NCBI RefSeq assembly: GCF_018687675.1
Contig: NZ_CP061302.1
Span: 1,066,192 to 1,130,191 of the forward strand
Length of the DNA: 64,000 nucleotides
Source of the DNA: Polynucleobacter sp. MG-Unter2-18
GTDB lineage: Bacteria; Pseudomonadota; Gammaproteobacteria; Burkholderiales; Burkholderiaceae
Direction of reading: 5' to 3'
In this document: positions 1 through 64,000 of the stretch, piece after piece
How positions within the stretch are numbered: position 1 is the stretch's first letter
Layout of the letters: each line of letters begins with the position of its first letter
Program-made: the position numbers and the translations under genes
The notes under the pieces: model-generated
Told to the model about the DNA's origin: nothing
The model's database searches: none
The model's input: only the letters and a program-made list of their open reading frames with translations

Positions 1-1120
1 CCTCGCTGCCAAGTATCAGGCCATTAACTTAGGGCAAGGTTTCCCGGACTTTCCCTGCGATCGAGAGCTCATATCTGAGGTTCATGCAGCAATGCTGGAT
101 GATCACAATCAATATCCACCGATGATGGGAATTACAGAGCTACGCCAAGGTGTGTCACAAAAAATATCCGCGTTGTATGGTCGTGACTACGATACTGATA
201 CAGAGATCACCATTACAGCCGGTGGCACCCAAGGAATTATGACAGCCATTTTGTGCTGCGTCAGTCCAGGCGATGAAGTGGTCATCATTGAACCCGCTTA
301 CGATAGCTATCGACCATCGATTGATTTAGCAGGAGGTAAAACGGTTGCCGTATCTTTAACTGCCAACCGCGATGACCAAGGAATTGTGAGCTCTTATTCA
401 ATACCCTGGGATGATCTGGCAAAAGCAATCAATACCAAAACCCGACTCGTCATAATCAATACACCGCACAATCCAACCGGCATGGTGTGGCAGTCAACCG
501 ATCTTGAGCGTCTAGCCAATTTGGTCAGAAATACAAATGCACTGATCTTAAGCGACGAAGTCTATGAGCACATGGTGTTTGATGGACATCAACACATTAG
601 TATTGCAAGTCACCCTGAATTAGCAGCGCGTAGTTTTCTGATATCCAGTTTTGGTAAGACCTATCATGTCACCGGCTGGAAGGTGGGCTATGTAGCAGCG
701 CCTGCAGCGATGATGGCAGAGTTTCGCAAGGTGCATCAGTTCAATGTGTTTACAGTCAATACGCCAATGCAATATGGTCTTGCTGAGTACCTCAAGAATG
801 CAGATCACTATTTAGGATTACCATCTTTCTATCAAGCTAAGCGGGACTACTTTAGAAAAGGTTTACAGCAAACCAAGTTCAAACTACTGCCCGCCCCAGC
901 AAGCTATTTTCAGTGCGTCAATTACACCGAGCTCGGAATCTCACAAGCAAGCTTAAGCGAAGCAGATTTTTGCTCTTGGTTAACCACCGAGATTGGCGTA
1001 GCAGCTATTCCGGTCTCTGCTTTTTACGCCAAGCCAATTGAGTCAGGTGTAATTCGTTTTTGTTTTGCCAAAGAAGAAAAAACGCTTTCAACTGCATTAG
1101 AGCGTTTGCAAACTCTATAG
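1..1120 (+). CDS. Aminotransferase class I/II, methionine aminotransferase-like, 5' truncated
   Basis: PLP-dependent aminotransferase cut by the window edge; the reading frame is open from base 2 and the first visible residues include INLGQGFPDF, the usual N-terminal motif of this subgroup, so only a short part is missing. Visible landmarks are NTPHNPTGMV (substrate/cofactor loop), SDEVYEHMVF and the Schiff-base lysine in SFGKTYHVTGWKVGY. That lysine block closely resembles E. coli YbdL, which transaminates methionine and aromatic amino acids with 2-oxo acids; kynurenine aminotransferase-like activity is the alternative. Cytosolic. A GST-family gene follows after 14 bases, probably in the same transcript. 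Confidence 0.85.
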   Translation, partial: LAAKYQAINLGQGFPDFPCDRELISEVHAAMLDDHNQYPPMMGITELRQGVSQKISALYGRDYDTDTEITITAGGTQGIMTAILCCVSPGDEVVIIEPAYDSYRPSIDLAGGKTVAVSLTANRDDQGIVSSYSIPWDDLAKAINTKTRLVIINTPHNPTGMVWQSTDLERLANLVRNTNALILSDEVYEHMVFDGHQHISIASHPELAARSFLISSFGKTYHVTGWKVGYVAAPAAMMAEFRKVHQFNVFTVNTPMQYGLAEYLKNADHYLGLPSFYQAKRDYFRKGLQQTKFKLLPAPASYFQCVNYTELGISQASLSEADFCSWLTTEIGVAAIPVSAFYAKPIESGVIRFCFAKEEKTLSTALERLQTL

Positions 1121-1134
1121 AAAAGGAATTGATC

Positions 1135-1869
1135 GTGACCATAATTAAATCAAAAAAAGACATCATTGATGTTTATAGCTGGCCAACACCAAATGGACAT
1201 AAGGTCCACATCATGCTCGAGGAGTGTGGCTATAAGTTAGGCAAAGACTGGATTGCCCATCCCATTGATATTGGTGCTGGCGATCAGTTTAAAAAAGAAT
1301 TCTTGGCGATGAGCCCAAATAACAAGATTCCAGCTATCACCGATCCCAATGGCCCTGATGGTAAACCGATCCATTTATTTGAATCCGGTGCCATCTTGCT
1401 CTACCTAGCCGCCAAAACGGGAAAGTTTTTACCTAAATCTACTCGAGGCAAATATGAGGTGTTGCAATGGCTCATGTTCCAAATGGGAGGCCTAGGGCCA
1501 CTTTTAGGGCAAAACCACCACTTTCGAATCTACGCTCCGGAGAAAATTGATTATGCGATTAATCGCTACACCAATGAAGCTAAGCGACTGTATGGAGTAA
1601 TAGATCATCAACTGAAAGATAATGCTTATATCGCTGGAAAAAGTTACTCCATTGCGGACATTGCTATTTTTCCTTGGACGCGTAACTGGAAGAACCAGGG
1701 GATTGATATCAATGAGTATCCTCACTTTAAGCGCTGGTTTGAAATGATTGGTGAACGCCCTGCTGTAAAGCGTGGCGTTGAAGTATTAACTGCATTACGC
1801 AAGCCCTTGCACGATGACAAAGCAAGAGAACAATTATTTGGCTCATCACAGTATCAAAAAAGGAAATAG
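1135..1869 (+). CDS. yfcG: Glutathione S-transferase family protein, YfcG/YghU-like
   Basis: A 244-residue protein of the thioredoxin-fold-plus-helical GST type. I chose the GTG at 1135 because AAGGA lies 7 bases upstream and the protein then begins just before the N-terminal motif VYSWPTPNGHKV; the open frame extends further upstream but overlaps the aminotransferase. SPNNKIPAI, the cis-proline region, and LFESGAILLYLA, the glutathione gamma-glutamyl site, are present, as is GGLGPLLGQNHHF, which is typical of E. coli YfcG, a disulfide-bond reductase active on small disulfides. Function is by family similarity. It is one base upstream of the next gene, so co-transcribed. Confidence 0.85.
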   Translation: MTIIKSKKDIIDVYSWPTPNGHKVHIMLEECGYKLGKDWIAHPIDIGAGDQFKKEFLAMSPNNKIPAITDPNGPDGKPIHLFESGAILLYLAAKTGKFLPKSTRGKYEVLQWLMFQMGGLGPLLGQNHHFRIYAPEKIDYAINRYTNEAKRLYGVIDHQLKDNAYIAGKSYSIADIAIFPWTRNWKNQGIDINEYPHFKRWFEMIGERPAVKRGVEVLTALRKPLHDDKAREQLFGSSQYQKRK

Positions 1870-1870
1870 C

Positions 1871-2725
1871 ATGAAGATTCAATCAGTCGGAGTAATTGGG
1901 GCAGGTACGATGGGCAATGGTATTGCGCAGGTCTGCGCAGTTGCCGGTCTTGATGTCGTCATGGTTGATATCAGCGATGCCGCTGTTGAGCGCGGCTTAA
2001 ATCAAATTAGCAAAAGCTTAGATCGCTTGGTGAAAAAAGAAACACTGACCAATGAGAATAAAGATGCCGCACTCAAACGCATCAAAGGTGGAACTTCATA
2101 CGCTGACTTTAAGGGACTCCAACTGGTGATTGAGGCTGCTACTGAGAACCAGGCTGTCAAAGAAAAGATTTTGAAGCAGGTTGATGAGATCGTTAGCAAA
2201 GAAACTATTATTGCCACCAATACCTCCTCACTCTCCATCACTAAGCTGGCTGCCTTAGATTCCAATCCTAGCCGTTTTATTGGTATGCACTTTTTCAATC
2301 CGCCACCGATGATGGCATTGGTTGAAGTAATTCGAGGCTTACAAACCTCAGACGCAACTCATGCTGCCATTATTGAAATGGCAAAACGTATTGGTAAAGA
2401 GCCCATCACCGTTAAGAACTCTCCTGGATTTGTAGTGAACCGTATCCTGCTACCGATGATTAATGAAGCTTTCTTTGTTCTATACGAAGGACTCGCTAGC
2501 CCCGAAGATATAGATGCCGGTATGAAATTGGGCTGCAATCAGCCGATTGGCCCACTCGCTTTAGCCGACTTAATTGGTCTTGATACTTGCTTAGCCGTGA
2601 TGGAAGTCTATTTTGAGAACTTCAGCGATTCTAAGTATCGCCCTTGCCCACTGTTGCGCGAGATGGTTGCCGCTGGCTACCTCGGTCGTAAGTCTGGACG
2701 TGGCGTCTTTACCTACGATCAATAA
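1871..2725 (+). CDS. hbd: 3-hydroxybutyryl-CoA dehydrogenase
   Basis: A 284-residue enzyme that oxidises 3-hydroxyacyl-CoA to 3-oxoacyl-CoA with NAD. The Rossmann motif GVIGAGTMGNGIAQV is at residues 7-21, and the catalytic His lies in GMHFFNPPPMM followed by VEVIRG. The C-terminal dimerisation domain contains SPGFVVNRILLPMINEA and GPLALADLIGLD. Length matches single-function HBDH rather than the large fused beta-oxidation enzyme. The ATG at 1871 is preceded by AGGAAA; an upstream in-frame ATG at 1814 lies inside the GST gene and is unlikely. Probably feeds acetoacetyl-CoA/polyhydroxybutyrate or short-chain acyl-CoA metabolism, in line with the phasin gene elsewhere in the window. Confidence 0.92.
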   Translation: MKIQSVGVIGAGTMGNGIAQVCAVAGLDVVMVDISDAAVERGLNQISKSLDRLVKKETLTNENKDAALKRIKGGTSYADFKGLQLVIEAATENQAVKEKILKQVDEIVSKETIIATNTSSLSITKLAALDSNPSRFIGMHFFNPPPMMALVEVIRGLQTSDATHAAIIEMAKRIGKEPITVKNSPGFVVNRILLPMINEAFFVLYEGLASPEDIDAGMKLGCNQPIGPLALADLIGLDTCLAVMEVYFENFSDSKYRPCPLLREMVAAGYLGRKSGRGVFTYDQ

Positions 2726-2794
2726 TTTTCAATTCAAGATTCACGATTTACTATTCACCATTAACCCTCCACCAACTCAGATAAAGAAGTTTTT

Positions 2795-3274
2795 GTGAAC
2801 CCATTACCCCCTCTAGTCACTAAATTAGGTTATGCCGGTCTAATTCCCTTTGTTGGTCTTGCATTGATGGTCCAGCTAGCGCCAACACCATTAAATTATT
2901 TAAGCGCAGAGTCACTAGCGGGATACGGGGCTGTGATCACCGCATTTATGGGCGCCATGCATTGGGGTGCTAATTTACATGTACTGGGCAAAGCACCTCG
3001 AGGCGATCGGTGGGCAGATCGTAATGCATGGATCTGGGGCGTCATCCCAGCACTAGTTGCCTGGCTTGCACTACATATTTACATACCAGTTGGCCTAGTC
3101 ATCTTGGCGTCGGCATTAGTTATTCAGCGCAATATCGATAAAGAAACTTATCAATACTATTTTTCTAATGAAGAGGCGCTCAATGCATTCATCACCATGC
3201 GAAACCGACTCACATTGGTTTCTGCTGGATGCTTAATTTGGGCGGCCTTAGTTATTTTGTTCGTACAAAATTAA
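2795..3274 (+). CDS. DUF3429-type inner-membrane protein
   Basis: A 159-residue hydrophobic protein with about four to five predicted membrane segments: residues 12-28, 41-60, a long hydrophobic stretch 80-108 and 138-156. It contains the family-like segment ITAFMGAMHWG after the first helix. It begins with GTG (AAAGAAG upstream). DUF3429 proteins occur widely in proteobacteria and have no established function. The gene is 69 bases after hbd and 10 before rarA, so it is probably transcribed with them. Assignment to DUF3429 is from the MHWG pattern and topology only. Confidence 0.75.
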   Translation: MNPLPPLVTKLGYAGLIPFVGLALMVQLAPTPLNYLSAESLAGYGAVITAFMGAMHWGANLHVLGKAPRGDRWADRNAWIWGVIPALVAWLALHIYIPVGLVILASALVIQRNIDKETYQYYFSNEEALNAFITMRNRLTLVSAGCLIWAALVILFVQN

Positions 3275-3284
3275 ATTAGCGCTG

Positions 3285-4598
3285 ATGGGCAATCTATTTG
3301 ATCAAGCACCTCCGCCACCATTAGCGGAAGTCTTGCGCCCAAAATCGATTGAGGAAGTGATTGGACAGACACATCTTCTCGCCGCTGGTAAACCGCTGAA
3401 TCTTGCCTTTGGATCTGGCAAGCCACACTCAATGATTCTCTGGGGTCCGCCGGGAGTTGGCAAGACTACCTTGGCAAGACTTTCTGCAAAAGCCTTTGAT
3501 CGAGAATTTATCGCAATTTCAGCTGTGCTTGCTGGAGTAAAAGAAATTCGCGAGGCTATTGAACAAGCTGAGCAGAGCATGTCTCAATATGGCAGACAAA
3601 CTATATTGTTTGTTGATGAAATTCATCGATTTAATAAGAGTCAGCAAGATGCCTTATTGCCTCATGTTGAGTCTGGCTTATTTAACTTCATTGGCGCTAC
3701 CACTGAAAATCCTTCATTTGAGGTCAACTCAGCCCTACTCTCACGTGCACAAGTCTACGTACTGAAATCATTAAATGCCGGGGAGCTTAAGCAGCTGTTT
3801 GATCGCGCATGTATTTATGCGATGCCTGATATTCCTTTTGAGCCAGAAGCAATTGATAGCTTAATTTCACATGCAGATGGTGATGCTAGGAGATTGCTCA
3901 ATCTAGTGGAGCAAGTACGTAATGCCGTCTCATCGCCGAACTCTCAGATTCGCACAATAGATCAGCAGTTCATTGAAAATGCTTTAACAGTCCAGGCACG
4001 TCGTTTTGATAAAGGCGGAGACCACTTTTACGATCAAATATCTGCCTTACATAAATCAGTGCGGGGTTCAAATCCTGATGCTGCGCTGTATTGGTTTTGC
4101 AGAATGATCGATGGCGGCGCTGACCCTCGATATCTTGCACGCAGAATTATTCGCATGGCCTGGGAAGATATTGGACTTGCCGATCCTAGAGCAATGCAGC
4201 TAGTCAATGATGCAGCTCAAACTTTCGAACGGCTTGGCTCACCCGAAGGTGAATTGGCGCTTGGTCAAGCCGTTGTTTATTTAGCGATCGCCGCTAAAAG
4301 TAACGCAAGTTATAACGCTTACAACGCGGCAAAAGCTTATGTTGCAAGTGATCAAAGTAAGCCTGTACCAAACCATTTACGCAATGCCCCAACTAAACTC
4401 ATGAAAGAGTTAGGTCATGGCAAAGAATACCGTTATGCACACGATGAGCCTAACGCCTATGCCGCTGGAGAAACTTACTTGCCCGATGGCATGGCAGAGC
4501 CTCATTGGTACCAGCCGGTTGATCGGGGCTTAGAAAGTCAGATTGCCGAGAAGATGGCCTTCTTGCGCAAGTTAGATGAGGAGTCGAAACAGAAATGA
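3285..4598 (+). CDS. rarA: Replication-associated recombination protein A (AAA+ ATPase)
   Basis: A 437-residue MgsA/RarA protein acting at stalled replication forks. Walker A is GPPGVGKTT at about residues 54-62, Walker B is ILFVDEIHRF at about 107-116, sensor 1 is IGATTENPSF, and the arginine-finger/sensor 2 region is DGDARRLLNLVE. The C-terminal tetramerisation region carries the family signatures KSVRGSNPDAALYWFCRMI and RRIIRMAWEDIGLADP. Length is typical (E. coli 447). In betaproteobacteria rarA often follows lolA and ftsK; that context is absent here. Its stop overlaps the next start by four bases (ATGA), indicating translational coupling. Confidence 0.96.
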   Translation: MGNLFDQAPPPPLAEVLRPKSIEEVIGQTHLLAAGKPLNLAFGSGKPHSMILWGPPGVGKTTLARLSAKAFDREFIAISAVLAGVKEIREAIEQAEQSMSQYGRQTILFVDEIHRFNKSQQDALLPHVESGLFNFIGATTENPSFEVNSALLSRAQVYVLKSLNAGELKQLFDRACIYAMPDIPFEPEAIDSLISHADGDARRLLNLVEQVRNAVSSPNSQIRTIDQQFIENALTVQARRFDKGGDHFYDQISALHKSVRGSNPDAALYWFCRMIDGGADPRYLARRIIRMAWEDIGLADPRAMQLVNDAAQTFERLGSPEGELALGQAVVYLAIAAKSNASYNAYNAAKAYVASDQSKPVPNHLRNAPTKLMKELGHGKEYRYAHDEPNAYAAGETYLPDGMAEPHWYQPVDRGLESQIAEKMAFLRKLDEESKQK

Positions 4599-5236
4599 CC
4601 CAAGATCAAGTGGATGGAAAACGAATTGAAGGGACGCTTTACTACGACATCATTTCTCCATTTTCTTATTTTTATATCAAGCAACGCCATCGTCTTGAAA
4701 AACGCATCGATATTCAGCCCATCCCCATCTTATTAGGGGGCCTATTGCGCGCTACTGATAACCGTGGCCCTGGTGAGGTGGAGGCCAAACGTCCCCATAC
4801 CTATCAATATTGCGTGTGGCTCGCTGAAAAGTTAGGCCTCCCTTTTCGCTTTCCAGAGCATCACCCTTTTCTCACTGTTGCAGCACAGCGTTTGCTGGTT
4901 CAGCAAAATGCTCAATGGTACATGGTTGAGCGCGCGTTTGAATATATTTGGGTAGAAGGTAAAGACCCCAATTTATCTTGGCCAGAGTTTTGCCAATACC
5001 TTGGTTTAGCGGTTGACACACCAATACCAGATACGCCAGAGGTCAAAGCCAAGTTGATGAGCAACACCGAGAGAGCAAAAGCGGATGGGGCATTTGGTGT
5101 ACCCACCCTAGTTATCGCAGGGCATACTTTTTGGGGTGTCGACACCATCGATTGGGCCTTAGACTATCTCGATAGGCCCAATATGTTTGAAGAGGCGGCT
5201 TATCACTATGCCGGCCAAGTTCCCTCCGGGCTTTGA
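4595..5236 (+). CDS. DsbA-family protein, 2-hydroxychromene-2-carboxylate isomerase-like
   Basis: A 213-residue protein of the kappa-GST/DsbA fold. The N-terminal strand YYDIISPFSYFY matches the conserved SPYSY motif of 2-hydroxychromene-2-carboxylate isomerases, which use glutathione to isomerise a naphthalene-pathway intermediate; no CxxC redox motif is present, so it is not a thiol oxidase. The C-terminal block GVPTLVIAGHTFWGVDTIDW contains the cis-proline motif and the usual ending of the family. The substrate here is unknown: no aromatic degradation cluster surrounds it. Coupled to rarA by a four-base overlap. Confidence 0.82.
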   Translation: MTQDQVDGKRIEGTLYYDIISPFSYFYIKQRHRLEKRIDIQPIPILLGGLLRATDNRGPGEVEAKRPHTYQYCVWLAEKLGLPFRFPEHHPFLTVAAQRLLVQQNAQWYMVERAFEYIWVEGKDPNLSWPEFCQYLGLAVDTPIPDTPEVKAKLMSNTERAKADGAFGVPTLVIAGHTFWGVDTIDWALDYLDRPNMFEEAAYHYAGQVPSGL

Positions 5237-5288
5237 GCAATACAATCAGATTTACTCTATTTTCACTCGATTCTTAAGGATACCCAGT

Positions 5289-5864
5289 ATGCGCAAAATC
5301 ATTGCTTCCCTATTTTTAGTTACCAGCCTTATTGCTAGTGCTACCAGCTTTGCTGGTCCTAAAGTGGAATTTAAAACCACCATGGGTAATTTTGTTGTTG
5401 AGCTTGATTCAACGAAGGCGCCAAAAACTTCAGCCAACTTTTTAAACTACGTCAATAGTGGCTTTTATAACGGCACGATTTTTCATCGTGTGATAGATGG
5501 CTTCATGATTCAGGGCGGTGGATTTACTCCGGACTTAACACAAAAACCAACTAATGCGCCTGTGGTTTCGGAAGCACAAAATGGCCTCAAGAATCAAACT
5601 TACACCATCGCTATGGCACGCACTTCCGACCCCGATTCAGCAACAGCCCAGTTCTTTATTAATGTTAAAGATAATGAGAGCTTGAATTTTCCAAACGCTA
5701 TGGGTAATGGCTACACCGTTTTTGGCACAGTGATTTCAGGCACTCAAACAATCGACGCTATCCGTAAAATCCCAACCATGGTGGCCTCATCACCAAGAAT
5801 GGGTCGTATGGCAGATGTACCTAGCAAGACTGTCACGATTGAGTCGGCCACTGTTCTAAAGTAA
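5289..5864 (+). CDS. ppiA: Periplasmic peptidyl-prolyl cis-trans isomerase, cyclophilin type
   Basis: A 191-residue cyclophilin. The ATG at 5289, preceded by TTAAGGA, gives a signal peptide (MRKIIASLFLVTSL, ending around ATSFA), so the mature protein of about 168 residues is periplasmic; upstream in-frame starts would hide the signal. Catalytic-fold motifs: GNFVVELD, TSANFLNYV, YNGTIFHRVIDGFMIQGG with the active-site Arg in FHRV, and MARTSDPDSATAQFFINV. The ending YTVFGTVISGTQTIDAI is standard. Length agrees with PpiA. Catalyses prolyl isomerisation during folding of exported proteins. Confidence 0.93.
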   Translation: MRKIIASLFLVTSLIASATSFAGPKVEFKTTMGNFVVELDSTKAPKTSANFLNYVNSGFYNGTIFHRVIDGFMIQGGGFTPDLTQKPTNAPVVSEAQNGLKNQTYTIAMARTSDPDSATAQFFINVKDNESLNFPNAMGNGYTVFGTVISGTQTIDAIRKIPTMVASSPRMGRMADVPSKTVTIESATVLK

Positions 5865-5901
5865 ATTTCATTTTTTTACTTGAACACTGAGGACAGATAG
5901 C

Positions 5902-7728
5902 ATGATATTGCTTGATGATGCTCAGAGCACCGCAGCGCAGCCGAGCAGTCGCTTGTATGAGCAAGCAATACAGCTCTGGGCGATCTATCCTCAGTCTAGC
6001 CACACACAGACAATTGCAGCTGTAGATCAATGCCTCCAAGAAATTAATAAAGCTTTAGATCAAGGAGAATATGTTGTCGCTGCGTTTGCTTATGAGTTAG
6101 GTCTATATATACACAATATAGATCGATCAGTTGAACCTGAAAGTAAAGATCATCCATTAATACAGGCATGGTCTTTTAAATCTTACGAAAGATTGAGCAA
6201 GGCGGATGTTGATACCTATATTGAAAAAAAGATAGCGACTCTAGAGCCTGAAGCTCAAGTTGCTGGAGTGGCTGATCTTGAATTTTCCCTTGATCAAGAG
6301 AAGTTCACCGCCGATATTCAGGGTATTCAGGAATACATTCGCAACGGCGACACTTATCAAATCAATCACACCTTTCGGATTACGGGTGAAGCTTATGGAG
6401 ATCCACTCTCTCTGTATGCACGATTAAGGGAGCGACAGCCGGGAAGGTTTGGCGCATTTATTGCACAAGACTCGAACTTTATCTTGTCCCAATCACCCGA
6501 ATTATTTATTCAGAAGCAAGGCAATACCTTAAAAGCCATGCCAATGAAAGGCACTGCCAGTGCATTAAGCGATTCTGCTGAGCACTTATCAGCAGATGCA
6601 AAGAATCAAGCAGAAAATGTCATGATCGTGGATTTATTACGCAACGATCTAAGTCGACTTGCCTTACCGGGAACAGTCACCGTTCCCAAGCTATTTGAAG
6701 TCACTCAGTACGGCGACGTCCTGCAAATGACCTCTACCGTTGAGGCTGAGATCAAGCCTGAAATGAAATTGGGTGACGTGCTAAATGCGGTGTTTCCCTG
6801 CGGGTCTGTCACGGGCGCTCCTAAAAAACGCAGTATGGAGATCATCCAAAAATTAGAGCCTCAAGAGCGAGCCTATTATTGTGGCGCCTTAGGTTGGATT
6901 GATCCTAGTAGTGATTTTGCGTTTAGCGTTCCGATTCGCACCCTTGAAATTCATCAGGATACAAAAACACATGCCTCACCCTTTTCTTTAGGCATAGGTG
7001 CTGGCATTACGATTGACTCAGAGCCTGCGCAGGAGTGGGAAGAGTGTCAAATTAAAGCTGCCTTCTTGAGCAAGTTACCCAGTAGCCTGGGATTATTTGA
7101 AACTATCTTGGTCAGCAAAGGTCAGGCTCAGAATCTAGAACTTCATCTAGCACGCTTGACCGATTCTGCTTTAGCGCTTGGCATACCTTGCTTTCTACCA
7201 GACATGATGAAAGTGATTGATCTTGGGTGTGAAAACTGCTCAATAGATTCTGAATATCGATTGCGTTTGGATCTCAATCATCTAGGAATTGCAAGTTATC
7301 AAATCACTCCCATTAGCCCACTCGAGGGATCGGTAAAAATCTTTTGGGCTAGAGATATTCTGCCCGATTCAAATCAGGCTACCCTTCGCTCTGGCAATGT
7401 TCTATTAAGACATAAGGTAAGCATTCGAAATGTCTACGACCAAGCCTGGCGATTGGCAGAGGGTCATGGTGGCTTTGATGCCTTATTTACTAATGAGCAA
7501 GGCTATGTCACTGAGGGTGGAAGAAGTAGTGTTTTTATCAAATCTGGAGATAGATGGCTAACACCCCCCGTCTCAGCAGGTCTGTTACCAGGGGTTATGA
7601 GATCCATCATATTGAATGATCCCCAATGGAATGCCCATGAGGTCAACCTGACTATTGATGATGTTCGGAATGCAAAAGAGATTATGCTTAGTAATGCTTT
7701 ACGCGGTCTCATCCCCGCCCATTTCTAG
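5902..7728 (+). CDS. pabBC: Aminodeoxychorismate synthase component I fused to aminodeoxychorismate lyase
   Basis: A 608-residue fusion for p-aminobenzoate synthesis, the folate precursor. Residues about 110-385 are the chorismate-binding PabB domain: the catalytic Lys is in PMKGTASA, followed by NVMIVDLLRNDLSRLA and CGSVTGAPKKRSMEII, with the end motif GIGAGITIDS. Residues about 395-608 are a fold-type IV PLP lyase/aminotransferase domain with LFETILV at its start, the Schiff-base Lys in LLRHKVSIRN and the closing motif AGLLPGVMR. Together they convert chorismate and glutamine-derived ammonia to PABA. The start is supported by GAGGACAG upstream. The amidotransferase PabA is not in this window. 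Confidence 0.93.
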   Translation: MILLDDAQSTAAQPSSRLYEQAIQLWAIYPQSSHTQTIAAVDQCLQEINKALDQGEYVVAAFAYELGLYIHNIDRSVEPESKDHPLIQAWSFKSYERLSKADVDTYIEKKIATLEPEAQVAGVADLEFSLDQEKFTADIQGIQEYIRNGDTYQINHTFRITGEAYGDPLSLYARLRERQPGRFGAFIAQDSNFILSQSPELFIQKQGNTLKAMPMKGTASALSDSAEHLSADAKNQAENVMIVDLLRNDLSRLALPGTVTVPKLFEVTQYGDVLQMTSTVEAEIKPEMKLGDVLNAVFPCGSVTGAPKKRSMEIIQKLEPQERAYYCGALGWIDPSSDFAFSVPIRTLEIHQDTKTHASPFSLGIGAGITIDSEPAQEWEECQIKAAFLSKLPSSLGLFETILVSKGQAQNLELHLARLTDSALALGIPCFLPDMMKVIDLGCENCSIDSEYRLRLDLNHLGIASYQITPISPLEGSVKIFWARDILPDSNQATLRSGNVLLRHKVSIRNVYDQAWRLAEGHGGFDALFTNEQGYVTEGGRSSVFIKSGDRWLTPPVSAGLLPGVMRSIILNDPQWNAHEVNLTIDDVRNAKEIMLSNALRGLIPAHF

Positions 7729-7737
7729 AAAGTCCAC

Positions 7738-8298
7738 ATGAAGTTTTGCTCGCACTGTGCAGCGCCTATCAGCATCAAGATTCCTGCGGATGATTCGCGG
7801 GAACGCCATGTCTGTGACTCTTGTGGAAGTATTCATTATTTCAATCCACGTAATGTAGTTGGGAGCATCCCGGTCTTTGGTAAGCAAGTTTTATTGTGCC
7901 GTCGCGCCATAGAACCTCGCCATGGCTATTGGACTCTGCCTGCTGGATTTATGGAACTTGGTGAAAGCACCAGTACTGGGGCGGCACGTGAAACTCATGA
8001 AGAAGCTGGCGCTATCGTTCAGATTGGTCCGCTCTACTCCCTGCTCAATGTGCCACATGCTGAACAGGTACATCTTTTTTATCTAGCTTCGATGAATTCT
8101 CCAAACTTTCAAGCGGGAGAAGAGAGTCTAGAGGTTGCTTTATTTGATGAGCAGGATATCCCGTGGGATGAAATTGCTTTTCCAACGGTAAAGCAAACTC
8201 TGGAGTGGTTCTTTGCTGATCGTGCTGCCGGAGTATTTGATTCCGACAATGAATTTAGCGTTCGTAGCAGAGACATTCTGCCAACTGAAAAAATCTAA
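7738..8298 (+). CDS. Nudix hydrolase with N-terminal zinc ribbon
   Basis: A 186-residue pyrophosphohydrolase. The N-terminus holds a four-cysteine ribbon (C4, C7, C26, C29), followed by the Nudix box starting GFMELGE and continuing REtheEAG, which matches Gx5Ex7REUxEExGU and positions the Mg-binding glutamates. The combination of zinc ribbon and Nudix box recalls NudC-like NADH pyrophosphatases, but it is shorter and lacks the large N-terminal NudC domain, so the substrate (NAD(H), ADP-ribose or FAD type) is not certain. It starts nine bases after pabBC and precedes aat by 13 bases; one operon is likely. Confidence 0.88.
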   Translation: MKFCSHCAAPISIKIPADDSRERHVCDSCGSIHYFNPRNVVGSIPVFGKQVLLCRRAIEPRHGYWTLPAGFMELGESTSTGAARETHEEAGAIVQIGPLYSLLNVPHAEQVHLFYLASMNSPNFQAGEESLEVALFDEQDIPWDEIAFPTVKQTLEWFFADRAAGVFDSDNEFSVRSRDILPTEKI

Positions 8299-8311
8299 GC
8301 GTCACAAGCTC

Positions 8312-9049
8312 ATGAGCAATATCAGCTGGCTAGGGTCTCAGGATGAATTTCCCAATCCTATTCACCACGCAGATCCTGATCCGAGTGTCCCCGGCTTAAT
8401 TGCGGTAAGTGAACGGATATATCCAGGACAGTTAGCTCGCGCGTATCAAATGGGAATCTTTCCCTGGTACTCCGATAATCAACCAGTCTTATGGTGGTCG
8501 CCCAATCCCCGGATGGTATTAAAGCCTGATCACTTTAAATGTCATGACTCCCTGAAGAAATCCATTCGTCATTTTTTATCTGACTCTCGCAGAGAAATCG
8601 GGGTTGATGAAGACTTTGGTGCGGTCGTCCGCTCCTGCGCAACTGCGAGCCGCAAGGATCAGGATGGCACTTGGATTACGCATGAAATCATGGATGCCTA
8701 TACCAATCTTCATGAAGAGGGTCATGCTCATAGTATTTCAATCAAGGAGGATGGTCGCCTAGTAGGGGGCCTTTACTGCGTCTCCTTTGGCGGGATGGTT
8801 TTTGGTGAGTCGATGTTTAGTCATCAAACAGATGCTTCTAAGATTGCTTTAGCTGCTCTTGCAGCCTGGTGCGAGCATAACCAAGTGGAAATGATCGATT
8901 GTCAGCAAGAGACTGCACACCTGAATTCCATGGGGGCCGCGCCGATATCTCGCAGTGAATTTTTATCCCATCTGCAGCTTGCTTTAAATCAAACTAATAT
9001 AGAGATTCCCTGGAAATTTGATAAACAGATTCTTCGTCACTGGCTATGA
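8312..9049 (+). CDS. aat: Leucyl/phenylalanyl-tRNA--protein transferase
   Basis: A 245-residue transferase that adds Leu or Phe from aminoacyl-tRNA to proteins with N-terminal Lys or Arg, making them ClpS/ClpAP substrates. Signature segments are QMGIFPWY with [10 protein letters not shown], then [20 protein letters not shown] and TDASKIAL, all diagnostic of Aat. I chose the ATG at 8312, which gives MSNISWLG and avoids overlap with the Nudix gene; the open frame reaches back to 8213. Shine-Dalgarno signal is weak. The stop overlaps the bpt start (ATGA), so the two N-degron enzymes are translationally coupled. Confidence 0.95.
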
Positions 9050-9792
9050 CCCAGCTAAAAGAGCTTCCTCTCACTGAATTGCAGTTTTATGCAACTGCAC
9101 CTTACCCCTGTAGCTACTTACCGGGGAAGACTGCGCGCTCTCAAGTCGCCACTCCCTCACATTTAATACATGCTGATTTATATGGTGAATTAGTCAATGC
9201 GGGGTTTCGTCGCAGTGGTTTATATACTTACCGACCTTATTGCGATGAATGTAATGCCTGTACTGCAACGCGCATTCCAGTAAAGCATTTCTCCCCAAAG
9301 CGCAGTCAAAAACGCGCCTGGAGAAAACATGCTGGACTAGATATTCGCGTGCTTAATCTTGGCTATCAAGAGGAGCACTATCAACTCTACCAACGCTATC
9401 AGCAGGAGCGTCATGCTGGTAGTGAAGTAGATCAAGATGATCAAGACCAGTACATGCAGTTCTTATTACAAAGCCGGGTGAACTCCAGAATTGTTGAATT
9501 TCGGGATGGTCCTCACGATTCAGACCCAGGGCGTTTGCGCATGGTCAGTATGATTGATATCTTAGATCAAGGGATCTCTTCGGTTTATACCTTCTTTGAT
9601 ACCAGCAATGCCTCTGCAAGCTATGGAAGCTTTAGTATCTTGTGGCAAATTCAGCAGGCCTTAGAGCTAGATCTTCCCTATCTCTACCTTGGCTATTACA
9701 TCGAACAAAGCGAGAAAATGTCCTATAAGGTGAAGTTTCAGCCGATTGAGGGCTTGATCGATGATCACTGGCAACCCATCATTGGGCCATAA
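9046..9792 (+). CDS. bpt: Aspartate/glutamate leucyltransferase
   Basis: A 248-residue member of the ATE/Bpt family, which in bacteria transfers Leu to N-terminal Asp or Glu. The N-terminal region holds [14 protein letters not shown] and the metal-binding cysteine block [15 protein letters not shown]; the C-terminal domain holds [16 protein letters not shown] and [17 protein letters not shown], which are family hallmarks. Length is typical. It sits between aat and pyrD. ClpS and ClpA, which would recognise the products, are not in the window. Confidence 0.94.
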
Positions 9793-9801
9793 TGTCTTCT
9801 C

Positions 9802-10833
9802 ATGATTGACAGCTACCCTCTTCTGCGCCCCTGGCTTTTTTCCTTAGATCCAGAGCAAGCTCACAACACCACCCTGAGTAATTTAGATCGTACTCAGCGT
9901 TGGGGTCTATTGCGCCACTTGTGCGATCAACCAGTGTCAGATCCGCGTAAGCTTTGCGGTATAACTTTTCCAAACCCAGTGGGTCTCGCTGCTGGTCTAG
10001 ATAAAGATGGCAAACATATTGATGCGCTAGGCAGCCTAGGCTTTGGTTTTTTAGAAATTGGTACTGTTACCCCAAAACCACAACCCGGCAATCCAAAGCC
10101 TCGTATGTTTCGTTTGCCGCAAGCCCAGGCCATCATTAATCGCATGGGCTTTAATAATGACGGCGTTGATGCTTGTGTAAAGCGGGTTCGTAATTCAGCT
10201 TATTGGCAGAATGGCGGCATTGTTGGTCTCAATATCGGCAAGAACGCCATAACGCCAATCGAAGATGCTGCAAGCGATTACGTCACGGCCATGGAAGCAG
10301 TCTATGAGGTGGCCTCTTACATCACCGTCAATATCTCATCACCAAATACACAGAATTTACGTGCACTTCAAGGTGAAGATATGTTGCGCTCTTTGCTGCA
10401 ATCACTGCATCTTGCTCGCGAAGCTTTAAGTGACCAGTTTGGCGTACGCAAACCCCTCTTTTTAAAAATTGCACCCGATCTTGAGCAAAACGATATCAAG
10501 CTCATCGCTGATCTCTTGGTGGAATTTAAAATGGATGCCATCATCGCCACCAATACAACGATTGCCCGCGATGCTGTTCAGGGGCTTGAATTCGGTCAAG
10601 AAGCTGGCGGCCTCTCTGGAGCACCCGTTCGTGATGCCTCCACCGAAGTCATTCGAAGTCTCAAAGAATATTTAGGCGGTGCCATTCCGATTATTGGCGT
10701 TGGCGGCATTATGTCTGGCAAAGATGCGCAAGAAAAAATCTTTGCAGGTGCTAGTCTGGTTCAAATCTACAGTGGCTTGATCTATCGGGGTCCGAAACTC
10801 ATTTCTGAGTGCGCAGCAGCCCTTAAAGGCTAA
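9802..10833 (+). CDS. pyrD: Dihydroorotate dehydrogenase (quinone), class 2
   Basis: A 343-residue membrane-associated flavoenzyme oxidising dihydroorotate to orotate with quinone in pyrimidine synthesis. Motifs: [12 protein letters not shown] and [20 protein letters not shown] for FMN binding; the catalytic base Ser is in [12 protein letters not shown], and the second active-site Asn lies in [19 protein letters not shown] binds the FMN phosphate. The N-terminal extension before the barrel (residues 1-40) is the class 2 membrane helix pair. Last gene of the aat-bpt-pyrD run, followed by 82 bases before the IclR gene. Confidence 0.96.
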
Positions 10834-10878
10834 TTAGGCTTAAATAAACGGTTTTTGGTGTTGTCGCTGTATTTCATA

Positions 10879-10908
10879 TTGTGCAATTTAAACAAAAATC
10901 GCTACAAT
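10879..10908 (+). promoter_or_regulatory. Sigma70-type promoter of the IclR gene, leaderless arrangement
   Basis: TTGTGC at 10879-10884 and TACAAT at 10903-10908 are separated by 18 bases. The predicted start of transcription is about 10915, one base before the ATG at 10916, and there is no Shine-Dalgarno sequence between them. The hexamers and spacing are read directly; leaderless transcription is inferred. Confidence 0.5.
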
Positions 10909-10915
10909 TGACAAC

Positions 10916-11734
10916 ATGGCATCGACTAAATCTGAAAAAGTTATAAAAACACCAGGTGAAGCTGGCAAAACAGCGATTCAGGTCATTGAACGCATGATGA
11001 ACCTGCTCGATGCCCTTGCATTGCACGAAGAGTCCAGCAGTCTGAAAAACCTAGCTGAAGAGACTGATTTACACCCCTCCACAGCTCACCGCATTTTGAA
11101 TGACTTAGTGGCCTGCCGCCTTGTAGAGCGTGGCGATGGTGGCACATATCGCCTTGGACTGAAGTTGCTTGAGCTGGGCAACCTCGTTAAAGCCCGTTTA
11201 TCGGTCCGTGAAGCAGCACAAGCTCCAATGCGGGCACTGCACAAGCTCACTGGTGAAACCATCAATCTTTCTGTTCGCCAAGGCGATGAGATCGTCTACA
11301 TTGACCGTGCCTATAGCGAACGGTCTGGCATGCAAGTAGTGCGTGCTATTGGTGGTCGAGCGCCGCTGCATTTAACGTCTGTTGGCAAATTGTTTCTGGC
11401 AAGCGATGACCCAAACCAAGTTCGCGCTTATGTCACACGCACGGGTTTAGCTGGTCACACCAGAAACAGCATTACCGAATTGGGAAAATTAGAATCGGAA
11501 CTCAATCAAGTTCGTAAGTTTGGGCATGCGCGCGACAACGAAGAGTTAGAGTTGGGCGTCAGTTGTGTGGCAGCTGAAATCTATGATGACAGTGGTAAGT
11601 TGGTAGCCGGACTCTCATTGAGCTCACCTACCGATCGCATTCAGGCGGATTGGCTCAAGCTATTACAGGATACCGCCTTACAAATCTCTAAGGGAATGGG
11701 ATACAAACCCAAGATTACTGAACCGCATTCTTAA
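10916..11734 (+). CDS. IclR family transcriptional regulator
   Basis: A 272-residue regulator. Residues about 20-80 form the winged helix-turn-helix (SLKNLAEETDLHPSTAHRIL, then LVERGDGGTYRLGLKLLELG), and residues about 95-265 the IclR effector-binding domain with LSVRQGDEIVYIDRA, PLHLTSVGKLFLA and ELELGVSCVAAEIYD. Such proteins usually control catabolic or glyoxylate genes, binding small organic acids. The target cannot be read from the context: upstream pyrD is constitutive biosynthesis and downstream pbpG is convergent. The promoter is placed so close that the mRNA may be leaderless. Confidence 0.92.
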   Translation: MASTKSEKVIKTPGEAGKTAIQVIERMMNLLDALALHEESSSLKNLAEETDLHPSTAHRILNDLVACRLVERGDGGTYRLGLKLLELGNLVKARLSVREAAQAPMRALHKLTGETINLSVRQGDEIVYIDRAYSERSGMQVVRAIGGRAPLHLTSVGKLFLASDDPNQVRAYVTRTGLAGHTRNSITELGKLESELNQVRKFGHARDNEELELGVSCVAAEIYDDSGKLVAGLSLSSPTDRIQADWLKLLQDTALQISKGMGYKPKITEPHS

Positions 11735-11756
11735 GATTTAGCTTTTCTTAAGAATG
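11726..11756. terminator. Inverted repeat between convergent IclR and pbpG genes
   Basis: CATTCTTAAG (11726-11735) and CTTAAGAATG (11747-11756) form a perfect 10-bp stem with an 11-base loop. The left arm overlaps the IclR stop codon. Neither strand has a uridine tract after the stem, so it may be a bidirectional transcript-end stabiliser rather than a true intrinsic terminator. Confidence 0.4.
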
Positions 11757-11762
11757 TCATTC

Positions 11763-12803
11763 TTACATCAAGCGACGAATTGCCTGAGGCTCACCTAATG
11801 GCATGCGCTCATACCAATCACGCACTCTCACTGCATCAGCAAAACGCGATTGCGTCCCAACAGAATCCAAGAAAACCAGCAGTAAGGGCGTGTTGTTCAC
11901 GCGGGCCTGCATCACCAAGCACTTACCTGCCGCATTAATAAATCCAGTTTTTTGTAAGCCGATATTCATATCGCCTGCACGAACTAAGCGATTGGTATTT
12001 AAGAACTTCTGTGGTCGCTTGCCAATCACCATCGTCAAGTCTGGCCAGGTAGAAAATTCACGAATCATTTTATATTGATAGGCAACACTCAACATTCGCG
12101 TGAGATCTTCTGCTGAAGCCACGTTTTCACTCTTGAGGCCAGTGGGATCAGCAAAATAAGAATGAGTCATCCCAATCTCTTTTGCCTTACGGTTCATGGC
12201 GTCAATAAATGCAGAAATACCGCCTGGATAATTTCGGCCCAGCGTATAGGCTGCACGATTCTCAGAGGACATTAGCGACAATAACAAAGCCTCTTCTCTC
12301 GTCAACACCGTTCCCCCCGCAAGGCGGGACGAGCGATAAATATTGACGTCATCTGCATTAATGACAATCGTTTCATCGAGAGGCAATTTAGAATCCAGCA
12401 CCACCATTGCCGTCATCAACTTAGTAATCGAAGCAATCGGTAAGCTTACTGAAGAATTTTTTTCAAAATACACTTCCTTGGTATCTTGATTAACAACCAT
12501 GGCTACGCTGGACTGCAAACTTAGATCATCATGCTGACCGCGTAAACCTAGTGCCGTTGCAAAGGAAGGTCTTGCTGAGACAGCGGACTCGCCTGGACGA
12601 GTAACGGTCGTTCGAACCGTTTTTGGTTTTTTGGTTGATTTAACTACCTTTTTGGAATCCGATTTTGCAGGCGTCTTTGCTGCTGCTTTGTTAGTCTTTG
12701 CAGTTTTAGAATCTGGGTTAGCCGCCATTATCGGAAAGGAGGTAGTAGCTCCAAAAGAGATTAGGCAAACGAGGGCGACGAGCCAAAAACGATTCAAATA
12801 CAT
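11763..12803 (-). CDS. pbpG: D-alanyl-D-alanine endopeptidase, PBP7 type
   Basis: A 346-residue serine-acyl hydrolase cleaving peptidoglycan cross-links in the periplasm. A signal peptide covers residues 1-28 (hydrophobic core LVALVCLISFGA). A Lys/Thr/Ala-rich linker spans about 31-68. The peptidase S11 triad is complete: SITK at 125-128, SEN at 180-182 and KTG at 285-287. The ORF ends without the C-terminal amphipathic anchor of PBP5/6, which favours PBP7/8. The long basic linker is more extended than in E. coli. It is downstream of a DMT exporter gene on the same strand. Confidence 0.92.
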   Translation of the reverse strand: MYLNRFWLVALVCLISFGATTSFPIMAANPDSKTAKTNKAAAKTPAKSDSKKVVKSTKKPKTVRTTVTRPGESAVSARPSFATALGLRGQHDDLSLQSSVAMVVNQDTKEVYFEKNSSVSLPIASITKLMTAMVVLDSKLPLDETIVINADDVNIYRSSRLAGGTVLTREEALLLSLMSSENRAAYTLGRNYPGGISAFIDAMNRKAKEIGMTHSYFADPTGLKSENVASAEDLTRMLSVAYQYKMIREFSTWPDLTMVIGKRPQKFLNTNRLVRAGDMNIGLQKTGFINAAGKCLVMQARVNNTPLLLVFLDSVGTQSRFADAVRVRDWYERMPLGEPQAIRRLM

Positions 12804-12849
12804 CCCAAATTGCCTTCCAAAACTTTTAACATACGGAATGATAAATAAC

Positions 12850-12889
12850 TTTTACTTCTCGACTGCAATTTTTAGCAATAGAAGTAAAA
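12850..12889. repeat. Inverted repeat between pbpG and the DMT exporter
   Basis: TTTTACTTCT (12850-12859) and AGAAGTAAAA (12880-12889) form a perfect 10-bp stem with a 20-base loop. It lies downstream of the DMT gene and upstream of pbpG, both minus strand. It could end the DMT transcript or act as an operator for pbpG; the sequence does not decide. Confidence 0.4.
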
Positions 12890-12922
12890 ATAACCCTTCT
12901 ATTTAACGCACTTCGTAGAAAC

Positions 12923-13804
12923 TTATTCTGCAATCGTAGCAACAGTAGTTGTTTGACCTCGATTAACCAAAACAACTCCAGTCATTGTGAGTAATAAACC
13001 ACCTGTCATCATAAAGGTAAAGGGCTCATCAAATAAGAACCACGCCATTGCCGCAGTGGTGGGCGGTGTTAAATAAAGAAGACTCGTCACCTTGGTGGCG
13101 GCCCCTTTCCGAATCATCATAAAGAGCAAGCTAATCGAACCTATTGAGAGCGGAAAAATCGCCCATAGTAGCGCTCCAATGACCGAGGCATTCCAAACCA
13201 TGACAGCGGACTCAAAGTAATACATACAAACAAAGCACAGTATGGCTGATACGCCAAACTGAATGGATGAGCCCGCCCGCAAGTCAAAGACTGGACAGAA
13301 TTTCTTTTGATAGAGAGTGCCAAACGTAATAGAGAGTAAGGCAGCAAAAGCCAATACGTAACTCAATGGAGGGATGTGGGCAAAGCCGATTTTTTCCGCT
13401 ACCACTAAAGCTACTCCAGCGAACCCGAATCCCAAACCGATCCATTGACGCCCCGTAACTTTTTCAGACACCCAGGCGGCAAACCATGCTGTCAGGATGG
13501 GCTGTAAGCCTACGATGATTGCTACCAGGCCTGCAGTCATTCCTAGTCGGACTGCAAACCAAACTCCAAGTAAATAGCCAAATTGAAGCAATATGCCAGC
13601 AATAGCTATGTGCTTAAATTGCGACCAGCTTGGCCAGCTGATTCTCCAGACAAGACTTAGGCATGCCATAGCTATCAATACCCCTGAGAAACGCCAAAAT
13701 AAGAAGGTGGCAGGCTCAACATAAGGCATTGCCAATCGCGCAATCACAAAGCCCGTACTCCAAATCAATACAAATAAGGGGGCAATTAGACTGTCAAGCT
13801 TCAT
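12923..13804 (-). CDS. DMT superfamily (EamA) transporter
   Basis: A 293-residue inner-membrane protein with about ten hydrophobic helices arranged as two EamA repeats. It begins PLFVLIWSTGFVIARLAMPYVEP, the typical first helix (FxWSTGFxxAR), and the second half begins near VLAFAALLSITFGTLYQKK. The end of the last repeat is GGLLLTMTGVVLVNRG. Members export amino acids, metabolites or drugs; the substrate cannot be told. Base composition matches its neighbours. The phasin gene is divergent from it with 199 bases between. Confidence 0.88.
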   Translation of the reverse strand: MKLDSLIAPLFVLIWSTGFVIARLAMPYVEPATFLFWRFSGVLIAMACLSLVWRISWPSWSQFKHIAIAGILLQFGYLLGVWFAVRLGMTAGLVAIIVGLQPILTAWFAAWVSEKVTGRQWIGLGFGFAGVALVVAEKIGFAHIPPLSYVLAFAALLSITFGTLYQKKFCPVFDLRAGSSIQFGVSAILCFVCMYYFESAVMVWNASVIGALLWAIFPLSIGSISLLFMMIRKGAATKVTSLLYLTPPTTAAMAWFLFDEPFTFMMTGGLLLTMTGVVLVNRGQTTTVATIAE

Positions 13805-13939
13805 TTAATGGATAACTTATTGAAAGTACGGGATTTTTTAATTAAGCTATGATTTTAGGCTTATTTAATAGGCCACAGCCCAGATCTTGGGGGTGCTGCA
13901 AAATTAATTCTCAATCCCGATCAATACGGCCCGAATGAA

Positions 13940-13967
13940 TTGACAATGTGCGTAAAAAGGCCATAGT
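13940..13967 (+). promoter_or_regulatory. Putative phaP promoter
   Basis: A perfect -35 hexamer TTGACA (13940-13945) and CATAGT (13962-13967), a 4/6 match to the -10 consensus, are separated by 16 bases. Predicted transcription start near 13974 leaves a 30-base leader with AGGAAAGG ahead of the phasin ATG. Confidence 0.5.
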
Positions 13968-14003
13968 AAGTAGAGCCATGAAATTAATAGGAAAGGTATT
14001 GAT

Positions 14004-14570
14004 ATGAAATTAACGCCAGAACAAATGGCAGCAGCTCAAAAAGCCAATCTTGAAACTTTGAGTGGACTTACTAACCAAGCGCTTCAAAGCATAGAAAAAT
14101 TAGTTGAGCTGAATATGCATATTGCCAAACAAAGCTTAGGCGAAAGTATGAGCAGCGCCAAGAAAGCGCTTGAAGTGAAAGATATCCAGCAACTCCTCGC
14201 TCATCAGGCTGAAGCAGTCCAGCCAATGGCTGAAAAAATTATGGCTTATAGTCGCCACCTTTATGAGCTGGCTCATGAAACTCAAGTAAGTTTTACCAAC
14301 TCCGCTGAAAAAGAATTTCAAGAAGGTCAGAAAAAAATGAATGCCTTAGTGGAGGACTGGACTAAGAATGCACCGTCAGGCTCAGACGCCGCAGTACATG
14401 TTATGAAACAAGCGATCACTTCTGCCGCCATTGTATTTGAAACTAGTCAGAACGCAGTCATGCATGCAGTTGAAGTTGCTCAAACCAACCTGAGTAATGC
14501 CACTAGCGCGGTTGAGAAGAACGTCCAATCAAGCAGTAAAACAGCAAGTAAAAAAAGTAGTCGGAAGTAA
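14004..14570 (+). CDS. phaP: Phasin family protein (PHA granule-associated)
   Basis: A 188-residue, mostly helical protein without a signal peptide. It matches the phasin_2 type seen in Burkholderiaceae: MKLTPEQMAAAQKANLETL at the start, EKLVELNMHIAKQSL and later EKIMAYSRHLYELAHETQ, and a basic C-terminal tail SSKTASKKSSRK. Phasins coat polyhydroxyalkanoate granules and control their size. A strong ribosome site (AGGAAAGG) and an intrinsic terminator frame it as a single-gene unit. No PHA synthase gene is in the window, though 3-hydroxybutyryl-CoA dehydrogenase is. Confidence 0.92.
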   Translation: MKLTPEQMAAAQKANLETLSGLTNQALQSIEKLVELNMHIAKQSLGESMSSAKKALEVKDIQQLLAHQAEAVQPMAEKIMAYSRHLYELAHETQVSFTNSAEKEFQEGQKKMNALVEDWTKNAPSGSDAAVHVMKQAITSAAIVFETSQNAVMHAVEVAQTNLSNATSAVEKNVQSSSKTASKKSSRK

Positions 14571-14623
14571 TTACTATGTGATTGCTATGTGATTACTGCA
14601 TTAATCTTATTGTAGAAGTGCAT

Positions 14624-14654
14624 AAAAAAAGCCCCGTTTTTTCGGGGCTTTTTT
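14624..14654. terminator. Bidirectional intrinsic terminator between phaP and lpdA
   Basis: GCCCCG (14631-14636), a TTTTTT loop and CGGGGC (14643-14648), flanked by seven A on the left and six T on the right. It is symmetrical, so it can end both the phasin transcript and the converging pyruvate dehydrogenase operon. Confidence 0.92.
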
Positions 14655-14674
14655 AGTAAGGCAAAGAGGGCAAA

Positions 14675-16465
14675 TTAATGCGCCTTCTTCTTCACTGGCG
14701 GTAAATCAGTACAGTGACCAAGAGCGGCCTCTGCGGCTAAGCCAACCGATTCACCCAAAGTTGGATGTGGATGAATCGTTTTACCAATATCCACAGCATC
14801 GGCACCCATCTCAATTGCAAGACAAACTTCACCAATTAAATCGCCGGCATGGGTACCAACAATACCGCCACCAATAATGCGTTTGCTTGTAGCATCAAAA
14901 ATCAGTTTAGTGAAACCTTCATCTCGACCATTAGCGATCGCTCTACCACTGGCTGCCCAAGGGAATAAACCTTTTTCATAGGCAATTCCTTTGGCCTTAC
15001 ATTGCTCTTCAGTCAAGCCTGCCCAAGCTACTTCAGGATCGGTATATGCCACCGATGGAATTTGCTTAGCATCAAAGTAGGATTTTTCACCAGCAGCGAC
15101 TTCAGCGGCAACGTGGCCCTCATGTACTGCTTTATGAGCAAGCATGGGTTGGCCAACAATATCGCCAATCGCAAAGATGTGATTCACATTAGTGCGCATC
15201 TGATTATCGACAGGAACAAAGCCGCGCTCATCTACAACAACGCCTGCAGCCGCTGCATCAATCTTTTTGCCATTCGGTGTGCGCCCAACCGCAACTAATA
15301 CCAAGTCGTAAGTCTGCGGCTCGCTAGGGGCGCCCTCGCCTTCGAAGCTCACTGCAATACCATCGGCCTTCACTTCAGCTTTAGAGGCACGAGTTTTAAG
15401 CATGATCTTTTCAAAGCGGCCGGCATTGAATTTTTCCCAGACCTTTTCTAAATCACGATCTGCGCCTGCCATCAGGCCGTCCATCATTTCCGCGATATCA
15501 ATGCGGGAACCTAGGGTGCTATAAACAGTAGCCATCTCCAAGCCAATAATCCCACCACCAATGACTAACATGCGCTTTGGAATACTCGTGAGTAGTAAGG
15601 CGCCAGTACTGTCTACGATACGAGGATCTTCTGGCAGGAACGGTAGTTTTACTGGCTGACTCCCCGCTGCGATGATTGCTTTTTGAAAGCGAACCACTTC
15701 TTTTTGCCCGGTTAAATCTTGGCCATCACCTTGGGTTAACTCGACTTCTACGTGATTCGCATCCAAGAATCGACCCAATCCGCGCACTACAGTAACTTTG
15801 CGAGCTTTTGCCATACCGGCCAATCCACCCGTTAACTTGGCAATGACTGAATTTTTATAGCCACGCAACTGATCAATTTCAATCTTGGGAGTGCCATAGC
15901 TAATCCCATGTTTTGACATTGTTTTTACTTCATCCATCACTGCAGTTGTGTGAAGCAATGCTTTCGAAGGAATACAACCCACGTTCAGGCAAACGCCGCC
16001 TAAGGTTGAATAGCGCTCTATCAAAATGGTGCTCATACCCAAATCTGCACTTCGGAATGCAGCACTGTAACCGCCTGGGCCAGCACCAAGCACAAGTACT
16101 TCACACTCATGATCGACTTTGCCGCTGTATTGACCAGCAATCGGAGCGCTGATCACAGGTACTGCTACTGGAGGAGGCGTTGGAGCAGATGCTGCTGCAG
16201 TCGCAGTAACTTGAGGTGCAGTTGCTGCACCCACTTCAATCTCCGCTACAACACTACCCTTACCAACCTTATCACCAGCTTTTACAGAAATGCTAAGAAC
16301 AGTTCCGGCGGCATCAGCTGGAACTTCCATTGTGGCTTTGTCGGATTCTAGAACGAGCAGTGGCTGCTCCTTTTCGATGACATCACCCACTTTAATGAGT
16401 ACTTCAATCACTGGCACATCTGAATAATCGCCAATATCGGGTACGAGAATAATTTGCTTAGCCAT
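14675..16465 (-). CDS. lpdA: Dihydrolipoyl dehydrogenase with N-terminal lipoyl domain (E3 of pyruvate dehydrogenase)
   Basis: A 596-residue FAD enzyme re-oxidising dihydrolipoamide with NAD. Residues 1-78 are a lipoyl domain with the modified lysine K43 in ESDKATMEVP, then an Ala/Pro-rich linker to about 115. The E3 core follows: FAD-binding VLGAGPGGYSAAFRS, the redox disulfide C159/C164 in GGVCLNVGCIPSK, NAD-binding IGGGIIGLEMA, and the catalytic His-Glu in HPHPTLGE near the end. The lipoyl-E3 fusion is known from Neisseria, Ralstonia and relatives. Third gene of aceE-aceF-lpdA, nine bases after aceF. Confidence 0.96.
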   Translation of the reverse strand: MAKQIILVPDIGDYSDVPVIEVLIKVGDVIEKEQPLLVLESDKATMEVPADAAGTVLSISVKAGDKVGKGSVVAEIEVGAATAPQVTATAAASAPTPPPVAVPVISAPIAGQYSGKVDHECEVLVLGAGPGGYSAAFRSADLGMSTILIERYSTLGGVCLNVGCIPSKALLHTTAVMDEVKTMSKHGISYGTPKIEIDQLRGYKNSVIAKLTGGLAGMAKARKVTVVRGLGRFLDANHVEVELTQGDGQDLTGQKEVVRFQKAIIAAGSQPVKLPFLPEDPRIVDSTGALLLTSIPKRMLVIGGGIIGLEMATVYSTLGSRIDIAEMMDGLMAGADRDLEKVWEKFNAGRFEKIMLKTRASKAEVKADGIAVSFEGEGAPSEPQTYDLVLVAVGRTPNGKKIDAAAAGVVVDERGFVPVDNQMRTNVNHIFAIGDIVGQPMLAHKAVHEGHVAAEVAAGEKSYFDAKQIPSVAYTDPEVAWAGLTEEQCKAKGIAYEKGLFPWAASGRAIANGRDEGFTKLIFDATSKRIIGGGIVGTHAGDLIGEVCLAIEMGADAVDIGKTIHPHPTLGESVGLAAEAALGHCTDLPPVKKKAH

Positions 16466-16474
16466 ATCTTTTCC

Positions 16475-17788
16475 TTATAGCGCTGCGCGGCGGAAGTCAG
16501 ACATCAACTGAGCGATATAGACGTTAAAACGAGTAGCCAAAGCGCCATCAATCACACGATGGTCAGCACTTAATGACAATGGACAAATCAAGCGTGGCAC
16601 AAATTGCTTACCATCCCAAACTGGCTTCATAGCAGCCTTGCTAACACCTAAAATTGCCACCTCAGGGGCATTCACAATCGGTGAGAAATAAGTACCGCCA
16701 ATACCTCCCAAAGAGGAGATAGTGAAACTAGCGCCTTGCATTTGATCTGGCTTTAGTTTGCCATCACGCGCAAGTGCAGCTAACTCGGAGGTTTCGCGAG
16801 CAAGCTCAAAGATGCCTTTTTTATCTGCATCACGAATCACTGGGACTACTAATCCGTTTGGCGTATCAGCAGCAAATGCAATATTGAAGTACTTCTTCAA
16901 CACTAAGTCATCGCCATCGATAGAGCTATTGAACTCAGGATATTTTTTGAGAGCCGCAACAGCAGCTTTCATTAAGAAAGCCAGCATCGTGATTTTGAGA
17001 CCCTGCTTTTCATTCTCTTTATTGGTCAGCACTCTGAATGCCTCAAGGTCAGTAATGTCCGCATCCTCGTGATATGTCACAGCAGGAATCATGACCCAGT
17101 TACGGCCTAGATTAGCAGCGGTCAGCTTCTTAATACGATTTAATGGCTGACGCTCTGTATCACCAAATTTAGAGAAATCCACTTTTGGCCAAGGAATGAG
17201 ATTCAGGCCACCTAAGCTTCCGCCAGATGCAGTCGATACGCTGCCAGCACCACCACTCATTGCAGCTTTAACAAAAGCCTGTACATCTTCTTGGGTAATT
17301 CTGCCTTTCGGACCAGAACCCTTGACTTGATGGACCGTGACACCGAGTTCGCGAGCAAACTTACGGACCGAAGGACTTGCGTGACTAGCTGTTGGATCGA
17401 CCTCAACTGGAGTATTACTCACAGGAGGTGGTGCTGGTGCACGCACAATTGGCGGCTCTACTTTCGGAGTTGGTGCCGCAGCAGGTTCGACTTTTGCCGC
17501 TACGGGAGCGGGAGCGGTTTGTACAGCAGCTGGAGCTGCAGCCGCACCACTCTCTTCAAGCACCAGAACAATGGCTCCCTCTGAGATAGAGTCGCCCACT
17601 TTCACCTTGACCTCTTTCACAAGACCGGAGTGTGACGAAGGAACGTCCATGGTTGCTTTGTCTGATTCCAGAACAACAATAGATTGCTCTTTCTCAACAC
17701 GGTCACCGGCTTTTACCAATACCTCGATGACGGGCACATCTTTGTAATCCCCAATGTCTGGGACTTTAATATCAATTAGTTGGCTCAT
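16475..17788 (-). CDS. aceF: Dihydrolipoyllysine-residue acetyltransferase (E2 of pyruvate dehydrogenase)
   Basis: A 437-residue E2 core enzyme transferring acetyl groups to CoA. It has a single lipoyl domain (K44 in ESDKATMDVP), an Ala/Pro linker at about 82-130, a peripheral subunit-binding domain at about 133-172 (SPSVRKFARELGV, GRITQEDVQAF), and a catalytic acyltransferase domain ending with the active-site H410 and D414 in DHRVIDGALATRF. E. coli E2 has three lipoyl domains; a single one here is balanced by the extra domain on E3. It lies 15 bases after aceE. Confidence 0.96.
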   Translation of the reverse strand: MSQLIDIKVPDIGDYKDVPVIEVLVKAGDRVEKEQSIVVLESDKATMDVPSSHSGLVKEVKVKVGDSISEGAIVLVLEESGAAAAPAAVQTAPAPVAAKVEPAAAPTPKVEPPIVRAPAPPPVSNTPVEVDPTASHASPSVRKFARELGVTVHQVKGSGPKGRITQEDVQAFVKAAMSGGAGSVSTASGGSLGGLNLIPWPKVDFSKFGDTERQPLNRIKKLTAANLGRNWVMIPAVTYHEDADITDLEAFRVLTNKENEKQGLKITMLAFLMKAAVAALKKYPEFNSSIDGDDLVLKKYFNIAFAADTPNGLVVPVIRDADKKGIFELARETSELAALARDGKLKPDQMQGASFTISSLGGIGGTYFSPIVNAPEVAILGVSKAAMKPVWDGKQFVPRLICPLSLSADHRVIDGALATRFNVYIAQLMSDFRRAAL

Positions 17789-17803
17789 AGTATCTATCTC
17801 TTA

Positions 17804-20500
17804 TCAAACCGTCATTGGGTTTGGCTTGGTGGTATCGATGCCGTATTTCTGAATTGCTTCGGCTAACTTTTGGCGATCCAACAGGCCAGCATCGACCAAA
17901 GAGCGCAAGGCGGTGAGAACGACCCAGCGACGATCTACTTCAAAGAAATCGCGTAACTTTTCACGAGTATCAGAACGTCCGAAACCATCTGTTCCTAGAA
18001 CCTCAAAGCGTCGGCCTAGATGCTGAATAGCCGGACGAATTTGTTCAGCAAACAGACGCACATAGTCAGTAGCAGCAATGATTGGACCCGCAGTATCTTT
18101 CAGGCACTGCTCTACATGAGATAAAGCAGGTGCTGCAGTTGGATTGAGAAGATTATTACGATGAACCGTATTCCAATTACGACCTAGCTCAGTAAAGCTT
18201 GGGCAACCCCACAAATCAGAGGCGACACCCCAATCTTTATGCAAGATTTCAGCAGCTTCAATGACTTCACGGAAGATGGTTCCAGAACCTAAAAGTTGTA
18301 CACGCAATTTCGCATTAGCATCGCCAACCGACTTGAGTTTATACATACCTTTAATGATGTCTTGCTCCGCCCCTTTTGGCATCGCTGGATGAGCATAGTT
18401 CTCGTTCATCAAAGTAATGTAGAAGTACACATCTTCTTGTTCAGCCAGCATGCGACGCATACCATCTTGAATGACTACGGCTACCTCAAATGAGAATGAA
18501 GGGTCGTAGCTGATGCAGTTTGGAATTGCAGAGCTCCACACTTGACTATGACCATCTTCGTGCTGAAGACCTTCACCATTCAATGTAGTTCTACCGGCAG
18601 TACCGCCCAATAAAAATCCACGACTACGCATATCACCAGCGGCCCAACAGAGGTCGCCAATACGCTGGAAACCAAACATGGAGTAGAAGATGTAGAAAGG
18701 CAACATCGGTACGCCATGGGTTGAGTATGAAGTGGCAGCGGCAATCCAGTCGCACATACCACCTGCCTCATTAATACCTTCCTGCAAAATCTGACCAGTC
18801 TTATCCTCTTTATAGAACATCAATTGATCATGATCTTCTGGAGTGTAGAGCTGGCCTAACTGATTCCAAATGCCTAGCTGGCGGAACATACCTTCCATAC
18901 CAAAGGTGCGCGACTCATCAGGAACAATCGGAACAACTCGCTTACCCAAAACCTTGTCGCGCACAATCGTATTCAATATACGAACAAATGCCATTGTTGT
19001 AGAAATCTCACGACCATCGGTAGTTGCTTCTAATAATGGTGCGAATACGTCAAGCGCAGGAACCGGTAGGCTCTCGGCCTTCATGCGACGCTGCGGCAAG
19101 TAACCGCCCAACTCTTGACGACGTGCTTTCATATATTCAAGCTCTGGACTTCCTTCAGCAAATTTCACTAAAGGCATTTCATCTAGATGCTCATCTTTGA
19201 CGGGGATCTCAAAACGATCACGGAAACGGCGAACATCATCCGCATTCATCTTCTTGGCTTGGTGCGCAATATTCATCGCCTCACCTGAGCTACCCATACC
19301 GTAACCTTTAATGGTATGAGCCAAAATAACGGTTGGTTGGTCCTTGTGATTTACTGCGCAATGAAAAGCTGCAAATACTTTGTGGGGATCATGACCACCA
19401 CGATTAAGTTGCCAAATCTCATCATCACTCCAGTCGCTGACTAGTGCTTTTAATTCAGGCGTATTGAAGACAATTTCGCGCACGTAGGAGCCGCTCTTCG
19501 CTTTCATAGTCTGGTATTCACCATCAACGATCTGACCGAGACGCTGCATCAAGATGCCTTTTTTATCGCGAGCAAACAATGCATCCCAGTGACCGCCCCA
19601 AACAACCTTAATTACATTCCAACCAGCGCCACGGAACTCACCTTCGAGCTCTTGAATAATCTTGCCGTTACCACGAACAGGTCCATCAAGACGTTGTAAG
19701 TTGCAGTTCACAACAAAAATCAGGTTATCGAGTTTTTCACGACCGGCCATACCAATAGCACCGAGTGACTCTGGTTCATCAGTTTCACCATCGCCGAGGA
19801 AAGCCCAAACTTTTCTACCTTCCGCTTTAATGAATCCACGATCTTGCATATAGCGCATAAAGCGCGCTTGATAAATAGCCATGATGGGGCCAAGGCCCAT
19901 TGATACGGTTGGGAACTGCCAGAAATCCGGCATCAACCAAGGGTGCGGATAGCTTGAGATACCTTTGCCGCCAACTTCTTGACGGAAGTTATTGAGCTGC
20001 TCATCTGACAAGCGACCGAGCATGTAGGCCCGAGCATAAATTCCAGGGGCAGAATGCCCTTGAACAAATATTAGATCGCCACCATGCTCTGGAGATGGGG
20101 CATGCCAGAAATGGTTAAAGCCTACGTCATATAGAGTTGCAGCAGACTGGAAAGAAGAAATGTGACCGCCGACGTTGGTATCATTATTAGCGCGTAACAC
20201 CATCGCCATTGCGTTCCAACGAGTGTAAGAACGGATGCGGTGCTCGACATTTTGATCGCCTGGAAGACGTGCCTGCTGTTCTACCGGGATTGTGTTGATG
20301 TACGGAGTTTCAGCATGAAAGGGTTGATTGACCCCATTGACTCGAGCATGAGAAATTTGCTGATCAATCAGATAGGCGGCACGTTCTGGACCCTCATTCC
20401 GAATAACGCCATCAAGGGCCTGTAACCACTCTTGGGTTTCACCTGGATCCGCGTCTTGTTTTCCTGCGCTACCCAAAATTTGTTCTGGAACCGCTGCCAT
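17804..20500 (-). CDS. aceE: Pyruvate dehydrogenase E1 component, homodimeric
   Basis: An 898-residue thiamine-diphosphate enzyme decarboxylating pyruvate and acetylating E2. The ThDP motif starts AFLGDGETDEPES and runs to LIFVVNCNLQRLDGPVRGN; ISTTMAFVRIL and VPDESRTFGMEGMFR mark the second domain, and the C-terminal domain includes EVLGTDGFGRSDTREKLR. Full family length. The start has GGAGG seven bases upstream. First gene of the pdh operon and divergent from a PAS sensor kinase, so the shared 203-base region may hold control sites for both. Confidence 0.97.
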   Translation of the reverse strand: MAAVPEQILGSAGKQDADPGETQEWLQALDGVIRNEGPERAAYLIDQQISHARVNGVNQPFHAETPYINTIPVEQQARLPGDQNVEHRIRSYTRWNAMAMVLRANNDTNVGGHISSFQSAATLYDVGFNHFWHAPSPEHGGDLIFVQGHSAPGIYARAYMLGRLSDEQLNNFRQEVGGKGISSYPHPWLMPDFWQFPTVSMGLGPIMAIYQARFMRYMQDRGFIKAEGRKVWAFLGDGETDEPESLGAIGMAGREKLDNLIFVVNCNLQRLDGPVRGNGKIIQELEGEFRGAGWNVIKVVWGGHWDALFARDKKGILMQRLGQIVDGEYQTMKAKSGSYVREIVFNTPELKALVSDWSDDEIWQLNRGGHDPHKVFAAFHCAVNHKDQPTVILAHTIKGYGMGSSGEAMNIAHQAKKMNADDVRRFRDRFEIPVKDEHLDEMPLVKFAEGSPELEYMKARRQELGGYLPQRRMKAESLPVPALDVFAPLLEATTDGREISTTMAFVRILNTIVRDKVLGKRVVPIVPDESRTFGMEGMFRQLGIWNQLGQLYTPEDHDQLMFYKEDKTGQILQEGINEAGGMCDWIAAATSYSTHGVPMLPFYIFYSMFGFQRIGDLCWAAGDMRSRGFLLGGTAGRTTLNGEGLQHEDGHSQVWSSAIPNCISYDPSFSFEVAVVIQDGMRRMLAEQEDVYFYITLMNENYAHPAMPKGAEQDIIKGMYKLKSVGDANAKLRVQLLGSGTIFREVIEAAEILHKDWGVASDLWGCPSFTELGRNWNTVHRNNLLNPTAAPALSHVEQCLKDTAGPIIAATDYVRLFAEQIRPAIQHLGRRFEVLGTDGFGRSDTREKLRDFFEVDRRWVVLTALRSLVDAGLLDRQKLAEAIQKYGIDTTKPNPMTV

Positions 20501-20551
20501 AAACTGCCTCCATTATTTACATTGATTTTATTGATTGACTCTATAGCCAAT

Positions 20552-20580
20552 ATTTTAGGAAGGTCTATGGGTGTAAACAA
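20552..20580 (-). promoter_or_regulatory. Putative aceE promoter
   Basis: On the minus strand TTGTTT (20575-20580) and TAAAAT (20552-20557) are separated by 17 bases. Transcription would begin near 20545, giving a leader of about 45 bases with GGAGG before the aceE ATG. The -35 is a weak match; the -10 and the spacing are good. Confidence 0.4.
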
Positions 20581-20626
20581 GCAATTTTCCACATAATGAT
20601 AATATTTTTCACTATATGATATTTTG

Positions 20627-20655
20627 TTGCATCGCAATCAGACTATTGCAGCAAT
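20627..20655. promoter_or_regulatory. Tandem TTGC/GCAA inverted repeats upstream of the sensor kinase
   Basis: TTGCATCGCAA (20627-20637) and ATTGCAGCAAT (20645-20655) are two small dyads with the same TTGC...GCAA half sites and centres 18 bases apart. They lie between the divergent aceE and kinase genes. They may be a regulator site; no known consensus was recognised. Confidence 0.3.
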
Positions 20656-20703
20656 CAAAAAGGGGGTAGAAACGCTAGCCCTAGGGCAAAATAGGCTGAT
20701 TAC

Positions 20704-23238
20704 ATGAAAAAAATAGCGCTTTCTTTTTGGCAACTCAAACCCGTGCAGTGGATACGACGAATACGGGGATTTAAGCTTGTCTATACACCGCTCATAGCCA
20801 TTGTTCTCTTCACCATAGTGATGGGCATCATTATGGGCACCTTGCAATTGCAGGAAAAAGGTCAGCAAGAAGCTGCACTATTTAGAGAGCTCTCTTTTGC
20901 AAAGCAACGCATTCAATTGCGGTTTGCAAACAATACCGATGTTATTCAGTCTCTTGGACGTGACTATGTGAGTGGTGGTGAATCCATCAAGTCAAAAGAA
21001 AACTTCATTATTCAGGCTGAAAATTTATTACAGAGTAACCATGAGATTGCACAAATCGTTTGGATTGATAAAGTCGGTCAACGTCAATGGAGAATTCCGC
21101 TAGATAACTTAAGAACAGAGTGGTTCAATAAGAATGTCAATACTGAGACTATCAATCAAGGTCTAAGAAAAACTCTTGAGCTCAGTACATCAACAGGCAG
21201 GCCCGCTTTTAGTCAGTTCATGACACTCGAAGTTCCTAGCGACGAAGTCATCTCAAAAGAAATTCGTAACGTATTTTGGCAAACAGTTCCCCAGATTTCT
21301 GGTAATGAAATTAATGGCATGGTGGCTGTTCTTTACACCACGCAAGGTTTACTTGAAATGATTCCTGGAGAGCTCAAGGGACAGTATCGCTTCACATTAA
21401 TTACAGACAATGACAGAATCCTAGCCATCTCATCCGATAAAAATATACCTAGACGCGCTTTTAGTAATCAAACTAGTCTGGATATTGGTGTGCTTAGTCC
21501 AAACCTCAGCTTACGCATCGATACCTACCCGCCAGCGACGAATTTAACATTCAGGATGTTAATTGGTGTTGTGCTTGGCTTGAGCGCATTTGTGATTTGG
21601 AGCTTATGGTCTGTTCTCAAACAGATGCAGGTTAGGCAAGAAGCTGAAGCAAACCTTCGAGCTGAAACCAATTTCCGTAGTGCGATGGAAAATTCGACTC
21701 CAGTCGGAATTCGCGCACACGATATGAATAAAGTGATTACTTATGTAAATCCAGCATTTTGTGAGATGACGGGGTGGTCCGCTGAAGAGCTCATCGGACT
21801 GAGCCCCCCTTTTGCATTCTGGCCTGAAGGTCAGAAAAATGAGCTGACTGACAAAATGGATAGGGCCCTCAAAATAGCCTTGAGCCAACGAAGAAAAATT
21901 GGAATTGAGGGTTCAATTCTCCACAGGGATGGATCTGTCATTCAGACGCGAACATTTATTGCTCCCCTCGTGGATGAAAAGGGTCAACAAACTGGCTGGG
22001 TCACTTCATTAATTGATATTTCCGAACCTAAGAAAATTCGAGAAGAATTGGCAGCTTCACAAGAGCGATTCGTTGCCGTGTTGGAAGGTCTTGATGCAGC
22101 AGTTTCAGTAGTATCCAATGAGAATGGTGAGCTCCTATTTACGAATCGCTTCTATCGTGAGCGCTTTGGTAATACTGCCAAGGGTCACTTTGAATTATCC
22201 GGTAATGATATCAACGAAAATATCATGCAAAGTCTGTCTAAAGACTTTAGTGATGTGACGGCTGAAGGTGTTTCACCTTCATCACTCTACCAAGAAACTG
22301 AATCAGAAGAAATTCAATTACTAGATGAGGTATCAGGAATTTCAAAATGGTATGAAGTTCGTAGACGTTTTGTCCCGTGGGTAGATGGTCATTTGGCACA
22401 ATTATTAATTGCCACAGATATTACTCCGCGCGTCGAAGCTGATGACTTAGCTCGACAACAAGAGGAGCGGATGCAATTTACTAGCCGCTTAACCACCATG
22501 GGTGAAATGGCCTCTTCCCTAGCCCATGAATTAAATCAGCCGCTTGCTGCCATTTCGAACTATTGCATGGGTGTAGCAAAGCGCTTACAGGGGCATCTTG
22601 ATCCCGCCTTACAAAAAGATATTCTTCCTGCACTAGAAAAAGCATCTGATCAGGCTCATAGAGCAGGTACGATCATTCAACGCATTAAAGGGTTTGTAAA
22701 ACGCAGTGAACCGCAAAGAAAGTCTAGTGACATTACTGGGATCATTAATGATGCCGTTGGATTGGTGGAAATTGAAGCCCATCGCCATCGCCTGAGCATC
22801 AATGCTGAAGTTGCTGAAAATCTCCCTGCAGTTGACTTAGATCCAGTCTTAATTCTGCAGGTCTTAGTCAATCTCCTGAAAAACTCCCTGGACAGTATGA
22901 GAGAGGTTTACCCCCTTTCCTCCCGCTGGTCAGCCCCTCCCGTGCAGATTTCAGCAGATTTAGACACCAGCACCTTCCCTGCCATGTTGCGCATCCAAGT
23001 AAAGGATACAGGCGCTGGAATCGCTGAATCAGTGATTGAACGCATGTTTGAGCCTTTTTTCAGCACTAAAAGCGATGGTATGGGCATGGGTCTGAATATT
23101 TGCCGATCTGTGATTGAGTCCCATCAGGGTCGTCTTTGGGCAACAAATCTGATGGATGCCGAACATACAAAGCTATCAGGCTGCACCTTTACAATACTAT
23201 TACCCTTAGAGTCTCCGGGCTCAAGGGATAGTATTTAA
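20704..23238 (+). CDS. Membrane sensor histidine kinase with two PAS domains
   Basis: An 844-residue kinase. Membrane segments at about residues 25-48 and 283-305 flank a periplasmic sensing region of roughly 230 residues. Two cytoplasmic PAS domains follow: about 325-445, with YVNPAFCEMTGWSAEELIG, then about 455-575. The HisKA box holds H608 in SLAHELNQPLAAISNY, the N box is LVNLLKNSLDSM, and the ATP lid reads DTGAGI...FEPFFSTK...GMGMGLNICRSVIE. The NQPL H-box and partner type resemble FixL/TtrS-like kinases. The ligand is unknown. The adjacent FixJ-type regulator, 37 bases downstream, is the likely partner. Confidence 0.92.
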   Translation: MKKIALSFWQLKPVQWIRRIRGFKLVYTPLIAIVLFTIVMGIIMGTLQLQEKGQQEAALFRELSFAKQRIQLRFANNTDVIQSLGRDYVSGGESIKSKENFIIQAENLLQSNHEIAQIVWIDKVGQRQWRIPLDNLRTEWFNKNVNTETINQGLRKTLELSTSTGRPAFSQFMTLEVPSDEVISKEIRNVFWQTVPQISGNEINGMVAVLYTTQGLLEMIPGELKGQYRFTLITDNDRILAISSDKNIPRRAFSNQTSLDIGVLSPNLSLRIDTYPPATNLTFRMLIGVVLGLSAFVIWSLWSVLKQMQVRQEAEANLRAETNFRSAMENSTPVGIRAHDMNKVITYVNPAFCEMTGWSAEELIGLSPPFAFWPEGQKNELTDKMDRALKIALSQRRKIGIEGSILHRDGSVIQTRTFIAPLVDEKGQQTGWVTSLIDISEPKKIREELAASQERFVAVLEGLDAAVSVVSNENGELLFTNRFYRERFGNTAKGHFELSGNDINENIMQSLSKDFSDVTAEGVSPSSLYQETESEEIQLLDEVSGISKWYEVRRRFVPWVDGHLAQLLIATDITPRVEADDLARQQEERMQFTSRLTTMGEMASSLAHELNQPLAAISNYCMGVAKRLQGHLDPALQKDILPALEKASDQAHRAGTIIQRIKGFVKRSEPQRKSSDITGIINDAVGLVEIEAHRHRLSINAEVAENLPAVDLDPVLILQVLVNLLKNSLDSMREVYPLSSRWSAPPVQISADLDTSTFPAMLRIQVKDTGAGIAESVIERMFEPFFSTKSDGMGMGLNICRSVIESHQGRLWATNLMDAEHTKLSGCTFTILLPLESPGSRDSI

Positions 23239-23275
23239 TTTATGTATTTTTTTAGGTTTATCTGCGAGAACGAAT

Positions 23276-23923
23276 ATGAACATCAGTGCTGCCACCAAAC
23301 CCAATCAAGCTGAAGTAGTTTATGTTGTTGATGACGATGAGGCGGTTCGCGACTCTCTCACTTGGCTACTCGAAAGTAATGGCTATGTTGTTCGCTGCCA
23401 TGCAAGTGCTGAGCGTTTCTTGCAGTCACTCCAAAGTACTGATAAATCAACCATTTCTTGTGCCATCCTAGATGTCCGCATGTCGGGTATGTCGGGCCTT
23501 GAATTGCAAGAGCGTCTCATTAGTGAAAATCTGCCCATGCCAGTTGCTTTCATTACTGGTCACGGCGATGTGTCGATGGCAGTTTCTACAATGAAGCGTG
23601 GCGCGGTGGACTTTATCGAAAAACCATTTAAAGAAAATGATCTCTGCGGCTTAGTAGACCGAATGCTTGGAAAAGCGCGGATTGATTACTCCCAGGCAAG
23701 TCAGCGTAAGACCACCCAAAGCCTCTTGAGTAAACTCACTGGGCGTGAGCGCCAAGTGCTCGAGCGAATCGTAGCCGGTCGTTTGAATAAACAAATCGCA
23801 GATGATCTAAGTATCTCAATCAAAACTGTAGAAGCTCATCGCGCAAATATTATGGAAAAACTCAACGTGAATACCGTTGCAGATCTTTTACGCCTGGCCC
23901 TTTCTGATCCACAACCTAATTAA
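23276..23923 (+). CDS. FixJ/LuxR-type response regulator
   Basis: A 215-residue two-domain regulator. The receiver domain has the acidic cluster [12 protein letters not shown], phospho-acceptor D66 in [12 protein letters not shown] and K116 in VDFIEKPF. The C-terminal LuxR-type helix-turn-helix has [22 protein letters not shown] and [16 protein letters not shown]. It follows the kinase by 37 bases and precedes folD by five, so the three genes are probably one transcript. Targets are unknown; the divergent pyruvate dehydrogenase operon is a candidate only by position. Confidence 0.94.
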
Positions 23924-23928
23924 TTTTT

Positions 23929-24786
23929 ATGCCTGCACAGTTACTCGATGGCGTCGCCCTATCCAAAAAATTACGCACTGAAATTGCTGCACGTGGAGCA
24001 ATCGTTACCGCCAAAGGTGTTAGACCTGGTCTAGCGGTTATCGTTGTTGGAGAAAATCCTGCCAGCCAGGTTTATGTCAGGAATAAAGTCAAAGCCTGCG
24101 AAGACGTTGGTTTTCACTCTGTGCTTGAGCGCTACTCCGCTGAATTAGGCGAAGAAGAATTGCTTGCCCGTATTGCCACTTTGAATGCTGATCCAGCTAT
24201 TCATGGCATCTTGGTTCAATTGCCACTGCCTGAACACATCGCTGCTGAACGTGTACTAGAAGCAATCGCCCCTGAGAAAGATGTAGACGGCTTTCACGTA
24301 GCGAATGCTGGTGCCTTAATGGTGGGTCAGCCAGAATTCAAGCCATGCACTCCCTATGGCTGCATGAAGATTCTGGAGAGTATTGACTATCCTATCCGTG
24401 GCGCACGCGCCGTAATCGTAGGCGCCTCTAATATTGTTGGCAAGCCGATGGCCATGCTCTTGTTACAAGCAGGTGCAACAGTCACTATCTGTAATAGCAA
24501 GACTCGTGACTTAGCGCATCACACCAAGGATGCTGATATTTTGGTAGTTGCCACCGGTAAGCCAAAAATGGTTACCGGTGATATGGTCAAACATGGGGCC
24601 GTAGTGATTGACGTGGGCATCAATCGTATGCCTGATGGAAAACTCTGCGGCGACGTTGATTTTGATGCCGTTCAATATGTTGCCGGCTGGATTACTCCTG
24701 TACCCGGAGGTGTTGGGCCTATGACTATCACCATGCTTCTGATGAACACACTAGAGGCCGCAGAAAAGGCAGCAAAGCCCTCTTAA
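23929..24786 (+). CDS. folD: Methylenetetrahydrofolate dehydrogenase/cyclohydrolase
   Basis: A 285-residue bifunctional enzyme interconverting 5,10-methylene-, methenyl- and 10-formyl-tetrahydrofolate with NADP. Motifs: [20 protein letters not shown] containing the catalytic region, [18 protein letters not shown], the NADP loop [14 protein letters not shown] and the ending [16 protein letters not shown]. Length typical. Only five bases separate it from the response regulator and no clear Shine-Dalgarno is present (the spacer is AT-rich), suggesting coupled translation. Confidence 0.96.
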
Positions 24787-24858
24787 TAGAGGTCTTCATA
24801 TGAGGTCTTTTTAAGGGCCTGATTAGCAAAAGTTCCTATCGTCCATTAAGCTATAGGG

Positions 24859-26994
24859 ATGACTAATTCAATCACATCAAAGCCCTCTCCTGAACTCCAG
24901 CAAAACCCACTGATTGCATTCGGAAGAGGCATTTGCGCCTACTCCGAGATAAAGCCATCTGATATTGCGCCAGCAATCGATTTCCTGCTACAGCAGGCGC
25001 AATCTGCAGTCGATCATGCAGTGGATCCGAGCACTCCTGCAAACTGGAATGATTTAGTGGAGCCTCTCGAGGATGCAACCGAATCTTTAAGCCGGTCTTG
25101 GGGAGTGATTTCTCATCTCAATAGCGTTGCAGATACCCCAGAACTTCGGGCGGCTTATGGCGAGATGATGCCCAAAGTAAGCGCATTTTTTTCTGGCCTA
25201 GGCCAAAATTTAGCGCTCTATCTAAAGTTCAAAGCACTCAGTCAGGATCCTAGCTTTACCAAACTGAATTACGCACAGAAAAAAGTAATTGATAACTCAT
25301 TAAGAGATTTCCGCCTCGGTGGCGCAGAGCTCAGTGATGCTGATAAGCCTCGCTTTGCTCAAATTCAGGATGAGCAAGCATTGTTAGGTAAAGCGTTTTC
25401 TGAGCATGTTTTAGATGCCACTGATAGCTTTGTCCATGTCATTACTGATCAATCCGAACTAAAGGGCTTGCCAGAGGACGCTATCGCCGCAGCCGCGGAT
25501 ACAGCGCAACAAAAAGGGCTTGAGGGCTGGGCTTTTACTCTGCACTTCCCCTCTTACTACCCAATCATGCAGTACTCCGAGAGTCGCTCACTGCGACGCC
25601 TCATGTATGAGGCCTACGTCACACGAGCCTCTGAACTAGCTCCTCAATACGCTCAGGGCAAAGTCGATTGGGACAACACGCAAAACATGCTTGAGCAACT
25701 CAAGCTACGCGACGAAGAAGCACATATGCTGGGCTTCAAAAACTATGCTGCTCTGAGTTTGGCACCAAAGATGGCGAGCAGCGTTGAGGAGGTTGATACT
25801 TTCTTGACGAATTTCGCTCAAAAGGCAAAACCCTTTGCACTAAAGGATTGGCAAGAGCTCTCTGAATTTGCCAAAACTGAATTGTCTATTGTTGATGGAT
25901 TAGAGCCATGGGATATTGCTTTTGCTTCTGAGAAATTGAAGCAAGAACGCTATGCGTTTTCTGAAAATGAATTAAAACAATATTTTCCTTTGCCTAAAGT
26001 GTTGGAGGGCTTATTTGGCGTAATTCAAACTTTGTTTGGCGTGAAGATTGAAAAGGCCGATCTGCCAACTTGGCATGCCGATGTACAGTCTTTCTCGGTT
26101 AAAAATACTGAAAACAAGATCGTTGCTTATTTCTATCTAGACCCATACGCTCGTCCTGGTAAACGCGGTGGTGCCTGGATGGATGATGCTCGCGGTCGCC
26201 GTGAATTGCCTAATGGAGAGATACAGATTCCAGTTGCCTATCTTGTTTGCAACTTTGCAGCTCCGGTAAAAGTAAATGGCGTATTGCGCCAACCCACAAT
26301 CACTCATGATGATGTGATTACACTCTTTCACGAGAGTGGTCATGGCCTGCATCACCTATTAACGCAAGTCAGTGCTTTAGGTGTATCTGGTATCAACGGT
26401 GTCGAGTGGGATGCAGTTGAGTTACCAAGTCAATTCATGGAAAACTTTTGCTGGGAATGGGAAGTTTTAGAGAAAATGACAGCACATGCTGAAACCGGCA
26501 AGCCACTACCCAAAGATTTATTTAATAAGATGCTCGCCGCTAAGAATTTTCAAAACGGCTACATGACCTTACGCCAAGTGGTGATGTCGCTAACTGATTG
26601 GCGCCTGCATGCCAGTTTTGATGCTAAAAATGCTCAGGATCATGCAGTACTTGATCTGTCCAGAAGTATTGCAGAACAATTCAATGTCATTCCTCAGCCA
26701 GCAATCTCCCGCTGGATCAACACCTTTAGCCATATTTTTGCCGGTGGATATGCTGCTGGTTATTACAGCTATAAATGGGCTGAAGTTCTTTCTGCCGACG
26801 TCTACTCTGCTTTTGAAGAGGCTGCAAAACTCACTGGTAGCGTCCTTGATGCTGAAACTGGTAAGCGCTATCGTACAGAGATTTTAGAGGTGGGTGGCAG
26901 TCGCCCTGCCGCTGAATCCTTTAAAGCATTTAGAGGAAGAGAGCCTAGTATTGATGCTCTATTAAGGCATGGTGGTTTAGCTTTAGCAAATTAA
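24859..26994 (+). CDS. prlC: Oligopeptidase A (M3 metallopeptidase)
   Basis: A 711-residue cytosolic zinc peptidase degrading short peptides and cleaved signal peptides. The zinc motif HESGH has H491, E492 and H495, within LFHESGHGLHHLLT; the third ligand Glu follows in VEWDAVELPSQFMENF. Flanking family segments include FYLDPYARPGKRGGAWMDD and FSHIFAGGYAAGYYSYKWAEVL. Slightly longer than E. coli OpdA (680), mainly at the N-terminus. It has 72 bases from folD and an intrinsic terminator after it. Confidence 0.95.
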   Translation: MTNSITSKPSPELQQNPLIAFGRGICAYSEIKPSDIAPAIDFLLQQAQSAVDHAVDPSTPANWNDLVEPLEDATESLSRSWGVISHLNSVADTPELRAAYGEMMPKVSAFFSGLGQNLALYLKFKALSQDPSFTKLNYAQKKVIDNSLRDFRLGGAELSDADKPRFAQIQDEQALLGKAFSEHVLDATDSFVHVITDQSELKGLPEDAIAAAADTAQQKGLEGWAFTLHFPSYYPIMQYSESRSLRRLMYEAYVTRASELAPQYAQGKVDWDNTQNMLEQLKLRDEEAHMLGFKNYAALSLAPKMASSVEEVDTFLTNFAQKAKPFALKDWQELSEFAKTELSIVDGLEPWDIAFASEKLKQERYAFSENELKQYFPLPKVLEGLFGVIQTLFGVKIEKADLPTWHADVQSFSVKNTENKIVAYFYLDPYARPGKRGGAWMDDARGRRELPNGEIQIPVAYLVCNFAAPVKVNGVLRQPTITHDDVITLFHESGHGLHHLLTQVSALGVSGINGVEWDAVELPSQFMENFCWEWEVLEKMTAHAETGKPLPKDLFNKMLAAKNFQNGYMTLRQVVMSLTDWRLHASFDAKNAQDHAVLDLSRSIAEQFNVIPQPAISRWINTFSHIFAGGYAAGYYSYKWAEVLSADVYSAFEEAAKLTGSVLDAETGKRYRTEILEVGGSRPAAESFKAFRGREPSIDALLRHGGLALAN

Positions 26995-27014
26995 ACTTAA
27001 TTTAGTTGTTAATG

Positions 27015-27040
27015 AAAAAGCCACCTACGGGTGGTTTTTT
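27015..27040 (+). terminator. Intrinsic terminator after prlC
   Basis: CCACC (27021-27025) and GGTGG (27030-27034) with a four-base loop, preceded by AAAAAG and followed by six T. Confidence 0.85.
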
Positions 27041-27204
27041 CAAACGATGGGCTTGTCTATGGGCTTATGTCCAGCTTTGATTTGCATGCCTATGGGTTTA
27101 GCTTAGAACATCAGTCTAAATCTGAAAGATTTTAGATAATGTCACTAAGTACTGTTATAAGAATGAGTCTTACTAAGAATCTTTACGTTTTTACGGGAAT
27201 TAAT

Positions 27205-28044
27205 GTGCAAAAAATAAAATATTTTTTATTTACTCTTTGTTGCAGCCTGTCCTTAACTACGATGGCCGATCAATCGAGCGTCAAAGTTAATGACTCATAT
27301 GCACCAAGCCTCGGTCAACCTGGGAAAGATGTTATTTGGCTCCCAACGGGTACTGAGCTTGTGAGTTTGATGCTCAAAACGGCGAATGTCACCAATAAAG
27401 ATTTAGTTTACGACTTGGGTGCTGGCGATGGCAAGATTGCGATCGCAGCTGCGAAAGAGTTTGGGGCAAAAGCAGTTGGTATTGAATTCAATCCAAACAT
27501 GGCTGCATTTGCACAAAAAAATGCTAATCAATCTGGCGTGGGGCAGTTGGTCACAATCATCAATGGCGACATTTTTGTCGAGGACTTCAGTCAAGCTACT
27601 GTAGTCACCCTGTATTTATTGCCCGATCTCAATATGCAGTTACGACCTACTATTCTCAAGATGAAGCCCGGTACGCGCATCGTCTCTCATGCTTTTACTA
27701 TGGGAGACTGGGAAGCCGATAAGGTAATGGAGCTAGAGGACAAAGCTTACTATTGGGTAGTTCCAGCCGATGTCATAGGTGAATGGTCATTGGAAGGTCT
27801 TGAAATCAAAAATGTCACCCTAACCCTTGCTCAACGATTTCAGAAAGTTGGCGGGAATATTAAAATTGGTAATCAGTCTCAGCCAATCCTGGATTCTCGC
27901 CTAGAGGGCAAGCAACTTAGCTTTGCATATATTGATCTGAACAAAAATTACATAACCGTTAAGGGTGATATCAATGGCTCGGAGTTCAAAGGCGAGTACC
28001 AAAATATCTTCTCTCAAGGCCCTGTTTCAGGTAAGCGTCGCTAA
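27205..28044 (+). CDS. Class I SAM-dependent methyltransferase with apparent signal peptide
   Basis: A 279-residue protein with a Rossmann methyltransferase core: motif I VYDLGAGDGKIAIAAAKEFG, acidic strand end GIEFNPNMAA, and motif IV-V region INGDIFVEDFSQATVVTLYLLP. A beta-rich tail of about 75 residues follows. I prefer the GTG at 27205, which gives a signal-peptide-like N-terminus (MQKIKYFLFTLCCSLSL, then TTMA); ATGs at 27139 and 27163 would add 22 or 14 residues in front. Export of a SAM-using enzyme is odd, since SAM is cytosolic, so the hydrophobic segment may be an anchor. Substrate unknown. The APC permease starts nine bases later. Confidence 0.78.
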   Translation: MQKIKYFLFTLCCSLSLTTMADQSSVKVNDSYAPSLGQPGKDVIWLPTGTELVSLMLKTANVTNKDLVYDLGAGDGKIAIAAAKEFGAKAVGIEFNPNMAAFAQKNANQSGVGQLVTIINGDIFVEDFSQATVVTLYLLPDLNMQLRPTILKMKPGTRIVSHAFTMGDWEADKVMELEDKAYYWVVPADVIGEWSLEGLEIKNVTLTLAQRFQKVGGNIKIGNQSQPILDSRLEGKQLSFAYIDLNKNYITVKGDINGSEFKGEYQNIFSQGPVSGKRR

Positions 28045-28053
28045 TACTTTAGT

Positions 28054-29397
28054 ATGACAAAAGGTGTTGCTCCACAGCAATTATTAAGTCCAACTGGGGC
28101 AATCGCGATCATTGTTGGGATTGTGATCGGTGCTGGCATTTTTAAAACACCATCTATGGTGGCCGGTATTACAGGCGATGTTGGTTGGGCACTCTCAATC
28201 TGGATTGCAGGCTCTTTGATCTCCATCATGGGGGCACTTTGTTATGCAGAATTAGCTACTGCCTTCCCTCATGCCGGTGGTGACTATCATTTCCTAACAC
28301 GCGCTTACGGCAAGAATGTTTCATTCTTATATGGCTGGGCAAAAGCGATGGTCATCAATACAGGTTCAATAGCTTTATTGGCATTTGTATTCGGTGATTA
28401 CATGACCAAGGTTTTACCAATCGGAGCCAACTCGACTATGTATTGGGCTGCACTGATCGTAATTGCGCTTACCCTGATCAATCTTATTGGCATCCACACT
28501 TCGGCAGGAATACAAAGCTTCTTAACGATTTTGGAAGTATGTGGTCTTTTGGCAATCATCGTCGCAGGTTTCGGAATTTTTGCCGCTCCCTTACCTATAG
28601 TCGAAAACCCTCCTTTATTTTCTAGTAACCCTCAACTGGGTATGCTGGGATTGGGAATGGTATTTGTTTTATTAACCTTTGGGGGCTGGAATGAGTCTGC
28701 CTATATTTCTGCAGAACTTAAAGGTACTAGTAAGACTGTCGTGACAGTGATTGTGGCTAGTCTTGCAATCATTACCGTGATTTATTTATTAGTGAATCTA
28801 GCATTGATTAATGGTCTTGGCTTAAAAGTATTGGCCAGCAGTAAAGCAGCGCCTGCTGATTTATTGGGCCTTGCATTTGGTCCATTGGGTGAAAATTTAC
28901 TGGCCCTCTTTGTGGCAATTGCCGCCCTTACCAGTATTAATGCCACCATGATTGTGGGAGCTAGAGCAAATTACGCTATGGGCGAGGACTGGCAAGGTTT
29001 AAGAAAAATGAGTCGATGGGAATCATCTCGTGGATCGCCAAGCATTGCGTATTTAGTACAAGGGTTGGTTAGCCTTGCTTTGGTGGGTTTTGGAGCCCTA
29101 CAAAGTGATGGCTTTGAGGCGATGGTGGAGTTCACAGCACCTGTTTTTTGGATCTTCTTATTCTTGGTTGGGCTTGGCTTATTTATCTTGCGCTTTAAAG
29201 ATCCTTCAGTGCGTCCATTCAAGGTGCCACTTTATCCAATCACCCCACTGATCTTCTGTGCCTCTTGTGGATATCTTGCTTATTCAAGCATCATGTATGC
29301 GCATAGCAAAGGAGCTGTTGCGATTTCTGCATACGTGATGATGGCTGGCTTAGTGGCGCTGATGTATTTGAGATTGAAAAAGTCTCCCAATAATTAG
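28054..29397 (+). CDS. APC family amino acid permease
   Basis: A 447-residue inner-membrane transporter with about twelve helices. The first helix has IVGIVIGAGIFKTPSMVAG, the APC substrate-backbone loop (GxGIF), followed by GALCYAELATAFPHAGGDYHFL; LTFGGWNESAYISAELK marks helix 6. These are the family's core motifs. The substrate, most likely an amino acid or amine, cannot be set from sequence. It probably shares a transcript with the methyltransferase. Confidence 0.9.
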   Translation: MTKGVAPQQLLSPTGAIAIIVGIVIGAGIFKTPSMVAGITGDVGWALSIWIAGSLISIMGALCYAELATAFPHAGGDYHFLTRAYGKNVSFLYGWAKAMVINTGSIALLAFVFGDYMTKVLPIGANSTMYWAALIVIALTLINLIGIHTSAGIQSFLTILEVCGLLAIIVAGFGIFAAPLPIVENPPLFSSNPQLGMLGLGMVFVLLTFGGWNESAYISAELKGTSKTVVTVIVASLAIITVIYLLVNLALINGLGLKVLASSKAAPADLLGLAFGPLGENLLALFVAIAALTSINATMIVGARANYAMGEDWQGLRKMSRWESSRGSPSIAYLVQGLVSLALVGFGALQSDGFEAMVEFTAPVFWIFLFLVGLGLFILRFKDPSVRPFKVPLYPITPLIFCASCGYLAYSSIMYAHSKGAVAISAYVMMAGLVALMYLRLKKSPNN

Positions 29398-29438
29398 ATC
29401 GCTAAATTGGCCGGCCCAATATCATTGCACTGTGTGAG

Positions 29439-30287
29439 TTAAGCCTTTTTGATTTCTGCGATGACTGGGGCGTGATCTGAAGGCTGTTCCCAGGTGCGCG
29501 GCTCTTTATCGATTATGCTGGAGTTGCACTTTTCTTTAAGCGCATCACTGAGAAGAATGTGGTCGATGCGCATACCGGCGTTTCTGCGAAAGCCCATCAT
29601 GCGGTAATCCCACCAGCTAAAGGATTTGGGCGCTTGCTCAAACATTCGGAAAGAGTCTGTTAAGCCCAATTCCAGCAACTGCTGAAAGGCTTTGCGTTCT
29701 TCTGGAGAAACTAGATTTTGCCCAATCCATTTTGAGGGATCATGCACATCAATATCACTTGGTGCGATATTGAAATCACCCAAAAGAGCTAAGCGGCTAT
29801 TCTGAGTTAACTCTTCTCTTAACCAATTTTCCAACGCTTTGAGCCAGCCTAGTTTGTAAACAAACTTGTCACTATCGGGCGACTGCCCATTAGGAAAGTA
29901 TGCTGATACTAGACGAATAGGTTGCATTCCCTTAAAGCACACCGTGGCAGCTAAGATGCGTTGTTGCTCATCTACATTTTCTGGAATATTTCTGACTGGC
30001 TTTAGAAAAGTAGTGTCATGATCGGTAGCAATAGGCGCTAATGCAGCTTTGCGAACAATAATAGCCACACCGTTATAAGTTTTTTGCCCAGCAGCAATGC
30101 TGATATATCCCGCCTCTTCAAGCTCTTGATGCGGATACTTATCATCAGTCAGCTTAAGCTCCTGAAGACAGAGTGCATCAATAGGTGTTTTTGCCCGCTC
30201 ATGATCTTGTAACCACTTGAGTACTTGGGGCAAGCGCACCTTCAGGGAGTTCACATTCCAGGCGGCAATTCTGATTGAATCAGTCAT
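29439..30287 (-). CDS. xthA: Exodeoxyribonuclease III (AP endonuclease)
   Basis: A 282-residue Mg-dependent nuclease of base excision repair. Active-site segments in order: AAWNVNSLKVRL (Asn), LCLQELKL (metal-binding Glu), YFPNGQSPDSDKF (Tyr region), LLGDFNIAPSDIDVHDP (Asp-Asn), RIDHILLS and the terminal SDHAPVIAEI (Asp-His). All catalytic residues are present. The stop-start overlap with ntrC is eight bases, so xthA is the last gene of the ntrB-ntrC-xthA unit. Confidence 0.95.
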   Translation of the reverse strand: MTDSIRIAAWNVNSLKVRLPQVLKWLQDHERAKTPIDALCLQELKLTDDKYPHQELEEAGYISIAAGQKTYNGVAIIVRKAALAPIATDHDTTFLKPVRNIPENVDEQQRILAATVCFKGMQPIRLVSAYFPNGQSPDSDKFVYKLGWLKALENWLREELTQNSRLALLGDFNIAPSDIDVHDPSKWIGQNLVSPEERKAFQQLLELGLTDSFRMFEQAPKSFSWWDYRMMGFRRNAGMRIDHILLSDALKEKCNSSIIDKEPRTWEQPSDHAPVIAEIKKA

Positions 30288-31731
30288 TAATTCCTAGCTC
30301 CTGCAACTTCCGAGTAATGGTATTGCGGCCGATACCCAATCTTTGAGCCGCTTCTACACGCCTACCGCGCGTAACCTCTAGAGCAGCTTGTAGCACTGCC
30401 TTTTCAAATTTAGAGCACAGCACGTCATATACTCCCGGATCTCCATCCTGCAACATTTTGACTGCAAGGCGACCTAAGCCGCTCTCCCAATCGACAGAGT
30501 TAGCTTTAACAGCAAGCTGCACATGAGAACTAGACTCGCCCTGTAACAGTACCGGTTGCTCACCGGCTTCCGCCAAAATATCAGCAGGTAAGTCGCTTAC
30601 TCCAATAACATTAGACGGCGTCATTACTGTCAACCAGTGACAGAGATTTTCCAATTGACGCACATTGCCAGGAAATGGCATGACACTAATTTCTTTTAAA
30701 ACGTCATCCGAAAGATTTTTAGCTTCAACACCCAAGGACTTTGCACAGGACAGCATGAAATGCCGTGCCAAAACGGGAATATCTTCTGCACGCTCGCGCA
30801 ATGCTGGCATGCGCAGGCGAATGACATTTAGGCGGTGCAATAAATCTTCCCGGAAGGCGCCTGCAGCCACTCGAGCTTCTAAGTTTTGGTGGGTCGATGC
30901 AATGATGCGTACATTGGCTTTAATCGGATCTTGACCGCCAACACGGTAAAAATGACCATCGGTTAGAGCGCGTAATAAACGTGTTTGTAGGTCGAATGGA
31001 ATTTCACCAATCTCATCCAAGAATAAGGTACCGCCATCAGCCTGTTCAAAGCGCCCACGGCGTAAAGTCAAGGCCCCAGGGAAAGCACCGCGCTCGTGGC
31101 CAAACAACTCTGACTCCAATAAGTCCTTGGGAACCGCTGCGGTACTAAAGGCAACAAAGGGGCCTTTCGCGCGGGGACTATGCTTGTGCAATGCTTGCGC
31201 AACCAATTCTTTACCAGTACCAGACTCGCCGGTAATTAATACCGTTGAATGGGACTGAGCTAAACGTCCGATCGCTCTAAAGACCTCTTGCACTGCCGGA
31301 GCTTGGCCAATAATTTCTGTGGTGTCTTGCCTCCAACCATTCATCTCTTTATTACCAGATTGATTGCGCTCACTCTGCTCCATGGCGCGACGAATCAACT
31401 CAACCGCTTTATCGATATCAAATGGCTTAGTAAGGTATTCAAATGCGCCACCTTGAAAAGACGATACCGCTGAGTCTAAGTCAGAATAAGCAGTCATGAT
31501 GATGACAGGAAGTAGTGGATGGGTTTCCTTTACATTTTGTAAAAGGTCCAAACCATTGCCCCGTGGCATACGAATATCTGAAATCAATATCTGTGGCGTA
31601 TCTTTCTCCAATGCATCAAGCACATCATTGGGATTAGAAAAACTCTTGTGAGGAATATTCTCACGAGCAAGCGCCTTTTCCAGGACCCAACGAATAGATT
31701 GATCATCATCCACGATCCAAACGGGTTTCAT
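30280..31731 (-). CDS. ntrC: Nitrogen regulation response regulator NtrC, with altered GAFTGA loop
   Basis: A 483-residue sigma54-dependent activator. The receiver domain has D52 in ISDIRMPRGNG; the AAA+ domain has Walker A GESGTGKE (168-175) and Walker B GGTLFLDE (233-240); the C-terminal Fis-type helix-turn-helix has EAAQRLGIGRNTITRKLQEL. The loop that normally reads GAFTGA and contacts sigma54 reads GAFPGA at 215-220, with P218 in place of the usual Thr (codon CCT, 31078-31080). Everything else matches NtrC, so this is not a frameshift. It overlaps ntrB by four bases and xthA by eight. Confidence 0.95.
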   Translation of the reverse strand: MKPVWIVDDDQSIRWVLEKALARENIPHKSFSNPNDVLDALEKDTPQILISDIRMPRGNGLDLLQNVKETHPLLPVIIMTAYSDLDSAVSSFQGGAFEYLTKPFDIDKAVELIRRAMEQSERNQSGNKEMNGWRQDTTEIIGQAPAVQEVFRAIGRLAQSHSTVLITGESGTGKELVAQALHKHSPRAKGPFVAFSTAAVPKDLLESELFGHERGAFPGALTLRRGRFEQADGGTLFLDEIGEIPFDLQTRLLRALTDGHFYRVGGQDPIKANVRIIASTHQNLEARVAAGAFREDLLHRLNVIRLRMPALRERAEDIPVLARHFMLSCAKSLGVEAKNLSDDVLKEISVMPFPGNVRQLENLCHWLTVMTPSNVIGVSDLPADILAEAGEQPVLLQGESSSHVQLAVKANSVDWESGLGRLAVKMLQDGDPGVYDVLCSKFEKAVLQAALEVTRGRRVEAAQRLGIGRNTITRKLQELGIND

Positions 31732-32864
31732 ATTACTTTCTCCTGCCTACGGTAAGGAATTTGAATTTGGAAATCAGTCCGCCCAGGACGGCTGTCACAG
31801 GCGATAAATCCTTGATGTTGCTGCACAAAAGTTTGAGCTAGGGTGAGACCAAGACCACTGCCTCCATCCCTACCAGATACCAATGGAAAGAAAATGCGCT
31901 CGCGAATATCTTCTGGGATACCAGGTCCGTTATCAATCACATGTAAATCCATCGCCATCTTGTAGCGTTGCTTAGAAATGGTTACCGAGCGAGCTACTCT
32001 GGTCTTCAATTCAATTTGAGCTGTGCCTTGAGCAATCTCTTCAGTAAGCGCTTGGGCTGCATTGTGGGCAATATTTAATACAGCCTGTATCAACTGCTCA
32101 CGATCACCTAAAACCTCAGGAAGACTAGTGTCGTAGTTACGAATGATTCGGAGTCCTTTTGGAAACTCAGCCAATACAAGACTGCGAACTCGCTCTAGAG
32201 CCTCGTGAACATTAAATGACTCCATAGCATGGGCCTTACGATGCGGCGCCAATAGTCGATCAACTAGATTCTGTAGACGATCCGATTCTTTAATGATGAC
32301 TTGGGTATATTCACGCAAGCCCTTTTCTGGAAGCTCGAACTCGAGCAATTGAGCGGCGCCACGAATGCCGCCCAAAGGATTTTTAATTTCATGCGCTAAG
32401 TTACGCATTAACTGTTTATTTGCTTCAACTTGCTGCGTTACTCGCTCATCACGCTCACTACGTAACTGCTGATCGATTGGAAACCACTCCATCATGATGA
32501 GGCTTGGATCTTCAAGGCTCGCTACCACCACATGAGCAGGAATAGATTCTTGATGAATGCTACCGGGCAATGAATGCAACATCATTTCCTGTCGTTTTGC
32601 GGAAAAGTGCCCTGCCTTGACCTCTTCAATCATATGATTAAGAGAGTCATTTGACCCGAATAAGTCGCGGACAGATTGACCCTCAAGTGATTTACGAGAA
32701 AGATCTAGCGCAGACTCTGCCGCAGGATTCACATAAACCAATTGTTGGTTGTCCGCCTCAAATACCACGATGGCATTGGGCATCTGATCAAGCAATGTCG
32801 GAAAAAAAGGAGCAGCCGAAGCTGCCCCTTTGAACGAATTGCGCAACAGACCTGCGCTCAACAT
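31728..32864 (-). CDS. ntrB: Nitrogen regulation sensor kinase NtrB
   Basis: A 378-residue cytosolic kinase/phosphatase controlling NtrC in response to PII. A PAS domain occupies about 25-130 ([22 protein letters not shown]), the H-box holds H158 in [22 protein letters not shown], the N box is [12 protein letters not shown], and the ATP lid reads [25 protein letters not shown] followed by [16 protein letters not shown]. There are no membrane helices, as usual for NtrB. Four-base overlap with ntrC; glnA lies 11 bases upstream on the same strand, giving the order glnA-ntrB-ntrC. Confidence 0.95.
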
Positions 32865-32875
32865 TTCTCCTTCGC

Positions 32876-34291
32876 TTACAGGGAGTAGTACATATCGAAT
32901 TCGATTGGATGAGTCGTCATACGGAAACGTGTGACATCTTCCATCTTCAAAGCGATATAGGCGTCGATCATAGAGTCTGTAAAGACACCACCACGAGTTA
33001 AGAACTCACGGTCTTTGTTCAAAGCTTCTAATGCCTCTTCCAAGCTTGCACAAACGGTTGGGATCTTTGCATCTTCTTCTGGTGGCAAGTCATACAAGTT
33101 CTTGTCAGCAGCTTCACCTGGATGAATCTTGTTCTGAACACCATCTAAACCTGCCATCATCAATGCTGAGAAGCAGAGGTATGGGTTAGCCAGTGGATCA
33201 GGGAAACGAGTTTCGATACGACGACCCTTAGGGCTTGAAACGTGTGGAATACGAATCGAAGCAGAACGGTTACGTGCAGAGTAAGCCAACTTCACTGGAG
33301 CCTCAAAGCCTGGAACTAAACGCTTGTATGAGTTTGTACCTGGGTTGGTGATCGCATTCAATGCCTTAGCGTGCTTAATAATGCCGCCGATGTAGAACAA
33401 TGCGAACTCTGACAAACCTGCATAGCCGTTACCAGCAAATAAGTTCTCGCCGTTCTTCCAAATGGATTGGTGAACGTGCATACCAGAACCGTTGTCGCCA
33501 ACGATAGGTTTAGGCATAAATGTGGCTGTCTTACCGTATGCATGAGCAACGTTTTGAATGACATACTTCTGCCAGATAGTCCAGTCAGCGCGCTCAACTA
33601 ATGTGCTGAACTTGGTACCTAATTCGTTTTGACCTTGGCCAGCAACTTCATGGTGATGCACTTCAACAGGGATACCCAAAGACTCAAGGATCAAACACAT
33701 TTCAGAACGCATGTCATGGAATGTATCTACTGGAGCAACTGGGAAGTAACCACCCTTTTTACCTGGACGATGTCCAGTATTGCCACCTTCGATTTCGGCA
33801 CCTGAAGACCATGGAGCCTCTTCAGAATCCACCTTCACGAAACAACCCTGCATGTCAGCACCCCAACGGACGCCGTCAAAAATAAAAAATTCTGGCTCTG
33901 GACCAAAGTACGCTGTATCACCCAAACCGGTGCTCTTCAAATAGGACTCAGCACGCTTAGCGATCGAACGTGGATCACGGTCGTAACCTTTGCCATCTGA
34001 AGGCTCTATCACATCGCATGTGATCACCAATGTTGGCTCTTCATAGAATGGGTCGATATAGCAAGCTGTTGGATCTGGCATCAACAACATATCAGATGCT
34101 TCAATACCTTTCCAACCAGCAATAGATGAACCGTCAAACGCGTGACCGCTCTCAAATTTGTCTTCGTCAAAATGGGAAATGGGTACTGTTGTGTGCTGCT
34201 CTTTACCCTTTGTATCTACAAAGCGGAAATCAACGAAAGTACATTCTTTCTCTTTAACCAACTTCATCACATCAGCGACGGTCTTCGTCAT
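32876..34291 (-). CDS. glnA: Glutamine synthetase, type I
   Basis: A 471-residue enzyme making glutamine from glutamate, ammonia and ATP as a dodecamer. I chose the ATG at 34291 ([16 protein letters not shown]) with GGAG seven bases upstream; the frame is open to 34363. Motifs: [42 protein letters not shown], the [18 protein letters not shown] loop with active-site residues, and NRSASIRIP. The adenylylation Tyr is near 400 in NLYDLPPEE, so regulation by GlnE is expected. The upstream region has a sigma54-like promoter and two NtrC-type boxes. Confidence 0.97.
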
Positions 34292-34356
34292 GCAAATCTC
34301 CTCTATTAACTGAATTCGGAACACAAACTTAAGGTGTACACCCTTGTTTATTCCAG

Positions 34357-34370
34357 GCATCAAATATGCC
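34357..34370 (-). promoter_or_regulatory. Putative sigma54 (-24/-12) promoter of glnA
   Basis: On the minus strand GGCA (first G at 34370) and TGC (ending at 34357) have GG and GC exactly 12 bases apart, as in the consensus TGGCAC-N5-TTGC. The -26 base is G instead of T. Predicted start near 34345, 54 bases ahead of the glnA ATG. The placement under two NtrC boxes strengthens the call. Confidence 0.5.
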
Positions 34371-34420
34371 CTTGGGATGCATCTAATTTACTGAAGCAAA
34401 CAAACGGGAATAATCATTAT

Positions 34421-34436
34421 TGCACTAATTAAGTGC
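34421..34436. promoter_or_regulatory. NtrC-binding box, proximal
   Basis: TGCACTAATTAAGTGC is a near-perfect dyad (GCACT-N4-5-AGTGC) matching the NtrC consensus TGCAC(C/T)-N-GGTGCA. It is centred about 84 bases upstream of the predicted glnA start of transcription and 52 bases from the second box. Confidence 0.6.
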
Positions 34437-34472
34437 TGAAATACCCCTTAAAACCCTAAAAATTACAATATT

Positions 34473-34488
34473 TGCACCAAATTAGTGC
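34473..34488. promoter_or_regulatory. NtrC-binding box, distal
   Basis: TGCACCAAATTAGTGC resembles the strong NtrC site of E. coli glnA (TGCACCAACATGGTGC). It lies directly beside the stop codon of the CinA-like gene, about 136 bases upstream of the predicted start. The 52-base spacing to the proximal box is five helical turns, so bound dimers would face the same side. Confidence 0.6.
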
Positions 34489-35352
34489 TCAGTCAGATTT
34501 TGAAATATCGTGAATGGCATAACCCAAAGCCTCGGTGCCTGTGCGCAAAGCAATCCAAGCGCTTTCTAGGAGAATAGCGTTTCCCTTGATACCCAATTCA
34601 ATATGGCGCTCAGCGTAAACACCCCCTCTAGATGAGTCGCCAACCGACGGAAGACTAAAGACCTTTACCCCCGGAAAAGAGGCCTCAATGCGCTCCATTA
34701 AGGGCGTTAAGACCGATTCAATCCCTTTTGGAACAATAAAACTTTGCTCTGCCCAGTTTTCACGATGAAATAAATTCTGATAATAGGTATCCAAGCACCA
34801 AGCCATCATGGGGGCAGCCATGACCGGAAAGCCAGGAACAAAATAGTGCTCACGAATCGAAAAACCAGGAATTTGGTTATAGGGATTGGGGATGATGTCG
34901 CTACCAATTGGAAACTCACCCATCTTGAAACGATGCTGGTTTTCAGCGGTATTCAGATCAGCCTTCATCGGATCACCCTCTGCCATGATCTGAATACGGC
35001 TTGCAATAAGCTCTTGTGCAGTCGGATGCAGTTTTGTTTTTGTGCCCAAGGCTAAAGCGGCGCATTGTCTCGTGTGGTCATCGGGCGTGGCTCCAATGCC
35101 GCCAGTACTAAAAACTACATCACCACTAGTGAAGCTGTCTTTCAGGGTAGCGGTAATTTGCTCTGGATCATCAGCAACATATTTAGCCCACGATAAGCTG
35201 AGGCCGCGCTCATTTAAAAGCTCGATCAATTTACCTAAATGCTTATCTTGACGACGACCAGACAAAATTTCATCGCCAATCACAATTAAACCGAAACGAC
35301 GAGCGTTCACATCAGAGCCCTCGACACTCAGCTTTTTTATGACCTCAACCAT
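34489..35352 (-). CDS. CinA-like competence/molybdopterin-binding domain protein
   Basis: A 287-residue protein with a MoaB/MogA-type molybdopterin-binding fold: FGLIVIGDEILSGRRQDKH at the start, then VVFSTGGIGATPDDHTRQ, the family core (GGiGaTpDD). It matches the N-terminal half of CinA and the stand-alone form common in Burkholderiales, which lacks the deamidase domain. The physiological substrate is not established for this stand-alone type. I chose the ATG at 35352, overlapping the upstream stop by eight bases; a start at 35379 is possible. Confidence 0.82.
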   Translation of the reverse strand: MVEVIKKLSVEGSDVNARRFGLIVIGDEILSGRRQDKHLGKLIELLNERGLSLSWAKYVADDPEQITATLKDSFTSGDVVFSTGGIGATPDDHTRQCAALALGTKTKLHPTAQELIASRIQIMAEGDPMKADLNTAENQHRFKMGEFPIGSDIIPNPYNQIPGFSIREHYFVPGFPVMAAPMMAWCLDTYYQNLFHRENWAEQSFIVPKGIESVLTPLMERIEASFPGVKVFSLPSVGDSSRGGVYAERHIELGIKGNAILLESAWIALRTGTEALGYAIHDISKSD

Positions 35353-36214
35353 GGTTCGGTAACTCCGTATCAACAACACGCGCTTCTATATTTAAGGATT
35401 GATCTAACTCATTACTGCGCAATTCTTTTAAGGCCTCAAGCAAATAATGTGTAAACCAGAGCGCAGCAAAGACAAAGATTAAAGAATAGACCCAGAGAGC
35501 AACAAAGCTGACAATGGGAAATAAGACTAAAGCTAAAGCTGAGGTTGCCCAGAAAAAAGTGGGTACCGCTCCTAGCATCCCAGAAATAATTCCCATAGTT
35601 AATAGTGGCCAACGATGTTTATGTAAAAGGGTGTCCCGCTCCTCTGTGGAAGCATGTAAAGCCAACACATCGTAAGACATTAAACGCATAGTCAACCAAC
35701 CCCAAAGTAGTGGGGGTAAAACAGCGACTAGTGGAGGCATCCACCACACTGGCAAAGTGAGCATCGCTAAGGCTAAGCAGATCAAAGTAGACCAAAGCGT
35801 ATAGACAAAACTGCCAAATACACTACCGCCCTTTTTCTTCGCAATATCCTTATAGGCATATTGCCGCGTGACTACCTTGACGATAGTAGGTACAGTTGTT
35901 ACAGCGATGAATACCAATAAACTAATTGAAATTAAGGGGATCAGTAGCATTACAAAGAAGAGCGGTGCTATCCAGGCACGAGCACTCTCGAAACCGGCCC
36001 AAATTAAACCATCAGCAATCCAGCTAGTGAAAATAGAGGCAGTCAGGAAAGTACTCAGTATCTCCAGTGCTGGCGTCCAAGTTAGCCAAATTAAGGTGCC
36101 CCATAAGACCGAGACAATCAAAAATGGTCGCAGGCTCAACCACAGCATTTTGGGATGCATTGCGCCAACCAAAGCTAAGCCAAAAGACTTAAAAACTTGC
36201 TGCATGCTATCCAT
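35345..36214 (-). CDS. EI24 domain-containing (CysZ-like) membrane protein
   Basis: A 289-residue inner-membrane protein with about six hydrophobic helices (near residues 30-47, 55-75, 80-105, 140-165, 170-185, 205-245). The N-terminal segment SFGLALVGAMHPKMLWLSLRP and the LPPLLWGWLTMRLMSYDVLA block are typical of the EI24/CysZ family found in betaproteobacteria. CysZ imports sulfate; no sulfur gene is nearby, so the substrate remains unknown. Followed directly and with overlap by the CinA-like gene. Confidence 0.78.
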   Translation of the reverse strand: MDSMQQVFKSFGLALVGAMHPKMLWLSLRPFLIVSVLWGTLIWLTWTPALEILSTFLTASIFTSWIADGLIWAGFESARAWIAPLFFVMLLIPLISISLLVFIAVTTVPTIVKVVTRQYAYKDIAKKKGGSVFGSFVYTLWSTLICLALAMLTLPVWWMPPLVAVLPPLLWGWLTMRLMSYDVLALHASTEERDTLLHKHRWPLLTMGIISGMLGAVPTFFWATSALALVLFPIVSFVALWVYSLIFVFAALWFTHYLLEALKELRSNELDQSLNIEARVVDTELPNHG

Positions 36215-36248
36215 AGATTTCCATTACTACCGTGTGAACCACTAACGA

Positions 36249-37226
36249 CTACTTTGCTTTGGGTAAGATTTCTCGTATCGAGTGCAGGAGACTCTGCCAC
36301 TGGTGCTGCAATACATTGGGCGACAAAACTAAGTCCCTAACTCCAGTGGGATGAACCTCTTTTGAAAAGATAGCAGTATTAAGCATCATGTCCCACCAAG
36401 GAAACAAGACGCCAAAGTTACAACCACCTAAAACACCTGGCTTACCTTTAGCCTCATGACCGTAACCTACCGCGTGATGCATCCGGTGATAAATCGGAGA
36501 AATTAACAGATACTTAAAGGGGCCCAGATGAATCTTCAAATTAGCATGTTGCCAACTTTGAATTAACTGACTCAATACCACTAATAAAATAAATTGTGCG
36601 GGTGAAACACCGAACAGTAGAGCAAAGAAGGAGAATACAAACGCATGCATGATGTCATCGACAATGTGATTGCGATCATCAGACCAAGCAGTCATCACTG
36701 TTTGACTGTGATGCAAGGCATGCAGTTGCCACCACCAATTGAAAACATGGGAAGCGCGGTGATATAGATACTCCACAAAATCAAGCAATACAAAGTAAAT
36801 ACAAAAACTCACCAAGGGTATTGATGTCACTGACGGCCACCAAGACTCTACATTCAGCCTGCCGAAACGAAAATCATGCAAGACTGAATCAATCTGAAAG
36901 AAAAATCCAGATAAAGCAATAAATATCAGGCCATGAAAAATACCTAGGCGATGAAATAAAGTGTAAAAAATATCCGCTTTGGAACTTTTTGCAAACCGCT
37001 CTTGTGTCTCTGCAGGAGAAAATCTCTCCCAAACTCTGAGAACCACAGCGATTAGGAAAATCTGGATGCATCCAAATAAGAACCAGTCGATACCGTCAAA
37101 TACATCCTCAGCCATCGACATCAGATCAAATCGATACAGAATCGGCCCAGCCACGTAGGTAAATAAGAATTCTTGAACGCTAGCGTAGGCTGAAGCGATG
37201 GCGGCTATCACAGGGTTTGAGTCCAT
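36249..37226 (-). CDS. Sterol desaturase/fatty acid hydroxylase family protein
   Basis: A 325-residue membrane-bound di-iron protein. The histidine clusters are visible in order: HRASH and LHALHHSQ around residues 157-172 and HRMHHAVG near 243-250, with a further HADN-like NHIVDD stretch between. Four to five hydrophobic helices occur before and between the clusters. Such enzymes hydroxylate or desaturate lipids (fatty acids, sterols, carotenoids, ornithine lipids) with O2; the actual lipid is unknown. It lies 15 bases downstream of a polysaccharide deacetylase gene on the same strand. Confidence 0.88.
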   Translation of the reverse strand: MDSNPVIAAIASAYASVQEFLFTYVAGPILYRFDLMSMAEDVFDGIDWFLFGCIQIFLIAVVLRVWERFSPAETQERFAKSSKADIFYTLFHRLGIFHGLIFIALSGFFFQIDSVLHDFRFGRLNVESWWPSVTSIPLVSFCIYFVLLDFVEYLYHRASHVFNWWWQLHALHHSQTVMTAWSDDRNHIVDDIMHAFVFSFFALLFGVSPAQFILLVVLSQLIQSWQHANLKIHLGPFKYLLISPIYHRMHHAVGYGHEAKGKPGVLGGCNFGVLFPWWDMMLNTAIFSKEVHPTGVRDLVLSPNVLQHQWQSLLHSIREILPKAK

Positions 37227-37241
37227 ATACTTAATTGTGAC

Positions 37242-38012
37242 TTATTTATCGCGTTTTGGCAGAGTTGCAAAACAAAAACCCCGGGCCTTCAAATTCAATA
37301 TCAGCTGCTCTAATACTGCTGGAGCCCAAGGATCCTTGCGCGACCAAATACCTAAGTGAGCCATAGTGATATCGCCATCCTGAAGTTGGCTACTGGCCTT
37401 ATCCAACAGCATTTTGTTGGGATGTGTCTGTGAACTGAGTTCATCACCTAAAAATCCCGCAGGACTCCAGCCAACATGCTGGTAAGAGCATTGATCACCC
37501 ATCCTGATCGAACGGGGCGATGTTTTTCCGCCGGGGGCACGCCAGATTTTTTGAAGACTAGTGCCGGTTAACTCTTTAAAGCGCTCGTCCACTCGTCGGA
37601 TTTCTCGGCAATAAGATGCTTCGTTGTACAGATTTACCACTCCAGCCTTTGGCCCAAATTGTGGCCTTGCAAAGATCTCTCCGCTTGGGCCATCTTTCAC
37701 AAAGTACACATGGTCATAAGTATGACTACCAAAATGATGGCCTTCACGAACGCGATCTTGCCAATACGATTTCCAAGAATCATCTAAAGAAAAATCGCCA
37801 CGGCTAGTTTTTTCATTTGCTAGAAAAAAGGTAGCTTTAACATTTTGACGATTCAAAATATCGGCAATCGTTTGTGCTACAGACATATTGCCGGTGTCAA
37901 ATGTAAGGTAAATCGTTTTTTTACAATTCGCCTCTTGTGAAAAGCTAAGCGAATAGCATGCCGCCAAACAAATAAATGCCGTTAGTTGAGCGAGAGTCGC
38001 AATCCACTGCAT
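37242..38012 (-). CDS. Exported polysaccharide deacetylase (NodB fold)
   Basis: A 256-residue protein with a signal peptide at residues 1-26 (LTAFICLAACYSLSFS). The NodB domain has KTIYLTFDTGNMSVAQTIADIL, where the second Asp of the usual TFDDG is Thr, then GSHTYDH with the two metal-binding His, and IWRAPGGKTSPRS. The catalytic-base Asp is kept but one metal ligand is replaced, a variant I believe is shared by related Burkholderiales proteins. Probably removes N-acetyl groups from a cell-wall or surface glycan; substrate unknown. Adjacent genes encode a lipid hydroxylase and a beta-propeller protein. Confidence 0.85.
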   Translation of the reverse strand: MQWIATLAQLTAFICLAACYSLSFSQEANCKKTIYLTFDTGNMSVAQTIADILNRQNVKATFFLANEKTSRGDFSLDDSWKSYWQDRVREGHHFGSHTYDHVYFVKDGPSGEIFARPQFGPKAGVVNLYNEASYCREIRRVDERFKELTGTSLQKIWRAPGGKTSPRSIRMGDQCSYQHVGWSPAGFLGDELSSQTHPNKMLLDKASSQLQDGDITMAHLGIWSRKDPWAPAVLEQLILNLKARGFCFATLPKRDK

Positions 38013-38021
38013 CTATTTGGG

Positions 38022-39038
38022 CTATTCCCAACTAGCACGCGGTGTAAAGAAGACACCATGAGGAGATCTACCAACAGGAATCACCGAGACCAACTTCATC
38101 GAGGGAATATCAATTACTCCCACCTTTTTAGAAAAGCGGAGAGTAACCCACATGGTTTTTCCATCAGGCGTAATTTCCATATCGTCCGGACCTGCCGGTA
38201 GGCCAGTAATATCGCCCGTTTTTTCTAGGGTCTGCATATTAATCAGGCTGATAGTCGAAGCAATACGATTGGTTACGAACACATGCTTTTTATCGCCTAA
38301 GGGGCGGAAGTTGTGGGCACCCTTTCCAGTAAAGATTCGCTTTACCTCTTTACGGGTTTTCCAATCAATGACTTGAACATAGTCCTCACCAGTAATGCCA
38401 ACCAATATATATTGATCACCGGGCGTCATCCAAACACCTGCTGGTACTTTACCCGTAGTCATTTTCCACATGACAGTCTGGGTATCCAAATCAATTGCCG
38501 CAAGTTCATTGGAATCTTGCAAGGTAACAAAGGCGATCTTGCTGTCTGCTGTAAATGCGACATGACTTGGCGTCTTACCTAGCTTGATTGCTTTAGCTAA
38601 CTTCAGATCTGCCCCTTGCGCTTGGTAGACGTCCACCCTGTCTAAGCGATTGCCGTTTGCAACAAACCACTTATGGTTTGGCGAGTAACCAATTTGGTAA
38701 GGATCAATGATGTCCGGAATTCTGCCAGTCAACTCACCGGTAGTCGGATTCATCAATACAACATCATTACCCGCAGCATTGGCAATCAGCAAAGTCTTTT
38801 GATCAGGAGTCATCATTAAGTGATGAGGCTCTTTTCCAACTGGTACGGTCTTGATCACTTTGCGACTAGGCATATCGATCAGACTGACAGTGGCCTCACC
38901 AGAATTTAAGACTACGGCCAACTTAGGCTCGGGTGCACTGACACCTTGAGCATAGACAACATTTGATAGCCCTACTAGGGCAAACACTGTCAGGATCGAA
39001 ATACTGCCAAATTTGGCTTTACTAATGTAGGTATGCAT
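38022..39038 (-). CDS. Periplasmic YVTN-type beta-propeller protein
   Basis: A 338-residue exported protein. The ATG at 39038 gives a signal peptide (LTVFALVGLSNVVYAQG); a TTG at 39056 would add six residues. Seven repeat units follow with the pattern of the YVTN family: LIDMPSRKVIKTVPVGKEPHH, DLKLAKAIKLGKTPSHVAFT, ... GVIDIPSMKLVSVIPVGRSPHG. Each blade ends with a D..T...I.VG motif. Such propellers act as protein-protein or redox-associated scaffolds; no enzymatic residues can be assigned. Starts just downstream of hrpA. Confidence 0.85.
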   Translation of the reverse strand: MHTYISKAKFGSISILTVFALVGLSNVVYAQGVSAPEPKLAVVLNSGEATVSLIDMPSRKVIKTVPVGKEPHHLMMTPDQKTLLIANAAGNDVVLMNPTTGELTGRIPDIIDPYQIGYSPNHKWFVANGNRLDRVDVYQAQGADLKLAKAIKLGKTPSHVAFTADSKIAFVTLQDSNELAAIDLDTQTVMWKMTTGKVPAGVWMTPGDQYILVGITGEDYVQVIDWKTRKEVKRIFTGKGAHNFRPLGDKKHVFVTNRIASTISLINMQTLEKTGDITGLPAGPDDMEITPDGKTMWVTLRFSKKVGVIDIPSMKLVSVIPVGRSPHGVFFTPRASWE

Positions 39039-39097
39039 GAGCGTTATTGTAAGCAATTGATTCGTCTAACGCAGGCCTTTAAGCAGAATCATTTGAC

Positions 39098-42000
39098 CTA
39101 TCGCAAGCTAGCTAAGACTTTTTCTAGACGCTTTAAGGACATTGGGCTTGGAGTCTTTAACTCCTGGGCATATAAAGCCACTCTTAATTCCTCCAGTTGC
39201 CAGCGAAAATCAGCTAAAGCCTGATCTTCACTGATGGCATATGCCGCAGAGCCATGGCTAGCCTGAAGGAGTTTTTGCCATGGCCTAGCAACCGACTCCC
39301 AGTCTTTTTGACACTGCGCATCCCGGCTAGGGTTAGCGCGCAATTTATCAATTCGCATGGCAATAGCCTTGAGATAGCGAGGGAAATGCACCAACTGGCC
39401 ATAGGGCGTATCTGAAACAAATTTAGAAAAGATGAGACCCTGGACTTGATTCTGAATATCTCCATGGGCAGTAGCTGAGGCAGCCTTTGCTTGGGATAAC
39501 TTCTTTTGAAGATCTGCAAAAGCCTGCAAAGCCGCTAAGGCATGTTTTGCAATCTCCTGCGCAATCAGAGTTAATCGGGGCTTACCCGCTTGCAAACGCT
39601 CTGCAAATTGCTCGGCATTCATGGGTAATGGATCACTCATAAATGCCCGCTCTAAGGCGAGATTCAGAATTTGCTCAGTTAAGTCATCGACTGATCCAAT
39701 ATTGATAAACAACAATCCCAGCTCCCGAATTCCAGGGAGTTGTTTTTGCAAGGCTTTGAGCGTGTCTTTATTCGATAGTGCAAATAATCTACGCAATCCT
39801 TGCCAATGATGTTTTCTAGCTTCCAGCAAATCATCAAACACTTCAAGATCGCATGCTTCAGTACGGTCTACTAAGGCAGGGTATCCAAATAAGGTGCTAT
39901 TGCCTTTCTGAATTTCTAGAGTCTCCGGTAGCTCTCCAAAGTCCCAGCTTCGATAACCGCCCTGCTCTACGGTTTTTACTGAAGATGCATTACCGCTTTG
40001 ATTCATTTTGCCGACAAGCGCCGAGTTATTTACTGGGGCACTGCTCCCAAGCTCATCGTGGACTGCTTGTTGCGCTATGGCTTGAAAGGCTGTGCGGGCA
40101 GTCTCTCCATACTCAGCGCGTAATCGAGATAAATTACGCTCTAACTCCAGTTGGCGGCCGTGCTCATCCACTAGGCGAAAATTCATTGAAGAATGTAGCG
40201 GCAAAGATTCAGGCCTGAAATCAGTCCGCTTAATTTCTAAGCCGCGCTCTTTACGAATATCAGTAATGAGGCTATCCAAAAAGTCGCCTACTCCGAACTG
40301 TTTACTTGATAGCATCCGCTCTAAAAAAGATTTTGCATACTCGGGCAGCGGAACGCAGTGGCGACGTAATTTTTGAGGCAGTGATTTGAGTAATAGCCCA
40401 ATTTTTTCTTCACACATGCCTGGAACTAACCAATCACATCGACGACCATCAACCTGATTCAATAGAGTCAAGGGCACAACCAGCGTTACCCCATCTTTGG
40501 GACTGCCTGGCTCGAAGTGATAAGTCAAACTCAGTTCGCTACCACCAACCATCATCTTTTTAGGATAGCGATCCACCGTAATTCCAGCTGCCTCATGACG
40601 CATTAAATCTGATTTAGCTAAGCGCAAAAGAGTATCGGGTGCCTCTTCAGGAACTCCTTTACTCGCCGATGTCTTTAGCAGCCAGGCTTTCATACTTTCC
40701 CTACTCAGAACATCCTCAGGAATGCGTGAATCATAAAAAGCAAAAAGGAGGTCATCATCCACCAACACATCGGGACGTCGTGAGCGATGCTCTAAAGCCT
40801 CAATCTCTTTAATCAGTCTGCGGTTATGCCAAAAGAATTCAAAACTCACGGGATATTTTTTTCTAGCATCGGCCTCAGTCTCTCGCATCAATGCCGGGGT
40901 ATCCATACGGCCGAACATCTCTTCTTGAACTAAGGCCTGGGTAATAAATAAATTACGCGCATCTGTTGGGTTGTGTGGCTCATAACGCACGCGGCGACCG
41001 TGATAAATGGGGAGTCCATATAAAGTGCCACGCTCAAAGGCCATCACTTCGCCTTGACGACTATCCCAGAAGGGCTCACTCAAGGATTTAATCAGGCGGT
41101 GGGCTGCAACCTTCTCAACCCACCCTGGCTCGATTTTGGCAATCGTGCGAGCATACATACGATTGGTTTCTTGCAGTTCACCAGCCAAAATCCAGGCGCC
41201 GGCCTTTTTGCCAATCGTTGAACCTGGCCAAATAAAGGGACGAATACCGCGAGCGCCCATATAGCTGCCAGTTTTACTACCACGCTCCTGAGATTTTTCG
41301 TCCTCTTCTTTTTTAGCTACATAACCTAAGAGGCCAGTTAATAGCGAAAGATGAACTTGTTCATAAGTAGCGGCGGATGGGTTTTCTTTCCAGCCCTTTT
41401 CAGCCAACATTGTATGTAGCTGGCTATGGACATCGCGCCATTCACGTAAGCGTCTAGGTGATAGAAATTTACTGCGGCACAGATTTTCTAATTGTCGATT
41501 GCTGTGCTTATGCTTTAAGGCATCTTGATACCAATCCCAAAGCTTAACGAAACTTAAAAATTCCGAACGCTCATCCGCAAACTGTAAATGCGCTTGGTCA
41601 GCGGCAGCAGACTGGTCCATGGGTCGATCACGCGGATCTTGTGTAGCCAAAGCAGAGGCGATGACAGTAACCTCACGCAATGCATTGTGCTCCTTGGCAG
41701 CCAATAGCATTCGTCCAATCCGAGGATCTAATGGCAGATCTGCTAACTGCCTACCAATGGGGGTGAGCTTGAATCTGCTATTGCTATCTGTATCGCTACT
41801 AATGGTGGCATCGTCATAAACGATAGCGCCCAACTCATCTAAGAGCTGGACACCATCAGCAATCGCGCGACCTAGAGGTTTATCAATAAACGGAAATTCT
41901 TGAATACGGGGTAAACGTAGAGAACTCATCCGAAGCAACACCGCCGCCAGTGAGCTACGCAAAATTTCTGGATCAGTAAATTTAGGGCGACTTAAATAAT

Positions 42001-43180
42001 CTTGCTCGCTGTAGAGACGAATGCAAATACCATCAGACACACGACCACAACGACCTGCCCTCTGGTTGGCAGCTGCCTGAGAGATTGACTCGATCTGAAG
42101 TTGCTCTACTTTATTGCGATAGGAATAGCGTTTGACGCGCGCTAATCCGCTATCCACCACATAACGAATATTGGGAACGGTTAATGAGGTCTCGGCAACG
42201 TTAGTCGTCAAAATAATACGTCGGCCATTGCCAGGACTAAATACGCGCTCTTGCTCTGCAACTGATTGTCGAGCAAAAAGACTCAAAATTTCGGGATGAA
42301 AACGCTGCTGGAGAACATGGTCTTTTCTGAGAGCTTCAGCACAATCCCGAATCTCCCGCTCTCCCGGCAGAAAGACCAGCACATCACCTGCGCCCGATAC
42401 ACCCTCACGCCATACTTTTGCAATTGCTTCTGTTACAGCGTCAGAAAGCTCCTTAGCTTCTTTGGATTCCTTTTTTCCGTCAGGCTTAGCATCAGGTTCC
42501 AGCGGCTCATAACGTTGCTCAACCGGGAAAAGTCGCCCACTCACCTCAATCACTGGAGCAGACTTACCATTTATTGCGAAATGATCCGAAAAATGCTTGG
42601 CATCAATGGTCGCTGAGGTAATGATCAATTTCAGGTCTGGGCGTTTGGGTAGTAACTGTCGCAGATAACCCAATAGAAAATCAATATTGAGGCTGCGTTC
42701 ATGAGCCTCATCAATAATGAGGGTATCGTAGGCACGAAGCTGTGGGTCTCGCTGCGTTTCTGCGAGCAAGATACCGTCGGTCATCAACTTAATTGAAGCG
42801 CCCTGGCTGGTCTTATCAGCAAAGCGCACTTGGTAACCCACATCTTGACCTATTGGAGTACCCAGCTCCTGGGCAATACGCTTTGCAGTGGCTGTAGCAG
42901 CGATACGGCGAGGTTGCGTATGACCAATAAGGCGGCCACTATTAATGGTGCCCCTGCCAAGATCTAAACAGATTTTGGGTAATTGGGTTGTTTTGCCCGA
43001 CCCAGTCTCTCCACAAACAATCACAACCTGATGGGAGCTCAAGGCATCCTTGATGATTTGGCGCTGGCTTGATACCGGCAACTCCTCCGGAAAGCGAATC
43101 TCTAGCCGTCGAAGGGTGTTGGAAGCAGGCACAGTCACGGAGCTTGCTTTGGGTTTTTGTTGGTTTAATGGCTCTTGCAC
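39098..43180 (-). CDS. hrpA: ATP-dependent RNA helicase HrpA
   Basis: A 1360-residue DEAH-box helicase that rescues stalled ribosomes. Walker A is GETGSGKTTQLP at about residue 56-67, motif II DEAH in LIIDEAHERSLN, motif III SATID, motif VI QRAGRCGR, then the OB-fold/HA2 region and the long HrpA C-terminal domain (residues about 800-1360; SREQ-like SMNFRLVDEHGR, QLELERNLSRLRAEYG). Length agrees with E. coli HrpA (1300). The start shown is a GTG without a strong ribosome site, so it could begin downstream at another GTG. It is divergent from argA with 17 bases between the starts. Confidence 0.95.
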   Translation of the reverse strand: MQEPLNQQKPKASSVTVPASNTLRRLEIRFPEELPVSSQRQIIKDALSSHQVVIVCGETGSGKTTQLPKICLDLGRGTINSGRLIGHTQPRRIAATATAKRIAQELGTPIGQDVGYQVRFADKTSQGASIKLMTDGILLAETQRDPQLRAYDTLIIDEAHERSLNIDFLLGYLRQLLPKRPDLKLIITSATIDAKHFSDHFAINGKSAPVIEVSGRLFPVEQRYEPLEPDAKPDGKKESKEAKELSDAVTEAIAKVWREGVSGAGDVLVFLPGEREIRDCAEALRKDHVLQQRFHPEILSLFARQSVAEQERVFSPGNGRRIILTTNVAETSLTVPNIRYVVDSGLARVKRYSYRNKVEQLQIESISQAAANQRAGRCGRVSDGICIRLYSEQDYLSRPKFTDPEILRSSLAAVLLRMSSLRLPRIQEFPFIDKPLGRAIADGVQLLDELGAIVYDDATISSDTDSNSRFKLTPIGRQLADLPLDPRIGRMLLAAKEHNALREVTVIASALATQDPRDRPMDQSAAADQAHLQFADERSEFLSFVKLWDWYQDALKHKHSNRQLENLCRSKFLSPRRLREWRDVHSQLHTMLAEKGWKENPSAATYEQVHLSLLTGLLGYVAKKEEDEKSQERGSKTGSYMGARGIRPFIWPGSTIGKKAGAWILAGELQETNRMYARTIAKIEPGWVEKVAAHRLIKSLSEPFWDSRQGEVMAFERGTLYGLPIYHGRRVRYEPHNPTDARNLFITQALVQEEMFGRMDTPALMRETEADARKKYPVSFEFFWHNRRLIKEIEALEHRSRRPDVLVDDDLLFAFYDSRIPEDVLSRESMKAWLLKTSASKGVPEEAPDTLLRLAKSDLMRHEAAGITVDRYPKKMMVGGSELSLTYHFEPGSPKDGVTLVVPLTLLNQVDGRRCDWLVPGMCEEKIGLLLKSLPQKLRRHCVPLPEYAKSFLERMLSSKQFGVGDFLDSLITDIRKERGLEIKRTDFRPESLPLHSSMNFRLVDEHGRQLELERNLSRLRAEYGETARTAFQAIAQQAVHDELGSSAPVNNSALVGKMNQSGNASSVKTVEQGGYRSWDFGELPETLEIQKGNSTLFGYPALVDRTEACDLEVFDDLLEARKHHWQGLRRLFALSNKDTLKALQKQLPGIRELGLLFINIGSVDDLTEQILNLALERAFMSDPLPMNAEQFAERLQAGKPRLTLIAQEIAKHALAALQAFADLQKKLSQAKAASATAHGDIQNQVQGLIFSKFVSDTPYGQLVHFPRYLKAIAMRIDKLRANPSRDAQCQKDWESVARPWQKLLQASHGSAAYAISEDQALADFRWQLEELRVALYAQELKTPSPMSLKRLEKVLASLR

Positions 43181-43188
43181 CCTATAAT
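43160..43188 (+). promoter_or_regulatory. Putative argA promoter, near-leaderless
   Basis: A perfect -10 TATAAT (43183-43188) and TTGGTT (43160-43165) with a 17-base spacer. Transcription would start near 43195, three bases before the argA ATG at 43198, with no Shine-Dalgarno site. The -35 lies inside the beginning of hrpA. Confidence 0.5.
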
Positions 43189-43197
43189 TTTCTCACT

Positions 43198-44562
43198 ATG
43201 CCAACAAATGCACCGAATCCCGGCTCAAATGCCGAAGAATCCAGCTCTAACTTTCCTTTTGTAGGATGGTTGCGTGACGTTGCGCCCTATATCCACAGCT
43301 TCCGTGAGAAGACCTTTGTCATTGCCTTTGCTGGTGAGCTAGCTCAAGAAATTGGCCTAGAAAATCTGATTGAAGATATCGCCATGTTGCACGCCATGGG
43401 TATGCGCATTGTTTTGGTTCATGGCATACGCCCTCAAATTGAAGAGCAGTTAATGCTCCGCAATATTAAGAGCCAATTTGGTCAAAGCGCAATGCATAGC
43501 TATCGGATTACCGATGCAGCAGCCCTAGAATGCGTCAAAGAAGCTGCTGGTGAATTGCGCTTAGATATCGAGGCAGCATTTAGTCGGGGATTACCCAACA
43601 CTCCGATGGCAGGCTCACGAATATCTGTTATCTCTGGCAACTTTATTACAGCAATGCCGGTAGGCGTCGTTGAGGGAATTGATTACATCCATACTGGCTT
43701 AGTGCGTAAAGTAGATTCCACCTCTATTAAGCTCTCACTCGACAGCAATAAGATCGTACTGCTCTCACCATTGGGATTCTCGCCAACTGGTCAAGCATTT
43801 AATCTTGCTTTTGAGGATGTAGCTGCCTCTACTGCTGCAGCACTCAAAGCAGATAAATTGATTTTCTTAAGTCCTTATGCAGGCTTGAAAGATGAGGAGG
43901 ATGACTTCATCACTGAACTCTCAATGCCCCAGCTTCAAGAATACGTAGCCCAACATCCAGAGCTAGACCTAGGCATGAAAAGTTTGTTGAATATTTCTGG
44001 AAGAGCTATTCGTGCTGGTGTAAGTCGAGTGCACTTTTTACCTTGTAATCAAGATGGCGCCCTCCTAGAGGAACTCTTTACCCATGACGGTATTGGCATG
44101 ATGTTAGCCTCATCGGATATTGAGAATTTGCGTGAAGCCAATCAAGATGACGTTGGCGGTATTTTGCAGCTTACTAGCCCGCTGGAAGAAGAAGGTATTT
44201 TGGCTGCACGAGGTCAAGATGTAATTGAGCGTGATATTCAGCGCTTCTCTGTGATTGAGCATGACCGCGTTCTCTTTGGATGCGCAGCCCTCTTCCCATT
44301 CCCGAATGGCGTAGGTGAACTTGCTTGTCTCGCAGTAGATCCCGATGTTCAAGGCTCAGGCGATGGAGAGCGTTTGCTTAAGCGGGTCGAGATGAGAGCA
44401 AAACGGGAAGGTATCAAGAAGCTTTTCGTCTTGACGACCAGAACAGAGCATTGGTTTTTGAAGCGCGGCTTTAAGCGCGCTTCGGTAGACGACCTTCCAG
44501 AAGAAAGAAAGCAAATTTACAACTGGGATCGCAAATCGATGGTGTTGACCAAAGATCTGTAA
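43198..44562 (+). CDS. argA: N-acetylglutamate synthase
   Basis: A 454-residue enzyme making N-acetylglutamate, the first step of arginine synthesis. The N-terminal two-thirds is an amino-acid-kinase fold (KTFVIAFAGELAQE; HAMGMRIVLVHGIRPQIEEQL) that binds arginine for feedback control; the C-terminal third is a GNAT acetyltransferase (LACLAVDPDVQGSGDGERLLKRVE, and the end FKRASVDDLP). I chose the ATG at 43198 because earlier in-frame starts would lie inside hrpA. Length is close to E. coli ArgA (443). The promoter placement suggests an almost leaderless transcript. Confidence 0.94.
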   Translation: MPTNAPNPGSNAEESSSNFPFVGWLRDVAPYIHSFREKTFVIAFAGELAQEIGLENLIEDIAMLHAMGMRIVLVHGIRPQIEEQLMLRNIKSQFGQSAMHSYRITDAAALECVKEAAGELRLDIEAAFSRGLPNTPMAGSRISVISGNFITAMPVGVVEGIDYIHTGLVRKVDSTSIKLSLDSNKIVLLSPLGFSPTGQAFNLAFEDVAASTAAALKADKLIFLSPYAGLKDEEDDFITELSMPQLQEYVAQHPELDLGMKSLLNISGRAIRAGVSRVHFLPCNQDGALLEELFTHDGIGMMLASSDIENLREANQDDVGGILQLTSPLEEEGILAARGQDVIERDIQRFSVIEHDRVLFGCAALFPFPNGVGELACLAVDPDVQGSGDGERLLKRVEMRAKREGIKKLFVLTTRTEHWFLKRGFKRASVDDLPEERKQIYNWDRKSMVLTKDL

Positions 44563-44618
44563 CAAATTATTCGTTTTATATTTTCTCTTTAGTACACCGT
44601 ATTTGAAAGGCAACACAA

Positions 44619-44891
44619 ATGGCACGCATGGTTCAATGCATCAAACTCAACAAAGAAGCTGAAGGCATGGACTTCGCTCCACTACCAGGCGATCTCGGTA
44701 AGAAAGTTTGGAATCAAGTCTCCAAAGAGGCCTGGGCCGCTTGGTTGAAGCACCAAACTATGCTCATTAATGAGAATCGCCTTAATATGGCCGACCCTCG
44801 TGCTCGTCAGTACCTCCTAAAGCAAGTTGAAAAATACTTTTTTGAAGGCGGCGCAGACATGGCCCAAGGTTACGTACCACCAGCGGAGTAA
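44619..44891 (+). CDS. yggX: Fe(II)-trafficking protein YggX
   Basis: A 90-residue cytosolic protein protecting iron-sulfur clusters from oxidative damage. It shows the full family pattern: [19 protein letters not shown] with the single conserved Cys, [29 protein letters not shown] and [10 protein letters not shown]. Length matches (E. coli 91). The start has GAAAGG upstream. Not linked to mutY, its usual partner in enterobacteria. A structured RNA gene follows. Confidence 0.96.
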
Positions 44892-44908
44892 TGATTTCTG
44901 AATATTGC

Positions 44909-44937
44909 TTGACGAGTTAAATTCAAAGGCATAGGAT
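44909..44937 (+). promoter_or_regulatory. Promoter of the structured RNA
   Basis: TTGACG (44909-44914) and TAGGAT (44932-44937) with a 17-base spacer, 5/6 and 4/6 matches. The predicted start, about 44944, coincides with the first base of the first RNA hairpin. There is no ORF after it on this strand before the terminator at 45073-45110. Confidence 0.6.
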
Positions 44938-44943
44938 GGAATC

Positions 44944-45110
44944 GTAGTCAGTCAGTTTTTGTGATCGACTACATTGGCGAAAGCCACTACTCGTAAGCAT
45001 ATCTATATGCTTATGGGCATCGGGAACTTAAATTCTTCCCCGTGCCCGCGTCATGAATCATCATGACAAACAAACCCGATGGATCAGCTTGCTGCCCCGT
45101 CGGGTTTTTT
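44944..45110 (+). ncRNA. Candidate structured small RNA, about 167 nt, unidentified
   Basis: An RNA-gene-like unit between yggX and rpiA. After a good promoter, the transcript would fold into a series: GTAGTC/GACTAC (44944-44949/44967-44972); TGGC-GAAA-GCCA with a GNRA tetraloop (44975-44986); TAAGCATA/TATGCTTA with a four-base loop (44994-45013); GGGCA-CGGG/CCCG-TGCCC with one bulge (45015-45047); GTCATGA/TCATGAC with a four-base loop (45050-45067); then a terminator. It has no open reading frame and the next gene (rpiA) is on the opposite strand, so it is not a leader. I do not recognise it as 6S, SRP, RNase P or tmRNA. Function unknown. Confidence 0.6.
45073..45110 (+). terminator. Intrinsic terminator of the structured RNA
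   Basis: AACCCGA (45073-45079) and TCGGGTT (45100-45106) form a 7-bp stem, with an inner CAG-CTTG-CTG mini-hairpin, followed by TTTT to 45110. It abuts the rpiA stop codon, and on the minus strand it may partly end rpiA too. Confidence 0.8.
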
Positions 45111-45112
45111 AA

Positions 45113-45823
45113 TTAAAAAGTAATTCTGCTCACGCCAGAGGCATTACTCACCAATAAAATATCCGCTTTCTCTTTTGCGAATAAACCAACAGTGATTACG
45201 CCAGCGATTTGATTAATTTGCGCCTCAAGAGCAATGGGATTGGCGATCTTTAAACCGGCAATATCCAAAATCCATCCGCCGTTATCTGTCACAAAGGGCT
45301 GGCTTGCTGCTTGACCTAAATCTGCACGAGTCTCTTTGCTCATTCTGAGTGTTACTGTACCGCCCAACTTATTGAGCTCTTGAGTAACAATTCCTTTTGA
45401 TAAAGGAATGATTTCTACAGGCAATGCAAAGTTACCCAACACCGGAACTTGTTTTGAGGCATCACAGATGCAGATAAATTGCTTGGCCATAGAAGCAATA
45501 ATTTTTTCACGGGTTAAAGCACCGCCACCCCCTTTAATCATGTGGCCAGTAGGATCAATTTCATCAGCACCGTCCACATAGGCAGGCAGATGATCTACCT
45601 CATTGGGGTCCAAGACCTTAAAGCCGTGCTTTAACAGACGCTCTGTCGTGGCATTAGAACTAGATACTGTTCCCAAGAAATGATCTTTATGTGGTGCTAA
45701 GGCATCGATGAAGTAGTTGGCGGTAGAGCCCGTCCCAATGCCCAAGATCTGACCTGCGGGGAGCTTTAGTACCTCATCCCGAGCCGCCTCGCCTACTAAT
45801 TGCTTTAGTTGATCTTGATTCAT
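45113..45823 (-). CDS. rpiA: Ribose-5-phosphate isomerase A
   Basis: A 236-residue enzyme interconverting ribose-5-phosphate and ribulose-5-phosphate in the pentose phosphate pathway. Signatures: [15 protein letters not shown] (phosphate loop), [28 protein letters not shown] with the catalytic Asp and Glu, and the end [16 protein letters not shown]. Length typical. It is divergent from transaldolase, which lies 111 bases away, so the two pentose-phosphate enzymes share one intergenic region. Confidence 0.97.
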
Positions 45824-45874
45824 GATCTTGCCCGATATCCCTTATCTGTACTGGAACAGCCTGATTTATCCATC

Positions 45875-45886
45875 TATCATATGATA
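45875..45886. promoter_or_regulatory. Perfect 12-bp palindrome between rpiA and tal
   Basis: TATCATATGATA is a perfect 12-bp palindrome in the intergenic region of the two divergent pentose-phosphate genes. It contains a TATGAT hexamer that could serve as a -10 for tal. It may be an operator or an accident of an AT-rich region. Confidence 0.3.
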
Positions 45887-45934
45887 TTCAAACTGTTTCA
45901 TCTGATTAATACATCGAGAGTATTGCAAATAGCC

Positions 45935-46903
45935 ATGACATCACCTGCAAGCGCACTGAGCCAACTCAAACAATTCACCACCGTCGTGGCCGATACCGGC
46001 GACTTTGAGTGTATGCGGGAATACCAACCGCAAGACGCCACTACCAACCCATCCCTGATTCTGAAGGCCGCCCAGCAAGCCAACTATCAGGCCTTGGTAA
46101 ATCAAGTCAAATCAGCGCACCCTGGCATCAAACCCGTCGATTTAGTTGACCATATCCTGGTGGCTTTTGGTCTGGAGATATTAAAGATCGTCCCTGGCAG
46201 AGTTTCGACTGAAGTTGATGCCCGCCTTTCTTTTGATACTCAGGCAACCATTCAGAAGGCTAAGCACCTCATCTCGCTGTATGAATCACACGGAATTGAG
46301 CGTAAACGGGTCTTGATTAAGCTAGCTGGAACATGGGAAGGAATTGAGGCAGCCAAAGCTTTAGAGTCAGAAGGCATTCACTGCAATATGACACTCCTCT
46401 TCTCTTTGGTGCAAGCGGCAGCTTGCGGTGCAGTCAATGCGAAATTGATTTCCCCTTTTGTAGGGCGAATTACCGATTGGTACAAAGCCAAACTTGGCAG
46501 TAATTGGAGTGATGAACACAATGGCGGAGCAAATGATCCCGGAGTTACATCGGTCAAGCGCATCTTCCACTATTACAAGCATTTCGGAATCAATACCGAA
46601 ATCATGGGCGCTAGCTTCCGCAATACCAGTCAAATATTAGAGCTGGCCGGATGTGACTTACTCACTATTAGCCCAGAGCTATTGGGCGATCTACAAAAAA
46701 GCACTGCTGTAGTCGAGAAAAAACTGAACGCTAGCAATGCGGCTAGCGCACTTGCCAGCGAACATATCCTTGCACTCAAGCTAGATGAGTCAAACTTTAG
46801 ATTGCAGTTAAATCATGATGCAATGGCTACAGAAAAACTAGCCGAAGGAATTAGGAATTTCTGTATTGATACTGAGAAACTAGAAGCGCTCTTAAGTAAC
46901 TAA
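45935..46903 (+). CDS. tal: Transaldolase
   Basis: A 322-residue class I aldolase exchanging dihydroxyacetone units between sedoheptulose-7-phosphate and glyceraldehyde-3-phosphate. The ATG at 45935 gives [15 protein letters not shown]; the open frame upstream is not needed. Motifs: [12 protein letters not shown], the Schiff-base Lys in [12 protein letters not shown], and [15 protein letters not shown] with [10 protein letters not shown]. This is the TalB-like long type (E. coli 317). Confidence 0.96.
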
Positions 46904-46933
46904 TTCTGTCAATTGCTAGACTGAGGAGTCAAG

Positions 46934-47356
46934 ATGATTATTCATTGCCCGCATTGCAATAAAGGAAATCGCGTTCCTGCTGAAAAGCTCAATCAAACGC
47001 CTGTCTGCGGAGCCTGTCAACAAGAACTCCTATCGCTACCCATTAATGCCACTGCGGCAAACTTTAGCGAACTGGTAACTCAATCCGCAATGCCAGTCAT
47101 AGTGGATTTCTGGGCGCCATGGTGCGGACCTTGCAAGATGTTTGGTCCGACCTTTCAGGCAAGCGCCCTTACTTATGCAAATCAAGTTTTGTTTGTGAAA
47201 GTCAATACCGAGGCAGAGCAACTACTTGGATCGCAATGGAATATCCGATCAATTCCGACCCTAGCAGGATTCAAAGGTGGTAAAGAAGTGCACCGTGTTA
47301 GTGGTGCCCTGCCTCCAGCCCAACTAGATCAATTTGTGAAACAGTTGACTACTTAG
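46934..47356 (+). CDS. trxC: Thioredoxin 2 with N-terminal zinc finger
   Basis: A 140-residue oxidoreductase. The zinc finger uses C5, C8, C25 and C28 (HCPHC, CGAC), and the redox site is WCGPC at 63-67 (C64, C67), followed by the thioredoxin cis-proline in IPTLAGFKGG. This is the TrxC layout, typically induced by oxidative stress; it reduces ribonucleotide reductase and other disulfides. It starts 30 bases after tal with TGAGGAG upstream and overlaps the end of the converging rlmB by eight bases. Confidence 0.95.
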   Translation: MIIHCPHCNKGNRVPAEKLNQTPVCGACQQELLSLPINATAANFSELVTQSAMPVIVDFWAPWCGPCKMFGPTFQASALTYANQVLFVKVNTEAEQLLGSQWNIRSIPTLAGFKGGKEVHRVSGALPPAQLDQFVKQLTT

Positions 47357-48104
47357 GCTCTTTGGATAAACGCTGCCTGAGTGCCTCATACAAGCAGACG
47401 CCACTGGCAACGGATACATTCAGGCTCTCTACAACACCCTTCATCGGGATACGTACCAACTCATCACAAGTCTCGCGAGTTAAGCGGCGCATGCCCTCAC
47501 CCTCTGCACCCATAACAATACCGATGGGACCAGTCAAATCTAAGTCATAGATCGATTTTTCAGCTTCATCATCGGTACCGATGAGCCAAACACCTGCTTC
47601 TTGCATTTCTTTCATGCTTCGAACCAGATTGGTAACAGTAATGACCGGCATTACCTCAGAAGCACCGCTCGACACTTTGCTCACAGTAGCATTAATTGAG
47701 GCCGAACGATCTTTAGGAATCACTACAGCATCTACACCAGCACCATCAGCCACACGCAAACATGCACCAAAGTTATGCGGGTCGGTAACACCATCTAAGA
47801 CTAAAAACATTACCTTGCTTTGATTACTTTGCGCATCCTCTACCACCTCGGTAATGGTCCGCGCAATGGTCATCTTCTCGGCCAGTGCCACTACACCTTG
47901 GTGGCGATCATGTCCCGCCAACTTATGAAGACGCTCGGCATCGGCAGCATGTAGTCTTTCACCTAGAATTTCTTCAGCCTGCTTGAGAAAATCACCCATA
48001 CGGCGATCACGCCGACTAGGATCGAAATAAACTGACTTCAAACTTGCTGCATCCACTCGTAAGCGCGCTTGAACCGCATGAAAACCAACTAATATTTGCT
48101 TCAT
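47349..48104 (-). CDS. rlmB: 23S rRNA (guanosine-2'-O-)-methyltransferase
   Basis: A 251-residue SpoU/SPOUT-type enzyme methylating G2251 in the 23S peptidyl-transferase loop. The N-terminal substrate-binding domain (residues 1-80) precedes the knotted domain with LDGVTDPHNFGACLRVAD, VIPKDRSASINATVSKVSSGA, the SAM motif GIVMGAEGEGM and the end IPMKGVVESLNVSVASGVCLYEA. All TrmH/RlmB signatures are present. It lies downstream of rnr, with 28 bases between, as in E. coli (rnr-rlmB). Confidence 0.96.
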   Translation of the reverse strand: MKQILVGFHAVQARLRVDAASLKSVYFDPSRRDRRMGDFLKQAEEILGERLHAADAERLHKLAGHDRHQGVVALAEKMTIARTITEVVEDAQSNQSKVMFLVLDGVTDPHNFGACLRVADGAGVDAVVIPKDRSASINATVSKVSSGASEVMPVITVTNLVRSMKEMQEAGVWLIGTDDEAEKSIYDLDLTGPIGIVMGAEGEGMRRLTRETCDELVRIPMKGVVESLNVSVASGVCLYEALRQRLSKEPK

Positions 48105-48132
48105 CTTTACTTATCTCGTCTAATATTGAAAC

Positions 48133-50535
48133 TTATTTGCGACGCGCTTTAGTACTGCGAACAGGTGGTTTTGTGCCTGCAGGTTTGCCAGCAGGTCTTG
48201 TGGGCTTCCCAGACTTAGCAACTTTACTTGCGGTGCGCCCAGCTTGATTCTTGGATTGATTTGCGCCAAGGTTACCAGCAGATTTAGCAGCGTTGACATT
48301 CACACCAGAATGCTTCTGCGGCTCTTTGCTACCTGGGCGACCTTTTTTGGGTGCAGCTTTTTTATTAGGTCTACCAGTATCGCTAGCCAATATGATTTGA
48401 CGACGATTGGTAGTGCCACCAGGCTCTAAGCCAACCGATTTCACCAGACTAAATTCAATCTTACGTGCATCTAGATCCACTCGACTGACTAAAACGTGCA
48501 CCCGATCACCTAAGCGATAACGAATACCTGTTCTCTCGCCACGCAATTCTTGACGGGCTTCATCGTACTGGAAGTAATCACCGCCCAATTCAGTCACATG
48601 GATCATGCCCTCAACAAAGAGATTTTCCAGTTGTATGAACAAACCAAATGTAGCTACCCCAGTCACTGTGCCAGCATATTCTTGACCCAAATGATCGCGC
48701 ATGTAATAGCACTTAAGCCAAGCCTCTACATCGCGGGATGCCTCATCTGCACGACGCTCATTTGATGAACAATGCACACCTAGTTGACCCCAAATAGGCA
48801 TTGCCGCGTTAGCACCCTTAGGTAATTTAGGTAATCGTGTACCGTTAGCTGCAGCCTCTTTTGCATCACTGTGAGACTTCTTAGCGTTCACAGCATTTTC
48901 GCGACCCTTACCTTTGCGTGGCAAAGTGAGATTTAAGGGAACCGTTGGCGGCAATACTGGCGTGTAAGGTTTCTTAGTCAGAATTGCTTTGATGACGCGG
49001 TGGGTCAAAAGATCAGGATAGCGACGAATCGGGCTTGTGAAATGGGAATATGCAGGATAAGCAAGACCGAAGTGACCCTCGTTATCAGGCTGGTACATAG
49101 CCTGCTGCATAGAGCGCAAAACAACCGATTGCAACATATTGGCATCGGGGCGCTCTTTGATTTCACGCATAAGCTTGGCATAGTCTTTTGGTTTCGGCTT
49201 TTCACCACCGCCTAAAGATAAGCCACTGGTACGTAAAACCTGGCGCAAAGTCATCAATCTCTCTTCGGAAGGCTCACCGTGTACACGATAGAGACTGAGA
49301 TGCTTATTTTTATCAATGAAATCAGCAGCGCAGACGTTTGCCGTCAACATACATTCTTCGATCAAGCGATGAGCATCATTACGCAGGCGAGGCTCAATCC
49401 GCAAAATCTTACCCAACTCATTGCTGATGATTTGAGTTTCGGTTGTTTCAAACTCAATAGCGCCACGTTTTTGGCGTGCATCTAGCAATATTTTGTATAG
49501 AGAATAAAGATTGGTCAGTAGAGGTCTAAACTGCGCAAAGCGTGTTGCCTCAGGACCTTTGCTGTTCGAGAGAATCTCCCAAACCGTATCGTATGTAAAA
49601 CGCTGCACAGAATGCATCACTGCTGGGTAGAACTGGTAGGCCAAAACAACCCCACTTTGATCTACTACAGAATCACACACCATACACAAACGATCAACAT
49701 CAGGATTCAAAGAACAAAGACCATTTGAGATCTTTTCCGGCAGCATCGGTATTACCCGTCTTGGGAAATACACTGAGGTTGCACGCAGAAGTCCCTCATC
49801 ATCCAAAGGATGTCCTGGCTTGACATAATGAGATACATCAGCAATCGCGACAATCAGGCGCCAGGCCTTAATCTTGCCGAACATAAGCGGCTCGCAATAC
49901 ACGGCATCATCAAAGTCACGCGCATCAGCACCATCAATAGTGACCAAAGGAACGTCGCGCAAATCCACGCGACCTTCAAGATCAGATTGTCTAACAGTGT
50001 CAGGCAAGGCCTCTGCTTCTTTTTTTGCAGCCGCTGAAAATTCGTGGGGCACGCCATATTTACGAACGGCGATTTCGATTTCCATACCAGGATCATCAAT
50101 TTCACCCAAAACTTCGATAACACGGCCAACGGCTTGACGATAACTATCTGGATAGTCAATGATCTCGACACTGACCACCTGACCTAATTTGGCGCTACCC
50201 TGACCTTTTGGTGGAATCAAAATATCGTGACCAATGCGCTTGTCTTCCGGCGCAACAATCAAAACGCCATTCTCGTTTAAGAGACGTCCAATAACTACTT
50301 TATTAGCATGCAAGATGACATCGACGATCTGACCTTCTGGGCGACCACGCCGATCAGTTCCTAATACTCGGACATTGACCCTATCTGCATGCATAACACG
50401 GGACATTTCTCTTTCAGAAAGAAAAATATCTTCACCACCGTCATCAGGGATGACAAATCCAAATCCATCTCGGTGACCCTGGACTGTACCTAAGCGGTCA
50501 GCCTCTCGTGGCACCAAGTTTTTTGCTTTACGCAT
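48133..50535 (-). CDS. rnr: Ribonuclease R
   Basis: An 800-residue processive 3'-5' exoribonuclease. Order: N-terminal cold-shock domains (GTVQGHRDGFGFVIPDDGGEDIFL), the RNB catalytic domain with IDGADARDFDDAVYC holding the metal-binding Asps and SHYVKPGHPLDDE, then an S1 domain (YAGTVTGVATFGLFIQLENLFVEGMIHV). Between about residues 518 and 580 there is an extra Lys/Pro/Ala-rich stretch in the RNB domain, and the C-terminus from about 713 is a long basic tail. Start supported by AGGA. Followed by rlmB. Confidence 0.95.
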   Translation of the reverse strand: MRKAKNLVPREADRLGTVQGHRDGFGFVIPDDGGEDIFLSEREMSRVMHADRVNVRVLGTDRRGRPEGQIVDVILHANKVVIGRLLNENGVLIVAPEDKRIGHDILIPPKGQGSAKLGQVVSVEIIDYPDSYRQAVGRVIEVLGEIDDPGMEIEIAVRKYGVPHEFSAAAKKEAEALPDTVRQSDLEGRVDLRDVPLVTIDGADARDFDDAVYCEPLMFGKIKAWRLIVAIADVSHYVKPGHPLDDEGLLRATSVYFPRRVIPMLPEKISNGLCSLNPDVDRLCMVCDSVVDQSGVVLAYQFYPAVMHSVQRFTYDTVWEILSNSKGPEATRFAQFRPLLTNLYSLYKILLDARQKRGAIEFETTETQIISNELGKILRIEPRLRNDAHRLIEECMLTANVCAADFIDKNKHLSLYRVHGEPSEERLMTLRQVLRTSGLSLGGGEKPKPKDYAKLMREIKERPDANMLQSVVLRSMQQAMYQPDNEGHFGLAYPAYSHFTSPIRRYPDLLTHRVIKAILTKKPYTPVLPPTVPLNLTLPRKGKGRENAVNAKKSHSDAKEAAANGTRLPKLPKGANAAMPIWGQLGVHCSSNERRADEASRDVEAWLKCYYMRDHLGQEYAGTVTGVATFGLFIQLENLFVEGMIHVTELGGDYFQYDEARQELRGERTGIRYRLGDRVHVLVSRVDLDARKIEFSLVKSVGLEPGGTTNRRQIILASDTGRPNKKAAPKKGRPGSKEPQKHSGVNVNAAKSAGNLGANQSKNQAGRTASKVAKSGKPTRPAGKPAGTKPPVRSTKARRK

Positions 50536-50665
50536 TTAATTCCTTTGGCAATACATGCCTTATGTTTCAATGAAAATTCTGAATTAGCCTACTGTATCAA
50601 ACCATCAAGTCTGAAGGGTGAAAGGCCAAAACAAGTTAAGAAGTGGGCCAGAAGGCGCATACCTT

Positions 50666-50671
50666 TATAAT
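50666..50671 (+). promoter_or_regulatory. -10 element of the tRNA-Leu promoter
   Basis: A perfect TATAAT. Transcription would begin around 50678, two bases before the tRNA 5' end. No good -35 is visible at 16-18 bases. Confidence 0.5.
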
Positions 50672-50679
50672 AACGGCAT

Positions 50680-50766
50680 GCCCAGGTGGCGAAATTGGTA
50701 GACGCACCAGCTTCAGGTGCTGGCGATCGTAAGGTTGTGGGGGTTCGAGTCCCTTCCTGGGCACCA
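50680..50766 (+). tRNA. leuV-like tRNA-Leu: tRNA-Leu (anticodon CAG)
   Basis: An 87-nt class II tRNA including encoded CCA. The acceptor stem GCCCAGG (50680-50686) pairs with CCTGGGC (50756-50762), followed by A and CCA. The anticodon arm CCAGC-TTCAGGT-GCTGG places CAG at 34-36, so it reads CUG codons. There is a long variable arm, typical of tRNA-Leu, and the T loop GGTTCGAGTC. It is the only tRNA in the window. Confidence 0.97.
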
Positions 50767-50801
50767 AACAAGGTTTAACAGCGCCCTGCGTCTGAAAATA
50801 C

Positions 50802-50830
50802 AAGGCCATTTTAGAGAAAAATGGCCGTTT
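50802..50830 (+). terminator. Hairpin terminator after tRNA-Leu
   Basis: GGCCATTTT (50804-50812) and AAAATGGCC (50818-50826) form a perfect 9-bp stem with loop AGAGA, followed by GTTTC. The U-tract is short, so termination may be partial. Confidence 0.55.
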
Positions 50831-50926
50831 CTACATAAAAGCACATAAATTCTATATGGGGACGTCATTCTTAAATACAAGCCCCATTTAGGTTTCCACA
50901 TTCAGGCATTGATTAATACGCAAATA

Positions 50927-51109
50927 TCAATCACTCCATAACTTGCCTGCAGTCGCCCAATCTGACTTCTTAACGTCCCGATAAATAACATCCACTGATT
51001 CAGCGCTGCATCCCATAATTTTGACCGCAGCTTCCGTAATCGCCTTGGCGTATTCGCGCTTGACCTCATCGCTGCGACCCTCAAATATTTGAACTTGAAT
51101 TAATGGCAT
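50927..51109 (-). CDS. 4-oxalocrotonate tautomerase family protein
   Basis: A 60-residue tautomerase-superfamily protein. The catalytic Pro follows the start Met (MPLIQVQIFEGR), and it has the family pattern EAAVKIMGCSAESVDVIYRDVKKSDWATAG. These small enzymes act as hexamers and isomerise 2-hydroxymuconate-like substrates or other keto-enols. A good ribosome site (AGGAG) precedes it. It follows a class II aldolase by nine bases; a catabolic role with the neighbours is possible. Confidence 0.92.
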   Translation of the reverse strand: MPLIQVQIFEGRSDEVKREYAKAITEAAVKIMGCSAESVDVIYRDVKKSDWATAGKLWSD

Positions 51110-51118
51110 AGATATCTC

Positions 51119-51880
51119 CTATTCACTATTTTTTAACAAACCTAGATAAGCCGGCCACTCCATCTGACCTTCCTCATCACCATCACTGCAGAGTTGTTCA
51201 TAAGTCATCCTGCAAATTGCCGGATCAGGGGTTAACAATCCTTCTGCCGCACCTGCCAGTATTTGAATTTTGCAGGCCTTATCTAATACGTCCATCAAAT
51301 AAAATACCTGTTGAATGCTGACTCCACAGATGATGCTGCCGTGATTTTCTAACAATAAAACCTTTTTATCTCCAAGAGCTGATATAAGTCCTGCTTGCTC
51401 AGATGCTGATAAGGCCAACCCTTGATAGCGATGCCTTTCAATATCGCTATAGAAGCGTAAGGCATGCTGTGACAGCGGTAATAAACCTTGCTTTTGTGCA
51501 GAGATAGCAATCACAGAATCAACGTGCAAATGTAGTACACACGCTGCATCTGGTCTGGCCGCATGTACCACCCCATGAATAGCAAAACCAGATTTGTTCA
51601 CTGGCCCTATGCCCGAGATAATCTCTCCATCCAGATTCACCTTGACTAAATTTTCTGGAAATACTTCATCAAAGCGCAAACCAAATTGATTGATGAGATA
51701 GGCACCCTCTTCGTTTGGAACAGAAGCTGAAATATGGGTATAGATGCCATCATCCCAACCCTTCATTGCAGCGAGACGATACGCTGCAGCTAAATTGATT
51801 CGAACTTCTTCTTCAGTCTCATTGCGACACTTGAACTTGACGTCATCAATGAAATTATGTGGATTTAATTTATCCGTCAT
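51119..51880 (-). CDS. Class II aldolase/adducin family protein
   Basis: A 253-residue protein of the fuculose-aldolase/adducin fold. The metal-binding His pair is in VLHLHVDSV at about residue 125-133, the third His in LLLENHGSIICG, and the N-terminal block is AAYRLAAMKGWDDGIYTHISASVP. I chose the ATG at 51880 (MTDKLNPHNF); the frame is open to 51970 but would overlap the next gene. Activity (aldol cleavage or decarboxylation) cannot be set. Probably co-transcribed with the tautomerase. Confidence 0.87.
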   Translation of the reverse strand: MTDKLNPHNFIDDVKFKCRNETEEEVRINLAAAYRLAAMKGWDDGIYTHISASVPNEEGAYLINQFGLRFDEVFPENLVKVNLDGEIISGIGPVNKSGFAIHGVVHAARPDAACVLHLHVDSVIAISAQKQGLLPLSQHALRFYSDIERHRYQGLALSASEQAGLISALGDKKVLLLENHGSIICGVSIQQVFYLMDVLDKACKIQILAGAAEGLLTPDPAICRMTYEQLCSDGDEEGQMEWPAYLGLLKNSE

Positions 51881-51921
51881 AAAACATATTCTCGCTGTTG
51901 TCCTGGCGTCATATGAAAGAG

Positions 51922-52419
51922 CTAGAGTCCCATAGAGCGATGCAAAATCTTGGGTTTCATTTCTTCCCAAAGACCTTCAAACTCTTCTGCCCTATCTTCG
52001 GATAACTCGATCGGCTCAAACAGTCCACTAAAAAAGATTGTCTTTTTGGGAGCTAGGATCTTTTCAAACTCCGTTAACCCAACCGGCTTATCGTCAATAT
52101 CCCGCGTTAATTGGGCGGAGCACACAATAGCCTCAGCATCATCTTGATCAATCACTGCAAACTCAATGAGTTGTTGAGACTTCTCTAGAACCACTAAAGT
52201 GCCACGTGCATAACAAACCGCCTCATGCTCTTGCACGATATAAGCCAAAAATTGAATTTCTTCTTCCGCATTCATGCGCAAGTCATCAATAAAAAAGAGG
52301 TATTGACTTCCTTCTCCATTAACCAAGGTAAAGACCTTAGGAATCACTCCATGCCCTAGGGCAAGATTACGGTAATAAGAAGAAAGTTCAACAGCGAGGT
52401 TTTCGGCAAAAAGATGCAT
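51922..52419 (-). CDS. Protein of unknown function, 165 residues
   Basis: I do not recognise this protein. It is cytosolic-looking, without membrane segments or Cys clusters, and contains two acidic halves: an N-terminal MHLFAENLAVELSSYYRNLA, a beta-like core VFTLVNGEGSQYLFFIDDLR and AVCYARGTLVVLEKSQQLIEFAVID, and a C-terminal part KKTIFFSGLFEPIELSEDRAEEFEGLWEEM. Codon use matches neighbours. It lies between the class II aldolase and a dienelactone hydrolase on the same strand with short gaps (41 and 24 bases), so it probably belongs to that transcript. Confidence 0.75.
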   Translation of the reverse strand: MHLFAENLAVELSSYYRNLALGHGVIPKVFTLVNGEGSQYLFFIDDLRMNAEEEIQFLAYIVQEHEAVCYARGTLVVLEKSQQLIEFAVIDQDDAEAIVCSAQLTRDIDDKPVGLTEFEKILAPKKTIFFSGLFEPIELSEDRAEEFEGLWEEMKPKILHRSMGL

Positions 52420-52443
52420 AGGACAGATCTGTAAATTAGGCGC

Positions 52444-53130
52444 TTATAGAGTGAGCTGAGTTTTTAAGAAAATCATTGTGCGCTCCCAGGCTAAATCAGC
52501 AGCAGCTGGGTTGTATTGCAATGGTGGCAGGCCCCTAGCATCTGACTTTGGATTAGCAAATGCATGCTTGGCGTCATAGCGCTCGAAATCATAACTCACT
52601 CCAGCTGCTTTTAACTTTTCTTCCAGTTGATCTACACAAGCGATAGAGAAAAAATCATCATGCAGCGCCCAGTGTGCCAACATCGGCTTTTTGATCGCCG
52701 CTGCATCAACATACTCCAGTGGAGGGTAACCATACCAAACCACCGTGCCATCGCATTCTGGAACAAGGCCAGCAGACAATACTGTGAGCGCCCCGCCCAT
52801 ACAAAAACCGGTGACAGCAACTTTAGCGCTACCCGTTGCCTTGAGATATTGAACAGCACCACGGATATCTTGACTGGCAGCATCACCAAAATTCAGATCA
52901 TTCATCAGGTGCTCTGCTTCATTTGCTTCTAGGGCGAGCTTGCCTCGATACAGATCCGGGACTAAAGCACGGTATCCCGCTTTTGCTAAACGATTGGCAA
53001 CATTCTTAATCTCATCGTCAAGGCCCCACCACTCTTGAATCACCACCACACCCGGAGCATTAGTCGGATTAGCCGGCTCAATTAAATAGGCCTCTACTGA
53101 ATTACCATCTGGTCTCTTAAATGAAATCAT
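52444..53130 (-). CDS. Dienelactone hydrolase family protein
   Basis: A 228-residue alpha/beta hydrolase. The catalytic triad of the DLH family is visible: nucleophile Cys in TGFCMGGALT, Asp in ALHDDFFS and His in YDAKHAFAN; the Glu that activates the Cys sits in VVIQEWWGLDDEI. The DLH enzyme opens dienelactones to maleylacetate in chlorocatechol pathways, but many members act on other esters. I chose the ATG at 53130; a TTG at 53148 would add six residues. Upstream of the unknown protein. Confidence 0.9.
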   Translation of the reverse strand: MISFKRPDGNSVEAYLIEPANPTNAPGVVVIQEWWGLDDEIKNVANRLAKAGYRALVPDLYRGKLALEANEAEHLMNDLNFGDAASQDIRGAVQYLKATGSAKVAVTGFCMGGALTVLSAGLVPECDGTVVWYGYPPLEYVDAAAIKKPMLAHWALHDDFFSIACVDQLEEKLKAAGVSYDFERYDAKHAFANPKSDARGLPPLQYNPAAADLAWERTMIFLKTQLTL

Positions 53131-53159
53131 CACAATCTTTCTTTTCAAATCAATTTGGT

Positions 53160-54374
53160 TTATTGCGCTTGCTTGTCAGTATGAATATAGCCCACCAACC
53201 AGAAGGTAAGCAAGCCACATGCCGCCGCCCCATAACCAACTAGGTTGTAATGCTCCATTTTCCCATCCGTACCAATAGTCACCACCATGCCCGCGAGTAC
53301 TGAGGCAAGCCCCGATGCCAACATTTGCACAGAGCCCACCAAACTCATAAAGGTACCCCGAATTTTGGCATCCACCATTTGACTGACAATTGCCATCGCC
53401 GGAATCATGCGACCTGAAACTAAGACAAAAAATGCAGTGGAGTTAATCAACACGACCCAAAGCGGCACCGGCATCAAATTAGTCGTCACCAGCAATGGCA
53501 CCAAGCTGATCACTGCCAGCATTCTAAATACTCTAACCTTGCCATAACGATCGGCCAGATGGCCAATCCAGCGAGAGCTCATCAGCGTAGCAATACCGCC
53601 GCAAAGATAGATCAAAGAAATATAGGAATTATCAACACCTACATTAGAGGTAAGATAGAGCGCAATATAAGGAATAACAGAAAATCCAGTCAACATCATC
53701 AGCGCCATAAAAAAGAATGCACGGAGATGCTGGTGGGCGACAAAGACATTCCAGACTTGACTAAGGCGACTCCCCTCGTGGGAGTGCAGCAAGTGACCAG
53801 ATATTTTGGGAATGTTGCGATACCCCGAATACAAAATGAGGCTAGATATCAAAGCAATGAAAAAGAATGGCGCTCGCCAACCTAAGTATAGAATGTTATT
53901 GGCCAACAATAGACTGAGGGGAACTCCCGCTACAGTCGATACAGAGAAAGCAGACATCACTGTTCCCAAAGCTTTGCCTCTGCGCTCAAACGGAATAGAG
54001 TCCGCAATGATAGTTTGAACTAATGAACCCAAGATGCCACCAAATGCGCCTGCACATGCTCTAGCAATAAAAAGGGAATGGTAGTCCGGTGCCAAACCAC
54101 AGACTAAGGTTGCAATAATGAAACAAGCATACAAACTTAGAAGCAGTACTCGCCTCTCAAAGCGATCTATGAAGTAGGTAGCAAAGACGCCGGCAAGAGC
54201 TGCGGCAAAAGTATAGGAAGAAAGCAATAGCCCGAACTGATGGGTGTTGATATTGAGCTCACGAATAAATTCAGGGCCCAAAGGCATCATGATCATGAAG
54301 TCTAGGATGTGGGTGAACTGAATTCCAGCTAGGGAGAATAAGAAAAAGTATTCCTTCTTCTTTCCACCTGGCAT
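53160..54374 (-). CDS. MFS transporter (drug/sugar antiporter-like)
   Basis: A 404-residue transporter with twelve predicted helices. Motif A, the cytoplasmic loop between helices 2 and 3, is visible as DRFERRVLLL, and the second half has GHLADRYGKVRVFRML. It resembles the DHA1 multidrug efflux group (AraJ-like). Substrate unknown. The ATG at 54374 gives MPGGKKKEYFF; a TTG at 54389 would add five residues. It is divergent from an ion-channel-like gene with 95 bases between. Confidence 0.87.
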   Translation of the reverse strand: MPGGKKKEYFFLFSLAGIQFTHILDFMIMMPLGPEFIRELNINTHQFGLLLSSYTFAAALAGVFATYFIDRFERRVLLLSLYACFIIATLVCGLAPDYHSLFIARACAGAFGGILGSLVQTIIADSIPFERRGKALGTVMSAFSVSTVAGVPLSLLLANNILYLGWRAPFFFIALISSLILYSGYRNIPKISGHLLHSHEGSRLSQVWNVFVAHQHLRAFFFMALMMLTGFSVIPYIALYLTSNVGVDNSYISLIYLCGGIATLMSSRWIGHLADRYGKVRVFRMLAVISLVPLLVTTNLMPVPLWVVLINSTAFFVLVSGRMIPAMAIVSQMVDAKIRGTFMSLVGSVQMLASGLASVLAGMVVTIGTDGKMEHYNLVGYGAAACGLLTFWLVGYIHTDKQAQ

Positions 54375-54469
54375 GTGATGATCGGTCAATGGTTTCTTTA
54401 CACGAAATTAGAGATGTGCCATTATCAACCCACCAAGAAATCAAGGCTTGAGCCCTCCTGCAGACTCCA

Positions 54470-54994
54470 ATGAATAACATCATCACCGCTTACTCTGAAT
54501 TCCCTTTTTTACTCCTAGTGCGGGATTCTGCGTGGGGAATTGTTTTTCTGATCTTTATATTGGTATTCCATGGCAGCGCCATTAACCATGTCTACATGCG
54601 CTTTGAGCGCCTTACCCGTAACAATCTTGCGAAACAACAATATAACCGCGTCTTCTTTCACTTTTACGCAGCCTTTGTATTTCTAGCCATGTTCCACTTG
54701 CTGGAAATTCTCTTTTGGTCGTTTTTCATTATTGGCTTGGGAATTATGAAAACACCGATTGATGCCCTTCTCTTTGCAGGAAGCTGCTACACAACCGTAG
54801 GCTTTGAGTCAGATACATTGCTTGATGGCTGGAAAAGCTTTGCATTTTTTATCTCATTAAGCGGCCTGTTTTCCTTAGCATGGACCACGTCCGTCATGAT
54901 TGGCATGACTACAGCCTATAAAAACGCTTGGGACCAAAAGTACCGGCACACTAGCGTTTATTTAACAAAATCATCCGTATTCTGCAATGAATAG
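54470..54994 (+). CDS. Two-pore/K+ channel-like membrane protein
   Basis: A 174-residue membrane protein with helices at about 22-42, 63-88 and 122-149. Between the last two lies a pore-loop-like segment PIDALLFAGSCYTTVGFESD. The filter-like TTVGF (108-112) resembles potassium-channel TVGYG but lacks the final Gly. Similar short proteins are annotated as ion-channel (Ion_trans_2-like) in betaproteobacteria. No ligand-binding or RCK domain is attached. Selectivity is not established. A small ORF follows at 55037. Confidence 0.72.
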   Translation: MNNIITAYSEFPFLLLVRDSAWGIVFLIFILVFHGSAINHVYMRFERLTRNNLAKQQYNRVFFHFYAAFVFLAMFHLLEILFWSFFIIGLGIMKTPIDALLFAGSCYTTVGFESDTLLDGWKSFAFFISLSGLFSLAWTTSVMIGMTTAYKNAWDQKYRHTSVYLTKSSVFCNE

Positions 54995-55011
54995 AGTTAG
55001 GGTGTATCATT

Positions 55012-55023
55012 AGGGTTAACCCT
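55012..55023. promoter_or_regulatory. Perfect 12-bp palindrome before a small ORF
   Basis: AGGGTTAACCCT is a perfect 12-bp palindrome between a TATCAT hexamer (55005-55010) and the AAGGAG ribosome site (55025-55030) of the 51-residue ORF. It would overlap the predicted start of transcription (about 55017), a position suited to an operator. No -35 is evident. Confidence 0.4.
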
Positions 55024-55036
55024 TAAGGAGCTCACC

Positions 55037-55192
55037 ATGGCACATTCAAACTCAGTTCAATTTCAACAACCATCAGCTATTAGCTTTAAGCCTTTTCTAG
55101 CAATTAAAGATTTCTTTGTCTTATTAGCGACTGCCTTTAGCGAAGCGAAAGTGATGGAGCAAAAATCACGTAGAACTAGTGGAAATTGGTAA
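55037..55192 (+). CDS. Small protein of unknown function, 51 residues
   Basis: ATG at 55037 with AAGGAG six bases upstream, TAA at 55190-55192. The protein runs MAHSNSVQFQQPSAISFKPF, then LAIKDFFVLLATAFSEA, then a basic tail ending SRRTSGNW. The middle has a hydrophobic stretch (DFFVLLATAF) which could be an amphipathic or short membrane helix. It has a strong ribosome site, a palindrome upstream and an intrinsic terminator 57 bases after the stop. I do not recognise it; a real small protein is likely from the expression signals, not from homology. Confidence 0.65.
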   Translation: MAHSNSVQFQQPSAISFKPFLAIKDFFVLLATAFSEAKVMEQKSRRTSGNW

Positions 55193-55248
55193 TTTATTGC
55201 TGATTTAGCACTGTTTTAGGCCATTTTTGGCCATTTATTAAGAAATGA

Positions 55249-55273
55249 GCCTCTGCATTTTGGAGGCTTTTTT
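55249..55273 (+). terminator. Intrinsic terminator after the small ORF
   Basis: GCCTC (55249-55253) and GAGGC (55263-55267) with a nine-base loop, followed by six T. A second short hairpin with GGCC arms lies just upstream (55219-55232). Confidence 0.8.
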
Positions 55274-55290
55274 CTTTGTCAAAAGCGTCC

Positions 55291-55794
55291 CTAGCGCAAA
55301 ATGTAATAGCCATATACACAGCGTGACCCACCCCGAGAAGGATTGTGGGTATCTTGGATAACCCCATCAATTATAGCAGTTAAGTGCTTAGAAACTTTCA
55401 CAATTAATCTGCCAGAGGGTAGCTCATTTGCCAGTAAGTGCACTTTACAACCAGCGCCAACCTGCATTGTGGGAATCCAATCAAACCCATGGGACAGAAT
55501 GTAATCATGAAAAACATTGCGATGATTGCCGTTACGGGGTGAGGCACCCTTAGCATTGAGCCGTCTAGCCAACTTGTCGTTTCTTTGATCAGCATAGGCC
55601 GCATTAGCAGCACGAAGATCTTCGTAGACCTGCAAATAAGGCAAATGGGCAGCAATAGCAATCGCTCGAACCACGCAGTCACCAGCCCCAGTTTTGAAAC
55701 CTGCAAGCGCCCTACCTCCATCATTCAACTGAAAGCCTAGCTCTTGGCCACGAGCATTAGATGGTCTGGTGAAGAGGTTTAAGAAACTAAACAT
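55291..55794 (-). CDS. Orphan predicted cysteine-hydrolase-fold protein
   Basis: A 167-residue protein without signal peptide. Three conserved-looking blocks form a papain-like pattern: GAGDCVVRAIAIA with C40; VSKHLTAIIDGVI with H137; QDTHNPS with D148, and the end RCVYGYY. Order C-H-D and spacing agree with C39-like or related cysteine peptidases. I recall similar uncharacterised proteins in bacteria and phages with SKHLTAVIDGVIHDTH. A peptidase or amidase function is inference. It stands alone between the terminator of the small ORF and the glcB terminator. Confidence 0.7.
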   Translation of the reverse strand: MFSFLNLFTRPSNARGQELGFQLNDGGRALAGFKTGAGDCVVRAIAIAAHLPYLQVYEDLRAANAAYADQRNDKLARRLNAKGASPRNGNHRNVFHDYILSHGFDWIPTMQVGAGCKVHLLANELPSGRLIVKVSKHLTAIIDGVIQDTHNPSRGGSRCVYGYYILR

Positions 55795-55825
55795 AGAGTG
55801 GTTAGGTGTTTAGATAAGCTCTGAC

Positions 55826-55862
55826 AAAAAGAAAAAATGGACTTGCCATTCGACAAATCCAT
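55826..55862 (-). terminator. Intrinsic terminator of glcB
   Basis: On the minus strand ATGGATTTG (55862-55854) pairs with CAAGTCCAT (55845-55837), nine pairs with one G-U, loop of eight, then TTTTTTC and TTTTTG. Confidence 0.85.
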
Positions 55863-55885
55863 TCTCATTTGCTACTCACTAAAGA

Positions 55886-58102
55886 TTACTTTGCTTGCAC
55901 CTGCTTGACCTTCAACCGCCAAGCATGCAGCAATGGCTCGGTATACCCGTTTGGCTGCTCAAGACCCTTAAAGATCAGATCACTTGCAGCTTGAAAGGCG
56001 GATGAGTCCTTATAGTTTGGCATCATCGGCTTATAGAGGGGATCATCAGCATTTTGAGAATCAACAATAGTAGCCATTCGTTGCATAGCTTCCTCAACTT
56101 CTGCCTTAGTTACATACTTATGTAGCAACCAGTTAGCAATGTGCTGACTAGAAATACGCAATGTTGCGCGATCTTCCATTAAGCCTACGTTATAAATATC
56201 AGGCACCTTAGAGCAACCAACACCTTGGTCAATCCAGCGAACTACATAACCCAAAATACCTTGGCAATTATTGTTCAGGGATTCGCGAATCTCCTCTTTG
56301 GTCCAATCAGGATAGAGCGCAATTGGTACAGTCAAGAGATCATCGATTAAAGCCTCATACTCAGCTGCAGTATCTTGCTTCTCCATCTCCTCTTGGATCT
56401 TTGCCACATCGACCTGGTGATAGTGAATTGCATGCAAAGTAGCAGCGGTAGGCGATGGCACCCAAGCGGTATTAGCTCCAGCTTGAGGATGTGCAGCTTT
56501 TTGCTCAACCATTTCTTTCATGAGATCTGGTGCAGGCCACATGCCCTTACCAATCTGTGCACGACCACGTAGACCGCAATCTAAGCCTGCCAACACGTTA
56601 CGGCGCTCGTAAGCCCCAAACCATTTGGCAATCTTCATTCTGCCTTTGCGAACCATGGCGCCACCATACATACCGGTATGCATCTCATCACCAGTGCGGT
56701 CTAAGAAGCCGGTATTAATAAAGGCAACGCGAGCACCAGCGGCGGCAATAGCAGCTTTAATGTTGACGCTCATACGGCGCTCTTCATCCATGATGCCCAA
56801 CTTCACGGTGTTTTCAGGCAAGCCCAGTAATTTCTCAACCCGACCAAAGAGCTCACCAGCAAATGCCACTTCTTCTGCGCTGTGCATTTTTGGCTTCACA
56901 ATATAGACAGAGCCTTTACGTGTATTGCCAATAGTTTGAGTTGCTGGGCGATTGATGTCATATAAAGCAATCAATACCGTCACGACTGCATCTAAGATGC
57001 CTTCGTAGATTTCCTTACCATCGCCAGTAATGATGGCTGGGTTAGTCATCAAGTGACCAACGTTACGGAGAAACAAGAGTGATCGGCCGTGCAAAGTAAC
57101 AACGCCATCTTTAGCGTTGACTGCGCCAATACCTGCAGTGTAATTACGATCTGCATTGAGTTTACGAGTAAAGGTCTTTCCGCCTTTGCTCACCTCTTCA
57201 ACCAAGGTACCCTTGAGAATGCCTAACCAGTTCTCATAAGCAAGCACTTTGTCATCGCCATCAACAACTGCTACCGAGTCTTCTAGATCCAAAATAGTTG
57301 AGAGCGCAGCTTCAAGCACCACATCATTTACACCAGCAGGATCAGAAGCACCAATGGTTTTAGTCTTATCAATTTGAATATCAATATGAATACCATGATT
57401 GCGCAATAAAACAGATGATGGCGCAGAGGCATCGCCCTGGTAACCAACAAACTGCTTCTCATCTGTCAAACCCGTTGTGCTGCCGTCTTTAAGTTTCACA
57501 GACAGTTTTTTGTCTACTACGCTATAGGCAACTACATCACCATAAGAGGCTTTAGCTAAAGGAGCCGCTTGATCTAAAAACTGACGTGCATAGGCAACGA
57601 CCTTAGCACCACGAATTGGGTTGTAGGCTCCCGCTTTAGTAGCGCCCTCTTCTTCAGAGATCACATCTGTGCCGTACAGGGCATCATACAAAGAGCCCCA
57701 ACGCGCATTCGCCGCATTTAAGGCATAGCGTGCATTGAGCACCGGAACAACTAACTGTGGACCAGCTTGGAGAGCTAGCTCATCATCCACATTCTGAGTA
57801 GTCGCTAAAACTTTAGCAGGCACATCATCGATATAACCAATTTCTTTCAGATACTTGCGATAAGCAGGCATATCTTTGATTGGACCAGGATTAGTTTGAT
57901 GCCATTTATCTAAATCCAATTGCAAGCGATCGCGCTTGGCTAGCAATGCTTCATTTTTTGGGCTTAGATCTTTAACGATCTCGTCAAAACCTTTCCAAAA
58001 GTCTGCGCTGTTAATGCCTGTACCAGGCAAGACTTTATCTTCAATAAAACGGTAAAGCGGTGTAGCTACTTGAAGGCTATTACATTGTGTACGTGCTGTC
58101 AT
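55886..58102 (-). CDS. glcB: Malate synthase G
   Basis: A 738-residue monomeric malate synthase condensing glyoxylate and acetyl-CoA to malate. The ATG at 58102 gives [12 protein letters not shown]; a TTG at 58120 would add six residues. The family's TIM barrel segments are present: [51 protein letters not shown] and [21 protein letters not shown]. Length matches the G isoform (E. coli 723), used for glycolate/glyoxylate assimilation. Isocitrate lyase is not in the window. An intrinsic terminator follows. Confidence 0.97.
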
Positions 58103-58163
58103 TTCTAAATCCCAAAGCAAATGTGTAAATTAAATATAAAAAGTTGAAAAAGGAAGTGCTTTA

Positions 58164-59531
<1,368 letters not shown>

Positions 59532-59555
59532 TTAGTGTGTTGTTAATAAAGCCGA

Positions 59556-60719
59556 TTACTTCTTTTTTACCACCCATGCGCTATCTTGCTTTACTAACTC
59601 ACGATCACAAAGATATTCGGCGGTTTCTACATCATCACCGCCAAGCGTCTGGATGACCACTTCACCAGCATTGCGTAACTCGGCAATCTTGCCAGCAAGT
59701 CCAGCCTCCAAAGTCCAAGGCGCTACGATAGCGGGTTTTCTTTGCGCTACAGGCGCAAGATTAGCCAAGGTCAATAAATCCATTGAAAAGCCAGTCGCAG
59801 GACGGGATCGTCCAAATGCCTGACCAACGTGATCGTATCTGCCGCCTCTAGCAATTGGCTGTGGCAACTGATCAACATAAGCAGCAAACATCACGCCGCT
59901 GTGATATTGATATCCACGCAAATCGGCCAGATCGATACTGAGCTCAACATTACCTGGAAGGGCATTAGTTTCTGCAGCCAAATTTTCCAATTGGGCCAAG
60001 GCCTCATCAATCAATGGATGTTTCGGCAAAGACTTTCTAGCGCCAGCTAATACTTGAGCACAGGGACCATTTAATTCAGTAAGAGCCATTAAAGCTTCAG
60101 CGGACTTGGTCGGCAAGCATTTAGACCAATTCGCCAAGCGTGGGCGATCTTTGCTTTGCAACAAGCTATACAGAGCTTCAACATCACCCTTGTCTTTAAC
60201 TTGCCCATCCAGAATGCCTTCGAGCACACCCGCATGCGAAAGATCAAGGTACACCTTATTCAGCCCTGCCACACGCAAAGTTTCTAGCAGTAAAGAAACT
60301 GCCTCGAAATCCGCTTCCCAAGTAGCGCATCCATAAATCTCTGCGCCCAGTTGCAATTCTTCGCGAGCAGAGCTACCCACTGGAGTACGAGCATGAGCAA
60401 CAGAGCCCGCATAGCAAAGGCGGGTTACGCCCTTACGATTAAGTAAGTGGGCATCAATACGCGCAACTTGCGGAGTCATATCGGCACGCAGGCCCAATGT
60501 TCGGCCAGATAACTGATCAACCAATTTAAATGTTTGCAAATTCAGATCTGAACCAGTGCCAGTAAGCAAAGAATCTAGGAACTCCAATATAGGCGGAGCA
60601 ACTAGTTCATAGCCATAGGATTGATACAAATCCAAAATGGCGCGACGCAGTGTTTCAACCTTGCGAGCCTCGGCTGGCAAAACATCAGCAATATCTTCAG
60701 GAAGTAACCAGCGATTCAT
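59556..60719 (-). CDS. hisZ: ATP phosphoribosyltransferase regulatory subunit
   Basis: A 387-residue HisRS paralogue that partners the short HisG in the first step of histidine synthesis. It matches His[22 protein letters not shown], the HisRS-like motif 2 region [16 protein letters not shown], and the shortened C-terminus without the anticodon-binding domain of HisRS. I chose the ATG at 60719, which gives [14 protein letters not shown]; an ATG at 60731 adds four residues. Its presence predicts a short HisG elsewhere. The gene follows hflC closely (18 bases). Confidence 0.93.
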
Positions 60720-60737
60720 GATTTGCAACATTCACTC

Positions 60738-61610
60738 TTAATTTTTTTTGTTCATGAATTTAAAGAACTCGCCATTAGGTTCAACCACCATCACGTCCCT
60801 CTTATCCTTGAAGGAACTTCGGTAGGCCTGAAGACTCTGATAGAACTGAGCAAACTGAGGATCGCGTCCAAATGCATCGGCATATAAAGCGGTTGCTTTA
60901 GCATCACCAGAACCTTTAATTTTCTGCGCTTCACGATAGGCTTCAGCCAAAATCGTGTCACGTTGACGCTCTGCATTAGCGCGAATCTTGTCTGACTCTG
61001 CGGCACCGGTGGAGCGCAACTCATTAGCAACGCGTTTACGCTCCGCTTCCATCCGTCGGTAGACGGAGTCGCTGATTTCAGCCAAGAGATCTACGCGCTT
61101 GAGGCGAACGTCAACTATTTCAACGCCGATATCAGATGCATCATCAGCTACCTTTTTACGAATGCCCTGCATCACTTGTTCACGTTGATCTGAAATGATC
61201 TCTCTAACTGTGCGTTTGGTGAATTCTTCGTTTAAGGCAGAGCGCACTAACTGAGTTAAGCGATCCTGTGCCAAGCGTTCATCACCTTTAAAGCTAACAA
61301 AGAACTTGCGAGGATCAACAATGCGCCACTTCACATAAGAATCTACCAAGAGGTTTTTCTTCTCAGAAGTAATAAAGCGCTCCGCTTCCGGAGTATCAAT
61401 CGTCAAAATACGACGATCAAAAAAGCGTACGTTTTCAAAAGGCGCTGGAAGCTTAGCTTGCAAGCCAGGCTGCTCAATTACCCGCACAATTTGCCCGAAT
61501 GAAAACACCACTGCGTAGTTACGCTGATCGACTACAAAAATACTAGAAGTCAGTACATAGAAAAGGCCGATCAGACCAGCTATAGCGGCTAAGAGACGAT
61601 TTGCATTCAT
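60738..61610 (-). CDS. hflC: HflC, SPFH-family modulator of FtsH protease
   Basis: A 290-residue inner-membrane protein. An N-terminal signal anchor spans residues 6-24 (LLAAIAGLIGLFYVLTSSIF), followed by the periplasmic SPFH/band 7 domain (VVDQRNYAVVFSFGQI, DERLAQDRLTQLVRSALNEE) and a C-terminal coiled-coil (YRRMEAERKRVANELRS and RANAERQRDTILAEA). It forms the HflKC ring that surrounds and restrains FtsH. Its start overlaps the hflK stop (TAATG). Confidence 0.96.
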   Translation of the reverse strand: MNANRLLAAIAGLIGLFYVLTSSIFVVDQRNYAVVFSFGQIVRVIEQPGLQAKLPAPFENVRFFDRRILTIDTPEAERFITSEKKNLLVDSYVKWRIVDPRKFFVSFKGDERLAQDRLTQLVRSALNEEFTKRTVREIISDQREQVMQGIRKKVADDASDIGVEIVDVRLKRVDLLAEISDSVYRRMEAERKRVANELRSTGAAESDKIRANAERQRDTILAEAYREAQKIKGSGDAKATALYADAFGRDPQFAQFYQSLQAYRSSFKDKRDVMVVEPNGEFFKFMNKKN

Positions 61611-63124
61611 TATCTTGCATCCCCTCTATCACGGTTTCTCAGGCCGTCACGTTTTTCGGAAGCACCAATGCCTGAGGTGTTGCTTGGGCTTGGGCTAGTT
61701 GTATTGTTACTAAATGGCGCTGCTGGATTGCCCGTCGCACCACCCACGGTTACAGATCCAGTAGGCGTTGTAGCTGGCGCCTGACCAGTAGCGACTTGCG
61801 TGCTTTCTGCGCTGACTTGGGCAATGATTTTATCCAGAGGCAAATACAGCATGCTGTTGCTCTTTGTAGTGTCTACCAAAACTTTAGACACGTTGTTATA
61901 CATCTCTCGCATGCTATCAATGTACATACGGTCACGCGTCACGCCAGGCGCTTTTGCATACTCAGTCTGGACTTGCTTGAAGCGATTTGCATCACCCTCT
62001 GCGGTTGCGACTACTCTAGCCTTATATCCTTCGGCTTCTTGAATGAGTCGATCAGCCGTACCCTTTGCACGTGGAATGATGTCGTTCGCATATGCCTGAC
62101 CTTCACTCTTCAGGCGCTCCTGATCTTGGCCGGCCTTGACAGCATCATCAAATGAAGCTTGTACTTGCTCAGGCGGCTGAACGTTTTGAACAGTCACGCT
62201 GGTCACATAAATACCGGTTTTATAACTATCCAGAATTTTCTGTATCGAGGCAGCTAAATCAATTGCAATCTTTTCGCGACCTTCATACAAAACGGTATCC
62301 ATCTTGCTACGCGCCACAATTTCACGTACTGCAGTTTCCGCAGCTTGAACCACGGTGGTATCGGGATCGCGATTATTAAACAAATAGTCAGTTGGATCTT
62401 TTAAGCGGTACTGAACTGCAAAACGCACATCAATGATGTTTTCGTCTTCAGTGAGCATGGAAGTGTCTTTTTGATTAGTTGCTTTAATCAAAATGGAACG
62501 ACCAACCTCGACAGAACGCACTCCCGAGACGTTGACGATTTGCTCAGTCTGCACGGGCCAAGGCATGCGCCAGTTAATACCAGGACCTGCGGTGTAAGCA
62601 TACTTACCAAAAGTGGTAACCACGCCTGACTGGCCTTCTTGAATGATGTAGAAACCACTAAAAATCCACAGCACTACTACGCCGCCTGCAGCCATGATCA
62701 CTGTGAATTTGGAACCAAAGGGGTTAGTGAAATTAAAGTTGGGCACATTAAAACCACCGCCGCCATTGCCACTGCCGTTGCCGCCACCGTTGCCACGTTG
62801 TGATGGCGGAGGAATATCAGCACTGTTTGGCTTATTCGCTGGTGCGCCTGATGTGGAACCTGGCTTTTTCTTACCGCCAAAGATTCCGCTTAGGCGATCA
62901 TTAAAGTCACGCCATAACTCATCTAAGTCTGGAGGGCCATTTGGTCGCGCAGGCTGATTTTGAGGTTGAGTTTCAACAGGCTTATCTGACCCCGGATTTG
63001 CAGGATCTCCTTTTGGAGCCTGATCAGAACCTTGACCCTCTTTAGCATCTTTAGATCCGCTACCAGGTTGGCTATTACCCCAGCCTGGATCATTGATCGA
63101 AAACAGTTCGAGAAATTTACGCAT
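61610..63124 (-). CDS. hflK: HflK, SPFH-family modulator of FtsH protease
   Basis: A 504-residue partner of HflC. The cytosolic N-terminus (1-135) is rich in Gly, Pro, Asn and Ser, including a glycine-rich GNGGGNGSGNGGGGF stretch; a membrane segment is at about 140-160; then the SPFH domain (IIQEGQSGVVTTFGKYAYTAGPG, DENIIDVRFAVQYRLKDP) and the coiled-coil region. The C-terminus is Thr/Ser/Pro-rich and ends RDGLRNRDRGDAR. It is longer than E. coli HflK (419), mainly in the N- and C-terminal low-complexity parts. Start overlaps the hflX stop by eight bases. Confidence 0.95.
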   Translation of the reverse strand: MRKFLELFSINDPGWGNSQPGSGSKDAKEGQGSDQAPKGDPANPGSDKPVETQPQNQPARPNGPPDLDELWRDFNDRLSGIFGGKKKPGSTSGAPANKPNSADIPPPSQRGNGGGNGSGNGGGGFNVPNFNFTNPFGSKFTVIMAAGGVVVLWIFSGFYIIQEGQSGVVTTFGKYAYTAGPGINWRMPWPVQTEQIVNVSGVRSVEVGRSILIKATNQKDTSMLTEDENIIDVRFAVQYRLKDPTDYLFNNRDPDTTVVQAAETAVREIVARSKMDTVLYEGREKIAIDLAASIQKILDSYKTGIYVTSVTVQNVQPPEQVQASFDDAVKAGQDQERLKSEGQAYANDIIPRAKGTADRLIQEAEGYKARVVATAEGDANRFKQVQTEYAKAPGVTRDRMYIDSMREMYNNVSKVLVDTTKSNSMLYLPLDKIIAQVSAESTQVATGQAPATTPTGSVTVGGATGNPAAPFSNNTTSPSPSNTSGIGASEKRDGLRNRDRGDAR

Positions 63125-64000
63125 CGTTTGGTGAGTACTTACGGTTAGGTATCGGATTAAATTCGGAAGTTTCTGGTCGTTCTGGTAAAGGAGCTAAAAA
63201 CTCGTCTGGGTTCATTTGAACTTTGGCGCGATTCTGCTCGACCCTTATTCTATCAGTCATTTGAGAGCATTCAGCAAGGGCTGAGCGCAATAAATCAAGG
63301 CCTAGGCCAGTTCTGGCAGAGAGGAAAACCTGGCTCGGAATTCCCTCAGAATCGCGAGTCAGGACAGCCCCTTCCGTAAAGGTCTGGGGCATCTGATCAA
63401 TCTTGTTCATGATCTCGATACGGGGGATGTCATCGGCCCCAATTTCCCGTAAAACAGCCTCTACTTCGGCCTTTTGCTCCCTTGCGACTGGGCTACAGGC
63501 GTCAATCACGTGCAGAATCAGATCTGCATGAATCGTTTCATCCAAGGTAGCCCTAAATGCCTCCACCAGTTGGTGCGGTAACTCACGGATGAAACCTACG
63601 GTATCGGAAACCACTATTGAACCCACACCGTCTAAATGGACTTTACGGGAGGTTGTATCCAGGGTTGCAAATAACTGATCTGCCGCATAAGTCCCTGCTT
63701 TTGTAAGGGCATTAAACAAGGTGGATTTACCGGCGTTGGTGTAACCCACCAGCGAAACTGAAAAGACATCCTTGCGATTGCGGGCTCTTCTTTGGGTTCT
63801 TTGCTGGCGCTGAAGCTTCTCCAACTCCAGCTCTAGACGCTTCGCCTTGGTCGCCAGCATTCGTCGGTCTAACTCCATCTGAGTTTCACCAGGACCGCCA
63901 CGCACACCAATACCGCCCCGTTGACGCTCTAAGTGACTCCAGGCACGCACTAATCTAGACATGCGGTAGCGAACCTGGGCTAACTCAACCTGCGTTTTAC
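63117..64000 (-). CDS. hflX: GTPase HflX, 5' truncated
   Basis: The 3' 884 bases of the ribosome-splitting GTPase HflX; the frame is open through the window edge (QVELAQVRYRMSRLVRAW before residue 15 of the visible start). Motifs: GIGVRGGPGETQMELDRR, an HflX-specific linker; G1 GYTNAGKST; G2 ATLDTTSR; G3 DTVGFIRELP; G4 NKID; and SARTGLGL. It lies upstream of hflK with an eight-base overlap. Upstream hfq is expected off the edge by family synteny. Confidence 0.95.
   Translation of the reverse strand, partial: KTQVELAQVRYRMSRLVRAWSHLERQRGGIGVRGGPGETQMELDRRMLATKAKRLELELEKLQRQQRTQRRARNRKDVFSVSLVGYTNAGKSTLFNALTKAGTYAADQLFATLDTTSRKVHLDGVGSIVVSDTVGFIRELPHQLVEAFRATLDETIHADLILHVIDACSPVAREQKAEVEAVLREIGADDIPRIEIMNKIDQMPQTFTEGAVLTRDSEGIPSQVFLSARTGLGLDLLRSALAECSQMTDRIRVEQNRAKVQMNPDEFLAPLPERPETSEFNPIPNRKYSPNDA

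Follow-up and report, generated by a model that had tools for sequence, protein, structure and literature searches.

The HRC-28-1 RNA of Polynucleobacter: a structured unit between yggX and rpiA with a conserved promoter and copies at other sites

The yggX-rpiA locus and its promoter

The window analysed here is a 64,000-nt stretch of the Polynucleobacter sp. MG-Unter2-18 genome (positions 1066192–1130191 on the single contig of 2.0 Mb), and the coordinates below count from its first base. The HRC-28-1 RNA unit is flanked by yggX and the convergent rpiA, and its promoter, five hairpins and terminator lie in between:

44619–44891, + strand: yggX, Fe(2+)-trafficking protein, upstream neighbour (PF04362, 143.6 bits)
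44909–44914, + strand: −35 box TTGACG (TTGAC in all tested yggX-locus copies, 106/106)
44932–44937, + strand: −10 box TAGGAT after a 17-nt spacer (first 87 copies: TAGGAT in 84, TAGCAT in 3)
44944–44972, + strand: hairpin 1 with a 7-nt loop G-N5-G (seen in the fold; compensatory change in 8/10 pairs; G-N5-G in 81/83 copies)
44975–44986, + strand: hairpin 2, TGGC-GAAA-GCCA with a GNRA tetraloop (GNRA in 73/83 copies)
44993–45014, + strand: hairpin 3 with a pyrimidine-rich tetraloop and an A-U closing pair (A-U in 83/83 copies; compensatory change in 8/9 pairs)
45015–45047, + strand: hairpin 4, two stems and an internal loop (seen in the fold; compensatory change in 8/8 modelled pairs)
45050–45067, + strand: hairpin 5 (seen in the fold; compensatory change in 6/6 modelled pairs)
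45072–45110, + strand: intrinsic terminator, hairpin 45072–45107 and T-run 45105–45110 (seen in the fold; T-run kept in the alignment)
45113–45823, − strand: rpiA, ribose 5-phosphate isomerase A, convergent neighbour (PF06026, 184.8 bits)

The promoter TTGACG-17-TAGGAT, the five hairpins and the intrinsic terminator that the initial annotation placed at 44909–45110 are all present in the sequence and the fold. Some of its stem sizes had to be corrected. Stem 1, given as 6 bp, has two parts (6+4 bp) around a 1x1 internal loop; stem 3, given as 8 bp, has nine pairs; and stem 4, given as one bulged stem, is two stems separated by a 1x1 internal loop. The 3' end of the unit is 2 nt from the stop codon of rpiA. 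The terminator with its A-rich 5' flank may work from both sides and so could also stop transcription of rpiA. A role of the A-rich linker for the convergent rpiA alone was rejected, because both copies in a two-copy genome (G899) keep the linker away from rpiA. Where the RNA is absent, the space between yggX and rpiA often holds just a terminator.

By itself, the promoter match is at chance level (1 found, shuffled mean 1.8), and its weight therefore comes from conservation rather than match quality. The promoter is retained in all 106 yggX-locus copies that were tested (the first 87, 3 more and 16), a count that leaves nine further yggX-locus copies, the one in G022 among them, outside. In all 87 first-read copies the −35 box reads TTGAC plus A, G or T, the spacer is 17 nt in 72 of them and 16 nt in 15, and the distance from yggX to the promoter ranges from 13 to 74 nt. 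Upstream of the promoter, a simple scan reported a terminator-like hairpin after yggX in only 2 of the 87 copies, so yggX transcripts probably run through the RNA too, and it may have a 3'-UTR role at this locus as well.

Fold, covariation and strand

The RNA (44944–45110) folds with a minimum free energy of −71.5 kcal/mol, compared with −38.66 ± 3.7 kcal/mol for shuffled sequences (z = −8.88), and none of 200 shuffles was as good. A simple terminator scan reported none in the unit, its loop limit of 3–8 being unsuited to this terminator, which is visible in the fold. The unit had been described as having no ORF. A single + strand ORF of at least 20 aa does lie inside it (30 aa, TTG start), but its length is not conserved among the 87 copies: the start context is absent in 11, and the remainder have 2 to 45 codons. 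A coding role was rejected on this ground, and the noncoding reading stands.

The initial annotation suggested aligning relatives and looking for covariation, and compensatory changes were found in two alignments. The first (A1) holds 66 RNAs chosen from the 87 yggX-locus copies, one per group at 93% identity and without L078, whose terminator is truncated. It was aligned with MAFFT and not fitted to the model. Standard pairs fill 98.2% of its cells, and compensatory changes occur in 24 of the 47 pairs; none of 500 shuffles did as well, and structures slid along the alignment reached 35–41%. In the second (A6, 83 copies fitted to the covariance model R3), 97.9% of cells are paired and 38 of the 47 pairs change on both sides, again with 0 of 500 shuffles as good and 31–43% for slid structures.

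The RNA is the + strand. The 66-sequence alignment and its reverse complement have 29 pairs in common, with G-U in 54 cells and A-C in 7. An A-C cell on one strand is a G-U on the opposite strand, so the excess of G-U over A-C assigns the RNA to the + strand. Of the 66 sequences, 62 also have the better fold on the + strand.

The loops are conserved mainly at their borders. The loop of hairpin 1 keeps its two G residues (81/83) around a variable interior. In hairpin 2, three of the 83 copies read AGCAAT, which is GCAA within one extra pair, and seven others are without GNRA; three copies (L084, L085 and L131) have a longer hairpin 2 stem, and L042 is without hairpin 2 and part of hairpin 1. 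The loop of hairpin 3 is UCUN in 74 copies and UUCN in 9, and the commonest loops of hairpin 4 have C first and C last. Conservation is higher at paired than at unpaired positions (0.892 versus 0.731 in A1).

Distribution in the genus, copies at other sites and absence

Blastn detected the region in 90 of the 151 genomes searched within the genus; yggX and rpiA flank it at 87 of the first 88 loci read, and the 88th (G096) is a copy elsewhere. Covariance models matched 103/151 (R1, including a chance match in G137), 103/151 (R2) and 129/186 genomes (R3), where the searches over 40 genomes used stricter filters that diverged members may escape. The G137 match was dropped as a yggX-rpiA junction with a terminator only. 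Those in G049 and G036 (26.7 and 24.8 bits under R3) were dropped as gene ends with terminators, as read at their R2 matches. This leaves 127 carriers among the 186 genomes, each with a best match of at least 66 bits. In twelve of the 127 carriers, the terminator also draws a weak match on the opposite strand (24.9–33.8 bits).

Outside the genus, no credible member was found in 398 genomes of a family sample (R1) or 399 of an order sample (R2). Other-genus matches occurred in 8/398 and 8/399 genomes, at 36.8 bits or less, and were rejected as chance. Ten of the 16 were read by eye (seven of the eight from R1, G347 being the exception, and three of the eight from R2), and they look like a gene end plus an ordinary terminator without a promoter; the remaining six are assumed to be alike. 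An exact 18-mer from hairpin 2 hit 51 stretches in the genome collection. Of these, 46 belong to Polynucleobacter or to MAGs of betaproteobacteria or Burkholderiaceae; the remaining five, scattered over other groups, are close to the number expected by chance for 18 letters in 257 billion bases. The suggested restriction to one lineage thus holds in the samples searched.

The RNA lies at the yggX-rpiA locus in 115 of the 127 carriers (the 87, then G066, G082, G281 and G022, and 24 later ones). In G022 a contig end cuts the locus and rpiA alone is visible; for the 24 later genomes, yggX and rpiA were found together within about 3 kb of sequence (within 1.9 kb for L255). The other 12 carriers have the RNA away from yggX-rpiA, mostly with the same promoter. 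The copy in G096 adjoins a ChrR-like cupin gene, and that in G011 lies between azlD and a LysR gene. The yggX match of G011 (L172) is in two pieces with one internal stop codon, the RNA of this genome being located elsewhere. A diverged "type 2" occurs in eight genomes near polyketide-cyclase-like and PIN-domain genes (8/8; at L127 the match to the former is partial). G899, listed with 2% contamination, carries the RNA twice, on two contigs, and the two copies agree in 120 of 166 alignment columns. Genes for a HemN-like radical SAM protein and a solute-binding protein lie beside the first, and the second is placed between an HD-domain gene and a TctC gene. The G150 copy (L140) is a diverged member that scores 54 bits under R2; it lacks a clear promoter, and its lowest-energy fold differs in that it encloses the middle hairpins. 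A possible extra copy in G066 (L141, G066:C291) is on a short contig and very diverged (32.7 bits under R2); it could be contamination, as G066 is listed with 3%. Because the R3 training set included L140 and L141, their R3 scores are raised, and the R2 scores are given here. Besides yggX-rpiA there are thus five firm sites, plus one in G150 and possibly another at L141.

A script found TTGAC-17-TANNAT in 11 of the 14 other-site copies (12 genomes, with G899 counted twice and the possible G066 copy included), L239 and L257 among them. Promoters read by eye are TTGACA-17-TAGAGT at L240 and TTGACA-17-TAATAT at L141. The folds of L088, L121 and L120 have the same hairpin order (z = −8.68, −6.87 and −5.68). 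No transposase gene was seen in the ORF lists near the other-site copies that were read, most ORFs being judged by eye.

In 28 of 29 genomes without the RNA at yggX-rpiA, the two genes are nevertheless convergent neighbours, at most 113 nt apart; the exception, G031, has no rpiA within 1494 bp. These 29, taken by handle, are 24 apparent non-carriers, the doubtful G150 and four carriers elsewhere. In a midpoint-rooted tree of ArgA, YggX and RpiA from 120 loci rather than all 186 genomes, with low support for some inner branches, 17 loci (G150 included) form a deep clade without the RNA at yggX-rpiA and 103 form the rest. Within the 103, one side branch holds the non-carriers G055, G010, G044, G049, G001 and G036 and the other-site carriers G096, G124 and G068. 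Three further non-carriers, G064, G087 and G137, fall within groups of yggX-locus carriers, and no match in their genomes exceeds 21 bits. The RNA is therefore dispensable, and the pattern of absence indicates that neither yggX nor rpiA needs it. From these sequence comparisons, it is probably an old gene of the genus that has been lost more than once.

Identity of the RNA and its proposed role

The RNA is the HRC-28-1 motif, matched on description (genus, flanking genes and stem number), so that the word "unidentified" in the initial annotation does not hold. The available part of Brewer et al. 2021 (PMC8632094) gives 33 unique examples, mostly from Polynucleobacter, with six stems, located between yggX (PRK05408) and the opposite rpiA, and proposes a possible 3'-UTR element of yggX. 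The RNA studied here likewise occurs mostly in Polynucleobacter, with yggX (PRK05408) upstream and the opposite rpiA downstream, and has six stems, the last being the terminator. Compared with the 33 examples in that part of the source, it is found here in 127 of 186 genomes, with its own promoter, at other loci, in a diverged subfamily and in a two-copy genome.

No Rfam family matched the unit at the gathering threshold and none was credible below it, in keeping with the initial annotation; five loci with diverged copies likewise gave no family at E up to 0.1. The sole gathering-level match of the window is a tRNA at 50680–50763. Polynucleobacter-1 (RF01718), which is described in the accessible part of PMC2864571, was rejected as the identity of this RNA, there being no Rfam match here. 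Open-licence full texts mention HRC-28-1 by name only in PMC8632094, and no follow-up was found in that literature (Polynucleobacter sRNA or Hfq, yggX-rpiA sRNA). No Polynucleobacter sRNA study beyond computational motif lists was among the matches listed, and the available part of PMC7522526 has no "non-coding", no "small RNA" and no word starting with ncRNA. The element is thus already known; the conserved promoter, the other sites, the type-2 subfamily and the two-copy genome are new as far as the literature searched.

The conserved promoter, the whole cassette at other sites and the two-copy genome argue for an independent RNA gene, which is very probably what this unit is. They also uphold the initial view of a free-standing unit rather than a leader. 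The RNA would be transcribed from its own sigma-70-type promoter to a length of about 165 nt and is predicted to fold into five hairpins plus the terminator. Since helices and loop borders are conserved and unpaired runs are not, recognition of the structure by a protein, or a tertiary fold, is favoured over a shared antisense seed. The RNA would most probably act in trans, with its ordered hairpins and conserved loop borders binding a protein as a scaffold or a sponge, rather than as a 3'-UTR element of yggX or mainly through a conserved antisense seed. For the joint reading, an independent sRNA gene acting in trans as a structured protein-binding RNA, we estimate a probability of roughly 0.6 from the sequence comparisons.

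The main rival is an Hfq- or ProQ-assisted base-pairing sRNA that would reach mRNA targets through its species-variable loops. Such sRNAs are a common kind of free-standing bacterial sRNA, and the RNA resembles them in its own promoter, its intergenic position and its intrinsic terminator with a U tail. Most copies have an A-rich linker before the terminator, and an Hfq gene is present in the genome (103.7 bits, G000:C1:1130575–1130760, minus strand, starting 384 bases past the window end). However, the RNA differs from this class in having 94 of 161 alignment positions paired and no conserved unpaired seed. The longest unpaired run conserved at the 90% level is 3 nt apart from the T tail, and the interior of the hairpin 1 loop varies between its G borders. 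No conserved accessible seed is found in the alignment, although species-specific seeds are possible. We regard base pairing as the main mode of action as unlikely.

A structured 3'-UTR element and terminator of the yggX mRNA, as suggested in the part of Brewer et al. 2021 available, is clearly less probable still. The location at yggX-rpiA in 115 of 127 carriers is in its favour, as is the finding that 85 of the 87 copies are without a terminator-like hairpin between yggX and the RNA. Against it, all 106 tested copies have their own promoter, promoter-bearing copies lie at sites without yggX, and the yggX-rpiA neighbourhood persists without the RNA in 28 of 29 genomes. The promoter, the other sites, the type-2 subfamily and the two-copy genome all speak against a 3'-UTR as the main identity, and an element derived from the yggX 3'-UTR without its own promoter is not what the sequence contains.

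CsrB, RsmY and RsmZ are chains of short hairpins behind a promoter that act as protein sponges through repeated GGA loops. The RNA recalls the CsrB/RsmZ outline in its string of hairpins behind its own promoter and in the idea of protein binding, but its loops are G-N5-G, GNRA and UCUN/UUCN instead of repeated GGA. A Csr/Rsm-type sponge, 6S RNA or another known housekeeping RNA can practically be dismissed, because no CsrA gene was found in this genome (0/1, by a search whose control was positive in 3 of 14 genomes), 6S RNA (RF00013) has no match here and lies elsewhere in the genome (60.4 bits), and neither the unit nor the diverged copies have a credible Rfam family.

Beyond the independent protein-binding RNA gene favoured above, a more speculative picture is a genus-specific promoter-RNA-terminator cassette that moves between chromosomal sites and is sometimes duplicated. 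Its RNA would bind protein through an ordered loop code (G-N5-G, GNRA, A-UCUN-U, C...C) and belong to a trans-acting class without a described counterpart. We hold this picture only tentatively, and the odds are against it as a whole.

Polynucleobacter are very abundant freshwater bacteria, according to the abstract of PMC7522526. Should the RNA prove to be an independent gene, the 3'-UTR interpretation in print would need revising, and an Rfam entry with a diverged subfamily would be merited. The close relatives without the RNA (G064, G087 and G137, each on one contig) provide a ready comparison for finding its function.
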